From contig JAAOMT010000543.1 of the NCBI GenBank assembly GCA_016748015.1, positions 372,001 through 436,000 of the forward strand: DNA of 64,000 nucleotides, in the 5' to 3' direction. Under the pieces are notes generated by a model. That model worked only from the letters and a program-made list of their open reading frames with translations, was not told where the DNA came from and ran no database searches. The stretch's first letter is position 1, and each line of letters begins with the position of its first letter. Positions 1 through 64,000 of the stretch are shown here, piece by piece. The translations under genes and the position numbers were made by a program. The stretch is from Geosiphon pyriformis (lineage: Eukaryota > Glomeromycota > Glomeromycetes > Archaeosporales > Geosiphonaceae).

Positions 1-3000
1 TTGGTTTTTTTTTTTTAAAGTTTATTAATCCACCTTATCTTTATCTTGTTATGTAACATATTTTTCAAAAATTCAAAAGATAATCTGCTGACAATCATGA
101 AGATTTTTAAATTGTGGGTTTGTGACCAAAAGCATTGTTTTTATAAAACCACATTTTCGGTAATCTGCTTATTGATTAAAGCTAAAAGTCAAATTTCATA
201 AATAAAAATTTTCTTCAAAGATTTGGAGACTTAACTTTGTTTCAGGTTATCTTTTGAAACTTTGTCGAACTTAAAAATATTTTAATAGTTTACAATTAAT
301 TTTAATTATTTTTGGAGAATTTTTTCTATGTATCTTGCTTACAGCTATTTTTGATCTATAAGCTAATATATATAAATTTGATGTAGTTCCAGACTACCAA
401 TTTCACAATATATTAAGGAACGGGCATTTTATGCTATTGAAAAAATGATCTAAACTCATTAAACTCGGGGTAAAAATGTATTAACCATTATTAAGTATCA
501 ACCCCACACGTTAACTGGTTTATACCTTTTTTTTTTCTTTGAAACTTATTTTTTGTAAGGAGGAATGAAAGAAAGTTTATAATCTAACAACCTTGATTAT
601 TTTTTTATCTACTTCTCGAATCAAACTTTGATGCACATTACGTCAAAAATGCATGATAAAAAAAAAATATTTCTTTAAATCTCTGAATGAAGAAATTCAG
701 CTTGGAAAATAGCAAAGTTGTTTCATATTGTCGAATAAAAAATTTTTTAATAAACGATTAAGCCACTTATTTCTGTTGTGTGATTAAGTTTCTTTTTTGT
801 ATTGAAAATGGATAGAGCTGAAAACGCCTACCACCCAGAATCCTGTTAGATGTGAATCATTTGAAACCTTTGAGAGAGTGACTTGTAACTTACAATGTTT
901 TCCTTTGGTTTGATTGCTATTATATAATCAAAATTAATGTGTGACAATGAAAATTTCATACAAACTTACCTGTGTAAATCTTTTCAATTCAAAACCATTG
1001 AAGTGTTTCAGGGTCACAATAAATGGTTGTAAGCAGCATCTGAATCAAGACCTGAACCCGATTTTTTGGAATATGCAGTATGCATTTCGTTTCAAAACCA
1101 AGGAGCCAGCAGATATTTTGAATTCGATTCTTGTTCCAAGATTAACTTTATTTTTGAAGTAAGATTACCTTTCTCGATCAACACTACTGTCAGCTTTTTG
1201 AGCGAACAGGATTTTTAACAGGAAAAGTAAGTATCACTTGAGGCCTATTAGACTCGACCTTTACACGAGATTGTTTGTATTGTCAATAAACAAACTTTTA
1301 TAAATATTGTTTTCAGGTTCAAAAATTTTGATTTCGTTAAAGGTGCGACCGCCAGTCGGAAAAATAAAATTTTACTTTGAACCGAAGAAGTTTTAAATCT
1401 TAACAAACGCCAAAAATATTTTATAGAATGGGGTTTTTTTTTCAATCAATTCATATTTTTCACGAAAATTAAACACTAAACTATTATAGGAAGTTTTCAA
1501 GCTTATCCCCCAATACAATATGGGTTCCTTGAAATGAAATTTTTTTCGAGTGACATAAAATAAAAGCTTAAACTCTATAAACCTGATGAAGAATCGATTT
1601 TGAATAATTTTCTTTTTTTAATTCATTGTAAAAAATATCGACCATTTTAATTGAAAAATAATAGGCCTTAAGATCCTAAAGGTAAAAAAAGGATTAACCA
1701 ATAATTAAAATTGTCTTAAAAGTAAATCAGTTTCTGTCGAATATTTGATTTCATTATAAATAAATCTTCGAATAATCACGTGTAGCTTCGGCAAAAATTA
1801 AATTGCTAGTATATATATAAATTTATTTTTAAACAAAAATTACTAATTTTATCAATAAATTTAAATATTGGGAAATTCAGAGTTTTGATATATTTGTTTT
1901 CCGATATAGTTTTTACGCCCGAAATCTAAATCATGACACATAGGTGTGTAATTCATTCGGAGCCTAAATAACCTAAATTCGATTCAAAATCTACAATTTA
2001 CTGTATATACATATTATAGTTTTTAATAAATTAATTAAAATCTAATACATTCAATTATTTGGATTAATATGTTTATTAACTGGCTCTCAGATTAATTTTT
2101 AATATCTTTCAATAATAAAGCAGTTCACCCTTTTAAGAAAACTTTAATTTTTTTTTAAGCGTTTTACAATATAAATCTCGTCTCAGAAGCTTGGATATAT
2201 GTTTTTCAAAAATCATATAAATCTTAAAATTAATCCTAACTCAAAATTAGCCTTTTTACCTTCAATTAAAGGTTCTGAAAATCTTTGATAAATAAAATTT
2301 TCAGAAAATATCATATTGATCCATTTATTCTTTAACAATTGATAATTAGGTTTGAAATATTTTTCTTATTTTTTTTCATATTCAAAAAATTTACAATTAA
2401 TTTTCATAAAATTCTTTCTGATTGTATGCCTAATTAATTATCTGAGAAAATAGTAGTTATTTGAATTTCAGCTATCAATTATGGTGAATTAAAATATTTT
2501 TTTTTTTGAAAATAAAAATTATGAGTTAAATTGTGATAAAGAAATTTTCCTCACAACATCTTAAAGTTACTTTTTAAATTAATTTTTCAAATAAAATAAG
2601 TCAAAAATTGTTTAATCAAAATTTCCCATTCTCTAACCATTTAAATCTCCAGTTTTTTTTTATAAATAAAACATATAAAAAATTTTCTGACACTAAAAAA
2701 GAATGTAATTAAGAATTTTTCTTTAATTCTGATTTTGAAAGTTGACAATCAATATTAAGGGTGAATCAAAATCTTTGGATTCTTTCAAGTTTATCATTAA
2801 AAGCAATTTTTAACAATACTTTTTCAAAATAAAGAAATTGCTAAAGTAATAATTCATACAAGTTGGTAATAGAAAAATATTTTCCCAAAAATATATACAT
2901 ATATAATATTTTAGGCTTTTTTCTAAAAATAACTTGGAACAGCTACCATTAGCAAAATTTCAACCACCACAATGACAAGATAACTATTAGTTCCCCCATA

Positions 3001-3118
3001 TTTTCACAGAATTGTGAGTTTCCACCTATCAAATCTCAGAGATCTATTCTCTTGCTACTCTTTTTGAAAGTTAATTAATCGATCTCAATATAACTAATTT
3101 TAAATACTTTCGTAAAAG
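1..3118. other. AT-rich intergenic stretch without a supported gene
   Basis: No long open frame or recognisable protein was found. A short frame around 941-1162 could be a fragment of an exon, but it has no partner exons and no family resemblance. The rest is poly-A/poly-T-rich non-coding sequence. Confidence 0.6.
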
Positions 3119-4183
3119 ATGGAGCTAATTGAAATGAGCTATAAGAAACCCTTGGACCTCCAAAATGACACCGAATCAACACAGAATACGATAGGAAAAT
3201 CGGGTAAACAAAAATGGATCAAAAAATTCAAATCCTGGTTACAAAAATTTACCAAGAGTTCTAAGCTTAAAAATAAGGGAAACATTGCACTTCTCAATTT
3301 TCGGACCAAAATTGAGGCCACTCATTATTCAAACTCATCGTGTTCGGATAGGGCCTGAAATTAGTATTACAAACATGTCTAAGATATTATAATATAAGAG
3401 AGATATCAAGAAGCTCTAGTTTTCCCAAGGGCAAATACAATGCTAATTAAGCTATACAATATGGTTTCATTTGTATCTCAAAAAAAATGGAAAAACTACG
3501 AGGCTGTTGAGTATCTTGAAAAGGAGGATGCGGAAGAATTTCAATATATGAAGAGTAGACATATTACCATTATAACGACTTGATTTAATATTGGCATTCG
3601 ATATCTTTTTAACAGGAAGTTGTACATATGGCAGGCGACAAGAATGATCTACCAATGAACAGAATCTCTGCTTTGATTATTAGGCAGATGCGAAAAAAAA
3701 GCTAGCTCAATCATTGATTCTTGATCAAAGAATTTACAGATAGAAATTGGTCGAGATCTTCAATCTGATAATTTCAAATTGAACCTCTGAGCCTTCCTAA
3801 ATTTTAATAAAGTCCAAATCATCAATTCTTATTTCAAGTCTGGTTACTTAAATGCTGGAGCAAACGAAAATTTAACATTGAGGTATAGAAGCAAAATGGA
3901 TGATGCAATTTTTTAATCATCCCTGAAAGCTTCATAGTACCTTTTATTGCAAAAGAACTTTGAATGCAAGACTATAGTGAAAATGACCACATTGTACCTG
4001 TACATCTTTTCAGACAGAAGATGCAATTTTGTGGAGAAAGATGCTGAAATTTTGTTAATACCATATATCTTGGAGATTCCAATTCTTCCAGTTAATTTAT
4101 CAACAGTAAAATCAATCTTTGACTATTCCACCAATATGGTGATTGATTTAAATCATTCCGTTATGTCAGATCAAGATATGTAG
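3119..4183 (+). CDS. hypothetical gene fragments, possibly one multi-exon gene
   Basis: Three coding-looking blocks lie in a row. 3119-3358 is an ATG-started frame for a lysine-rich 79-residue peptide with a basic KKFKSWLQKFTKSSK-like segment. 3460-3580 encodes an acidic stretch (KNYEAVEYLEKEDAEEFQYM). 4027-4183 encodes an ILEIPILPVNLSTVKSIFDY-like segment ending in TAG. I could not join them with splice sites that keep one frame, so they may be separate small genes, one gene with exons I misplaced, or a decayed gene. No domain was recognised. Confidence 0.25.
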
Positions 4184-4304
4184 TGATAAATATTTCCATC
4201 GCTAAAATTCTAGATATAAAAAAAATAAACTTTTTTTTAAAAAAATATTTTAATTCATTCATTTATGTTTTCTGAAAGCTCGAAATTCATCTTGGCACTC
4301 ATCT

Positions 4305-5475
4305 ATGTCTAGCAACCTAGGCTCTCCTCGAAATTTACCCAAAAACGCTTTATTAATTCAAAACAGAAGGGAAAATAGTTTAGAAAATGGGTCAAGTTCC
4401 GACGGCGAATGTGACTACCATGGCTTCCCAATTGAATGGCCTCAACAAGAAAACATAGAAAAATGGTTAAACCTGAAATATTATATTAAGATACCCTTAT
4501 TCCAGATCAAGTTTCGTGCCTATCCTCAACCTATCAAGCTTCGCCAGCCATTCTCCAATATGGCATTGTTGATATATCACGTTGGTACACCATACTTGTC
4601 AATTTGCTTTAATGAAATGCAAGATGAATTGGTTGTGCCGTTGGAGGGAATCAAATTTTTACGACTATCAAAAGACAATCGGGATATTATTGTTAATTTA
4701 CATGATGATTGCCCCAAGAAGGTGGGCTTTTATTGTATTATCGAGTTTTCAATGGAATTCTCAAACCGAAATGGGAATATTAATTACTTTTCACTGCAGT
4801 ATGTACACCACTCTAAAGGATTTCCAGATAAAATGCATGCTAGGCCAACAGCAAATGACCCAACTGGCGGGATTTTTGATTCGACAAACGGTTTTATTGT
4901 CACTTCTCATTATTGTGTTCAGACTTGTACTATTAAATGGGTCGAATCAGCACTGAAAAAATGTAAGTCACAGGAGCAATACAATTACTACGAATATAAG
5001 GTGGGGGCAAAATGTTTGGAATATCTAGTTTTTAGACGAAAAATTGCTGAAGTCGGACCTTTTAGAAACAGCCAAAATCCAGTGCGGTCTTACATTATGA
5101 AATGGTGAGAGTGTTAACAATTTTAATGAAATCATCTGACAGTTGCTTAACAAATTTTCACGTTTCTGCTTTATTTCTAACCTAAACTTACTACTTTTTC
5201 CATCACCCATGATTTTATCTCTTTATTAAAATACGTAGTTATATATTACGTGTGTCTTTAGAGATGAAAATCGAGCAATCAAATTCCCAACCAATCAAAG
5301 ATTCCGCGATTTTACAAATATTATTTATAACAGGTTCAAGTATCAACTAAAAGAAGCTCAGGTTGAGGCAAAATATGGATATAGAGAATTAATTAATAAT
5401 GAAAGAGTTTGGCAAATTGCTATCCAGAAGGCAAGTGGACAGGGAGTAAGAAGGATGAAAGTGTTCATTTTTTAA
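4305..5475 (+). CDS. hypothetical protein, two exons, unrecognised family
   Basis: Exon 1 runs from the ATG at 4305 to about 5104 and gives about 267 residues: a short Ser/Asn/Gly-rich start, then a compact, probably globular region with many Tyr, Phe and Trp. A strong donor (GGTGAGAG) lies at 5105. Joining to the acceptor before 5334 keeps the frame and ends at TAA 5473-5475, with a predicted helix rich in Lys, Glu and Gln. The sequence between about 5261 and 5333 is also open in the downstream frame and looks coding, but using the acceptor just before it creates a TGA at the junction. Either the intron is alternatively spliced or the gene is slightly damaged. No membrane segment or signal peptide is evident, and I do not recognise the family. 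Confidence 0.5.
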
Positions 5476-5487
5476 TGATGATGTAAT

Positions 5488-5900
5488 TTATAAAAAAAAA
5501 GGTTTTATCTTAACTTTAAAAACCAACCAGCAAATAAGTTTGCTTTTTTTACTCCGCCAAGCCATCAATTTATTCCTTTTAACTATATGGGGTGTACTGC
5601 AACAAAACCAGACAAGGTGAACATGTGGAATAAGACAGTCAGAAAAATTCAAAAATTCAAAATCTTCTTCCTTACCATATTTATTCATCTCGAATGAAGT
5701 CATGGAGAACCAATTCTCATGTTTAACAGGAATTTCTTTGCAAGATTGTACCTTTTGATATTGGCATCACAGTGAAAAGGAGGAAATGGTTGATGGTTGA
5801 ATGAAAGAATAATGAAGCTTCAGAGAGAGCAATATTCACTTCCATGCTTGTATTTCTTCCTTTGTTGGACACCAGGGATGAACATAATAAAAAATAACTC
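5488..5900 (-). repeat. decayed dispersed repeat, copy 1
   Basis: The segment at about 5810-5875 aligns with 10490-10590 in the same orientation. It shares the block TTGGACACCAGGGATGAAC (10559-10580 in the other copy) and a run of transition-rich similarity on its left, with about 20 bp missing here. Read on the minus strand both give a related peptide of the form GR(D/N)xxxxVNIAL. The whole 5488-5920 stretch has short minus-strand frames interrupted by stops. It is probably a transposon relic of unknown class. Confidence 0.45.
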
Positions 5901-6099
5901 TGGAAAAACAAAATAGCCATGTCTTTGAAGAATTGTACTTATTTGTAATTGCTATATTTTTATAAATTTTGTATTGTGTCCGAATTTGTTTCATTTCTCA
6001 TCAAAAATGTTCCTTAACACAGTTATTAATTTCTTGCCAATGTTCAACACAATAAATCAGCAGAGGTTTTAGCACATTAGAAAAAAACTAAGTATAGAT

Positions 6100-9000
6100 G
6101 TGAATATGTTTTCTTTTCTGAACAATAATTTTGCCATATATCCTTTTTGTTTGAGTCTTCTGTTTTTATTATTTTGGCTAGTTTTTTTTCGTATTTTTTA
6201 TCTACACTGTGTTTCTTCTTTTTTGCTGCTTTCTTTGGGGCTTTTTCAAAAAAAGAATATTATTAACAAGGTTTATGATAATTTTGTAAAGCTTGAAAAA
6301 AAGTTGACATTAAATACATATAGTATACTATTATTAGAGCTGTTTACAAAAACTTAAAAGTAGTTGATACTAGCAAAAATAGATTTAAGAGTTTTTAACA
6401 TTGTAACAAAAGCCACAACAATATTTGATCTTTTTCAAAAAAAATAATCTTTTGGCATAAAAAAAGATGTTTTGTGATTATTAGAAGTAGATTCTTTTAT
6501 TTTGAAGACAAATAAAAAGTTAAACAGTTGAACAAAATAATTAAAAAGACAACAAAACTGTCCTAATTTGATTTTTGCTATGTACTTATTCTTTATAAAC
6601 TTATTTAATGAGTTTGTATTCAAAAAAATTATAATAATATTTGTAATCTCTGTTATTTTCAAGATTTTATTTAATATATATTATAAGTTTTTATGTTTGT
6701 AAGTTATTTTGCTAATATTTTTTGTCTTATAGTTTTAAGCTGTTGGTAAATTCCAGACTTTAAATTCCATAGTGAATTTCTAATATATACTAATTTTATT
6801 TGGTTAAGCTTTAATTTTAAAATTTTTTTGTGTAAACTTTTTACAGTATTAATTAAGTCTTTAATTTGTAATATATAGTTTTTAACTAATGTTTATTTTC
6901 AAATGATTCAAAATTTAAATTTCTATGATTAGCATAAACTTGATAACATTAATTTTGCCTTTTTTTTGGTTTAAAATTCAATTTAAGAAAGATTTTGCCA
7001 AATTTTCTTAATAAATGCGCAATTTACTTGTTAACAAATATTAATTTTTATGCAAATTAAAGTTTGTAAATTTATTCAATTTATATTGAAAAATGTTTAA
7101 AAAATAACAGATTTTTTTTTCTGATTTAGTATAAATTGGTAATTCAGTTTTTATTATCAATTAAAATATTGTATTGTTTATAAAATACGTTGTATATGTA
7201 AGTACAATATATTGAGGTTTTATTATAAACTGATTAAAAATTTTAAATAAATAAAAAAAAGCCAGCAATAATAGCAATCCTGTTAATTAGTATTGCTAAT
7301 GGTATATATATTAGATTAAAGAATTTTAGAATTAATTATTATCTGTAAATTGTTAAAAGAAAATTAAAAATCTTTACTGTTGTTATTTTTTTCTTTTTTG
7401 CAAAATATTTTTTGTGGAAAGCTGTATATTAATATTTTATAATATTTTTGACTTGGTTAACATCTTTATAACAAACAAAAAAGCCCAAATAGTTTTTGTT
7501 AATGATTTTAATTCTGTTTTTTTTGGAATTTGAATTTTATGAAGATATTGTGTTTTTTATGCTGCTTATTTTTATTAAATACATTTTTAATAAGTAATTG
7601 CAATAATTTTTTAGTTTTTTTAATCTTTTATAAAACAGAAGCCAACTGTTTATTAATGATAGTTATTCTGAAAACATGATATTTGGTGCTTTGAATTTTT
7701 AAATAGTTGATTTAGATTTTACTTTTTTGTCGGTTTTTTTTGTTAAAAATCTTCATGCCATGCTGTTCTGGCTGGTACAAAGAAAAATTCAGATAATGTT
7801 ACACAAACTCTGGTGTAAATATTATCAATTTTAATGTTTATGGCAGATATGTATGTTTTTTTTAATAAAACTTGACAAAATGCATAATTTTTTGTTATAT
7901 TAACAATAGTTAAAAACACTTTTTTTTCAAATTAATTACTATACTAGTAGAATAGTTAAATTTTGCTGGTTTTTAAACAATTTTTAATGTTAGAAGCAGC
8001 ATTTTTATTTTTATGACTTCTAATATCAACACTTTTTGCCAAATGTTTATATTAATAAAAAAAAATTTTTATCTTTTATTATAGTGATTTTTTTCTTAAA
8101 AAATACTTAATTTTGAATTGAGTTACAAGATTATTTTTTGATAATTTTTTGGGATTTTTATTCTATTTTGAAACAGTTTGCATAATTATAAAGTTCTTAT
8201 ATGGTTCTATTTTCAGCTATAGTTTTATATTAATGGAAGATTTTTTATTATTTAAAACAATAGTAAAGAACTTTTTATTTAATAATGCTTTAATTTTGTA
8301 TTTATAACATAGTTTTATATGTTTTTCGAATTTTTTTTAAAATGTTCTTTTCAATTATTAATTTAAAAATTTGATTAAGTATTATGTAAAAAATTTTACT
8401 AACTTGTTTTCATCTTCTAAAAATGCAAAATAGGGAAAAAAATTATTAATAAACTAAAATTTTTTTTTATATATTCTAAATAACTGGAAACATTAAAATT
8501 TTTAAAATATATAATATTAATAAAACTTTAATGTCTTTTTACAAAGTTATATTTTTTACTGTTATCAAAAAAAATTTTAATATCCAAAAACTTTATAGTT
8601 TTTTTCATGTTTTTGTTAACTAAAAATTTGTGTATTCTAAAATCATAGTTTTAAGAAAAACTTTTGCAAGATCAAAACATTTAATATTTAAATTATTTAC
8701 AAAAAACACTTTTTCTAAATTAATTTGATATATGGTTGGTAAAAGTTAGTTAATGTAATAATAAATATTATAATAATCTAAAACAACATAAATCTTATAA
8801 TGTTTATAATTTTCCAGATAATATTACAAAAATCTTAAGTACTTAATAAATAAACTTTTTTTTAATAACCAATTGCTATTCTATATTAACTAAGCTGTGT
8901 TTTTAATAAAAAATCTGTTTTAAAATAGTTACAACAATATGGTAATTATTACTCATGTTTTTATTATTATTTGTTTATTTAAGAAATAAAATATTAAAAA

Positions 9001-9650
9001 AAATTAAAAATATCAATATTGAAAATAATAAAAAGATTTATTGGAATAATTATCAAAGATTTTTTTCTTATTTTTTTTTGATATTTATACTGTGGTAAAA
9101 TTTTTAATTTTTCAAAAACAGTTAAACAAATTAAAAACATTTATATTATTTGTATCAATTGTTTTATTGAATTTCTCAAGTGATCTTTAACATAGTCCTA
9201 TAGTAGCAAAGCTTAATTAATGTGCATTTTTGAAATTGTGCAGTTTCTGTAATATAATATATTTTTTTATAATTATTTTAAAGATTTTTTTTTGTAAAAA
9301 GAAAAAAGTAACAAATATAAATTGTACTTATATTACTAATTGCAGCAATTTTTTAATGTGTTATTGTTAATTAATGCATAATTTGCAGGCACTTTTTATT
9401 TAAGAACTGCTTTTTAAAATCTTTAAATTACAAATAAAGAAATTATTAATAAAATAAAATATATATATATTGTAACTATTTGCTTAACCAATTTTTGGCC
9501 AGTCCAAATAGATACTATGTTCTAATTGATAATATCAAATCTTTAATATCTTAAAAGCATAACTATATATAACATTTTTGTTTGTGTTTAAAAGATTTTG
9601 ACTGGTTTTTTATGTATAAAAAAACCACAATTTTGATCACATAAGATAAA
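6100..9650. other. AT-rich island 1, no genes
   Basis: About 3.5 kb of extremely AT-rich sequence (T-rich on the + strand), with long runs of A and T and almost no CpG: I count only about four CG dinucleotides between 6.7 and 9.6 kb. Short frames (6100-6357, 6435-6662) are low-complexity Phe/Leu/Ile/Asn/Lys peptides expected by chance. Abrupt edges to normal composition on both sides suggest a hypermutated repeat cluster rather than ordinary spacer. See the findings on the similar islands at 44-50 and 55-61 kb. Confidence 0.65.
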
Positions 9651-9669
9651 TGATGTCAATAAGCAGAAA

Positions 9670-10440
9670 TACCCTCTTTAAAAGAACTGTATTTTCATTG
9701 AATATGACAAAACAAAAAAATTATTAAGATATTGCATGATTTGTTGTACCAAGGTAAACTTGTTTATTGCAGTGAGTTCAAACACAACTGAACCCAAGAA
9801 AGAAGATATTTTGTTGCTTATCAAAGGTTTTTCTTGGTCAGAAACTGAATCAAACACTCTGTTTGTTCTTGTCATGAATTTATCATTGTTATCTTTTAAG
9901 AATTGTTCCCCTTCAAAAGCCTGTATAAAAAAAGATCTCTTTATGAAAATCTAAAACCCCATATCAGGACCAATGAATTTTGGTTAAAAGTAAACACATT
10001 TGATGCATCTTCAGGATAAAACGTTTTTATACATGTTATAGACAAAAGTTTCTCACTGTTTGATACTTTTTTTTGTTCTTTACTCAATGCAGTAATAGGA
10101 TGAGCCAAAACTACAACAGCCCCGATTATAATGGCAGAGATGGTTAATTGTTCCTAAGATTCCATAAAAGATGGTCTTTGCTCAGTGCTTTTTCACCAAG
10201 ATTGCACACTGTCAAAAAATCAAAATTAGTTAATCAAAGCTTGATGTATTAACTAATTTTTTTCGTCATCTGGCATATCAAATTTACATATTAACCTTTG
10301 ATCCTACCTCATATTTTTTCATGTGTCATGATGTATTATGTAAAAAAGATAATAAAGTTCTTTTTAAGTTATCAAAAGCCATGCAGAAATGAGATATTTA
10401 ACTCAACACTTGCCTATAATAGATCACAGGGCATTTTAAA
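9670..10440 (-). pseudogene. coding-like remnant of unknown origin
   Basis: Minus-strand translation shows stretches that look like former coding sequence, for instance a hydrophobic segment LTISAIIIGAVVVLAHPITA followed by a hydrophilic part (about 10155-9990), and a 65-residue frame at 9875-9678. They are broken by stop codons and frame changes. The block sits between AT island 1 and the second copy of the dispersed repeat, so it may belong to the same dead element. No family was recognised. Confidence 0.25.
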
Positions 10441-10489
10441 AGCAATATATAGCACTGAATTATAAATTATCTTTTATTTGTAATGGTGA

Positions 10490-10804
10490 TGAAGGCCCAA
10501 AAAGAGCTATGTTCACCACCGCGTTTGCATCTCTTCCTCTTGTGGTGTGGTTGATCCTCCTTGCTGGACACCAGGGATGAACTCATTCGATGGCCCCAAT
10601 GTTATGCCCAGCTCTGAGGTAAAAGGAATTCAAGGCGAATATCTCCTTTATAACTAATTCCAAGCTATCTTGGTGACGGACGGGATAACAGCGATGGTAT
10701 TCTGATTGCTGAGGAGGAAGCCAGGAAAAAGATAAAGATAATGCCTTTTCATTAATGAAAGTCAAAATTGCTTGATCTTCATTTTGTCTGGTTTTTTTGC
10801 ACAT
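10490..10804 (-). repeat. decayed dispersed repeat, copy 2
   Basis: This is the better preserved copy of the repeat at 5488-5900. On the minus strand a 73-residue frame (10804-10583) is followed after a stop by a segment containing RGRDANAVVNIALFG. GC content is clearly above that of the neighbouring sequence. The match to copy 1 covers roughly 100 bp and its differences are mainly transitions. Class of element unknown. The RDxNA-like string weakly recalls TnpB/Fanzor zinc ribbons, but the paired cysteines are not visible. Confidence 0.45.
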
Positions 10805-11178
10805 AAAACAGCTTCCCGATTAAATCAAATAAAAAAATTAAAATTTACTTAATGTCAAAATGGCTATTGCAATTAAAAGCACGATCAGACAAAAATCAAA
10901 GAATTGATAAAGTATGATCCTGCCTTCAGCCAAATGAATTAAAAAAGCTAGCAAAATTGTGAAAATAAATCAAAAAAGCTAGCAAAATTATGAAAATAAA
11001 TCAAAAATTTTTATGCCAGTTGCCACAAACCTTTGAATTGTATCTAAAAAAATTCAAGTCATTTTGAATATTGATCCATTTCATATAAAAGACACTATAG
11101 AAGACTTCTTTTTTTATTCTATTCAAAATTTGAATATCACTAATTATCATTTCAAATTATTACGATAACAATCTAAAA

Positions 11179-12238
11179 ATGCCCTCATTTCTACCTCACA
11201 CCTTGGGAATTGTTTTATTTGTAGTAGCAACTGTGACTCTATTATGGGGCTTAATTTCATTTCGTAATCACTTATCCCTACGATATTTTAGCTCGCCTTC
11301 TTTCCCAGATAGTATAAAATCAACATACCGGTTCGAGATGACCAAAGCAATTGAAAATGTTTCTTTAATAGCTTTCACCCAATTGGAACCGGATGACTTG
11401 CCCGAATCCGGGTATTTATACTTAATGATTCCTTCTGGTAAATATTTCTAATCGTTAATAAATTCCCAGATATCCCAAAGAGCTTTGTGTTGACATAATC
11501 TATCAAATTTTTATTACTAGAATTTTTTGGGATGCCTGTAAACATGCTTCCATCGTCAATACAACCTCTACTTAAACTGAAGCCATCGACAATAGACCTT
11601 GAACTCATTAGTCAACACGAAATAGACTATATAATGAAAATGGATTTGACTCGGACGAATCACCCATCAATAAAGTTTGATCAGAGAGCTGTAACTCTCC
11701 AACCACTCTTCTTTTATCAAAAACGACAAGCAGTCTTAAAAGAGCTTGGTGGTAAAATTTTTTTAAAAGCTTGTGTAGAGAATTTTTGTAGGTTTGTGAT
11801 AAATAATTTCTTTGTAGCTTAAAGAAGCTAGTTGTCTGGAATTTTGTGAGAAGCCCAGAATAAATATAAAGACATCTTTTGCATTCAGTGGCTAATTTTT
11901 CTCAAGGAGAAGCAACTATATTACGAAATATCTATTTTAATTCCCTTTGGGAATTAATTAGCCGATTAGTTATCCATTTTAAGGAAATTGAATTTTCCGC
12001 TGCAATTTCACACAGCTTGAAACTTTTTTTGGAAACTCAATTGGCTCTAAGTTTTAAAATTTTCACTATTTTGCGTAAACAATATCTTGAGTATCGGGAT
12101 CGTGGTCGACCAATAAGAAATCAGTATAATCATAGTTTTTCTCAAGTCCAAGTGATGCGGCAATCTCCTCTAAATCTCTATATTGAGCTTCGTATTCCTC
12201 GGTGTAAGCTTCTGGATTTTCTTCATACCACAAGATAA
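11179..12238 (+). CDS. hypothetical protein with N-terminal membrane anchor, three exons
   Basis: Exons 11179-11437, 11521-11751 and 11889-12238 join in frame (280 codons including stop) with introns of 83 and 137 nt that begin GTAAA. The ATG start is followed by a strong hydrophobic segment (residues about 8-28, TLGIVLFVVATVTLLWGLIS), predicted to be a signal anchor. The rest is soluble with no motif I recognise. The last 173 bp lie opposite the 3' end of the Hsp70 gene on the other strand, so the true C-terminus could be shorter if a further intron is spliced out. Possibly an organelle-membrane protein. Function unknown. Confidence 0.5.
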
Positions 12239-14568
12239 TATTATTTACTTCTTCTAAAAATTGCAGCCTTTGAGTCTCGGGGATTTTAATGTTTTCATAA
12301 ATCCTTTCAATCTGTCAATATGGGAATTGAAAAGAGTTGGTGTCATGAATAAAGTATAAAAAGCTTTGAATTGAGTATTTTTAGTATGCAATTGATTCAA
12401 AACCTGAAGAATATTCCTTAAATAGTGAGCATAGAAATCTAGAGATACTTGTGCCTTTATCTGGTCCCTAATCTCTTCATCTTCTTTTTGGTATTGTTCT
12501 GCTTCTTTAACTGTAATTTTGAAAATTTCACCAATTTAATTCAATATTTGAAGGATGATAAATAAGATTAAAAAAACAAATCATACTCTGCAGCAGAATT
12601 TCCTCAGAAGTCAAAGGTTTATCATTAAAACTATGAGTATGAACTGTGATGAAATGTCCGGAATCCTTTTCAACAGCTATTACCTATGAAGTGGAAAATT
12701 TTTTTTAATAATGTTTAATGAGCAGTTAGAGGAAACGTGATATTCAAAATTTCCTACCCTTAAATAATTATCATCATCAAGAATAATATGAATATCAATC
12801 AAAGAAACCCCACGCGGAGCAGGAGGAATACCAGTCAATTGATATTCCCCGACGAATACGTTGTCTTTTACTAATGCTCGTTCCCCCTGATATACCCGAA
12901 TCAGGGCTGAGGTTTGATAATCTTCGGATGTTGTAAATAGTTGAGATTTTTTTGTCGGTAAAATTGTATTTCGAGGAAGAACTCTAGCCATAAGTCCACC
13001 AGCTGTGGCGATACCCATCGATAAGCGAGCTGTCGGTATATAGCACATAAAATCAAGCATTTTTCTCGGCGGTAAATTAACTGCGGCCATTGCTGCTCCA
13101 AACGCAAATAAGTTATTTGGATTCAGAAAGTTATTGAATTTCTTGTTGAATAAATTGGATAGAATCTCTTGTATCTTTGGAGTTTTTGTGTATTCTCCCA
13201 CTAGTATTATTTCATCAATCCTTTCTTTCCTGATCTGTCCTTCTTTTAGAACCTTTTTGACGTGTTCTAGCGCCTCGTCAAACAGATGTTTGTTGAGCCT
13301 CTCAAATCGTGCACGTGTCAAAATCGTCGAGAAATTGATTCCTTGAAATAATGAATCTATTTGTATTGATGTTTGATGCCGAGTCAACAACTCTTTTTTC
13401 GCTTTTTCTACACTCTCATGAACAAGTTTAATGGCTCTTGGATTTGTGCTGATGTCTTTGTTCAATTTTTGATTTATTTCCTTAGCAATGTAAGTGAGAA
13501 TACTTTGATCCATAGTTTGTCCCCAAATAGTTGGGCTGCCTATTGAAGTTGCTTGATTATATAGGAAATAGCTTCCCGCAGATCTCGATAATAAAGAAAC
13601 TTGAAAGGAATTCCAGGAAAATTCAAAGACAATGACTTTTAACATTTCGTATTGCATCGGTTTCCGATCGAAAAAATAAGCAGTTGCAGCCGCGACATGT
13701 TTATCCTCTTCAAAAGCTACCCTTTCGACGCCTACTCGGAGCCCTGCTTGATTCAATGATGAAAATTGGGTCTCGGTAAAGTATTTTGGAACAACAAATA
13801 GTAACAAGGTAACCCTTTGCCCAATATGAGCTTCAGCCTTTTTGACCATTTTTCTTAGAATCATCTGGGATAATTTATCTGGTGTAAATCTTTTCTTTTT
13901 GCCCTTCAATTTAAATTCTATGAATGGTTTATCATCCTTATCTTTGACCAGGAAAACCCATTTCTAAAAGAACAAAGAATTTTTATTTTCAAAATTAGTA
14001 ATTTAAATCCAGTTTCATGACTAGAATTACTTACTAGACCATTATACGATTCCTTCTCGTATTCTTTTACTAAATCGTTTGTGACTAATGACACTGAAAG
14101 TTCCACTTCTTCGGGAACAAATTTTTTTGTAATGTAATCAATGTAAGGAGTCTCTCGGTTTCCAAACGCATCAGGGATAATTTCGTAACGATCATGTTGC
14201 CAAATTGCCATTTGTGACGAATTTGCCCCTAGATAAATTCCAACCGCAGCTCCCCATCGCTGATAAATGGGATGACCAAATTTTGGCGGAAGTTCTGTGC
14301 TGAAGGTGTCAACTTCGTTTTTTCCTATTCAAAAAGAGCAAATTTGAGCACAACTGCTGATCAAAATCTTTAAATTGAAAATATTTTTGGGTTTATTTTA
14401 TGCTTACCTGGTATACTTAGCGATGAATCGGCATTAATATGTCGAAAGAGGGTATATATAACAATAGAAAGTAAACCTGAGAAGAGTTAGCTATTTGTAA
14501 AAGTTTGGAATTTGCAGCTTTGTCATTTTCTTCAATAAAATCAAATTACCTGCCCTGCGCAAGTTCAT
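12066..14568 (-). CDS. divergent ER-type Hsp70 (BiP/Kar2-like) with degenerate ATPase site
   Basis: Seven exons (14568-14550, 14476-14408, 14324-14035, 13963-12758, 12683-12587, 12510-12404, 12311-12066) join to 677 residues, about the length of BiP. Residues 1-23 form a signal peptide. Hsp70 landmarks can be followed along the nucleotide-binding domain (58-430), the beta substrate-binding domain (about 433-530: PTKKSQLF, YQGERALVKDN, LTGIPPAPRGV) and a helical lid. The ATPase motifs are altered: the usual GIDLGTTYS is GIYLGANSS (58-66), the DLGGGTFD loop is EFSWNSFQ (about 240-247), NEPTAAA is EEDKHVAAA, and the GGSTRIP loop is GEYTKTP (about 382-388). The segment carrying the catalytic lysine is shortened. 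The C-terminus ends VYAK without a KDEL/HDEL signal. The open frame with conserved splicing argues for function, perhaps as a non-cycling holdase or regulator. That is inference. Confidence 0.88.
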
Positions 14569-14781
14569 TTTATTAATGTCTATTTTTCTTAATTTTTTGC
14601 AATATGGAAAGCAAGCATAAAACTCGAAATTTAAATATATGATTTTTTTGAATTACATGATAGAAGTGCGAAAAGTTTCTTCCGAGCACTGCATTATCAA
14701 GGAGAAACCCTGAAACAAACATGATATTCGGATATTCCTAGTTTGGACATATGTTCATTTTCAAATTTATAAAGAACGCAG

Positions 14782-14941
14782 GAAATTTTGCCACGAGAGA
14801 TTTATGTATTTGGGGGATCGATTGTTTACGATAAATATTTTCATTTTTCTCATGATTTAATTCAGTGTCAAATTTTCAAAGCTGATCAAGCTCATGGAGT
14901 ATTGTGTTTAATTAAAGATGGAAAAATTAGGTTTTCGAAAG
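14782..14941 (+). CDS. orphan coding exon, unrecognised
   Basis: This 160-nt block is bounded by an AG acceptor (ACGCAG) and a GTAAG donor. It reads EILPREIYVFGGSIVYDKYF and onward to a KDGKIRFSKG end without stops, with codon use like neighbouring genes. I could not find its start exon or a following exon. It lies head-to-head with the Hsp70 gene, about 210 bp away. It could be part of a small gene at 14.6-15.1 kb or a relic. Confidence 0.3.
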
Positions 14942-15178
14942 GTAAGATCTATTTTTAATAGAAAATGAATTTCGCAATCGCGCCTCAAAATTAAAAAATA
15001 CAAGTTGTGAACGGTTGCTTTATAAATATGCTCCGCGTGTTGTTCGATCGTAAATTGCTTTTAACATAGTCAAAAGTAATGATTAAGCATATCTTAATAT
15101 GTGTAGGTTTGTCTCAAGTATGATTTGAAAGTGTTTAAACCAACATGGTATCATACCTGTTGTATAACGTTAAACGAT

Positions 15179-15204
15179 TACCGTAAACTCCCGTGAATAA
15201 GCAA
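15179..15204 (+). repeat. left TA and terminal inverted repeat of the transposon
   Basis: TA followed by a 24-bp TIR beginning CCGTAAACTCCCGTGAATAA, an exact reverse complement of 16718-16741. Confidence 0.92.
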
Positions 15205-16741
15205 TCCCTGTGAATAAGCAACCCTCCCTTTTTAAGTCTAAAAGTCTTAGAAAATTTGAATAAGCAACCCCTTTATATATACCAAAATAAATTTTTAATT
15301 ATTTATCTAATTCTAATTCTTCAGCAGAAATATTATCTTCATTTACTATTTCATTTAAATCATCAATTTGAGTACTAATTTCTGTATCAGAAATATATGA
15401 TAAATCATCCTCAGTTCCATCTAATGCATTAGAAATTCCACATTTTTTAAATGATTTAATAATCATTTCTAAAGGAATATCTTTCCATACCTCTAAAATC
15501 CACTGGCAAATCAAATTATATTGTGGTTTTTTTGAAAATCTCCATGACTCATCCATAATCGCCATTTTTCTCTCAATCTGTCTTTAAATGGTTTGTTTAT
15601 ACATACATCCAAAGGTTGAATAATTGATGTTAAACCGCCAGGAATAATTGCCACATGAGTATTATTAACATTGCATTTTTGGCGTACTGATTCAGTTTTG
15701 TGCCCTTCAAATGAATCCATAACAAGTAAAGAGGTAGGTTTGGATGCTGTTGATATTCCAGGACGTTTGTTCCAAATTTGATCTATCCATTCACACATCA
15801 AATGTTCATCCATCCAAGCTTTTTCATGCATATATACGACAACGCCTTTGGGAAGATTAGGAGGAGTTCGTACACCTTTGAAAATTATCATAGGAGGGAG
15901 TTTGCCGCCATTGCTTTATAGCCAAGACACAAGTAAACCGATTTTTGTCATTACCAGTTGTTCGAATTTGAATAGTTTTGGCTCCTTTTACATTGATTGT
16001 ATTAGAACCTGCCATGTCAAAATAAATGGGAGTTTCATCCATATTGACTATTTGAGAAAGATTATTCTGGTATGCTAGTCGAGATCGGATTATAAATCTT
16101 TGAAATTCGATGATTTTTTCATTCAAATCGTTGCCTAATGGCACTAAAGCAGTCGAAATTCTTCTTGATAATTCCGCCACAGTAATTTAATGGGAACAAG
16201 TGCCAAAAATTAGACGAATACGTCAAATCACATGTTTAGGATACAAAGAGCTTACGTGATCACAAATGAGAAATCCTTTGGAATTAATATAGTATATTGA
16301 TTAAATAGAAATTTGTTAAGATTCTGAGTCTCATAATAATAGTATCCAATTTCCAATTCGAAACTCGACTTGATAATTTTTGCTACAATGAACCCAAGTT
16401 TCTTAAGATCAACATTACAAGTGCTACAGTATATACTGCTCGAAATCATGCCTCATCCAAAGGTATTATTTTTGTGTTGTTGCATTTCACACAAGTATCT
16501 ATTTCACCACGTTTATAATAATCGAAATATCAGCTTCTAATACCAACGAAATGGCTCAACCAGATGGTCAATAAATTAGCGACGCGATTGAAATTCGTAA
16601 TAGATATATGCACAGTGAATAATTTAACCATTGGACCAATAGGCATTAAGTATTCAAAAAGTCTCGTGAATAAGCAACCCCCCTAAAAAATCGATCCAAA
16701 ATTGATGACGTAGGGGGTTGCTTATTCACGGGAGTTTACGG
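15181..16741. mobile_element. pogo-like DNA transposon with TIRs and TA duplication
   Basis: A 1,561-bp element is flanked by TA on both sides (15179-15180, 16742-16743), the target site of the Tc1/mariner/pogo superfamily. The terminal inverted repeats are a perfect 24 bp (15181-15204 and 16718-16741), starting CCGTAAACTCCCGTGAATAA. The core GTGAATAAGCAACCC recurs as subterminal repeats at about 15210, 15257 and 16666 in direct orientation, besides the TIR copies. The element carries a frameshifted DDE transposase on the minus strand. Roughly 560 bp between the transposase start and the right TIR hold no recognisable DNA-binding domain. Perfect TIRs suggest a fairly recent insertion. Confidence 0.92.
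15299..16180 (-). pseudogene. pogo/Fot1-type DDE transposase, two frameshifts
   Basis: Three overlapping minus-strand frames together cover the DDE_1 catalytic core: 16180 to about 15885, about 15891-15530, and about 15565-15299. The catalytic acidic residues are visible: NMDETPIYFDM, then LLVMDSFEGHKT, then IIPGGLTSIIQPLDVCINKP. The tail contains IKSFKKCGISNALDGTEDD, typical of pogo relatives in mycorrhizal fungi. Two frame changes break it, one near 15880-15890 and one in an A-run near 15530-15540. No N-terminal HTH/CENP-B DNA-binding domain is seen upstream. Either it is a dead copy or the homopolymer shift is a sequencing error. Without the DNA-binding part it is unlikely to be autonomous. 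Confidence 0.88.
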
Positions 16742-16743
16742 TA
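16718..16743 (-). repeat. right terminal inverted repeat and TA of the transposon
   Basis: Exact inverse of the left terminus, followed by TA. A further inward-pointing copy of the subterminal motif lies at about 16666-16680. Confidence 0.92.
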
Positions 16744-17567
16744 TGCCTTTTGTAGATCTCCCAATACTCAAAGCTAAATATCAAAAAACTTACAATGAGG
16801 GTTAGCAGACTTGTCTATTGTCACAATTAAAAGGCTGTCATTGGGAGTTGTAAACTAAAAAATTTCTTTATAAATCGCTGCGATTAGTCACAACTAGTTT
16901 ATAATTTTCAATTTGAAAAGATTAGCTTTGAAAAAAATATTTAATCATTATTTATATTATATTTCAACTTTGACAATATTATTAATAAAAATGGGTATTT
17001 TTTTTGAAACTAACTTTTAAAAAATAAGTTACAATTTATGTTATATTTCAACTTTAGTTATTTTATTAATGAAAACAGTATTTTTTTATGGATTCAAAAT
17101 ATGTCAAGAAATAATTTTAAAAAATACTTTAGAAAAAGAATTTAATTATTAAATTCATCAACTTTACTAACAAAACAGATTTTTTTAGATTATTAATTGT
17201 TGCTAGTTGAGTTCTAAAACTACAGCTGGTCGTCCACGTATTTAAATCGTACCGTACATAATGGAAAATAGGTGACCCTTAAAAATAAGAAACTTTTAAT
17301 TTTAGAAATTTATAAAATAATAATAAGTTTAAAAAAAGAAACCTTTAAATATTATTTCAAAATTTATATTTTTTGTTGATCATTTGTACTACTATGTAGA
17401 CGCTAAAAAACTGAGAATAAGGATCTTTCCATTTTAGAGGTTTCTTATTTTCCATCATATATAGTAATTGACTTCTAATTTAAAGGCTGGTTCAATATTT
17501 TCTTTTACATTGTTTAACTCCTCAAAAAACTCTGTTAAAATATAACTATCACAAGATCAATAGTTTC
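16744..17567. other. intergenic, upstream region of the OPT gene
   Basis: AT-rich spacer of about 820 bp between the transposon and the OPT gene. A run of similar A/T-rich segments (for instance TTTATGTTATATTTCAACTTT near 17035, resembling TTTATATTATATTTCAACTTT near 16950) suggests a degenerate local tandem duplication. No RNA gene or open frame is seen. Confidence 0.45.
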
Positions 17568-20500
17568 ATGGAAGATGTCATAGAGCTTCCGTTGATCACC
17601 AAAAGGAAGTTCACTTATCATCCTGCTCATGAGAGTGAATCCAAAACATCAATCGTAAGTACTTTCGGAATCTATTATATTGAGCGACTAAAATAATTTA
17701 TGAATAAAACTTTCCAAAAGTTTAGCAACGAAAGTAGGGATGAAAACGATGAGAAATCTTTGTTTAGTGAAGAACAAGAATCGGATGATGATGATACAAG
17801 CCAAGAAGAGAATTCTCCAATTCCTATGGTCGCTGCGGTATATTTTGGGCCAATTCGAAAAAATAATACCTTCGTTAAATATTAGGCGTAAACTTGAGAG
17901 TTTTTTATTTGAAATAGACTATTAGTACAAAAGACGACCCATCTTTACCATCTATAACTTTTCGATTTTGGGCATTGAGCTCGGTAGGTATATTTTTTTT
18001 TCTATTTAAACATCTTGTTTCAAATCAAAACTCTGACTCTATCATTCTTCACACAAGTTTTTTGTAATCGTTGGAGCAACCATATCGGAGTTTTACTATT
18101 TTCGCCCTAATGGTGGTAGTTTCTCAATTTTTTTTGTGGTTCTTGCGTCATACATATTTGGTCGATGGATGGCTAAAATCTTACCAACGCAGAAATTTGG
18201 AACTGGCAAATGGTGGGAATTTACATTGAATCCAGGCCCATTTAATGTGAAGGAGCATGTGTGTATAGCTGTCGCTACAGGTTCCGGAGGCGGATCGGCT
18301 TACGGAACGGTATTCTTTATTTGGTAAAGTTCTCCTGGAATTGTTTAAAGATTATTATTATAATTTTTTTATGTATTCCAGGATATTATTGCCATACAAG
18401 AATTATTCTACAAGCAAGAAGTTAATTTCCTCCAAGGAATTTTACTACTTTTGAGCACTCAAATGATCGGCTATGGACTTGCAGGGTTTTTGCGTAAATG
18501 TAAGTGTCTTTGTATATCTAGAATTTTCAAAATAGACTAATTTTGTATTTTCACTTGCTAATTTTTAGATCTGGTTCGACCATCAAATATGGTCTGGCCA
18601 TCCAATCTCGTCTTCGCTTCAATGTTCAACACGCTACATGGAAACGCTAAAGACACAAAAAACCAACTTCGATTTTTCAAAATCACTCTCTTAATTGTTT
18701 TCATCTGGCAATTCTTGCCACAGTACTTTTTTACTTGGCTGACAAGCATAGCAGTCTTGTGCCTAGTTTTTCCTGCTCATTCAACAATCAAAAAGCTTGG
18801 AAGTGGGTACCACGGAGTGGGTATTCTGGACTTCTCGCTTGATTGGAATGCAATTGGACAATCTGCTCCTTTGTATACACCATTGTAGGTACTCTTTTTT
18901 TCCTTGTCAAAAATGATTTTGGATTTACTTTATGCTTAACACATCTTCAATTTTTTAGTTTTTCTTGTGTAAATTGGTATTTCGGGGTTATTTTAGGGGC
19001 ATGGGTCATTGCGCCATTACTTTATTTCAACAATGTATTGTAAGTTAAAATTATATAGATGTATGCTTGAGGATTTTTAACTTTCCTTCCCCTTTGGTCC
19101 TTCACTGTCTTAATCCTGGTTGAAATATAGAGAGGCCCAACGTTTTCCATTTTTAGCTACTTATGGATTAGATAAAAACGGTGAAAGGTAAAACATTTAC
19201 ATTTCAATTAGAGTGACAATTCACCTGTCTGCTTCTACTAATTTGGTTTTGTCATTACTCAAAGATACAACCAAACTGCTCTCATTGATCCTTTTACTGG
19301 CTCATTGAATGAGACGGCTTACGAAGAAATTGGCCCTGTCTATTTATCAGTTACTTTTGCATCTTCCTACTTTTTTTCATTCGTTTTATTCCCGGCAGCT
19401 TTAAGTCATGTGTTTTTATTTTATGGAAAAGACATTTGGCAACGCTTTAAAGCAAACAAATCAGAGGAAAAGGAGGATATTCATTTAAAAATGATGAAAG
19501 TATACCCAGGTAAATATATTTCAATTTTTGAGACGTTCATTTTCTTGTTCGCACTAACAGCGTTTTACTAGATATCCCAAATTGGTGGTATGGAGTAATA
19601 TTCTTTATGATGCTTTTTGTGGCCATTTTTCTTGGGTATACCACTGAAGCTAATTTGCCGTGGTGGGGCGTTTTATTGGCTGTTGGCTTGGCTGCTTTCA
19701 TGGTTTTGCCTATTGGTAATTTGCTTTTCAATTGAGTTTTTTTTAAAATATCCAAACGGTTTTAAATTTCGGTCTTCTTAAATTCCAAAGGAGTCATTCA
19801 GGCAATATCCAACAATTGCGTTGGCCTAAATGTCATTGCTGAAATTCTATGCGGGTACTTTTTCCAGCCATACAATCATATATTTGGGTGTGGTGTTAAG
19901 AACAAACTATTATATTATTATTATTTTATTATATTTTAGATACGTGCTTCCCGGACGGCCCATTGCCAATGTTTATTTCAAATGTTACGGTTATATGGCC
20001 ATGTCTCAATGCCTTTGGCTTGTATCAGATCTAAAACTTGGTAATCACCAGTTCAGATTTCCAACTCTTGTTCGGTCTCGCTTTCACTACATTTCTATCA
20101 TACTTTTACAGGACTATATATGAAAATCCCACCCAAGGCGATGTTCATTTCTCAAACATGGGGAACCTTTCTAGGTGTTTTCATAAACTATTGGGTTCTC
20201 AAGTTGATTATCGCTGCTAAAAGACCATTCCTTGATGGGACCATGCTCGACCCAACTGGTCAGGTGAGTTACTTTAAAACTATATATATCAGATTGTCGC
20301 TTTAAATTCAAAATTCTAATAAACAAATATATCCTTTATCATTTTCAAGTGGACCGGTTTCAGATCACAAATGTTCAACACGCAATCTGTATTATGGGGC
20401 TTAATTGGACCTACTCGTACATTTGGTATTCTGCATTTCACATCAATAATAAAGATAAACTTAGAATGCCCCTCTAATAGAATATTTCATGATTTTTTAG

Positions 20501-21070
20501 GCAAAGATTCTTTATATCACCCACTACTTTGGGGATTTTTTATTGGATTCGTCGCACCAATCCCTCTTTACTTCCTCCATCGCAAATATCCATCAGTCAG
20601 ATTTGATCTCGTTAATGTGCCAATCATTTGCAGTGGTTTGACAATGTTTCCAGGAACCTATACCAATTTCATCATAATGGGCTTTGGGACTTGCATATTA
20701 AGCCAGTATTGGTGTCAACGTCACCACTATTCTTTGTATAAAAAGTCAGTTTTTGAAAGTTTCTAAGCAGAGCTTGCTTTCAGTTTTATAGCGATTCTAA
20801 TTCCGTTAATTTGAACTGCGTATTAGATATAATTACATTCTTTCTGCAGCATTAGATAGTGGCACCCAATTTGCCACTTTATTTATTTTCTTTTTTTTAG
20901 ATGGTGTCATGAAGGTGAGAAAAATCTTATTAGCCTTCATTGATTCTAACTCCAAAAGTATTTGCTCACTATAATTTATTATGGTAAACATCAATATTCA
21001 GATATCTTCCCCGGAATGGTGGGGTAACAATCGTGAGACACAGGGTGAAAGATGTTTTGGGCCTGATTGA
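17568..21070 (+). CDS. oligopeptide transporter, OPT family
   Basis: Seventeen exons (17568-17654, 17721-17837, 17918-17983, 18058-18309, 18382-18499, 18569-18884, 18959-19039, 19131-19187, 19265-19509, 19572-19715, 19791-19854, 19940-20040, 20112-20263, 20350-20425, 20501-20744, 20827-20914, 21002-21070) join in frame to 758 residues. OPT hallmarks follow in order: DDPSLPSITFRFWAL, LNPGPFNVKEHV, QMIGYGLAGFLR, RPSNMVWPSNLVF, WYFGVILGAWVIAPLLYF, IPNWWYGVIFF, NNCVGLNVIAEILCGYVLPG, YMKIPPKAMFISQ, and the C-terminal YNYILSAALDSGTQF and SSPEWWGNN. The N-terminus (about 1-68) is a hydrophilic, acidic cytosolic tail. It is a polytopic membrane protein that probably imports small peptides or metal-peptide complexes coupled to protons. 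Substrate cannot be told from sequence. No disruption is seen, so it should be functional. Confidence 0.95.
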
Positions 21071-21364
21071 AGATATCGATTTCATTTCGCTAAATCGATC
21101 AAAATACATTAATTTGAGGGATTTTTTAGTCATTATTTGCTAGCACCCCATCTGGTGCTACATATCTCTTAAATTGTTTGCTCAAAACTTTCATATTCAA
21201 TAGATTTAGACAATTTTTATTATTCAGTAACAATCTTTGACGCATAAATTCGATGAAACAATATTCGTTAGCCTCAGACTATTAGCTTCTCGACAGTTTT
21301 TTTAAATTTTAAAAGTGTTTGAGCACGAACAATTGTGCAATTTTTCCTCCCCAATTTTGAATAG

Positions 21365-21890
21365 GAACCTTTCTCTGCTCGTGCATTATCTTTGTTAAGT
21401 CCGGTGGCTTTCATGGACGTTTGTTCGACGGTTGAGGAGTTTCGGATCGCCGAAGCCTTTTTGAGAATTGAAGCGTTCAGAGTTTAGAAAGTTGGTATTT
21501 CTGTATTATATTAAAAAGGTCATCTTTATAAATAGCTCGCTATAAACCTTTAGCAAGATATAATTTTAGGAATGGTCCTTGATTTATATATTCATAATAC
21601 GCCTCATAAAATTTTATCCATCCAGGTTTAAGTATTCGAATAATTTAAGGAATTACGATAATATCCCATTACTCCAGCGTAATACCATCGTAAAAAGTGT
21701 CGTAAAAATACTAAATCAAAGCTATTGTTTTCATACGACAACCCCCGTTAAGACGTTTGCATGTACTATTTCTGTTTTACTGTTAGTATCTATCTCGACT
21801 CCAATGAATTTTGATTTAGCAAAGCCACTTACCATCCCAAGTTCCTGGGCCAACAATAAATTTCTACGTTACCTAACGAAAGAGCTTTGA
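21365..21890 (+). CDS. small hypothetical protein, probably two exons
   Basis: Two blocks look coding. 21365-21488 has higher GC and reads EPFSARALSLLSPVAF, then an in-frame ATG (21413) and VCSTVEEFRIAEAF. 21570-21890, after a TTTTAG acceptor, gives about 106 residues with one hydrophobic segment (TISVLLLVSIS) and ends at TGA. A donor GTTTAG at about 21483 would join them in phase. The true start is not clear. No family was recognised. It lies 300 bp downstream of the OPT gene. Confidence 0.35.
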
Positions 21891-22738
21891 TAAAATTTAT
21901 TTATTTATTTGCTTTGACATTTTTCCTATTATTAAATGGAAACTTTTAATTTTTACATGCACTTATTAGTGATTTCTGTACTGCGTTTTAGGCTCACGGC
22001 AATTCTTCAGAGTAGCACTCATTAATTAATCCTGGTTGGTACATATTAAACAACTTAAACAAACATATCATATTTACGGAAACTGTATTAACTTCAGTAT
22101 CGCAGATGGGTGTTATGATGAGAACTACATGTAGTTTTTTGAGAGAAGCTGCTATTTCAAAAAGCCTAATCAATGACTTTGAAAATTTAGAGTCTTTTTC
22201 ATGTAAGGTGATATAGAAAAGGAAAATAATTCTGAGCCTCTAATCCAAATTAAGGCTCTTTACCCCACCTGAGAATCCTTTAGGGAAAAAGTTATTAAGT
22301 CGCTCACTGTGTGACAAGGAAAAAATCTATTTTGTATTTTTTACCAAATTTTTTTTTAGATTGAAAAAAAATTTAACCACAAACAATAATATCCAGACTT
22401 CAAATTTTGATTGATATTGAAATCACCAAAGTATTATTTTTCAACTATTATTTAGACTTGAAGTAAAAATTTGAAAAATAGGCTCCTACCTAGAAATTTA
22501 ACAGTATTTTTTTTTCTAATAATATTTCAAAATCAAAATCAATCAAATTTTTAGTAAAAAAGCGTAACTATCGTAAATGATTGATTATAAACTAATAAAA
22601 ACGGGATAAATTTTCATATAGCTGTCATGCTAGCTTGCCTGACTCTGGAGTATCGAGTTAACTTTAATAAATATGTAAAGGAGTTTTAAAAAAAAAACTG
22701 ATCAAAAGAAGGCGAGGCTATCAATCACTGACACACCA
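21891..22738. other. intergenic
   Basis: About 850 bp of moderately AT-rich sequence with no supported open frame, RNA gene or repeat. Confidence 0.5.
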
Positions 22739-22739
22739 G

Positions 22740-22752
22740 AATGTATAAAAGG
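22740..22752 (+). promoter_or_regulatory. candidate TATA box of the small basic peptide gene
   Basis: TGTATAAAAGGAA is a good TATA-box match in a stretch otherwise poor in such motifs, 225 bp before the peptide ATG at 22972. A donor-like CTGTAAGT near 22820 and the TTAAG acceptor near 22943 could frame an intron in the 5' leader. Confidence 0.35.
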
Positions 22753-22971
22753 AACACAAATTTACATAAAAACTTTCACAATTTGAAAGCAACCAGCATT
22801 GAAGAAACTTTTTATATACTGTAAGTAAAACATGTTTTGAGTTAAAAATTTCTAAAACTGCCTAAAATATATTAAGCGAATTAGAACAGCAAAGATTTCC
22901 TAATCATCTTAACGAACGTCGTAACCTAACTTAACTAAATTAAGGGAAGCAACCAGAAGCTAACCGTTGAC

Positions 22972-23114
22972 ATGAAATTCAAAAAAGTCTTTAAGAAGTT
23001 GGGAAAGCCGTTCAAGAGGTTGAAGAAGGTATTATGATTCGTTGCGAATATAAATTTTAAATCGACTCGTCTAACTTATTATATTCGAACTAGGTATTCA
23101 AAAAGATTTGTTGA
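22972..23114 (+). CDS. very short, strongly basic amphipathic peptide
   Basis: The ATG at 22972 opens a frame that is almost all Lys, Phe, Leu, Val and Arg. Exon 1 (22972-23028) ends in KRLKK. An intron of 65 nt with a textbook branch site (CTAAC, about 20 nt before TAG) leads to a second exon (23094-23114) that continues VFKKIC and stops. The 25-residue product repeats the unit KKVFKK(L/I) at both ends and would form a cationic amphipathic helix with a C-terminal Cys. If the intron is retained, the peptide ends after VL (23037). There is no signal peptide. It resembles cationic membrane-active or nucleic-acid-binding peptides by composition only. Chance ORFs of this size are common, so the splice signals and repeats are the main support. 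Confidence 0.35.
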
Positions 23115-25244
23115 ATAATATTTTAATCAAATGTTGAATAAACAAATCTGAGAAAACTTAACAGTTGGGGAAGAACATTTTATGATGAATTTGTCTGTGA
23201 TAATTTGAGGTAACTTTAGATCCCTTATTGGATTTTTTTGACAATGAAAATTATAGGTAGTTTTTATACTGTCAATAAAGTGAAATAAACGTTTTTCTCA
23301 ATAATTTTTTGTAATATCCAATTTCTGAATCAAAATCATGATAAATATTTTGACACTATTTTTTAAAGGAAAATTTCAAATTTAATTGATCTTTCTTTTT
23401 CATGTTCTAAACTATTAAATTATCATTCCTTCAAACCATTTATTTATTTCATGTTTCCTATCTCTTAACAGGTTTGTTCACAGAAAAGCCATTTAAACTA
23501 TCAAATTTGGAGGTTAAAAGTTTGTAAAGCTTTCATTACAGAGGCTTTTGATAATTTCTTGCTTATTTGTGAACGAATTATTTTAAATTAGCTTTGTTTA
23601 TTCAATCAAAAATATTAATAATAAACTTCAATTTTTTTTTTATTAAATAATTTCATTTATCATATTTTTGTTAACCAAATTTATAAAATTTTAATTTCAA
23701 ATATTTAATAATAGTCAAATATATTAAATTAAATAAAAAATTATTATATTTAATCTAAAATATAAAAATATAGAATAATTCTAATATTATGTTATATTAA
23801 TGTTTTTATAAATTTGTTTAAATTCAACTGTAAATAAATTTTTTTGGTATTGATAATTTGATTTTTATGAATTGACAGTCAGATATGTGTTTTTAAGGTA
23901 AAGTTAGGAAAAATTTTCGTTTCCATTAATAACAAAAATAAATTAATATTAGCAAATTCTGTGTCCATTTAGTTAAGAATATTTTTTAAGGTAAATAATT
24001 AATTTATTAGGCGTTGAATGTTATGAACTCTTGTTTAACTAAAGAATAGAATAATAATTCTAAATTTATCGTTTTTCGTTTCACTTCAAAGATTTTCATC
24101 CAATTTATTCTTTAAATATATAAATGGAACTTCTTTTATCCACTTGATACACTAAAAAGTTGAAATAATAACTTTAGAAAAAAAAATTATGCATTCAGCT
24201 CATGGGCCGAATTTCTTTAATATATTATGTTTTTAGAATGAGCTCTAAAAGTCTAATAATATTTATTGAATGTTTCTAAGCATTTGTCATCGTTGGAAAA
24301 TAAATTTTAACTCTCCATTTCTCTTGCTCTTGCGGTGTTGAATAAAACCTTCGTCTCTTTGCTCGTAAGAAACATGGTATAAAAGTAACAGGATTTTTAT
24401 TTTAAAGTGCTCAATAGGTTAACCAATATAACACGACTAACAAATTGTTTTTCAGCTACTAAGTGAACTTAAAATCCTCAAACTACAATACTGATCAGAC
24501 CATAATTCTCCAATTAGTAAATATTAACCATTTCTGAATAGTTTTCGTCTCATTCTCAGTTTCCCATCTAATATTATTGTTAATTAGCTAAATCAATCAT
24601 CGTGAGCGAGCTTCATGCATTTCTTGATAATAATACGAGACTTGAAAAAAGATTTCCAGATGACTATTATGCACAAACAAAATCATTGCACCTTTCTCGC
24701 ATCAAAATTTCTTCCACATTGTGATAAAATTTCATTTTCTCTTTAGACTGCCTCAGAGAATTTATAAAAAACTTTTAGAACAATCAATTATACCAAAAAG
24801 ACTTAATTCATCTTGCGTAAAAAAGCAATCCAAATTTTTGCAGAGAATAACTATCCTTAAATCCCAAAGAAATTCAAATTAATATTTCGCCTTTTAAATA
24901 GACTTCTTTTATTTCTTGGTCTCCACACGGTCTTTTGCCCATTTAAGGAACGGAAAAATTAAAAACCATGTGCTCAGGGATAACCCATTAAAATAGATAA
25001 TGGTCTTTGACGTCAGTTATCACACAACTATTGTTTAAATTATATTAATAGTAGTTGACATCTTTTGATACAAAAGTGATGAATATGACACCACAGGCAT
25101 TCTTAAATTTCATGATGTAAATGGATATCAGAAGTATGATATATGTGTCGTTCAATAGTTTCTTTTATGCATCTTCAACTAATCAGAATTATTTACACTT
25201 TGTCAAAAGTCTCCCTTACTTTAAGTAAATTTTTTTAAAACTTC
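23115..25244. other. AT-rich intergenic stretch
   Basis: About 2.1 kb without a supported gene. 23.6-24.0 kb approaches the composition of the AT islands. Confidence 0.5.
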
Positions 25245-28200
25245 ATGTTCTCAAAGAAATCTCTACATACTTCCAAAGAAGGTACGTATTTATTCCTTTG
25301 AAGTAGAAATTTTGTTCTTTACCTTTTTAAAGTTGCAAACAATGAGATATAAATTGTTTTAAAAATATAAGTCAGGTCTACAATTTTTTTACTTAATCTA
25401 AACTGAATAGGTGCCCCACTAAGAAAGCAGATATAGACTGGTTAATCTGTGCGTGATCAAAAATCAATTTCCAAGAGGAACAAATCCATCTATTCAACTT
25501 TCAAATACATCACGATCCCTCAAGATTATACGATGCTTCCTAATAATCAAAGCATCTCTGATCTCTCCACAAATAATCCAGTTGAGCGTCATCCAAGCAG
25601 TGTTCGAGATAACTCATTAGACATAAGCCCTTACTTAGCTCCAAATGTCAATCATGACGAAACGACGATGTTACCACCCCTGGAACCTATCAGAGGTAAT
25701 GGTGTCAAACCTGTTGAATTTTTAGCCTCAGTTTCTGATGGTAAGTCAAAGGAATCAAATTTTTGCCATTTGAGGATAAACTCAAACTCAAACTTAACCT
25801 TTCGTTTAGATTCGCAAACTTCTCTAATCCCAGCAAAGGAAATAGGTCCCAATGTCACACATCCAGTTGCGATATTGGAACACAAGATTTTTGACTCTAA
25901 TGGAGAAATACCTAAATCCGACATTCCAATTGCCGTTTCATTCCAATGTGATCAAAATCTGGCTTTGAACATCCCTAACGAAAAGACTCATTTAGATAAG
26001 CAAAGAACATTATCAGATTTTTGGAGAGCTGAGCAAATTCCCTCAAGCTCAACAGTAGAACAAAAATTGCACCGATGTACGAACTCCCTTGCCCGCGAAA
26101 ATAAGAAAAGTGAATTTGCTAAAAACATTTGAAGGTGCTGATTAAAATCCTGTTCCATGGAATTAAATGTCTCTTTATTTCAGCAAATGGAAACAATCCT
26201 TCTAAGGTGAACAATGGTAATTCCCATATAATGAATGGTGCCTCCCAAAGTATAGAAATTTTTGCTTCCAGAAAACTAAAGGTATTTCATTAATCAGTGT
26301 TCCAAAAGAGATATTGACCTAATTGACTGGATTTAAGTTCTTAGCTTCTTTCCCTTTAGCTCACCACAATCCCACGATTCTACTTCCCTAAAAGGAAAAC
26401 AAGGAGTGAAGTTATGAGCCCAGAGATACTGGTTATTATTTGAAATTACCAGCTAGCTTCCCCTTGAAATTAAAAGTTGAGAATTCGTTCTTACAATTTA
26501 AATCCTACCACAAAATTAAACTTATTCACCAACAGGAAAGGGTCCGGGAAATTTTTAGTGGGAAAGAATATCTCACACAACCACACTTTGCCCCTGTAAC
26601 GAAGGCTTGTGATTTGCCCAGGTATATAAGTGTTGCTTTTTTTACCAAAATTGACGAACTGGGTGAAGTTTGTGGGCAGGTAACATGTGACGAATTTGAA
26701 AGGTAAGAGCTTGGCTTTGATATAATATTGATTATAGAAAAATTTTAATATTATCTCTGATTTTGTGCAGAGCCTGGAATCATTTAAACGAAATATCCAT
26801 TGATGAAACCTCATTAGTCTTTAATATCCTAAAAAGTGAAGATGGTCAATACTTAATTCCAGATGATTTTTCCTTGGTCTTGGAAGGTAAATAATTTGGT
26901 TTTAGAGATTTTTTTCAGTTTTTAAAGAAGCTTGGAATATTTCTAACAGAAAACTATATTTTAAAGATATTGTTCTGAATCATCCGGGCCTTGAATTTTT
27001 AGCCAGCAATAATGTGTTTCAAGAACGATACAGTATGCTTCGTTTATATATATTAATATTTTTGTTCCCTCGAAATTGACTGATTTCATGTGATTCTTTG
27101 AAATTACTCAGTGGAAACTGTGATTAGCCGGTTGTTTTACGAATTCAACCGTAATTGGTCAAATAAGATGTCTATCAAAGAGTTCCGAAGGATGGATTTT
27201 CCATCCATGTTACGCAAGTTGGAAACGAAGATGGATATGAGCCATGTGGGTCACTTTCGATAATTTGTATTGCATTTTTGTTGTCACTTGGTTACACTGC
27301 TACATCAATTTGCCTCTTTTTTTCCAGACCCACGATTGCTTTTCATACAAACATTTCTATGTCATCTATTGTAATTTTTGGGAGCTCGACACTAACCATG
27401 ATTTGAGAATAAACGAAAAGGAATTGGCCAGCTATGGAAGCGAGGCATTATCAGGCAGAATTGTTACCAGAATTATTAATGGGTGGGGTAAAGTCAGTGA
27501 TCTACCCAGCGAAGAAGAATTAGCTGAGGATCCACAAATGAGCTATAGGGATTTCATTTGTAAGTATAATTTCAAACGTATAATTTTTTTAAACCTTTCC
27601 TTATTTTGATTCCTTAGCCATCAAACCTTTTGTTCAGGGTTTTTCATGTCAGAAATCGATAAAACTACACCCACTGCGATCGAATATTGGTTTCGGTGCT
27701 TGGACTTGGACGGTGATGGAGTACTGAGTGCATATGAATTAGACTACTTTTTTGAGGAGCAGGCTTGCCGTATGAAAATCTTGAGAATGGACCTAATAAG
27801 ATTTGAGGACTGTATTTGTCAGATGTGAGGCATTAGTGACCTTAAAATCTCTATTTTTCTGCAAATTAGGTATTTTTGAACTTATGAATCAATTCTCGCT
27901 CTTTATATATAATTAATAGGTTTGATATGATTAAACCCGCAAAAGAAGGTGTAATTACCCTTAGAGATCTGAAAAAATGCCCTCAAAACGCTGCTCCATT
28001 CTTTGATATGTTTTTTAACTTATCAAAATTTAGTCACTACGATCACCAACAACTACAATCGCGAATTCGACAGCAATTATTATTCGAAGAGAATGGGCAA
28101 GAAACCATCGGGATAGCATTCGAGAATATGAGGTAAAGTTTATTCCGGTATTTTACTACCAATTACCAAGTTTTTATGAAAATAATGTTGAGATCTTTAA

Positions 28201-28445
28201 ATTCAAAAAAAAAAAGTGAATTCGACAATTATGCTGAAATGGAATATCATAACCTTGTCGTGGCCGATCAACAAAATAGGAGACGCCTGGAACAACAATT
28301 ATTGGAACAGAGCCTTTTAAAAGACAACCGTGCAGCTAGTAAGTTTGAAGCAAGTAGAAAACATACATTATTTGGGACTGAGGATTATGATGAGAGCAGT
28401 GACGAAAGCGAGGAATTTGAGGATGATGCATATGAAGACATTTAA
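25245..28445 (+). CDS. PP2A regulatory subunit B'' (PR72/TON2 type) with EF-hands
   Basis: Twelve exons: 25245-25281, 25525-26109, 26184-26281, 26360-26410, 26536-26702, 26771-26886, 26967-27032, 27112-27245, 27328-27559, 27638-27824, 27920-28132 and 28217-28445 (704 residues). Residues 1-240 are low complexity and probably disordered. The B'' core follows: IPRFYFPKRK, QPHFAPVTKACDLP, HPGLEFLASNNVFQERY, then FSYKHFYVIYCNFWELDTNH (first EF-hand-like loop), KTTPTAIEYWFRCLDLDGDG with a canonical Ca2+ loop DLDGDGVLSAYE, and a C-terminal DNYAEMEYHNLVVAD. It would target the PP2A catalytic/scaffold dimer in a Ca2+-dependent way, in cytoskeletal or cell-cycle control. The first exon is the least certain. 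The frame also has an internal ATG at 25533. The acidic tail (EDYDESSDESEEFEDD) is unusual. Confidence 0.93.
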
Positions 28446-29531
28446 AGGTAAACGGCCGATTCATCTTACAAATTTTGAGATCACTTGGAGATTCTTTTAG
28501 ACATCTTGTATTAATAATTCCTTAGACATGTTAGCATAGAATCATTTCCAATTTCAAAAAAATACAAATTTTTTGTCTAGTAGGTTTTAGTATTTAACCT
28601 ACAAGAAATTAAAAGTTTCATTGATTATATCTTTTAATAAGAGCCCAAATTTTCACGATTCTCACTAATCAATTAATCGATTTGATAGTGAAATCATGAT
28701 ACTAAGGCTCCTAAGAATTCAAAAGATATTTTTATAAATATCTCAACCTTTGCATTACATTTTTTACGAATCCAATAAAGATAAAACCTAAGATAAAATA
28801 TTTCAAATGAATTACTAATCTGTTCAAAGAATTCTAATTTTCAAAAAAAATTACATGAGCTACTTGGAAGCAAATTGATATTTGTTTGTAATGGTTGTAT
28901 ATTTTTCTTAATCATCATTCTTGTCAAGACATGGATTATTTTTTCTGGATTATTCAGTATAAACTTGTTTTCCTGAGAAATCTGTATTTGGTAAGAGCGG
29001 TCAATTATTAAAATAAAAATGTATACATCCCATGTTGGTATTTATTCATAAGCATAATTGTCGCAATTCATTTTTAACCATTGTTACATTAATAAAGTTT
29101 CTTGATCGTGAAGCACAAACTCAAGATCAGCAAAAATGCCAAAAAAATATAACAATACATAATTTTCAAAGCTTACGAAATAAAAAATAAAATTTCACAG
29201 CCAATTGAAAATATAAATTCGTAAAAAATAAAATCTCCGAAAAAAGCGTTCAAACATAATTTTATATCAAACTATCTATCAAAATTGCTTTCATTATTGT
29301 CAAAAACTAAAAAAATTTTACAACGTTTATACGCAAACTCCATTTTTAATTTTTTTATTTAATTCATGATGGCTTTTTAACGACAGTGTAAAAATTCTAA
29401 ACATAAAAAAAATTTTCACGTCTAAATTAGTATTTTTTACGCATTGAACTTTTCTGTGTTCTCGCTTACTGAGGTAAAGTCCAAATTCAAATGTTCAATC
29501 TTTCTCAATAAACTGCCAAAGTACTTTAAAC
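28446..29531. other. intergenic between convergent genes
   Basis: About 1.1 kb of AT-rich sequence between the 3' ends of the PP2A B'' and UPF0014 genes. No open frame or RNA gene is seen. Confidence 0.55.
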
Positions 29532-31162
29532 TTAAATGCCGCTTCTTAACAATGGTCTGCTTTCATCAGATATTTGCCGGTTAAAGCAGGCACATATAAA
29601 ATTCCCAATTTTTCTTGAGAAGAGGCTTAGGTTCTTTAATAATAAATGCCATTTTAGGTAGAGCCATGGTTGTTTTTCAGTGATACGATCCGTTCTAAGT
29701 CGATGAGTCTTATCGATACATGTGTATACACAGAGCTGTAAAAAGAATTTCTTGAGATGAAATTTGTAAATGGAAAGAAATCTCATACAATTTTACTTAC
29801 AAAGACAGAGGCCAGAACACTTAATGCTACCGAGGCGGTTATCATAAACATAATAATTTGTTGATATTTTACTGCATTCATTACTGGGGCACCAGCAATT
29901 ATTTGACCTGTCATCATCCCAGGAATTGATATAAGGCCAATAACACTGGAAAATTTTTAAGGGTCGGTGGTTGAGTCAAATTCCCCAAAATAACCCTGTG
30001 CAAGAACCGCTAAAAATATAGCAGTTTACCTCATATCATTGATAGTAGGTAGCATTGCTATACGGATGGCCTCCATTGCGACTGGTCTAGCTGCTTCCCA
30101 TCTGGAAGCCCCGAACGCCAAGTAATTTTCAATTTTTTCTCGTTGTTCACTGAATCAGAATTAAAACGATTGATATTGACATTTCAATTTAATACAAACC
30201 GAAACTTGTGAAAGTTTATTTACCTGAGCTGTCTAAGAGTGCTCCCTAAACCGATTGCAACACCATTCATAGAATTTCCAAGCAACATACCCATTACAGG
30301 AATAAACTTAGAGGGTTCCCAAAATGGCTCCTGCGACATGGCGTAGCGGATTCCTTTTTTCAATAAATTGTCAAGAACAAGAAAATTTGCGAAAATCATG
30401 CAGAAAATTTTCCCTTTCGAGGAAATTTAACTTACCAATTATCCCAACAACTAAAGAGCTGACAGTCATAGCAATCAAAATCTTGAAAAACTGAAGTAAA
30501 GGTCATTTTGTGATTTGGAAATTGAAGCATATAAATAAGGAGTAATTTTCTCCGACAACAAATCAGATGAGATTTCTGAACCGCAAGATTTTACCATCCC
30601 CGGATATCTGCGTGTGCTTATATGTGAGACTATTTCATTCGCTCCAAATACGGCAAAAAGCACTGGTTTTCGATGGTCGATAGGTTTTAAAAATTCACCA
30701 TTTATTAATCATTTTCAAAAATCAAAGGTATTTACATGCTATAGCCATAATTGTGAATATGCTTTCTGTTTTGAAAACGTCTTCTAAAATCCATCCCTAT
30801 AGAGAAAAGAAAAAAAGATTTAAATGTACCTTAAAAAGATCAAAATTAATTCGTTTTCTTTACGCACTATTCAGCCCGCTTACCATCACTGTTAACTGTA
30901 CAACACATCGTAATGCCCCAATAAATAAGGATTTTTCCACGCCCAAGCGATAGCAAATGCTTATAAAACCTTTGGAAATTTTCAGGTAATGACGTTTTAT
31001 GAAAATCTTTCAAAGAAACCCCCGACAGAATCTCATATACTAACCATTGATTAGAATGAACAATGATGCAATTCCAACATTTTTCCATGTCAATATTACA
31101 AAGTCGCCATTTTTTTCAGGCCTCTCTAGGAAATTCCAAAAATAATTATCAAAAACACTCAT
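29532..31162 (-). CDS. UPF0014 / FetB-type membrane permease
   Basis: Nine exons (31162-31045, 30969-30884, 30796-30736, 30662-30595, 30490-30436, 30353-30224, 30149-30030, 29945-29801, 29735-29532) join to 328 residues. Family landmarks are present in order: LTWKNVGIASLFILING, YRLGVEKSLFIGALRCVVQL, IPVMGMLLGNSMNGVAIGLG, YLAFGASRWEAARPVAMEAI, and IGLISIPGMMTGQIIAGAPV. These match the UPF0014 family of bacterial YbbM/FetB and plant ALS3/STAR2, multi-spanning permease subunits that pair with a separate ATPase and are linked to iron or aluminium handling. The C-terminal 67 residues are a soluble, basic tail. No ABC ATPase partner is in the window. Introns of 50-140 nt fit the rest of the genome, so this is a resident nuclear gene and not contamination. 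Confidence 0.9.
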
Positions 31163-33327
31163 AACTTCTAAATTTTCGTTGGGAGATTTTGCGAAAAGAT
31201 TGATTTAACAGAAGTTTTTTGCTAATGATAAAATTGATAGATCAAAATCGAATGATCCATTCTTTTGAGATCTAAAGAGCATTTCGCTTTTGAGCTCGAA
31301 GATCTGTACATTGTTGGCGGTCCAATTAAGAAGTTTGTAGGACTTTGAGTAACTCGCATGCGTTACAACTACCAAATAAAATTTGGAACGTTTTCAAATC
31401 AGGTTTACGATATAGTCAAGAATTTCTTGTGATCGGAAAGAAATGTATGTTGAAGTTAAAAATTACTTTGCGATACCCAATTAAAAAGGAGGATAACTGC
31501 AATTCAGTCATAAATAGAAATTTTCTTTTTTATTTTGGATTTATTTATTTCCATTTGTTACATAGGAAATACATTCGTGTAATCAAATTAATGAATCTGG
31601 ATGCAAAACTCTACAAACACTTATGGCCTGTGTAGTTACCAAATATTCTGAGGTTTCAGCACAAAAATTGAATTCCCTTTCCATTTAATTGAAGGAAAAA
31701 GCTTTATTACTATTTATTAATTTTGAATTTGTATTATATATTTTCTCAATTAAGTAAAAAATGGTTATTCAATATTTATTGTTGGTTAAATTAGTAAGAT
31801 ATTAGTTGAAAATTTAACCATAGTAATAAAGAATTTTCATTAATTTCTAATGACATGGTTTCAACTAATAAATATTTTTTGCATTTTGGTAGAAGAAAAT
31901 TTGATATTTGACCAATAGATATTTAACTAAAAAAGCAATATATTGAATAATAAAGTTATGCAAGTTTTTTAAAAAAATTTGGTTTAAATAACATTAAAAA
32001 ATTTACCTCTTATAACCTAAAGCCAAAAACTTTTAGTTATTTTAATTGAGCACAATTCATAGATTTTTTTGATAGAATAAATTTCTAAGAAATTATTTTT
32101 ATAAACCATATTTGTAATTATCAATTCATTAATTAATCATAGGCTGTTTTCAAATATTTTTTAAACGTTTTTATGAAAAATATAAAGTTTCAACATTGAT
32201 CCACAAATTACTTGCTTTTTTATTTTTTTCTTAATTTTGTTTAATAAAGCAATGAAACCAGTCAATAATGATAATTTTTTTAAAGTATTTTTTATATATA
32301 AAATCATCAAAATAATATTAAATAAAAAACATTGAAAAATTTTTTCTTTGATGTTTGTAAATAAAAAATCAAAAAATTTTGATGAAAATATTAAAAGTAT
32401 CATAAATATTATCAAAAATATTAAAAAATCTAAATATTTGCAGTTAATTAAATTATAAAATATATAAATTGAAATATTCTTTTAAAATTTGGTAAATTAA
32501 AAATTGTAAAAATATAAAATGACATTTACATGATATTATTATTAATTTTGAATTTGAGTTTATTTATTTAAATAATTATATATTCATTAAAATTTGCAAA
32601 AAAAAAAACAAAAACTTTTTATATTATTTATTGAATGACAAAGATAATACATATAATTATTGTGACATTTTAAAACTTTCAAATTTTTTTTATGCATCAA
32701 AAATTTATTGTTGTAACAATAAATCAAAAAAATTTGATTCTTTAAATTCAGTAAAGAATTTAAAAATAAATGATTATATGCTGAATGCTTGCTAATTTTA
32801 TTTAAAAATTTTCATTGATTAATTTAATTTTGATTTGAAGAATTTTATGATTGTTTTGATCGGTTGACCAATTGTTAAACAATTAAAATTATATTTTTAA
32901 GAAAAAATTGGTTTAGATTGTTTTTGATAGCTTAATGACAGCCATATTTAGCTACCACGTTAATTTCATATAATTGCAAAATTAAATTAGACTTATCCTT
33001 GAAGCAAGGGGAATTAAAAGCTTTTGTGCCTGGACTAAAAAATCAAGACATTCGACTAAAGTAATAGAAAATTCCTCGCAGCCCCAATTAATCCGAAAAA
33101 AGGGTGATCAATTTTAGCCTCACCTAACGACTTGTAACATAGACTGATTCGATCACTTCTATATACATGTAGTAATAATTTCATAATGTTTAACAACAAC
33201 TTTTTCCTGATAAGCATCTGATTTGACATGTAGCATTTTTGATCAATTTACTACACAATTTTTTTTCCCATGCTCCTACAAAAATAAATAATCGTTTGCA
33301 AGCCGAAATTTTTCGAGAGAAAAAACG
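31163..33327. other. AT-rich intergenic stretch
   Basis: About 2.1 kb. A 96-residue frame at 31345-31635 (+) has no recognisable domain and no neighbouring exons, so I do not call it a gene. 31.7-32.9 kb is extremely AT-rich. Confidence 0.5.
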
Positions 33328-34011
33328 ATGACTTCTATTAATTCGTGTCAAAATTTTACAAGAGCTAGTCCTCTAATAGCCTGCTCCACTTTTCGACGCT
33401 CATTATTAAAAAGACGAGAGATAATAGTGATTGCTCAATCATATAGATTTTTATATAATTTTTCTACAGATGGAAATCCAATAAATCCATCGCTTTTTGG
33501 GCAACCAACCTTTAAGTTATTGCACCTTGTAGGTGGTGAGACAAGACCGAGACCGATTGGAGCATTTGTCAGTAAGCAGCGTGCGATAAACGAGATGATT
33601 CGTCGACATAAAATGGATCTGGATCGATTAAAATTGCGGCCGTCCATAAATCGACGTGGTGAGACATTTCGTGAGATTGTGCCTAAAGATTGTGAGCATT
33701 TACGAAATCGATGGATTGTCAGTAAAATGGGAAATATATGTGAGTAATAAAGAATTTTAAAATTATTCCTTGAAATATAATTTTCAATTGAGTAATAATA
33801 TCAAAATGTAATAGGTTATGTTGCCGAAGATGGGGCTAGGCTTGACATTGACACTGGTAGTGGTGTGATGCATTTGTCTGGGCGAAATCTAAATGATGTT
33901 ATTGATACTCATGTCGAAGATTACCAAGAGCCTGATGCAAATGTTGTTTACGAAGATTTTGACAAACAAGAATATCAAAAAGCCAGCAATCGAGTTCAGG
34001 AAGTAGATTAA
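33328..34011 (+). CDS. unrecognised protein, first of a tandem paralogue pair
   Basis: Two exons, 33328-33739 and 33815-34011, give 202 residues. The first 45 residues are rich in Ser, Arg and hydrophobic residues and nearly free of acids, as in a mitochondrial presequence. The core contains FVSKQRAINEMIRRHKMDLD and, across the intron, RWIVSKMGNI then YVAEDGARLDIDTGSG. The C-terminal 60 residues are acidic (EDYQEPDANVVYEDFDKQEY). The phase-1 intron splits the codon right after MGNI. The neighbour at 35130-36019 shares the core, the intron position and phase, and the exact length of exon 2 (197 nt). I do not know the family. A small mitochondrial protein is the best guess from the N-terminus. 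Confidence 0.75.
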
Positions 34012-35129
34012 TAATTTGTAAATAATGGAAATCTGTAAAGCGAACTTTCCCAAATACTATTCGGGAGATACAGAAATTTTGGATAGTCATTAAGCAAATT
34101 TTGATATCTAGCCGGGCCAGTGTTCAGGTTTTTGTTTATTACTAGTTTGCGAATCTATGACTTAAAATAAATATTAATCTTATAATTAGAAAAAACTAGT
34201 CATTTGATTTGTCTACATTTTAAAATACACGTTCAGAGCTTTTCATTACTAACTTAATCGATGATTTATGGAAATTGATTTAGTAAATATACTATTATCA
34301 GAATTCGGTCGATTCAGCTATTCGTCCCAGATAAAGCCAATTTGAAATCGACATCCAAAGATTCATTCTACTTCAATACATGTGGAATGCCAAACTTTCA
34401 ATCTTCAATAAGCGGCAATTGTGATGATTTCGGCAAGAGAAGACGCTGTGGTGAAATAATAATAAATTTGTGTCATAAATGATTAATTCTTACATTTCAC
34501 CTTAATTACCTTAAAATTCTTAGTCTTAATATCATGATATAAAGTCCATCACCGAAATAATTACTAGAAAAAAAAGCGATAATTGAACAAATGAAATCTA
34601 AATAGCCCTCTTAATTTTTCTTTCAGGATATAGATTCATGATAATATAACGGTTCCTTTTTCTTAGCCCCCAAAACCCTCCTTTTCTACCTAAATGAACA
34701 GTTCCATTTTTAAGGCTGCAAAAACGAAGGCTAGTTTTTTAGTATTTAAAATTTATAATGGCTATTCCGAAATTTAAATTGGTGACACAGAACAAAACTC
34801 AATTCTACGGAAAATGATCGTCCAATAACAAATAGTTTGCAGTGTAACTGGGACAGAAATTTCTCCACTTCTTTAGACTCTCGATAAGAAAACTTTCTCC
34901 CCTTAAAAGGTCTTCAGCTATAAAACCGACCAGAGATATTCAAGCAAATCACCAAAAAAGGTGGAATCAGTGATGACTCCATTATTACAATCGGGCTTTG
35001 CCTGGTGAATCAAGTGATTTATCTATGATATCTGACTCACATCTCATTGAAAATAACAATCATTCTTAATAACGGACAGCACCGAGATCAACTAATAAAA
35101 ATAATCTATTAAGCTTTGATCTTCCAAAA
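34012..35129. other. spacer between the tandem paralogues
   Basis: About 1.1 kb with no supported open frame. I see no obvious copy of the flanking genes in it. Confidence 0.5.
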
Positions 35130-36019
35130 ATGAAATTTTGCCCCTCACTTCTTAAAGCAAACTCGATTCCTGTATCATGGATCCCTAGCTCAAAAAACTG
35201 CACCTACTCAATTCCTGTCCAATTGACTGATCTGATCTGTCAACAAAGGACAAATATACGACCCTTAATAAGGACACCATCCACTAAGCTATTCTTTAAT
35301 CCAAAACCACTTTCTTTTCCTAGGACAAAACCGATTAATATGCGATGGAAAAAGCCAACCAAGTCCCAAGAAAAAATACTGCTGGCTATATTAGAAGAAC
35401 CTTACACAAACCATCATTCACAAGGTCATTCAAAGGATCATCAAATATTAGACTTTCCGAAGAATAAAACTCGTCTAAGTCCATCGCTGGCCGGTAAAAA
35501 TCTCTATGGATTGGAATTGATAACACTAAGAGCAGCAAACTACAGTCCTATATTTTTTAGCCGTGGACTGTTCGTCGACAAACAGCGGGCCATCAACCTG
35601 ATGCTGATTAAATATAAGAAAGATTTGCAAGAAAGGGAAGGAATAGATTCTTTGAAGATCCGAGGTGAATTTTGCCGAGGAATCATTGTGAAAGAAAAGC
35701 CTAGGTTTTCGAGATTTTGGAAAATAATAGATCTGGGAAGAATAAGTATGAAAATTTGTCATTTTCTTATATTTGGTTAAAAATTTTATTAGCATCTAAA
35801 TAGTGATTGTTTTTGACAATAGATTTGGTCAGCGATGGCTTGGAGCTAGAAATTGACGATGGCAGATCTGATTTGATACGTATATCTAGTTGTTTGGCCT
35901 TTAACCAAATTAATTATGAGGTTGACTATCATAAAGAACCAGAACCGGAGAATCTCGAATATGAAACACTCGATCAAGCTTTTAAAAATATAGAGTTTCT
36001 TAAGTCCGTGGATTGTTGA
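35130..36019 (+). CDS. unrecognised protein, second of a tandem paralogue pair
   Basis: Exons 35130-35745 and 35823-36019 give 270 residues. The core aligns with the gene at 33328: FVDKQRAINLMLIKYKKDLQ, FWKIIDLGRI and, after the intron, LVSDGLELEIDDGRSDL, with an acidic C-terminus (VDYHKEPEPENLEYETLDQA). The intron falls at the same codon in the same phase, and exon 2 is again 197 nt. The N-terminal 120 residues are longer and different: Pro, Ser, Thr and Lys rich, with few acids, probably a targeting or disordered region. Overall identity is low, so the duplication is old or one copy evolves fast. Function unknown. Confidence 0.72.
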
Positions 36020-37185
36020 GATGAAATGGATACCAAAATGTACAAAGTTTCACTTATTCAATTTTGGTGCTCCAAGACTTATTAATACTATTCTAAAAAT
36101 CATTTGTATTTTATCTAGTAACAAATCAAAAGTAAAAATATATCTTATATACAATCCGATTTCGGAGAATTTCATCTATTAAGGCCAAATTTTTCAAAAA
36201 TAAAACACTTGAAGGCAAATAAATTTAATTATTATACGGTGTTTAACCAAAGCATCCTTTTTTATATTCACTGAATGGGATCATTAAAAATGATTATCAC
36301 AATTATTCGCGATTAAAAGTTTTCAATCTCATTGATCGTAATGGATGAGATATTCTGATTTCAAAACTATTATTCAAAAATAAATTTTACATATTACAAA
36401 TAATTAATTATTTTATTTATTGGCTAAAAATAGAATTATTTCAATCACAGAAGCTCTTAAAATGAATTCAGCTGAATTATTTTTCTACAGTTTATTTAAA
36501 GCTGTTATCGTTGGCTTTAGGGCTTAACATCCAAGCTGAGTGATTTTCTTCAATAGTCTACTCATCTTTTGAAACTCGTGAAATACTTTTTCTTTAACAT
36601 AATAACAAATGCACACTTCCCAAAACAGCTTTTTGTCTACTGCTAGCTCTGAGACAAATATTTGTGAACACTCGATATTTGCTAAACCTGTTTTCTAAAA
36701 GGTGAAAGTGAAAATGTGGAAAAGAAATTCTCGCAAATGTATTTCAAAAATTTCTGAAATTAGTATCATTACTTGTTTTACTTTATTACAATACGAGCAT
36801 CTTAAAAATTTAGCGACCAGCCATTAGAAAGACTCAAAATTAATATTTTTCATTATATCAAAATATTGTTGTATGTGTTAAATTATATTTTCTGAAGTCA
36901 AAGAAAAATTTTTGATTTACTACGTGGATGAAAATTTTGAGAAAGTATATTTTAAATATATTATATGATAGTACATGTACTTGGACACAAAAAACGATTA
37001 ATTCCATACAACACTTTAGACCTAAGTTAGTATTTTATAAAAATATTTCCATAAGATTACAAATTTCAGGTTAAAAGTTTTTCAAGTCTTCAGCAATGAG
37101 TAGGGCACTAAGTCTTTCAGAATTTTATATTCTCGTATCAATATTCCCTGATTCAGTGACAATAAAGTCGCATTTATATCAACCT
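36020..37185. other. intergenic
   Basis: About 1.2 kb of AT-rich sequence without a supported gene, between the paralogue pair and the palindrome. Confidence 0.5.
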
Positions 37186-37573
37186 AAAATTCAAAATTTT
37201 CACGTAGAATAAAGAGCATAATAAATCTTTCGAATCTTGGAACAAGACTAATTCGATATACTTGACGGCCTGGAATTCTGAGGGTATAGGCATCCCATTC
37301 AAGTTTTTGTTTAGGCAGTACAACTCTAAAGGTCTTTTTAACACGATGGTTTTGTTGCAAGGAGTTATCATAGAAATCATGATTTCTATGATAACTCCTT
37401 GCAACAAAACCATCGTGTTAAAAAGACCTTTTGAGTTGTACTGCCTAAACAAAAACTTGAATGGGATGCCTATGCCCTCAGAATTCCAGGCCGTCAAGTA
37501 TATCGAATTAGTCTTGTTCCAAGATTCGAAAGATTTATTATGCTCTTTATTCTACGTGAAAATTTTGAATTTT
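37186..37573. repeat. 388-bp near-perfect palindrome (inverted repeat with no spacer)
   Basis: The arms 37186-37379 and 37380-37573 are reverse complements over 194 bp. Reading both through I find two mismatched pairs (CTAAAGG versus CCTTTTG, and GGTATAG versus CTATGCC). The centre is GAAATCATGATTTC (37373-37386) with no loop. Because of the symmetry the two strands encode almost the same 104-residue frame, which has no recognisable domain. It could be a foldback element, a head-to-head duplicated transposon end, or the template of a long hairpin RNA. No target site duplication is evident at the edges. Confidence 0.93.
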
Positions 37574-39352
37574 TAAGTTTTATTAGTAGATTATTAGCTT
37601 CGTGATAATTATAAATTTAAAATAGTTTAGTTAATGCCATATTAATTCTATACTTTTCAATAAATAAAATTTTGAAGCTTTTAAGATAGCCCTAAATCTT
37701 GTAAAAGTTTTGGGTTTTAACCAAGATTATAACATAATTATTAATCACTTCAAACCAGTTAATTCAACAAATAGATGATTTAGTTCAATTTAGAAATAAA
37801 ATAAATTCTTCTTTGACTGTTATTATTAATCACTTCTGATATTTTTCTTTCAACTTAAAAACAGCTCTATGTATACGTGTTGAAAAAGTTAAAAACTATG
37901 ATAATAATAATAATAGCATTATTTAAAAATAAAGAATAAAAAATGCTAATCTCATAAATTAAGCGTAAAGATATTCTGTAAAATATTTTATCCAATTCTG
38001 AAATTCACTTTTCTATATTCCTCTTATATATGATCCAAAATTTTTAATTAGATTTGACTCATGATTTTGTAGGTTTAGTTGATTACTGCAAGAAGACTTT
38101 CTTAAAAAATTTTTTGCATATGCAAACAGTAAATATCTTGTTGGAACCACTAATTATCATCTGATTTCTAGAACATGTTTCATAAAAATAGCAACTTTGG
38201 AAAAAACATCCATAATCTGCTAAAAGTAAAAAACGCTTGTTTTGCCTTGCATACAAAATCCACCAAAGGCAATATTTTGAACAGCTCTTTATGATAGCTT
38301 TATATCTAAGTGTTAATGCTAGATTTGTTATAAAGTAGCTATAATAATATAATAATAATAATTATTATCTACATTTTTTTCATTATTTTGTTTAAATTTA
38401 ATAACAAAAAAACACAACTGTAAAATATATTTTGTCTAAAATAATTTTAACTGGCTTTTTGTAAGTAGAAAAAACAATATTTTAATAGCATAATAATAAT
38501 ATTTTTATTAAGCATGCAAAGACTAAATTTTTATAAAACCATGCTTTTAATTAATAGAAATATTATATACTTAAAAAATTTATTAATAATAATATTCAAT
38601 ACTTTTTGCAGTCTTATTATAAATTTACATTTGTTGCTTTTTTGAAAAGCTTGTAAAAGTCATTATTATTTTGCTGTATAAACTATGGAAAATTATGTTG
38701 TATAATGTAAATATGAATAAATTTATTATTTAATATTAATAAACATGTTTATTGCTATTTTTTATCTGTTTTAATTCTCTTGTTTTTTTGAAAAGAGGAG
38801 TTCTTAAAGCAAGACAAATTCATGTGATTTTAAACCAATAATAAAATGATCAATCTATTTATACGCTAATCAAGATTAAAATAAATCATGTGACCGTACT
38901 TGCTTTTAAGGGTAATTGCCAAATTTGATCACACGTGAGGTTGTGTGAAAACAAATACATAAAATTACCCTCTATCTGTCAGTAGTTCGAAGTTGGTGAT
39001 TCAGTTTTTAATTTTTATTATGACGTAATGATGATTATTAAAAAAAGTTCCGTTGGGGCTTTTTAAAATTGATCTTTCAACTCTAAAGAGAAAGCTGTGC
39101 ATATACAACAAGTTGACGACCTTGGAACCAATGAATGAGACCTCTAAATTGTATTTTGTATCATTAGGAGATCTTGATTAATGGCATCTATTCTTAGCAA
39201 TGGGTCTTGAAAATCAAATTTTAGAGTTACAAATCCAACACGAAAGTTTTTGATCTTTTAATACTAATTTTTTATTAAGGGGTGTCTAATTTGGCAATTT
39301 TTCCGTAATATAATGTCTTTGTTTCAAAATTTCTTGGTAGGCTAAGTATAAC
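37574..39352. other. AT-rich intergenic stretch
   Basis: About 1.8 kb with no supported gene. 38.3-38.8 kb has the look of the AT islands, with many ATAATAATA tracts. Confidence 0.5.
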
Positions 39353-40506
39353 TTAGTCTTGTAAAATACTGTTTAATCTCTTTCCTTCCTTGAGATATTT
39401 TAACTTAGTATCCGCCAAAGGGTGACCACGTATTTTTGCTAATTTAAATATTTTTCGACACTCTTGTAAATCTCTTTTTTGTCCAAATTCACCTTTATAT
39501 AAAATGTCTGCGTACCAAAACATAGCGTAGGGATCTTGTCGTCCAGCTGCTTTTTTCAGATATCGCATGGCGGTCTCGGGATCATATATACTATCGTAGA
39601 CGCACGTTTGTGCGTACCAGAATTGTGCAGATGCTAGTCCTTGATCAGCAGCAGCAGAAAAATATGCTCTTGCAAGGTTTTCGTCTTTTACAACGCCATA
39701 GTTTCCGGTGTAGAGGTAATATCCGAGAAAGAATTGTGCAATTGGATTACCTGCTTTTGCGTGTAGTTTGAAGTTTTCGAAAGCTTCTTTGAATTCGCCT
39801 TTTTGATGTAGACAAATTGTCCACTCAATATTAGGCAGGGTATTGGCGGTGGGATTTAAAAGATTTGTCAAGGCTTGTAATGTTATATCGTCTAAGCATT
39901 TCGGATTAATTTCGATTAAGGAAATTCGATTTCGGTTTCGCATGTATTGGTACATAGATTCAATAAGGTTTTCGCTTGCCAGTTGGAAATTCAATTGAAA
40001 ATTGTCTATTGCCATCAACAACTGGCGTTGTAAATTTCTCTGTCGATGCTTAGACTATAATTGATGTGGAGAATCATCAAAAAAAATTCTGGTAAAAAAA
40101 AAAAAAATCATATGCATTTGAAAATATTTACCCCTAAGCTCGTCCAGATTCGACCCATGCGGTTCAAAAAGATATCTTCGAAAATCCCTTCAGTGTTTGC
40201 CTCGCTTACAAAATCTTTTATGTTTTTTAATGCGTTACAATATTCAACGTATGCCGAGTAAAAAGTTTTTTCTTTAGGTTGGAACAACTCAATAGTTTTT
40301 TGGCAAGTGTGAACGAGCTCAACAAGTTCCTTACAAATTTTTTGATTAATTTTTGCTGTTGAAGATAGGTTGGCGATAAGACTGGCCAGTTCTCCTGCCC
40401 AAACCAGTCCTGGAGTCTGTTTTGTTGTTTTTGAAGCATTATGTTTGGGGTGCTTTCTTGATTTGTTAAAGGATTTAGATTTGATCATTTTCAAAGAAGG
40501 GTCCAT
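39353..40506 (-). CDS. MLKL/HeLo-like four-helix domain plus Sel1 repeats
   Basis: Two exons (40506-40132, 40054-39353) give 358 residues. Residues about 30-185 look like the helical bundle found at the N-terminus of MLKL, plant helper NLRs and many kinase/Sel1 proteins of mycorrhizal fungi: helices with INQKICKELVELVHTCQKTI, FYSAYVEYCNALKNIKDFV and LLMAIDNFQLNFQLA in the expected order. Residues about 224-345 hold three or more Sel1-like repeats (AGNPIAQFFLGYYLYTG, GLASAQFWYAQ, DPYAMFWYADILYKGEFG). No kinase or NB-ARC domain lies between them, so this is probably an adaptor or effector of a larger signalling family. By family it may act at membranes or bind partners in immunity-like or cell-death signalling. 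That is inference. The first ATG in frame is used, and its start faces another gene 47 bp away. Confidence 0.8.
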
Positions 40507-40553
40507 TTGAAAGATTTCCAATGGAAAAGATTATTTATATATAAAAATTCGAG
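40507..40553. promoter_or_regulatory. 47-bp divergent promoter region
   Basis: Only 47 bp separate the start codons of the Sel1 gene (-) and the gene at 40554 (+). The gap contains a CCAAT box (CCAAT at about 40518) and TATTTATATATAAAAA. Unless further 5' exons exist, both genes share this promoter and their leaders must overlap. Confidence 0.4.
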
Positions 40554-41197
40554 ATGCCTTTGCGGATTTATCAAATATTGACAATGGTTTCAAATGTCTC
40601 ACAAAATAGGTTTATTAGATCGGTATATAGGGCTTTATTATTTATGAGGTTTCGATTTTTCAATAGCTCGAAGACGTTAGGTCGATATATAAACAAAATT
40701 TTTCGTTGGAAACCTGAAACAGAATATAAAAATAAGCTGCAACACATGGCAAAGAACCTTTACGATTGTCCTTATCATCGATATTTGATAAGCTTGTACC
40801 GAAATCCGAAATTGGTGTGATCACTGTGATCTACTGCATATTGCATCCAAAATAAGGTAACCTCTTGTCATTCTTTGTTGTTCCTCATGCCTGTGCTAAG
40901 TTCTTTTCCTTAAAAAGAATAAAGGAAAAAAAGTTCAAATTTTTCAGGTCGAAATCTTCAAATGTTAAATTGGCAGAAATTGAACAAAAAATTAAGCGTA
41001 AAAACATTGAACAGTCTATTTGTCATAGGCTATCTGAGCCCCTTCAAATATTGGTAAACTACATGAATATTCCGAAAATTGCTCAAAAAATGAAAATCAA
41101 AACATTTGTCTGGATTGCGACAATATTAATCAAAAGTCCGGCAGGGTTACCTTTTGAAAAAAGTTTCGGAAAGTTGGCTTTGTTGAAACATTGGTAA
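40554..41197 (+). CDS. possible LYR-motif protein, two exons
   Basis: Exons 40554-40816 and 40948-41197 join in frame to 170 residues. Near the N-terminus RSVYRALLFMRFRF, followed by YINKIFRWKPETEYKNKL and a helical region, resembles the LYR family of small basic mitochondrial proteins (assembly factors and Fe-S or respiratory-complex adaptors). The first Leu of the motif is Val. The protein is strongly basic and predicted mostly helical. The second exon encodes a further basic helix and a C-terminal FEKSFGKLALLKHW segment not typical of the family. The donor (GT|GTGATC) is weak, so the second exon may belong elsewhere. Confidence 0.4.
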
Positions 41198-44170
41198 TCC
41201 TGCAATGTTCAATTAGTTTCTATACCCCAAAATGCATACATATTTCTCTACAAGTCTAAATGAATTGAAAATATACGACAAAGAAATTCAAAAATAATAG
41301 GTTCAAAGCAAGAACGTTGGAGATAAAAAAGCTTTTAGATTAATACATTGACTTTTGGTTGTTCCTTATTTAGCGGCAGATTTCTTGGTTAGATTCATGC
41401 GATGAATAAACCAATCATAATTAATTTTGAATTTTTTTGAACAAAGAATGTCATTGGTTCAAAAACAATGATCGATCTTTGGGTTAAAATTTTGCTAGCA
41501 AACAAAAACGAAATATAAAAAGGAGACTCAATTAATTTGAGAAATTGAATTCAAAGATGATTTTATGATAAAAGAATATATTTCGAGTTAATTTTAAGCA
41601 ATCTTTTTAATCATTGCCTTTCATAAAAACATTATAGATCTAATCACAAGAGATCAAACAAACAGATAAACCCAACAAAAGATAAACAATTACCTTTTTT
41701 AATTTCCTTTTCCGGAAGTGAAAATTGTGACCAAATGATTTAAGAAATTTTTCATTTCTCTAAAAGACACAAGATTAAAACTTTTGGCCTTAAGTAAGCT
41801 GAGGTAATAAAATAGGTTTGAATGATCGATCTTTCAGGCAAGGGATAGTCAAAAAATTTTAAGCCGTTCAATTAGCAAATATTTACAGTCGTCATTCGTC
41901 TAATAATTGGAACCTACTAGATATTTATAGTTACTTTTGAATAAATTCTCTTATAACAACGTTTATTCAAGCTTTTAATTTTTGCTAAACAAATATTCAT
42001 TTTGAGCTTTCTACTAAATTATCAAAGAACAACAAACTCGTCCATTTTTTCTAGTTCATTTATAAAATTTTTTGACAAATAAGGATTCAGAATATTTCTT
42101 TGAAGTGTAGTTTTCTGAATTTTTAATAACAAAATTATGAATGAGAACTTGAAAGTTAACTTTTATTTAATTGTTTTATATATATATATATATATCACTT
42201 AAATATTTAAATATTCTTTTGAATATATATTCAATATTATTATTATTAACTACAAAAGTCTTTCTGAATATTGGTTTTGTTTTGATTTGGGCAAGTTTAA
42301 AATATTATAAAACTTTTAATAGCCATGGTAAAAATAGTAATAAAAATTTAAATAAATCTTTTTAGCATTCTCAAAAATTAACATTTCATTCAAATTTCAA
42401 TAATGATTATTTCTATAAAATAAGACTCTGACTCTCTATTTTGATAAGAATCGATTCAATTGATTTTTCTAACTGAACCTTTCGTTCAGAAACAAATAAT
42501 TCTCTTGGAAATGAGGGGATTTTATTCAATTTTTTAAGATATGAAAAATCTTTGAAATTCAGAAATTTCAGTACTCAAGGCTCTCTATTATTGGTTAGCA
42601 TCAATATTTTTTTAATTGATTCAAATTAAAGGATAAGGTTTTAAACATTTTTTTAGTACGACAAATCTTTTAAAAGAGAGTTGAGAATATTTGAATCGAT
42701 TTCCTGTTTGAAACCTTGGAAATTTGGGTATGAAAAACTAAATTCCGATTCCAAGGTGACAGGTTTTTTAAGAAACACAATTTATTTATAATCATTTAAC
42801 CAAAAAAAAATTCAAATCATTTCTTTAGTTTCTTGCCAACTTCTTATCCGAGATACCAGGACCTCAAATAATTTAGACATTATTCCCTGTTTAATATGGA
42901 GAATTATAAGAGCCTTTAATTAGAACACTGAAATCTTTAATATATCGGATTAAAATTTTTGTAGTTTTCTTTTTGAATATCAAATTAAACCTTTCAATTT
43001 CGAATATTGTTTTTTATTAGAGTATATCACAAAATCTTATTATGACAGTTCATAATACATAGATATGAATTTATAATTGTAATTAATGATATTTATCCGA
43101 AATTAAGCTCTAATTTCGGTTTAATTCTCAAGTGATAGTGCATCCAGTTTTAATTTTTTTTAAAAAATGATAAATGAATTTTGTAACACATTTGCCAACA
43201 GAAGAAATAGTTTTCTTTTGAAAAGTGAATGAGACTCGGATATTTTCTTGCTGGTTTTGATCTGTGAATGAAATATTCTACATGCGTAATCAAATCAAAG
43301 AAAATTCTGAGAATTTGTTCATGCTAAAACTTTTTAATTGGCTTAAACCACATAAGTGAATTGCAATATTAATTCAGAGCTTCTAAATCGGTAGCTGCCA
43401 AAAAAAGTATTATAAACAGGATAGATTTCTTTCCCTAGTAATTTACAATGACAAAGCTAATTTTTCAACCAATTTAATGTCAGCTCACAATAATAGACCT
43501 ACTTTATTAATATTACAATGGAGACTTGTGACTTCGCAGAATTAGCGCCTTAATTGAGAGACATTGAAAGAGTTTTTGCGAATAAACTAGCATGAAAAGT
43601 TTTGAAAAAAGCATCAGATATAGATAATTGAGATTTGAAAATATATCTATAAATAGTTTCAATCGATATTTTCCATATATTATGGCATAAATCTTTGTTC
43701 TGGTGTCTATGAAGTATTTACTATTCCTTCTTCTTCTTCTTCTTCAAAAAAAAAAGTATTGAAACATAACTACTAACTCTTTTTTTAAAATTAAAATAAT
43801 TTTACATCGCACCTATTACCCTTATCATAATTTTCACAAGAGATCAAACTTTTGAATTAGATATATTAAAAGCGCTTATCTGTGTTCAGTTTTCTATTAA
43901 TTCTATCATCTACAATATTTGATTAAAAATTTCTCGCATTAAATCCAAAAAGTCATTTATATGTGCAACATTAAATACAGAATCCCATTTTATAATTCCT
44001 GCTATAGAGTAGAGCTGTCGGAAAAACCTCTTGGCAAACGAAAAAGAGTTTCGTCATTGGCAAAAGGGTTTTTACTATTTTGCGTAATGGAAAAAATCGA
44101 GAAATCTTTTTAAAATATAAAACTATGTAAATACTAAAAAACTCTGTCAAAATATCAAAAAGCATATTAA
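41198..44170. other. intergenic, with simple repeats
   Basis: About 3 kb without a supported gene. Microsatellites: an AT run at about 42177-42195 and a CTT run at 43727-43744. Short frames have no coding support. Confidence 0.5.
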
Positions 44171-44728
44171 TAATAGATTTATACGTGAAATTCTTTTTTC
44201 TAATTTGTTTTCATTTGATTATTAATCTAATTTTTTATCTTTATATTACCTATACTTTTACATTAAATTTTAATATAATATGTTATTAGTAAACTTTAAT
44301 CCATATTTTTATATATTTTTTTATTGAATTTTGCTTAAAAAAAATTGACCTTATTCAACTAGTAATTATAATTATAATAGGAATTTTATATAGTACAATG
44401 TCTATTTAAGATGTCTAAGAAATATAAAATTTGCATTTGGTATTTGCTTAGAATATATTAAAAAATTATAAATTGCTTATATATAATAATAAATAAAATG
44501 TATACAGAAAACTATAATGTATATTAAGAATATATTTGTAAAATATAAGGAATTTTATAATAGTTTTTACTGATTATAATTATTATAGTTGTCAAAACTT
44601 ATAAGTTTGTTTAACAAGTCTATTCTGCTAATTATATTATTATGAATTAGAGTAAACAAACAATAACATTATATTATATTACAAACTAATAAAATTTTTT
44701 ACTAAAACAAATGCATTTCAAATGTTTT

Positions 44729-45020
44729 ATTTCATATTTTTATTCCTCTAAATGTTTAATTCATCTCAAATTTTTCTTAAAAAAATTTCGAACATTAGTT
44801 ACCGGTAGATTTTAATGCCTAAACTATTGTTAACATCACTAATGTTCAATTTACAACAGCATATTGAGCCTTTGAATACAATACTTTTACAAAATACTTT
44901 TAACAAAAATAAAATTCAAAATACTTTTTTGCTATTGAATACAAAAAAAGTCAATTTTACTATTCTTATTAATTAAATCTTAATAAAAGTAATCCAAACT
45001 AGCCAAATTAAAAGACAACT
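44729..45020 (+). repeat. AT-mutated copy of the repeat at 47747-48060
   Basis: It aligns with 47747-48060 through anchors such as CAACAGCATA, AAATTCAAAAT and ATCCAA.CTAGCC. Nearly all differences replace C or G of the other copy by T or A, on both strands and in several dinucleotide contexts. There is a deletion of roughly 30 bp near the end. The coding frame of the other copy is destroyed. Confidence 0.7.
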
Positions 45021-47559
45021 TAGAAACAATACAAATCTCTTTTAATTATTTATTGTTTTTGCTAATTGTGCTTCGACAAAAGTGGACAAGTAAAAGATTT
45101 CCTGTTTATATTGTGTTGTCTTTTCAATATATTTAGTTGCATTTCATATTTAATAAAAATTTACATAAATTATAGTAATAATAGCATAGATAATTATAAA
45201 AATTTATTTTAATACTCGACAAAAAGTTGTCAAAATGATAATAAAAATCTTAAGCAGTTGGTAAAAATTATTTGTTAAAAAAGCTTAATGTTTTACTAAA
45301 AAAAAATTTATGATTTTTTTGATAATTGTAAAAAAAAACTTTTACATATTGCCAAAAAAAATATTATTAAGAGAATAGTCATAAATATTTAGAACATAAA
45401 AACAATAGCAATAATAATTTTTTATATAAGTTAACTAAAAAACAATTGGGATTTTATTTAATATTTAAAATAAACTATATATATATAATATTTGTATAAT
45501 AATTTCTTAAGCTCTATTTTTATGATTAATTAAATATATCAAATTTTTTAATCTAAATTTTTTGTTTTTTAAATTTAAAAAAATAAAAATATTTTTTTTC
45601 TTATTTTAAAATTTAGTATAAAAATAATAATAATAATAATAATTTTAATAAGATATTTTAAATTGGAAAAAATAAAAAAACTTTTATATTGTTAAGATTT
45701 AATTTTAATTTTTTCCATTTTATTAAATTTAAAAAACTTATAAATAAATAAATAAAAAAACATAAAGTGTATTAAAAAGCAATCAAAATAATTAATAGTA
45801 ATAAATTCTAAAATTTAATTAAAATATTTAAATTTTAAATGTTAATTAACAAATTTTCAAAAATATCAAATTATTAATTTATATATTAACTTTATATATT
45901 TAATTATGCTTAATAATACATAAAATTATGTTTAAATTAACTTGTTTACTTTTTCAAAAAATATTAAATTTGTAACTTATATATAATATAATAATAATTA
46001 TTATTATTTTGTTTGTTTTTTTTTAATTTTTTAATTTTATTAATATGTTAAAAATAATTAAAAATATTTTAATAAAAAAATTAATTACAATTAATTATAA
46101 AATTATTTTTAAAAATAGTAAAAATTTTAGTGCTAAATATTATTGCAAATTATATTTTAATAAAATGTAGTCTAATCATTATCTATATTTATTATTATAC
46201 GAATTTGCTATAAATTTTAATTTTAATTTTTTAGCTATTTAATAACTTATATAACAACTAAATATTTAATCTTATAAGCTAAATAATGTAGTTTAATTAA
46301 ATTTATATTTTTGCTAACATAAAAAATTGTTATTTTTACTAATTTATAATAAGATAACTTTTAATTTAATTTTAAATATATTTGTAATAAAAATAAATTT
46401 TTTGTTAAAATTTAAACAGTTAAATTTAAACTTTTATAGTTAAAATTTTTAAATTTAAATAGTTAAATAATAATATAATATTAAATAATATAAATTTTAA
46501 TAATTTTAATTAATTTGAATTAAATTTTATTTTTTTAATATGGCTTAAAAAAGCAAAATGTGTTTTTGAAAAAATTGTATTAAGTTTTAATTTAACATGT
46601 TAAAGATATTTAAACATTTATTAATAATAATTAAATAATTTTTATTAATAAGATCAAAATTGAAAACTTTTGAATTTTTGATAATTTATACAAAAGTGTA
46701 TTTTTTATTTTTTTGTATATTAATACAACAAAAAAACCAAAATTTAGTAATAATTAAAATAATCTATTATATAATATTTTTTACACTTTTTTTAAATAAA
46801 ATTATGCATTAATAATAAAATTTATTATATCTGTATAATTATTTTAATAATTGTTTCTTTAATTATATACTTACAAGTATGAATTTTGTTTTATAAGACT
46901 TAGTAAAAACTTTTTTTAAAAGTTATTTCAAATAATATTAACCAATTTTGTATTTAGTGTTTTATGTTTTTTTTAGACTATTAATAATATCAAATCTAAT
47001 GTTTTATTTAAATTAAAAAAAATTAATAATATTTTATTGTTACCAATCAAAAATTTAATTAGAAATTATTATAAAATTATTCTTAATTATTAATAGTATT
47101 AGTTAAAAATTATCACAAAATTATTCTTAATTTTAGAAATTTTAACTGGTTCTTAAAAATTTAATTCTGAATAAAATAATTCTGATTTGGCTTTAACTTT
47201 AAGCATTGTTGGTTCCATAATTTTTTTAATTATATAACCAAGCATAAAACCCAATTTTATCTAAAAATAATTTAAGAATCATCTTATATATAGATAATAG
47301 TAATAAATGTAATTAAATAAGAATCAAACAAAATAAGCAATAAGTTATAAAACGATACCAAGTTAATTACATAGTTTTATCCCATTATATGACTCACAAA
47401 TTTAGCTTTTTTTCAAAATCAAAATTTGTTTATAATTCTGTCTGCTTTAAAAATACTCAACAATCTTTATTCTTATTTTTCCCTCCCAAAAAATATTTTT
47501 TTTTAATTACGTTCATATTAAAATTGTTCCGATTACTAAAAGCATGATTTATGAAAGTT

Positions 47560-48110
47560 TGTTGTGATTGGGCCACACTCGTTACTGCAATAAATAAATA
47601 AAAATTCGGTCACATTTTTAGGTCTCATAAACTAAATCCTTGGATTTCAGTCCTGTCTAGGATCGGCGGTCCTTGGACTGGATCGGACTGGATGGACCAA
47701 TTAAAATCCCTAACGCGCCTCGACCGCATCTCAAACCTTTTTTATTCGATATTTTCGTCCCTCCAAAATGTCTAGTTCGTCTCAGTCTTTCCAAAAGAAT
47801 CCAGAACGTTGGTCACTGGTGGATTTGACGCGTGAGCCATTGCCAACGTCGCTGGCGCCCAAATTGCAACAGCATACCAGGCCTTTTAAATACGATACTC
47901 TCACGGGACACCTCCAACGAAAATGAAATTCAAAATGCTCTTCGGCTAATGGATACAAAGAAGGTCAGTGCTACTTTCGACTAGATATATAGAGGATCGC
48001 TTTGCAACTCTTGCTGACCACACCTTAGCGGGAGTGATCCAAGCTAGCCGAGCAATATAAACCTCTCCTGATTACTTGTTTAAAATGGATACTAATAAAG
48101 AATGTTTGTT
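47560..48110 (+). repeat. GC-normal pocket, unmutated repeat copy inside the AT island
   Basis: About 550 bp with ordinary GC and many CpGs (GATCGGCGG, ACGCGCCTCGACCGC, GCTGGCGCCC) sit abruptly inside the island. An ATG at 47768 opens 52 codons (MSSSSQSFQKNPERWSLV and onward to a TGA at 47924). Another frame continues with TSNENEIQNALRLMDTKK up to a GTCAGT donor-like site, suggesting the 5' part of a longer gene with a frameshift. No family was recognised. Because an AT-mutated copy exists at 44.73-45.02 kb, this is a repeat that has escaped, or only recently entered, the mutational process. Confidence 0.6.
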
Positions 48111-50414
48111 ATGTTTGGTTCAATAGATTTTTTTAATGCTGTCGATATACTTATACAGCTTTAATACTTTTGTTTATTTGATATGATCTTGATTAGTTCA
48201 GATAACTGGATACATGTAAGAAGTACATAAACTGCGAGTTTTTTTTTAGCTGTATGGTTTTAGGTAGTAATCAAATTATACTTATTATTATATAATAATA
48301 AATTATTATGGGCTGTATTTTTTTAAAAAGCTTTGTTTTTTAATTGCAATCTATAAGCTTTATTTTTCAAAACTTGGTAAATATAAAATGATCTATTTTA
48401 TTTAGGTTAAATTTTTTGCTTTATTGTTTTTTAGTTTTAATATAATATAAGTAAATAATTTTCATTCATTGTTTGATTAATATAAACACTGTTTTTTTAG
48501 TTATTATTGATATTAAAAACAATACTAAAAATTTTTGTATAAAATTTGTAATAATATGTTATTATATACTTTAAAAACTTTGCCTTTTTTTAAAATTAAA
48601 AAAAAAGTAATTGCTTTATATAATATTTTTAAGACCAAATTTGTTAATTTTTTAATTTTAAAGGTTAAAATTAGTAAATTAATTATTTTAGTGCATAATT
48701 ATATCTGCTTATTTTTTAGTTATTTAGTTTTAATTATTATTGAAAAATATATTATTATTACTTTTAAATCCAAATTTTTATTATTATTATTAAGACTGAT
48801 ATTTTAAAAAAAAGTTGTATTTAATAAAAACTTCTAAATATTAATACTATTATAAATTCTATTTTTTTTAATTATTTGGCTTTTAAATATAAAACTGTTT
48901 TTTAATTAATTAAGATTGTAAATTAATTTATTAATTTGGTTTTTTATATCTAAATTTTATTTATTATGTTTTAGATTATTTTATTTAAATTTATATCAAT
49001 TTATATAAAATTATTTTTATAGTTATTATTATTATTATTATTTAACATACTTTATTGCTTTATATTATTAATAATTATTTAATTATTACTTAATCAAATT
49101 ATTATTAATAAAAAAACTTTTTTTTAAAAAAATGTATTAAAATTAATTATAATTCAAATTAAGGAAATAAATTTTTGCTTTAAAAACATATTAATAAAAT
49201 TATTAATCTTAGAATTTATTAGATAGTCTATAAATAAAAAAAATTATTTTGCTTAAAGTACAACTGTAATTATTTGAAAAATAAAATCAGTTATTTTTAT
49301 AATTACAACATTAATAATTAAAGAATTTAATACTTTTTACTAGTTTTAAAAAGAGTACAAAAATCTTCAGTAACTTTGGAAATAAAATAAAATAAAATAC
49401 TTTTGGTAATATTAGTAGCTGGTTACATGTAAAAAGTGCATAAGCCATGTTTAATATAAAATATGTATTTTTATAGTTTTTACATAGTTGATAGAGTAAT
49501 TTATTCAAATTTACTTTGTAAATATTGAATGATATAAATATTTATTATTTAACATTTGAAGCTTTCAATGTTCTTAATAAACTTTAACATTAGGCAAATA
49601 TATTTGTATAGTATTAACACGGTTTTAAGAACGTTGAACCGATTACTCACTTTAATTTTTAGTATATATTTTACATATATCCACACCACAGTTTTATTTA
49701 TTTAAAATAAAAACATGTTTTTAATAAAATCATTTTTTTCTTCTCCCGCCGAGGTTAAAAATATTGTAAAAAACAATCTTGTATGAAAATAGCAAAAATA
49801 AAATACTGAATCATATAAATCAAATAATACTAAAAAAATTGTTTTTGAACCTGGTTGTAATATATAGATGTGTATAATTTATAATATTGTAATCTGGATT
49901 TTTATATTGCATGCTTAATTTGTTATGTTTTATAAAGCAACAAACATAAAAAATCCAGAATTAATTGTTGAAAGGAACAACTATCTCAATTTTTCAAATG
50001 ATTTTGTAATCTTAAACAGACCGTGAGTATTTTGGAAGGTTAAAAGGTCTTATTTACAGACTTCGAACAGTAAAGACTTTTTCATTATGTCGTGTCAGGA
50101 ATGGAAGAAAAGGTCTTCGAAAACAAATATTCAAAATATTCCCTTCATATGAAGAAGGCTTAATAGCTCAATGCCTTCAAATATCAGATTTGTCACCATT
50201 CAAGTTCTCTTTGCTAAACCAAAAATTTCAAAATGATTGTTCAAATTAAGTGGCTAACGCAGAGAGAACACGGGTGATATTTAATTACCAAAAACTGTTT
50301 ATCTTTTCGATTGTTTCAAGAAAGTTCAAGAGCACGCGCATCCATTTGACGATTTTCTGGCGTAGATTCAATCATTATGCTTCCACCATAACGTCATACT
50401 CAAATATATGATCT

Positions 50415-50429
50415 GTTCTCGAGAATTCT
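50415..50429. promoter_or_regulatory. heat-shock element of the small Hsp gene
   Basis: GTTCTCGAGAATTCT reads as three adjoining alternating 5-bp units (nTTCn nGAnn nTTCn), the classic HSF binding arrangement, about 70 bp before the TATA box of the Hsp20 gene. Confidence 0.6.
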
Positions 50430-50480
50430 AGCATAATCTGGTACTTTGATGAATTTCTTTGATGGGAGGAAAGGCAGCTC

Positions 50481-50488
50481 TTATAAAT
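50481..50488 (+). promoter_or_regulatory. TATA box of the small Hsp gene
   Basis: TTATAAAT lies 80 bp upstream of the ATG at 50563 and downstream of the heat-shock element, a spacing that suits a short heat-inducible leader. Confidence 0.5.
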
Positions 50489-50562
50489 ACACCAAGAAAC
50501 GGCAATAACCCATCAAATTTTAGACCTCAAGAGCACCTCCAATTCTATTATTTAATAAAAAA

Positions 50563-51081
50563 ATGTCTTTTCACTTAACTTCTGATTCAGATCTTCGACA
50601 ATTCGAAAATCAGGTGTCTCGCGTATTTGATAATTTCTTTAACACTTCGAAACGTGGTAATCGTAGTAGCTCCTCACAATGCTGGGTACCGTCTATTGAT
50701 CTTCATGAAATTGGAGAAAATTATGTAGTGAACGCCGAACTACCTGTAAGTTGAAATTCAAAGCTTTTTACATAATTTTATTTTTACATGGTTTTTAATG
50801 TTTATCTTCATCATTTCCCCACATAGGGTATTCCTAAAGAGAATATAAATGTTGACATACGTGAAAACGTTCTACACATCTCTGGTGAATCTAAAGCAGA
50901 CCAAAAGTACAAAGAAGGAAAGACCCACATCCAAGAACGCTGCTATGGTAATTACGCGCGTGCCATTCCCTTGCCATCGAATATAAAATCTGAGGAAATT
51001 ACCGCCAAGTTCGAGGATGGTATCTTGGAAGTTAATATTCCCAAGGCAGAAAATGCTGTCAAGAAAATTTCTGTCCAATAA
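50563..51081 (+). CDS. small heat shock protein, Hsp20/alpha-crystallin family
   Basis: Two exons (50563-50745, 50827-51081) code for 145 residues. The N-terminal arm (1-40) has FENQVSRVFDNFF. The alpha-crystallin domain covers about 45-140: VPSIDLHEIGENYVVNAELP, GIPKENINVDIRENVLHISG, and IPLPSNIKSEEITAKFEDGILEVNIPK with the conserved A-x-x-x-x-G-I-L-x-V-x-I-P signature. The protein would form oligomers that hold unfolding proteins under stress in the cytosol, as no targeting signal is present. A heat-shock element and TATA box precede it. Length and motifs are normal for the family, and the gene appears intact. Confidence 0.95.
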
Positions 51082-54000
51082 AAAAAGACCAATTCACAAT
51101 GTATAAAGGCAATTATTCAAGTTACTCTATCCCTTATTACTTTTACTATATGAAAGTTATATCAGTTTCAGGTCTTTTTTATATTACTTTCGGCTTCTAA
51201 TTGTAAGTACTCGCTTGCAAACTGTATCGCCACTCTCAAAACTTGAATTTTAGCATTGGTCTGATAGAAATATCAAAATTCTAAATTAGCGAATTTTACC
51301 AGGTGAAAATTTAAACCAATTAAAATCTTGTTTTGACAAACCAATCAGAGAGCGATTAGTATGAAAAATTTTTTCGACCGTATCTCTTGTTTATAAGATA
51401 AACTCATTGTCTAGTGAATCTATTATTTATCAATTATAAAAAACAATCTGGATACTCGCAAAAAAACCTAACACAAGAGAACCTTCACGCTATATGAGTT
51501 GAGATTTGTGTAGAGGTAGGCTAAGTATTTCAAAGGAGAATTTACTGGCTTGAGAGTGCATCAAAATGATCAAAGACTTGGTTTATATTCTCACGGTGGG
51601 ATGCGCCTTTGAGTAAATCTTTTATACGAACAAAAATTAACCAAATTGTATCCTATAAAGCTTTTTGTAGTCTACGTGATATTGGAATGGTAAAAACGAA
51701 GGATAAAAAGTTTTTAACTCCAGTCCTATCAACTCCACTCTACCAACATTTGTACTCGGCTATAGATCATTTCTGAAGTGACATGGAAAGATCCTCTAGC
51801 TAGTCAAATGATTCAGAAACCCGCAAGGCAGATGGTACCATCTCTTTTACTGATGATGCAGAGAAAATGAATTGGGGAAGATTTCATCAGAATAGCATGA
51901 TCAATTTACCGCAAAGACGGAAGGAATAGATCGGAAGCTTCTAGAAAATGCCTATTTGGCAAGCTATCGTAATTATTGGTACTCAATATAAATAATGCGT
52001 CCATCTGGTAATAATGGGATATCTTCCAAGCCCATTTGCAATCAGAGTCTGACCCAGCATTTGGGTTATATTGAAGGATTTCCTTTAGGAAAATCCACAT
52101 TCCTCATCTGTTCTGAACGGCAAAGTATTGCTAGTTCAGATCGAGAAGATGACATTTGGCCATCAAAAAGATGGCCAGATATCATGTTTGTGATGAAACA
52201 TGGAGAAAAATTACGAGCTCCTAGAAAAAAACACTACCATATACTGTACATTAATAATTTCTCTTAGTTATCTCACGAAAGTAGAAATCAAGGCTCGTTT
52301 AATAACACTATTGATTTACAATTTTTACCCCGATCGTATTTTAAACGATATCACACTTTGGGGAGTAGGGTGTGCGCAAAGCTAGTCTTTGATGAAGATA
52401 TTGTTGAGGATTATCTATTACGATATTCGAAAGCTCGAAAAAATAAAATGGTCGGCGTAAAAAACTAACATCTAATGCTTCTCGTGTAATTGATCAGTAT
52501 ATTCAAAAGGATACCTCAAATTCTGCTGAATTAATTCAGTAAATTAGCAGAAGTGAGAATAGAAGTCTCGTCCAACAATTTCAAGACATCTGAACGAACA
52601 TTATATAAATGTCAACTTTCTCTTACTAAATCTATGCTTACCTTACTCCAAATAAAATCGCGAATTGTCATGATGATTGATAGGCATTAAACAAATCCTT
52701 TGATCGATAAAATCTCCACATCATGTATAAAGGGGTTAGGATAAACGACACCCGAGCCAATGTAATTTATTTTTATATTATCAATGAGATACTCTTGGGA
52801 CAAATTTTGCTGTGTCTTGAATATTAGTAAGAAAATTAAGTTCGCAGCGTTATAATTTATTTTTGTATCGTTATAAAACTGGCACTATCTTTTCGAATGA
52901 CCTATCAGATTTTGGAAACCATTTACACATGGTCAACTTAAAGCTGGGTATGTCGTCGCAAATCTCCGATTATGTAGGAACAGATTTAAATTTTGATAAA
53001 TGGAATATAAATTTTCCTTGAAAAGTGGAAAATTAAAGAGATAGAGTTGCATGGTAATTAGATTGAAAAACAATATCTTTTGAAATCAGAATCGATATTA
53101 TAGTTTACCTTCTTTACCATTTAATCCAGATCAAAAGTTGGTAAGTAATTGATATATTTTTTATATGTAGCCATTATACCTTTAAAACATAGATGCATAT
53201 GAAAGAAAAACTACCTTCTAGTATTCATGTAAAGACAAAACACTCCCTTTGTATATGATATAATAAAATTTTACAAACATATTGACCTACTTTTCTCGAT
53301 ACATGTACAAAAATCTTCTAGCGACGACCATTACCGCCTTTGTGCCTATTTTTTACAAATTTTTGACATTATATCTCACCTCATTTCAGAAGTATTATAA
53401 CTTTTGCTTGTTACGTTCATTGACCGATATTTTCATCTCCAATATAAATCATGTGCAAGGCTGCAAAATTAACTCCGCTTTGGGAATAATGGAAATAAAG
53501 TTTATCACATGGGTTTTCGTTTACATTTCTTAATAACTACTTTTAAGTGATAATCACAGATCTGGAATGTTAAATTGTTTAAATAGATCTTTTTTTTTAA
53601 TTCGGATTGGGTTAAAAAATGAATTTTTTATATATTTAAATAACTAATATTTTAAAACTTAATATATCGCACCAACAACTCTTTCACGCTTTATCTCATG
53701 ATTTCGATAGCGAAGCATATTTTGCCGTATTATGTTCTAATGACTATATTTATAATGACGAAAATTTTTATTGAAGAATTCAACAATCTTAGAATTGCCT
53801 GTTGCCGCTCACAAGCTCAGTCTAAAGATTATATAATTGAACATCATGGGTGAAACATGATTCATTCAAGAACCTAAAAGTTGCCCTATCTTCAAATGGC
53901 TTAAATATGAAAGAATTAGAAATATATGGAATGAGGAATTGCTCAATTGGATAACAATATAAAGTTAGAGAAAGTTCTTAACTGGACAGATGAAACCTCT

Positions 54001-54576
54001 AACGCCTTTAAGGAATCTATTCAGGAAATTCTATATTTAATTCGGTTCTTTCACATGCTCACGATTGAATACTGATTAAATCCCACAATGTGAAGCAGCT
54101 TGACCACTAGATTCAAGACAAAGACAACGATACTCATTTTCAACCCAATTTGGAAATAATTTTAATTTATTACTTCGAGCCAGTCAATACAGGAGACTTT
54201 TATTCGTTATGCGATGATAAAGAGTAATACCATAATCAAAGTGAAAGAAGCTGGTCAACTGATTGGGTGTTATATCCCAAAATTTTCCCATTCTACCACG
54301 GTAAATATTTAGATGGAAAAGGAGTTTTATCTTTTCCCTTAAAGATGGCAAAGCTGAAAATGCTAAACTTCGTAAATTTGCTAGGTTATGAATACTTAAA
54401 ATACGCTTTTTTAACTCATAAGGAAAACTATATATATCTCTGTTTTCAAAAATATGGTCTTTTCCTTCTTGAAAATCGGATGATTTAATCTTTTTTTTTG
54501 TCAACAATAATAAAATTCTTCTAAGAGCAGAAAACTACAACCTAAACGAAAAACTAAAATTTAATTTAATGAAAAG
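51082..54576. other. gene-poor stretch with eroded coding-like segments
   Basis: About 3.5 kb. Parts of 51.5-52.6 kb read like former exons on the + strand (for instance FCSLRDIGMVKTKDKKFLTP near 51670, VEIKARLITLLIYNFYPDRI near 52284, FDEDIVEDYLLRYSKARK near 52389), but frames shift and stop often and no family is recognisable. 54.2-54.5 kb has overlapping frames on both strands with no support. Probably a dead gene or element. Confidence 0.35.
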
Positions 54577-54927
54577 TTAGTAATTATCCAAAAAAGTTAA
54601 ACCCGTAATTTGAAATTTTCGATTTTTATTATAAGTGATAAATCGAGTAGGTCCTCGATAACCTTCTATGGAAGCTTCTTCAATTTTTACGGTAAATTCA
54701 TCTCTCCAACCACCAGCGTTCACTTGAGCAACTTTTTGTTGAAATTCCAACAAAACTGGACTGCTTTTATTAAGTCCCAACTGATCACCGACTTTTTGCA
54801 CGGAATATTCGATTAAAGTGTGTTCTCCGCAGTGAGAACAAACATGCTCACAATTTCCACTTCTACAAGCACCATTGCAGGTGTTGTAGCGAGAATTTCT
54901 GTATTCTTTACAATTAGTGCAATACAT
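54577..54927 (-). CDS. cysteine-rich small protein with zinc-binding pattern
   Basis: A single-exon frame of 116 residues from the ATG at 54927. The N-terminal 36 residues hold seven cysteines and three histidines: C3, C6, C17, C21, C26, C30, C33, H28, H32, H36 (MYCTNCKEYRNS; CNGACRSGNCEHVCSHCGEH). This spacing could bind two zinc ions. The remainder (about 45-116) is a mixed helix/strand region with VNAGGWRDEFTVKIEEAS and ends TGLTFLDNY. There is no signal peptide, and I do not recognise the family. It lies just beside AT island 3 yet has normal codon use. Alternative: a zinc-ribbon regulator or a domesticated transposon fragment. Confidence 0.6.
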   Translation of the reverse strand: MYCTNCKEYRNSRYNTCNGACRSGNCEHVCSHCGEHTLIEYSVQKVGDQLGLNKSSPVLLEFQQKVAQVNAGGWRDEFTVKIEEASIEGYRGPTRFITYNKNRKFQITGLTFLDNY

Positions 54928-54989
54928 CTTACGAACAAATAAAAAAATATAAGGAATCAGCAAAAGTTTTAAGACTTATCATAGAATTA

Positions 54990-57900
54990 AAAAAATATTA
55001 CTTTTTTTGTATATGAAATTTGTTCAAAATTTTATTTGACCGTCGACTGGTAAAGAATAAAACTTTGATTTATGAAAAAAATTCCCTCTCAATTTTTCCA
55101 TTACTCAGGAAAAATAACGCAAACCACATCATTTTATAAACTTTATCAATAAGATTTCTAATATAATAACCAATTTTATAATAGCAATACAAATTTATAT
55201 TCAATATATATTAATAATAAAATTAAATAAAAAAATTATTATAGATAAACTTACAACTATATTTTGTAGTACTTTTTTTATTAAGCCAACTATTTTGTTT
55301 TTTTCCCGGTATTAATGATAATTTTTGAATTTTTATTGTAAATAATTTTGGTTATAATTTTTTAGTTATGATTTCAATTTATGATTTTCGATTTTTTGTT
55401 AAAAACTAAGTAAATAATCAAAAGTTTATTTTAAGTTAAAGTTGTTTTTTTATACAAAAAAAAAATCTTATTGAAATTTTTAAATCTTTTTTATAATTTT
55501 ATTTATAACAAGATTTTGAACTTGTATTGCTTTTTTAATAACTTTATTAAAAACATTAGATCTATTACAGATTGCTAAAATTATGAATAAACTTAATAAT
55601 ATTTACACCAGTCCTATAATTATTTCCAAAAACCAATAAAGATTTCAAAAACCAACTTTTGAAAACAAATTTTTTGGCAATATTAATACATTATATAAAG
55701 TTTTAAGAACAAAAAAATCCTTCAATAAACAGTTAAATAAGCCAAAATATTTAATTAAAGTATTAATAAAAATACCAATTTTTACTGCAAAATCAAAAAT
55801 ATATAATCGAAATTTTTTAATAAACTAAAATAAAAACAATAAACACTTAAGTATTTGGAATTATAAAGTTTTTTTTAGCTAAAATAGACAATTTGTAATA
55901 TAAAGTTGTCATAAAATATAATTAAAAAATAATAAAATCTAAGCCAAATATATTGATTTTTAAATGTTAATCTAAATTTTATATTAAAACAGTTTTTATC
56001 AAATTAAAATTTTAAGCCAACAATTTTTTAATAAACTTTTAACATATTTAATCTTTTAATTAATAAAATAAATAAAGTAAACATAATTTTTACAAAATAA
56101 TAAATATTTTTAAAAATTGTCTTATTATTAAACATAAAAATTTTTTTTAATATTAAATAATAATATAAAAATAATATTGTATACTTAGGTAATGGTTGGG
56201 CTGCACTTGTAAAACTTTAATAAAAAAAAATATATTGTCAATTTATCTATAAACAATTAACTTAATTATTATTTATAATATTTAAATAATTTTTGACTTT
56301 ATTTTAATAAACAATTAAATTTTTATTTTTGATAATATTATTAATATATTATTTTTTAATTTAATATTAATTACAAAATTACAATTGATTAACAATTCTA
56401 TTTTATATATATTTAAAAAATATTAATTATTCAAATTAATAACAATAATATTAAACACTAATACATATTTTAAAAACAATATTATTGTTTATAATTTAGC
56501 TAAAATTAAAAACATTAAGCTATAAATTTTTATATTTATACCAAAATTAATATTTAAAAAATAAACAATATTATTAATAATATTATAAAAGCCCAAATAT
56601 TTAATTAAATTGTTAATATAAACAGAAACAACTTTTAAATCAGTTTTTTTTAAGCATATTTTAATTGTTACAAAATAATAAATAATTAACAAATATTAAA
56701 AATAAATAACAAATAGTAAAATTAATATACTATTTATAAAATTATTATTAATTATAAAAGTTAAAACAAAATCAAATTAAACAGAAACTAAACTTTTAGA
56801 ATCTAGTTATTTTTAATAGTAAAAGTTTTTTAATTAAAGTAAAATCATTGCTATTTAAAAACTAATTAATAAAAACAATACCAAATTTTTAATAACTTAA
56901 TTACAGTAAAATAAATAAAACAACTAAAACCATTTAAAATTAAAACTTTATTTCTAAAATGAAAAGATATTTATTATATTAGCCAAAAATTATCTTAAAA
57001 AAAATTAAAAATCTAACTAAAAATAAAAAATATTATAAGAACCAATCTAAAACTTATAAAGTTTAAGTTTTATAAAAAAAATATATATTAAAAACATTAC
57101 AAATATTTGCAAATATTATAATACTAGTTACTTTATTTTAGATTAAATTTGTTAAAAATCTTTAAGTTATAAAACAATAAATAATACAGAAATTTATTAA
57201 AAAGTTTTTGAAGAGATTAACATTAATTTTTAAATATTTATAAATTAAAAAGTTATATTTTTTACATATGTTTTTATAAATAAAACTAAATTGAATTTTA
57301 TAACTAATAATAAATTATAAAACCATTAATATTAAATAGAAAAATTGTTTATTTGAAATAGCTTTTTTTAATATTATATTAACAAAAAATTTAATATTTA
57401 TATATTTTTTAATTAAACTAAACTTATATAAGCAATTCATTAATAAAATTTTTTTTAACAATAAAGATAAATAAATTATTAATGCTTAATAAAACTTCTT
57501 TGGTTTTCTAATTAATAAAAATAGTTATAGTTTTATTATTATTTATTAAAATATTATTGATCTCAAAAAATTTACTAACAATATTTAAAATATGTTAAGT
57601 AATAGTTTTATTATTTTTAATTTAAATTATGTTATTAATAAATATATTAACAATTAAATAAAAAATTATTTTACCTTTTATTTTAACTTTCTTAATTTTA
57701 ATAATAAATTTGAAATCAATTTTGTAATTATATAAATGTTTATGTTTTTTAATTTTACAAAAAAAAAGTCATAAAAAATATACAAAAAGTAAAAAAATTT
57801 TATTTGTTATAAACTGAAAAAATATAATTAAATATAATTTTATTAAAATTTTTTTGGCCATTTTAATTAAAAAAATAAAATAAATATTAATTAAAATATT

Positions 57901-60900
57901 TTTTTATTTATAAAGTTTAAGAATTATTAACATCTAAATTTTTTTTATAAAAAGCAAATACAAATTTACTTAATAAATAAAAAATTTATTTATCACTATT
58001 TTTTTGGTTTTAATTATTTATAATTTTATTTATCTTAAATTTAATATTATTAAGCTCTAAAATCAAATTATTATTATTAATTAAATAATCTAAAACAACT
58101 TTATAAAAAGAATACTTTAGTATAATTTAATTATACAATTTTTATTATTGTCAAAGTTTTCTGTATTTTTTAATAACAGTATTTATTTTGGATGTTTTAA
58201 CTATTTAAAATTTATAGTATTTAAAATTTCCTATATATCTTCTTAATTTTAGACAAAATAAAATCAATATTATAATAACTTAAATCAATTAATAATATGT
58301 TCTGTATTTTAAAAGTTTTAATATTATTAATAAATAAACAAATACCCAAAAGTTGTTTAAATTTAAAACCAAGACTTAATTTTAATTTCATAGTAATTTT
58401 AAATACTAATTGTTTATTTTTGGTACAATTAAATATTTTATACCAAATTTTAAAAAAATTTTATTAACTAATAAACATAAAATGTTTTTTTAAAATAATT
58501 TATATAGTATTTAAATTCTTAAATTCTTTTAATTTATTAAATATATTAGTCATAACTATAGTTTTTAATAAAAATAAATTCTTAAAGTAATTTTATTTAT
58601 TATTATTAATATTTTTAAAGTTGTATTTTTAATAATTTTTATTGGTTTGCTTGAACAAAACATTAAATTAAGTATTCAAAAAATTATCTAAATTAACAAA
58701 TATCAAAATAATTTTGTAATTAAATTAAAATACTTAGATATTTTATATATATATTGTTTAACAGGAGCAATAAAAAAACCTGTTAACAAAAATATAATTA
58801 ATTATCTTTTTTATCTCTTTAAAATTATTTTAAGTCAAAATTTTAATCTTAAAAAAACCAATAAAGAAATTACATAAACCTAATTTTAAATACTTTCTAA
58901 AACTAATATTATATTTGATATTATTTTTGTTAAAATTACTTTCTAAAACCACAAATATACTGGTGTTTATCACTTTGACAATAAAAAAATTAATATCAAA
59001 AGTTTAATCTAATTTTATGTTAAGAGATGTCTTAATATATAAACCAAGTATTATAACTAAAATTTTTTTTTAAACAATAAATAAACGAAAAAATAAATCT
59101 GAAATTTTTAAAACTTAAACATATGTTTAATTAAATTATTGTTTATAATTATTGCAATTTCAGAATCCAAAAAATTCGAATATAAACACATAAACTCTAT
59201 TAAATTTATTTATTATTTATAATTTAACATTATTTTTTAGCTTTGTTTTTGTAATAATTGAAACTATATTATTTATATTTTTATGTTATTTAATAATATA
59301 TTTTTATTTTGTAAGATTATTTATTTCTTTTATATTACATATAATAATTTTTCAAATTAAACTAGTTATTAAAAAAAGATATAAATAATTTGCTTTTAAA
59401 AACATTTTATCAAATTTTATGTATTATTATATTAATAAAACCTAACAGTTTAAATAGTTTAGCTCTAAAACTACCCAATTAAGTAATAACAAAATTAAAA
59501 ATACCAGAGTTTACAGATAATATATTGTTTAAAATTTTATTAGTATTAGATACTAGTATTAAAAATAATAAAGAAAAATAAAATATTTAACTTTATAATA
59601 TTAACATAATCTGGTTAAAAAAAAACTTTAAACTTTATTTTAGTTTATTTAACCACAAAACTGTTAATAAAAAAATAATATTAAATAAAATTCAAAAGAA
59701 ATAGAACCAATTTATTAACCAAAAAAGACTACTTAAATTTAAAATTTGCTATCAAAACAACTAAATACAAGATAAATTTTTTTTAACAAATACAGCTCAA
59801 TTATTATCTAGTATATATAAACAAACTAAGTATTTACAACTAAATATAACTTACACATTTTCTATATGTGACCAGTTATTTAAGCCAGTCAAGACTTTAC
59901 AACTTATTTAATTAAAAAAAACATATCAATATATAAAAAATAAATAAAATTCAAAAATTAAACAAATTTTTATGATTATTTTTTATTATAAAAGTTTTAA
60001 CAAGATTTAAAACTAAAAAATAATTATATAAATATTAATGTATTTATTATTTACTTTTTTTTATTTTTTTGCATTTAAAAATAATTTGTGCATAAAATTA
60101 TACATTATATCTTTGTATTCTATTAGTTTTATTATGCTAATTTAATAAAAATTTCAATATAAATGTTTTTAATTATTAATAATACATTAATTTATTTTTA
60201 AATAATTATTTTTCTTATATTATTAAAGTGTATTTAAAAAATAAAATTTGAATTTTTAAATTACCACAATATTTAGTTATTACAAATTATTATTATTATT
60301 ATTATTATTATAATAATATTAAATTTTGTTATTATTTTTGTAATATTTAGTTTTTTAATTTAAATTAAGCATATTATTTAATTTTTTTGAAAAAATTTAT
60401 TTTTATTTAGCACATAATAAATTTGTTTATATATTGTATTATTTTAAATATTAAACAAATATATTTTACAAATATTAATTGCTTTAAATTAAATTCATAT
60501 TCACTTAACAGATGTTCAAGTTTTAAATTTGTATTAAAAACATAATTCAGGAAATTTGCATTTTTTAAATGTAATAAATAATTTTTTTTATAATTTACTC
60601 TTAATTTGAATATAAGTAACCAAAATTTTTTTCAGTGAGTTATCAGAATTAATTAAAGAAAATCCACAATTTTGGTGGTGTATTAATTTTGTAGCTTAAA
60701 ATTTTGCCTTTTATTATAACAAATTTTTTATATTTTTTTGCTAACTTGGTATTTTTTATAATAATTTTACTTTAATTTGGTTTTGGTTTAAACTAGCTAA
60801 AAAATTACAATAAACAAAATCTTAACTTATTTTTATCAGTAAAAAAATAATCGATTGAATTAAATAAATCATAACCTTAGCATAATTTTCAGAAAAAATT

Positions 60901-61180
60901 AACGTTAGTCATTACGTTTTTATTAATAATTATTTTGGCTTTTCATTATGGTATTTTTTTATATTAATGCAAACATAATACAAAACTGTTGTTTAGTAAA
61001 TGATTTGAATAATTATGGCCAATGTCTAACATATTAAAATCAGCAATAGATAATTTTTTATTAATTAAAGTCTTGTTTTTGAAATGATAATTTGCATTTT
61101 TATTTATAAACTTGAGCTGTACTATCAAAAAAATGTTTTTTTTAGTTTTACTTAAAGCTTTTTGAACATTTTGGTTGAAC
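54990..61180. other. AT-rich island 3, no genes
   Basis: About 6.2 kb of the most AT-rich sequence in the window (A-rich on the + strand), with hardly any CpG (about three between 55.4 and 60.8 kb) while GC, CC and GG dinucleotides persist in words such as AAGCC and TTGG. An ATT microsatellite lies at 60287-60309. No gene or RNA is supported, and the frame 56489-56692 is low complexity. The left edge is close behind the cysteine-rich gene. Probably hypermutated repeats. Confidence 0.65.
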
Positions 61181-61199
61181 TACCACAACCACATTTTAC

Positions 61200-62300
61200 T
61201 TCCAAAAAATGGAAAGTTTTTTTATATTTTTATGCAATTTGTTTGATTTTGTAGATTTTTTAATAATAAATTTAGTATACATAAGAATGATGTATATAAA
61301 ATTGAAATATATGAAACTTATATATATTAAATCTACTATGGAGCCAAAACTACAGCATTTTACACTTTTTAAAGCAAGAGCAAGGCAAAAAGATTGTTCC
61401 TTATATTTTGAAATTAAAAAATACCCAAGCTGTTAAAAAATATGTGGACCAAGAAAAGATAACTTATGTTTACCAAAGGGGAAAGGCCAAAAAAAGCTAT
61501 TAAACGAACATTGACAAAATATTTTCAAGAAGTATAGGCGGTTATTTCCAGGTTCTATCTGGAAATAAAATAACGCATTTTAGTAAAATTCCAATATCTT
61601 AATATTAGTACCAAATAAAAACCATCGCAACCAATAATGACTAAGTGGTTACTTAATGTTCCCAACTAAGTAGCTATGTAATTAGGAGGCCATTGTTGCC
61701 ACTAGAACATTTTTTGAAATCGACTTTCCCATTTTATCCCTTAATTGTCCTGAAATATATTCTGCCAAGTTCCCTTTAGTAAAGACCATTGAATAGTGAA
61801 CGGCAGCTTGGTCAGAATAGTGTTATGATAAAGACTCCGGAATTGTTTGTATGACCACTTCTCTGGTGTGTGAGTATTCAAATATTCCATGAGTGCTATT
61901 GTCGAAGTAGAGTTGTAAAGTAACTAGTAGAAAATATTATTGTCATTTTGAAAAATATTACCTTTATGACCAGAATAATGTGAAATTGGGATGTTAGATG
62001 TCGATATTGTTGTAGAAGTGAATAGAAGGCGCGAAACGTTGAAAAAAAGGCTGAATACATAATAACGATTCAAATTAGAGACAAAGACAGTGAAGTCTAG
62101 AGATCTTGGAAAGATTAATAACAGCATACATGTTAATAAGTTTTTAGTTCATAGCTACTAGCAGCAAAACAGAGGTATTTTTCACTTAAATAATTGTGCA
62201 GGTAGCAAGCAGTAATAAAAGATTTTCGAGTGATGTTGCCAAGTTACCACATGTTAAAATAAATGATTAAATTTCTAATTCTAATTAAGTCTATATAATA
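61200..62300. other. mixed repeat-like region
   Basis: GC rises toward normal. Short broken coding-like pieces occur on both strands (61209-61520, 62127-61924) without a recognisable family. Probably degraded mobile or duplicated sequence next to the hydrolase pseudogene. Confidence 0.35.
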
Positions 62301-62317
62301 TTATTTTTATTAACAAT

Positions 62318-62830
62318 TTCCGCAAAGTTCCCAATATCACGATTGAAATCATTCTAGGTGTCCCAAAAAAGTAAGTAACCCGCATTGGGATAGGTGATTT
62401 GGGTAGCTCTTGAATTATTGGTGAGCACCTTTGCTGATGAAACTAGTATATTAACTAGATGGTCATCAGGGTGGCAATATTGTGAAATATGTTAACATAG
62501 CCATCATTTTCAGCGTACCCAAAAATTGCAGCTTAAGAATTCGTTTAAAATAAATTTTTAGCATACTTAGATTTCCTTGATGACTAGTTAATGGTGAAGT
62601 AATAGCACCACCTAAAAGAATGTCTTGATCCTCGGATCCCAATAGTCTGGCAGAAAAATAATCAATCAATTGCCTAGTTCCACTCACAACTGTGACCAAG
62701 TTATCTGGGAATATACTCAGTAAAATTTCTCCAAGTTCTATTAATCCAGGCACAAATACAAAGCCAGCTAACTTTTGCTGTCCATACTTTTTCAAATATA
62801 ATCACGCAACAAGATTTCCACAGAACCATC
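62318..62830 (-). pseudogene. decayed alpha/beta hydrolase copy
   Basis: Minus-strand exon 62795 to about 62573 reads LKKYGQQKLAGFVFVPGLIE and further hydrolase sequence (FSARLLGSEDQDIL). After a GTATGC donor the next exon starts AIFGYAENDGYVNIFHNI, as in the intact copy at 63.6-63.9 kb. Then about 25 bp including the start of the catalytic Asp motif are missing, and the frame runs into stop codons. The expected NVGHILFW (catalytic His) is NAGYLLFW. Differences from the intact copy are largely C-to-T and G-to-A (CG replaced by TG or CA). A clear pseudogene. Confidence 0.85.
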
Positions 62831-63623
62831 CAATTAGAATGGCTTTCTAATTGGACAGTCTTAGTTATTATCTTTAAGAAATTCGTAAATTATTATTAAA
62901 ATATATCTCAATAAAACCTTTAAGTAAAATTTTTTATTTATATATTTAAACTTGAAATATTTTATTTATTTATAATGAAAAATTTTCACAAATGTTTTCA
63001 GCATTCCTTTAATTAAAAAAAGCTTTATAATCACCATAATGATTAATAAAGAAAATCCGTGACGGAGAACATGACCATTAGTCATCATTGGCCCAATTTT
63101 AGCAACGGTTTAGATTAAAAATAAACCCATTGGTTTTGCAAATCAAAGATGTTATGAAAGGTTTTTTAAAATACACATTTGCCTTTTGCTTAACAATATA
63201 AGGTTTCAATTCAGCCTTTAACTAACGCAATTATCGTTATTGGATGATATGGACGCAAAATACTTCAAATTTTAGAAAGCAATCATTTATATTCTTAGTA
63301 GCTATAAGTATTCATTAATTCCAAAAAAATTTAATATTTGTTTGAAATAAAAATTTAGCTGGCCTTGTTTTTGAAGTTTCTGTTAATAGTCTTGGGTTTT
63401 TTTCCCAAAGTCTCGAATAATTTTTATTTGTTTCACTCGTTTCACCTAACTGAAATTTTCGGATTTTCTTGATACAAAATAAAATGCAATTTAAATTTAT
63501 GATATATAAATATTAATCGGAAATTTATTAATTAAAGAAATTTTATAATAAAAGTTATTAGTTAAAATAAACGATTACATTTCCTTAAATTCTATTTCTG
63601 ATTAAATCTATACAAAATTTTAT
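62831..63623. other. spacer between the two hydrolase copies
   Basis: About 790 bp of AT-rich sequence with no supported gene. The tandem arrangement suggests that the duplication unit included the hydrolase 3' part. Confidence 0.5.
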
Positions 63624-64000
63624 TTATTGATAAACACCTTTTGATTTAACTTCCATCCTTAAATCTTTTTCCGCAAATTCCCCAATATCACGGTTGAAAT
63701 CTTCATAGACGTTCCAAAAAAGTATATGACCCACATTGGGATAGGTGATTTGGGTAGCTCTCGAATTAGTGGCGAGCACCTTTGCCGATGAGACTGGCGT
63801 ATTAATTAAACGGTCATCGGCACCGAAGATTGCCAGAATTGGGGCGGTAATGTTGCGAAATACGTTAACATAGCCATCATTTTCAACGTACCCAAAAATT
63901 GCAGCTTAATTTTAGCAGAAGCAATATAAGAATTAGGTTTAATCGTTAAAAATAATAATAATCTTTTAAACTATGTAAAAATAATTTTTTAGCATACCTG
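63624..64000 (-). CDS. alpha/beta hydrolase, C-terminal exons (runs off the window)
   Basis: The last exon (63904-63624) encodes 93 residues plus stop: AIFGYVENDGYVNVFRNITA, then PILAIFGADDRLIN with the catalytic acid, then YPNVGHILFW with the catalytic histidine, and a basic tail. An intron (63997-63905, starting GTATGC) precedes it, and three bases of the upstream exon end at the window edge. The nucleophile Ser and the oxyanion region must lie beyond base 64000. The frame is intact and the catalytic residues are present, so this copy is probably active, while its neighbour at 62.3-62.8 kb is dead. Substrate unknown. Confidence 0.85.

Follow-up and report, generated by a model that had tools for sequence, protein, structure and literature searches.

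We found, beyond reasonable doubt, a one-sided C-to-T/G-to-A signature in repeated DNA of this fungal genome, and it is larger than first reported. It affects both strands and several element classes, it has a sequence context of its own, and its load is specific to each copy and unrelated to other divergence. In three of nine DDE_1 loci and nine of 20 MULE copies, 38 to 78% of the C/G sites have been converted, with other change at 1 to 5%. The best reading, which we consider likely, is an episodic, transposon-directed cytosine mutator that resembles repeat-induced point mutation (RIP) and works in an unusual context.

One-sided conversion in a repeat pair and in transposon copies

The signature lies in the window, that is, the whole stretch of 64,000 nucleotides analyzed here. 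The initial annotation had aligned positions 44729-45020 with 47747-48060 and had claimed that most of the differences are C-to-T or G-to-A changes in the AT-rich copy, that they occur on both strands and beyond CpG, and that RIP or a related cytosine-deaminating defence had left them. The alignment held, and so did the one-sidedness: 71 of the 130 C/G sites of the less altered member (copy B) are T or A in the AT-rich member (copy A), 32 as C>T and 39 as G>A from B to A, against 4 of 151 A/T sites changed in the reverse direction (T>C plus A>G) and 12 transversions. By 3′ base, the converted share was 21/39 for CA, 16/28 for CC, 15/29 for CG, and 18/33 for CT; since conversion is similar before every base, it is not confined to CpG. 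The strands differ within the pair, with G>A above C>T (0.71 versus 0.45 of sites). The claims on strand and context held both in A/B and in the heavily converted copies found genome-wide. As for RIP or a related defence, the signature is supported, and the mechanism has not been shown.

The repeat proved longer than first described. Its limits were set in a purine/pyrimidine code, which hides C>T and G>A changes: copy A, hypermutated and at 20% GC, spans 44609-45054 and copy B, at 46% GC, spans 47622-48080, both on the forward strand. In this code they are about 85% identical with a score of 210, against 67 for the top reversed-sequence control. When the longer block was recounted with neutral scoring, 103/192 C/G sites had changed down (to T/A) and 10/229 A/T sites up (to C/G), with 37 transversions; a scoring that penalizes transitions gave 81/192 down, 4/242 up, and 74 transversions. 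The one-sidedness thus survives transition-penalizing scoring, although transversions increase. The sole other DNA match listed for copy B, C338 (130 bp, 73%), differed from it by 7 changes down, 12 up, and 14 transversions. Since this comparison is balanced, A is the altered copy, and only one member of the pair has been altered. The genome DNA search with B did not return A; converted copies are therefore missed, and the counts are lower bounds. All families were sampled by searches favoring little-altered copies.

The genome assembly searched comprises 124.7 Mb in 406 contigs. Within the window, a little-altered piece of a DDE_1 transposon (15200-16200, reverse strand; Pfam DDE_1, E = 6.4e-26 at 15511-15915) served as the genome-wide reference for this family and had 17 matches; of the 16 lying elsewhere in the genome, 12 (in 11 regions) were taken and 4 short ones omitted. 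Load was compared in the nine loci aligned over at least 300 bp. Six are light, with 1 to 7% of C/G sites converted, and three are heavy relative to the window piece: L015 (175/290 down, 3/627 up, 16 transversions), L016 (68/181 down, 1/323 up, 4 transversions), and L017 (170/226 down, 10/517 up, 24 transversions). Two short, older pieces, L018 (17/48 down, 6/169 up, 21 transversions) and L019 (19/45 down, 7/165 up, 17 transversions), show a weaker C>T excess blended with other changes.

For the MULE family, at least 68 matches were obtained (40 of 246 candidates scored), and 20 were fetched, one of them repeating L028. The initial reference, L027, is itself half converted and was replaced with L031. 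The 20 copies whose alignment to it spans 400 bp or more were compared; L029, with no row above the length limit, was omitted. Nine of the 20 are heavy, with 56 to 72% of C/G sites converted and 1 to 2% of A/T sites reverted. The counts against L031 were 326/586 down and 23/1412 up for L034, 337/537 and 27/1344 for L035, 336/477 and 12/1170 for L036, and 285/398 and 14/949 for L037, and five further copies were converted at 0.65 to 0.71. Taken with their flanks, L034 and L031 agree over 2.3 kb at 97% in two-letter code and at 80% in the ordinary four-letter sequence. Copies L027, L028, L032, and L050 are intermediate (20% to 35% converted), and seven short derivatives show 4 to 10% C>T with 5.6 to 7.1% other divergence. 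Compared mutually, the short derivatives yielded 510 transitions and 210 transversions. No hidden converted MULE or DDE_1 copy was found in the window among the listed scores above the best control.

Several features of individual MULE copies were observed as well. L050 is the sole clearly converted one among the eight short derivatives (60/172 C/G sites). In L027, L028, and L032, the C>T load climbs along the element: it is 3-16% over the initial 750 bp, 44-62% between positions 1250 and 1500, and 66-67% past that point in L027; this gradient is unexplained. Converted sites are clustered in L027 and L028. Five pairs among L036, L039, L040, and L049 share converted sites (phi 0.52-0.68), indicating descent from a converted copy or later duplication, and therefore not all conversions are independent events. 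Same-strand tracts of conversion are weak (p < 0.05 in 4 of 15 copies). Sharp conversion edges in L080 and L081 were rejected as evidence, since the MULE is truncated exactly where GC-richer DNA starts and the edge is explainable by later insertion; the neighboring open reading frame (ORF) of L081 is taken for a mobile element.

That ORF has a weak RRM match (E = 0.0023, below the curated cut-off), and we take it to be LINE ORF1. A relative of it, the LINE-like piece L083, showed 157/257 down and 19/405 up. The reverse-transcriptase pieces, which we take to be Ty3-like from their motifs, were sampled as 20 of 150 listed RVT_1 matches, and both subgroups are only lightly altered: subgroup 2 (4 pieces) showed 185 transitions and 3 transversions pairwise, and subgroup 1 (16 pieces), more mixed, 5916 and 1620. 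Across the genome, RVT_1 gave about 6,000 candidates (150 scored). Long open frames are common among them, and stops within the frame were often TGA, as expected from CGA or TGG decay, an impression without a count. Across these four families, the heavy DDE_1, MULE, and LINE-like copies are changed one-sidedly in all contexts and on both strands, showing neither balanced change nor CpG-only decay, the two outcomes that the initial annotation had named as refuting its reading.

Change was two-sided in other repeated sequences used as controls. One is a multicopy family, the C331 cluster, with a member at 62250-63950 (forward strand) and further copies that are spread across about 75 kb of this contig and also occur on C104. 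Counts in it were, e.g., 24 down/20 up (for that member against its longest relative, over 1.1 kb) and 16/34. The other is a C5-methyltransferase gene pair on C318 (911 bp, 90%; 25 down, 15 up, 17 transversions).

Sequence context and strand

Conversion depends on the base preceding the cytosine. In the pooled A/B pair and three heavy DDE_1 copies (hereafter the four copies), the converted share was 0.71 after T, 0.68 after C, 0.47 after A, and 0.43 after G; the 5′ base effect was significant there (p = 6e-11) and in the nine heavy MULE copies (p = 7e-41). Cytosines following a pyrimidine (YC) were converted at 334/475 versus 149/326 for those following a purine (RC) in the four copies (p = 3.6e-12). 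YC exceeded RC in every one of these four; the same held for all nine heavy MULE copies (each at p ≤ 0.0035) and for the LINE-like piece. UV-type damage was considered and rejected, since cytosines without an adjacent pyrimidine were converted, too (ACA 32/71, GCA 16/44).

The 3′ base has a weak effect. The four copies gave 192/317 for CA, 117/180 for CC, 61/95 for CG, and 113/210 for CT (p = 0.11). The nine MULE copies gave 1040/1521, 281/386, 161/226, and 638/1010, respectively (p = 0.0014), with CC and CG leading and CT lowest (shares of 0.73 before C, 0.71 before G, 0.68 before A, and 0.63 before T). Individually, 3 of 13 copies showed a 3′ effect at p below 0.05. When transitions were counted by dinucleotide, the CpA (or CpT) preference expected of classical RIP was absent from both pools. 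The strands were near equal when pooled (0.59 and 0.62 in the four copies, 0.68 and 0.66 in the nine).

CpG sites were converted no more often than others in the pools (61/95 versus 422/707, p = 0.44, and 161/226 versus 1959/2917, p = 0.24), and 12 of the 13 heavy copies lacked a significant CpG excess, the lone exception being L016 (15/26 versus 53/152, p = 0.03). The light DDE_1 copies do show one (16/164 CpG versus 51/1501 non-CpG, p = 5e-4). In Ty3-like subgroup 2, CpG was the most variable (16/20 versus 42/166) and the YC effect was not significant (34/97 versus 24/89, p = 0.27); in subgroup 1, CpG varied at 18/18 versus 147/201, and there was a weak YC excess (98/121 versus 67/98, p = 0.04). 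CpG decay is a signature tied to Masc2-like enzymes (PMC4352252), and the CpG excess in the light DDE_1 copies, the Ty3-like pieces, and L016 resembles it. The excess in lightly altered copies is likely a second, ordinary layer due to 5-methylcytosine loss. CpG decay cannot explain the heavy copies, in which non-CpG sites were converted about as often, and it was rejected as the main cause because these copies are converted in all contexts.

Conversion load and its possible causes

The C>T load is unrelated to all other divergence (Spearman rho 0.10, p 0.60; 30 alignment rows, DDE_1 plus MULE) and is therefore not clock-like. An example is the pair L016 and L009: their other change hardly differs (5/504 versus 7/985, p = 0.55), yet their C>T counts are far apart (68/181 versus 4/318, p = 2e-29). 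We also divided C>T per C/G site by the per-site share of all other change, using rounded values. The resulting ratio was 28 to 48 in 12 heavily converted copies, 6 to 10 in four intermediate MULE copies, 2 to 6 in four light DDE_1 copies, and 0.6 to 1.7 in the seven unconverted ones of the eight short MULE derivatives. The light L014 reached 35, resting on one other change; the ratio therefore does not cleanly part light from heavy copies.

One could argue that the signature is ordinary AT-biased mutation, by which functionless copies drift to the low GC content of intergenic DNA. In favor of such drift, the window (27.0% GC) contains long stretches at 10 to 20% GC, and the end state would be similar. 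Against it, A/T sites and transversions are barely altered while 40 to 80% of C/G sites change, the load has no link to other divergence, and the seven short MULE derivatives carry only 4 to 10% C>T for all their other divergence. Furthermore, L085, a little-altered MULE of about 30% GC, sits within AT-rich flanks (7 to 12% GC on one side, 11 to 24% on the other). Conversion is therefore not regional, and regional AT bias was ruled out as the main cause on this ground. We regard the drift explanation as all but excluded.

A second alternative invokes no active mutator: silenced transposons would be methylated in all contexts, guided by chromatin or small RNA, and would then lose their methylcytosines by slow deamination. 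This is supported by the methyltransferases present, among them C355 with a BAH domain, C327 with a weaker BAH match, and the DNMT1-like C96, and by the CpG enrichment in light copies, Ty3-like subgroups, and the heavy copy L016. The unconverted long repeats are also more easily reconciled with targeting by silencing state than with homology sensing. Against this alternative stands the extent of C>T in heavy copies, 28 to 48 times other change per site; methylcytosine decay usually gives about 10 to 15 times. L016 is 38% converted at 1% other divergence, and 12 of 13 heavy copies are without significant CpG excess. We consider methylation plus slow decay unlikely.

The preferred reading remains an episodic mutator, and an active enzymatic defence whose targets are found as repeats or transposons is inferred from it. 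An enzyme would turn C to T on both strands, acting on transposon copies and on at least one further duplication (copy A). Bouts of its activity would convert about 40 to 80% of the C/G sites of each struck copy and leave sister copies near untouched. The mutator would prefer C after a pyrimidine with little regard for the 3′ base, and CpG decay by 5-methylcytosine loss would form a slower second layer in lightly altered copies.

The proposed mutator resembles RIP as known from Neurospora crassa and other Pezizomycotina in its dense C:G-to-T:A change on both strands of repeats, which affects individual copies and is accompanied by few other changes. It differs in favoring a pyrimidine before C without CpA preference, in the lack of a recognized RID/Masc1-type motif VI, and in that several long repeats and copy B escape. 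RIP acts premeiotically and requires duplication. Under its rule, any duplication longer than about 400 bp and above 80% identity is targeted and both copies are struck. Here, seven of the eight short MULE derivatives (0.4 to 0.7 kb aligned; closest pairs 90 to 98%) are unconverted despite the Neurospora rules, and the C318 gene pair, the C331 family, and copy B escape as well. This escape of long, similar repeats is evidence against these rules. The composite RIP index, which the initial annotation had suggested as a check, was an uneven guide, being above zero in four of eight converted sequences (L017, L035, L036, L037) and below zero in the other four (A, L015, L016, L034).

Candidate enzymes, related systems and lineage

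A genome search, in which weak matches may be missed, returned 10 PF00145 (C5-methyltransferase) matches at 7 loci. C318:788k is single-domain, with no other domain seen, and C318:820k is its inverted relative about 32 kb apart, in which the exon with the catalytic motif was not found; this inverted gene pair corresponds to L001/L003 and L005. C96 is DNMT1-like by a PDB match, C355 has a BAH domain, and C327 has a BAH match below the cut-off; two pieces from the C355 and C327 enzymes had no match in the PDB. C307 and C346 we take to be DNMT2-like by their motifs. In RID and Masc1, QT or ET replaces the NV of motif VI (PMC6572847). All six readable loci have ENV, and no RID/Masc1-type motif VI was recognized in these six of the seven PF00145 loci; in the seventh, C318:820k, the motif VI stretch was not found. 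We infer that the enzyme is a C5-methyltransferase (candidates C355, more weakly C327 with its BAH match, and the single-domain C318 gene) or a deaminase; the mechanism has not been shown.

The deaminase could in principle act alone, as a dedicated APOBEC-like or DddA-like DNA cytosine deaminase that edits transposon DNA without any methyltransferase. The pyrimidine before C and the little demand at the 3′ base, unlike the CpA of RIP, speak for it, and a pyrimidine-before-C context is known for APOBEC3 and DddA enzymes. Searches for the OTT_1508-type (PF14441) and DddA-like (PF14428) families gave no match; no control genome was positive, so this evidence is weak, and it does not extend to the APOBEC families. 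Editing of cDNA would mark one strand, and the strands are about equal here when pooled. Because class II elements are converted, a reverse-transcribed stage is unnecessary, and their conversion on both strands makes an origin in cDNA editing unlikely. A dedicated deaminase on its own appears very unlikely to us.

Other fungal systems share parts of the signature. T before C also belongs to the target of the TpCpG hypermutation of Microbotryum and Pucciniomycotina (PMC5381629). In that system, however, G is required after C, whereas the 3′ base is nearly free here. Hypermutation there reaches on average 1.7 of the 35 target sites in a copy, compared with most C/G sites in our heavy copies. RIP has likewise been claimed outside Dikarya for Entomophthorales such as Zoophthora radicans (PMC10515909); that claim was drawn, with caveats from its authors, from a composite dinucleotide index, whereas ours rests on aligned copies. 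In the literature searched, there was no report of a RIP-like context with a pyrimidine before C and a nearly free 3′ base; the enzyme may therefore be new.

The fungus is probably no ascomycete, a further difference from the RIP of Pezizomycotina. Glomeromycota average 27% GC and lack a detected type I fatty acid synthase gene (PMC11134847), and the genome searched here yielded no type I fatty acid synthase match (one bacterial control was positive). Against primer sites for arbuscular mycorrhizal fungi, the 18S sequence (L030) is one base off each of AML1, AML2, and AMDG, two bases off AMV4.5NF, and four off AM1. The start of its V4 region is unlike that of Dikarya. On these grounds, the fungus is likely to belong to Glomeromycota or a neighboring lineage.

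The initial annotation had stated that such a process, well known in Pezizomycotina, is not established in the kind of fungus suggested by the window. In a survey of 1,239 species, Badet and Croll (2025) found repeat-directed mutation signatures in ascomycetes alone (PMC12543289). No such signatures were detected in Gigaspora margarita or Mucoromycotina (PMC8647823) or found in chytrids (PMC6572847); TpCpG and CpG signatures have been described in basidiomycetes (PMC5381629, PMC4352252). RID is listed for Ascomycota, and RIP-type signatures for Ascomycota and Basidiomycota (PMC13297926). If the lineage is as the low GC, the absent type I fatty acid synthase match, and the 18S sequence suggest (no tree was built), the ascomycete boundary moves.

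A bolder reading can be put forward, which we hold to be less likely than not: an independently evolved, RID-free defence in an early-diverging, probably glomeromycotan or related fungus would mutate autonomous transposons. The same reading holds jointly that most cytosines would be converted, chiefly after a pyrimidine, and that short non-autonomous derivatives and gene families would be spared. If it is true, RIP-like mutation would be either an older fungal defence or one invented repeatedly, and not specific to Dikarya. Dinucleotide indices catch only part of such a signature, and aligning repeat copies could test other AT-rich early-diverging genomes.

A phage search gave 0 matches. Two further features of the window were observed. 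Positions 56001-60000 form a 4-kb block of 10 to 15% GC with low CpG and mostly negative GC skew. A near-perfect palindrome of 388 bp, 99% self-inverted, lies at 37186-37573 and extends over about 36870-37877 in two-letter code; it could be a fold-back element.
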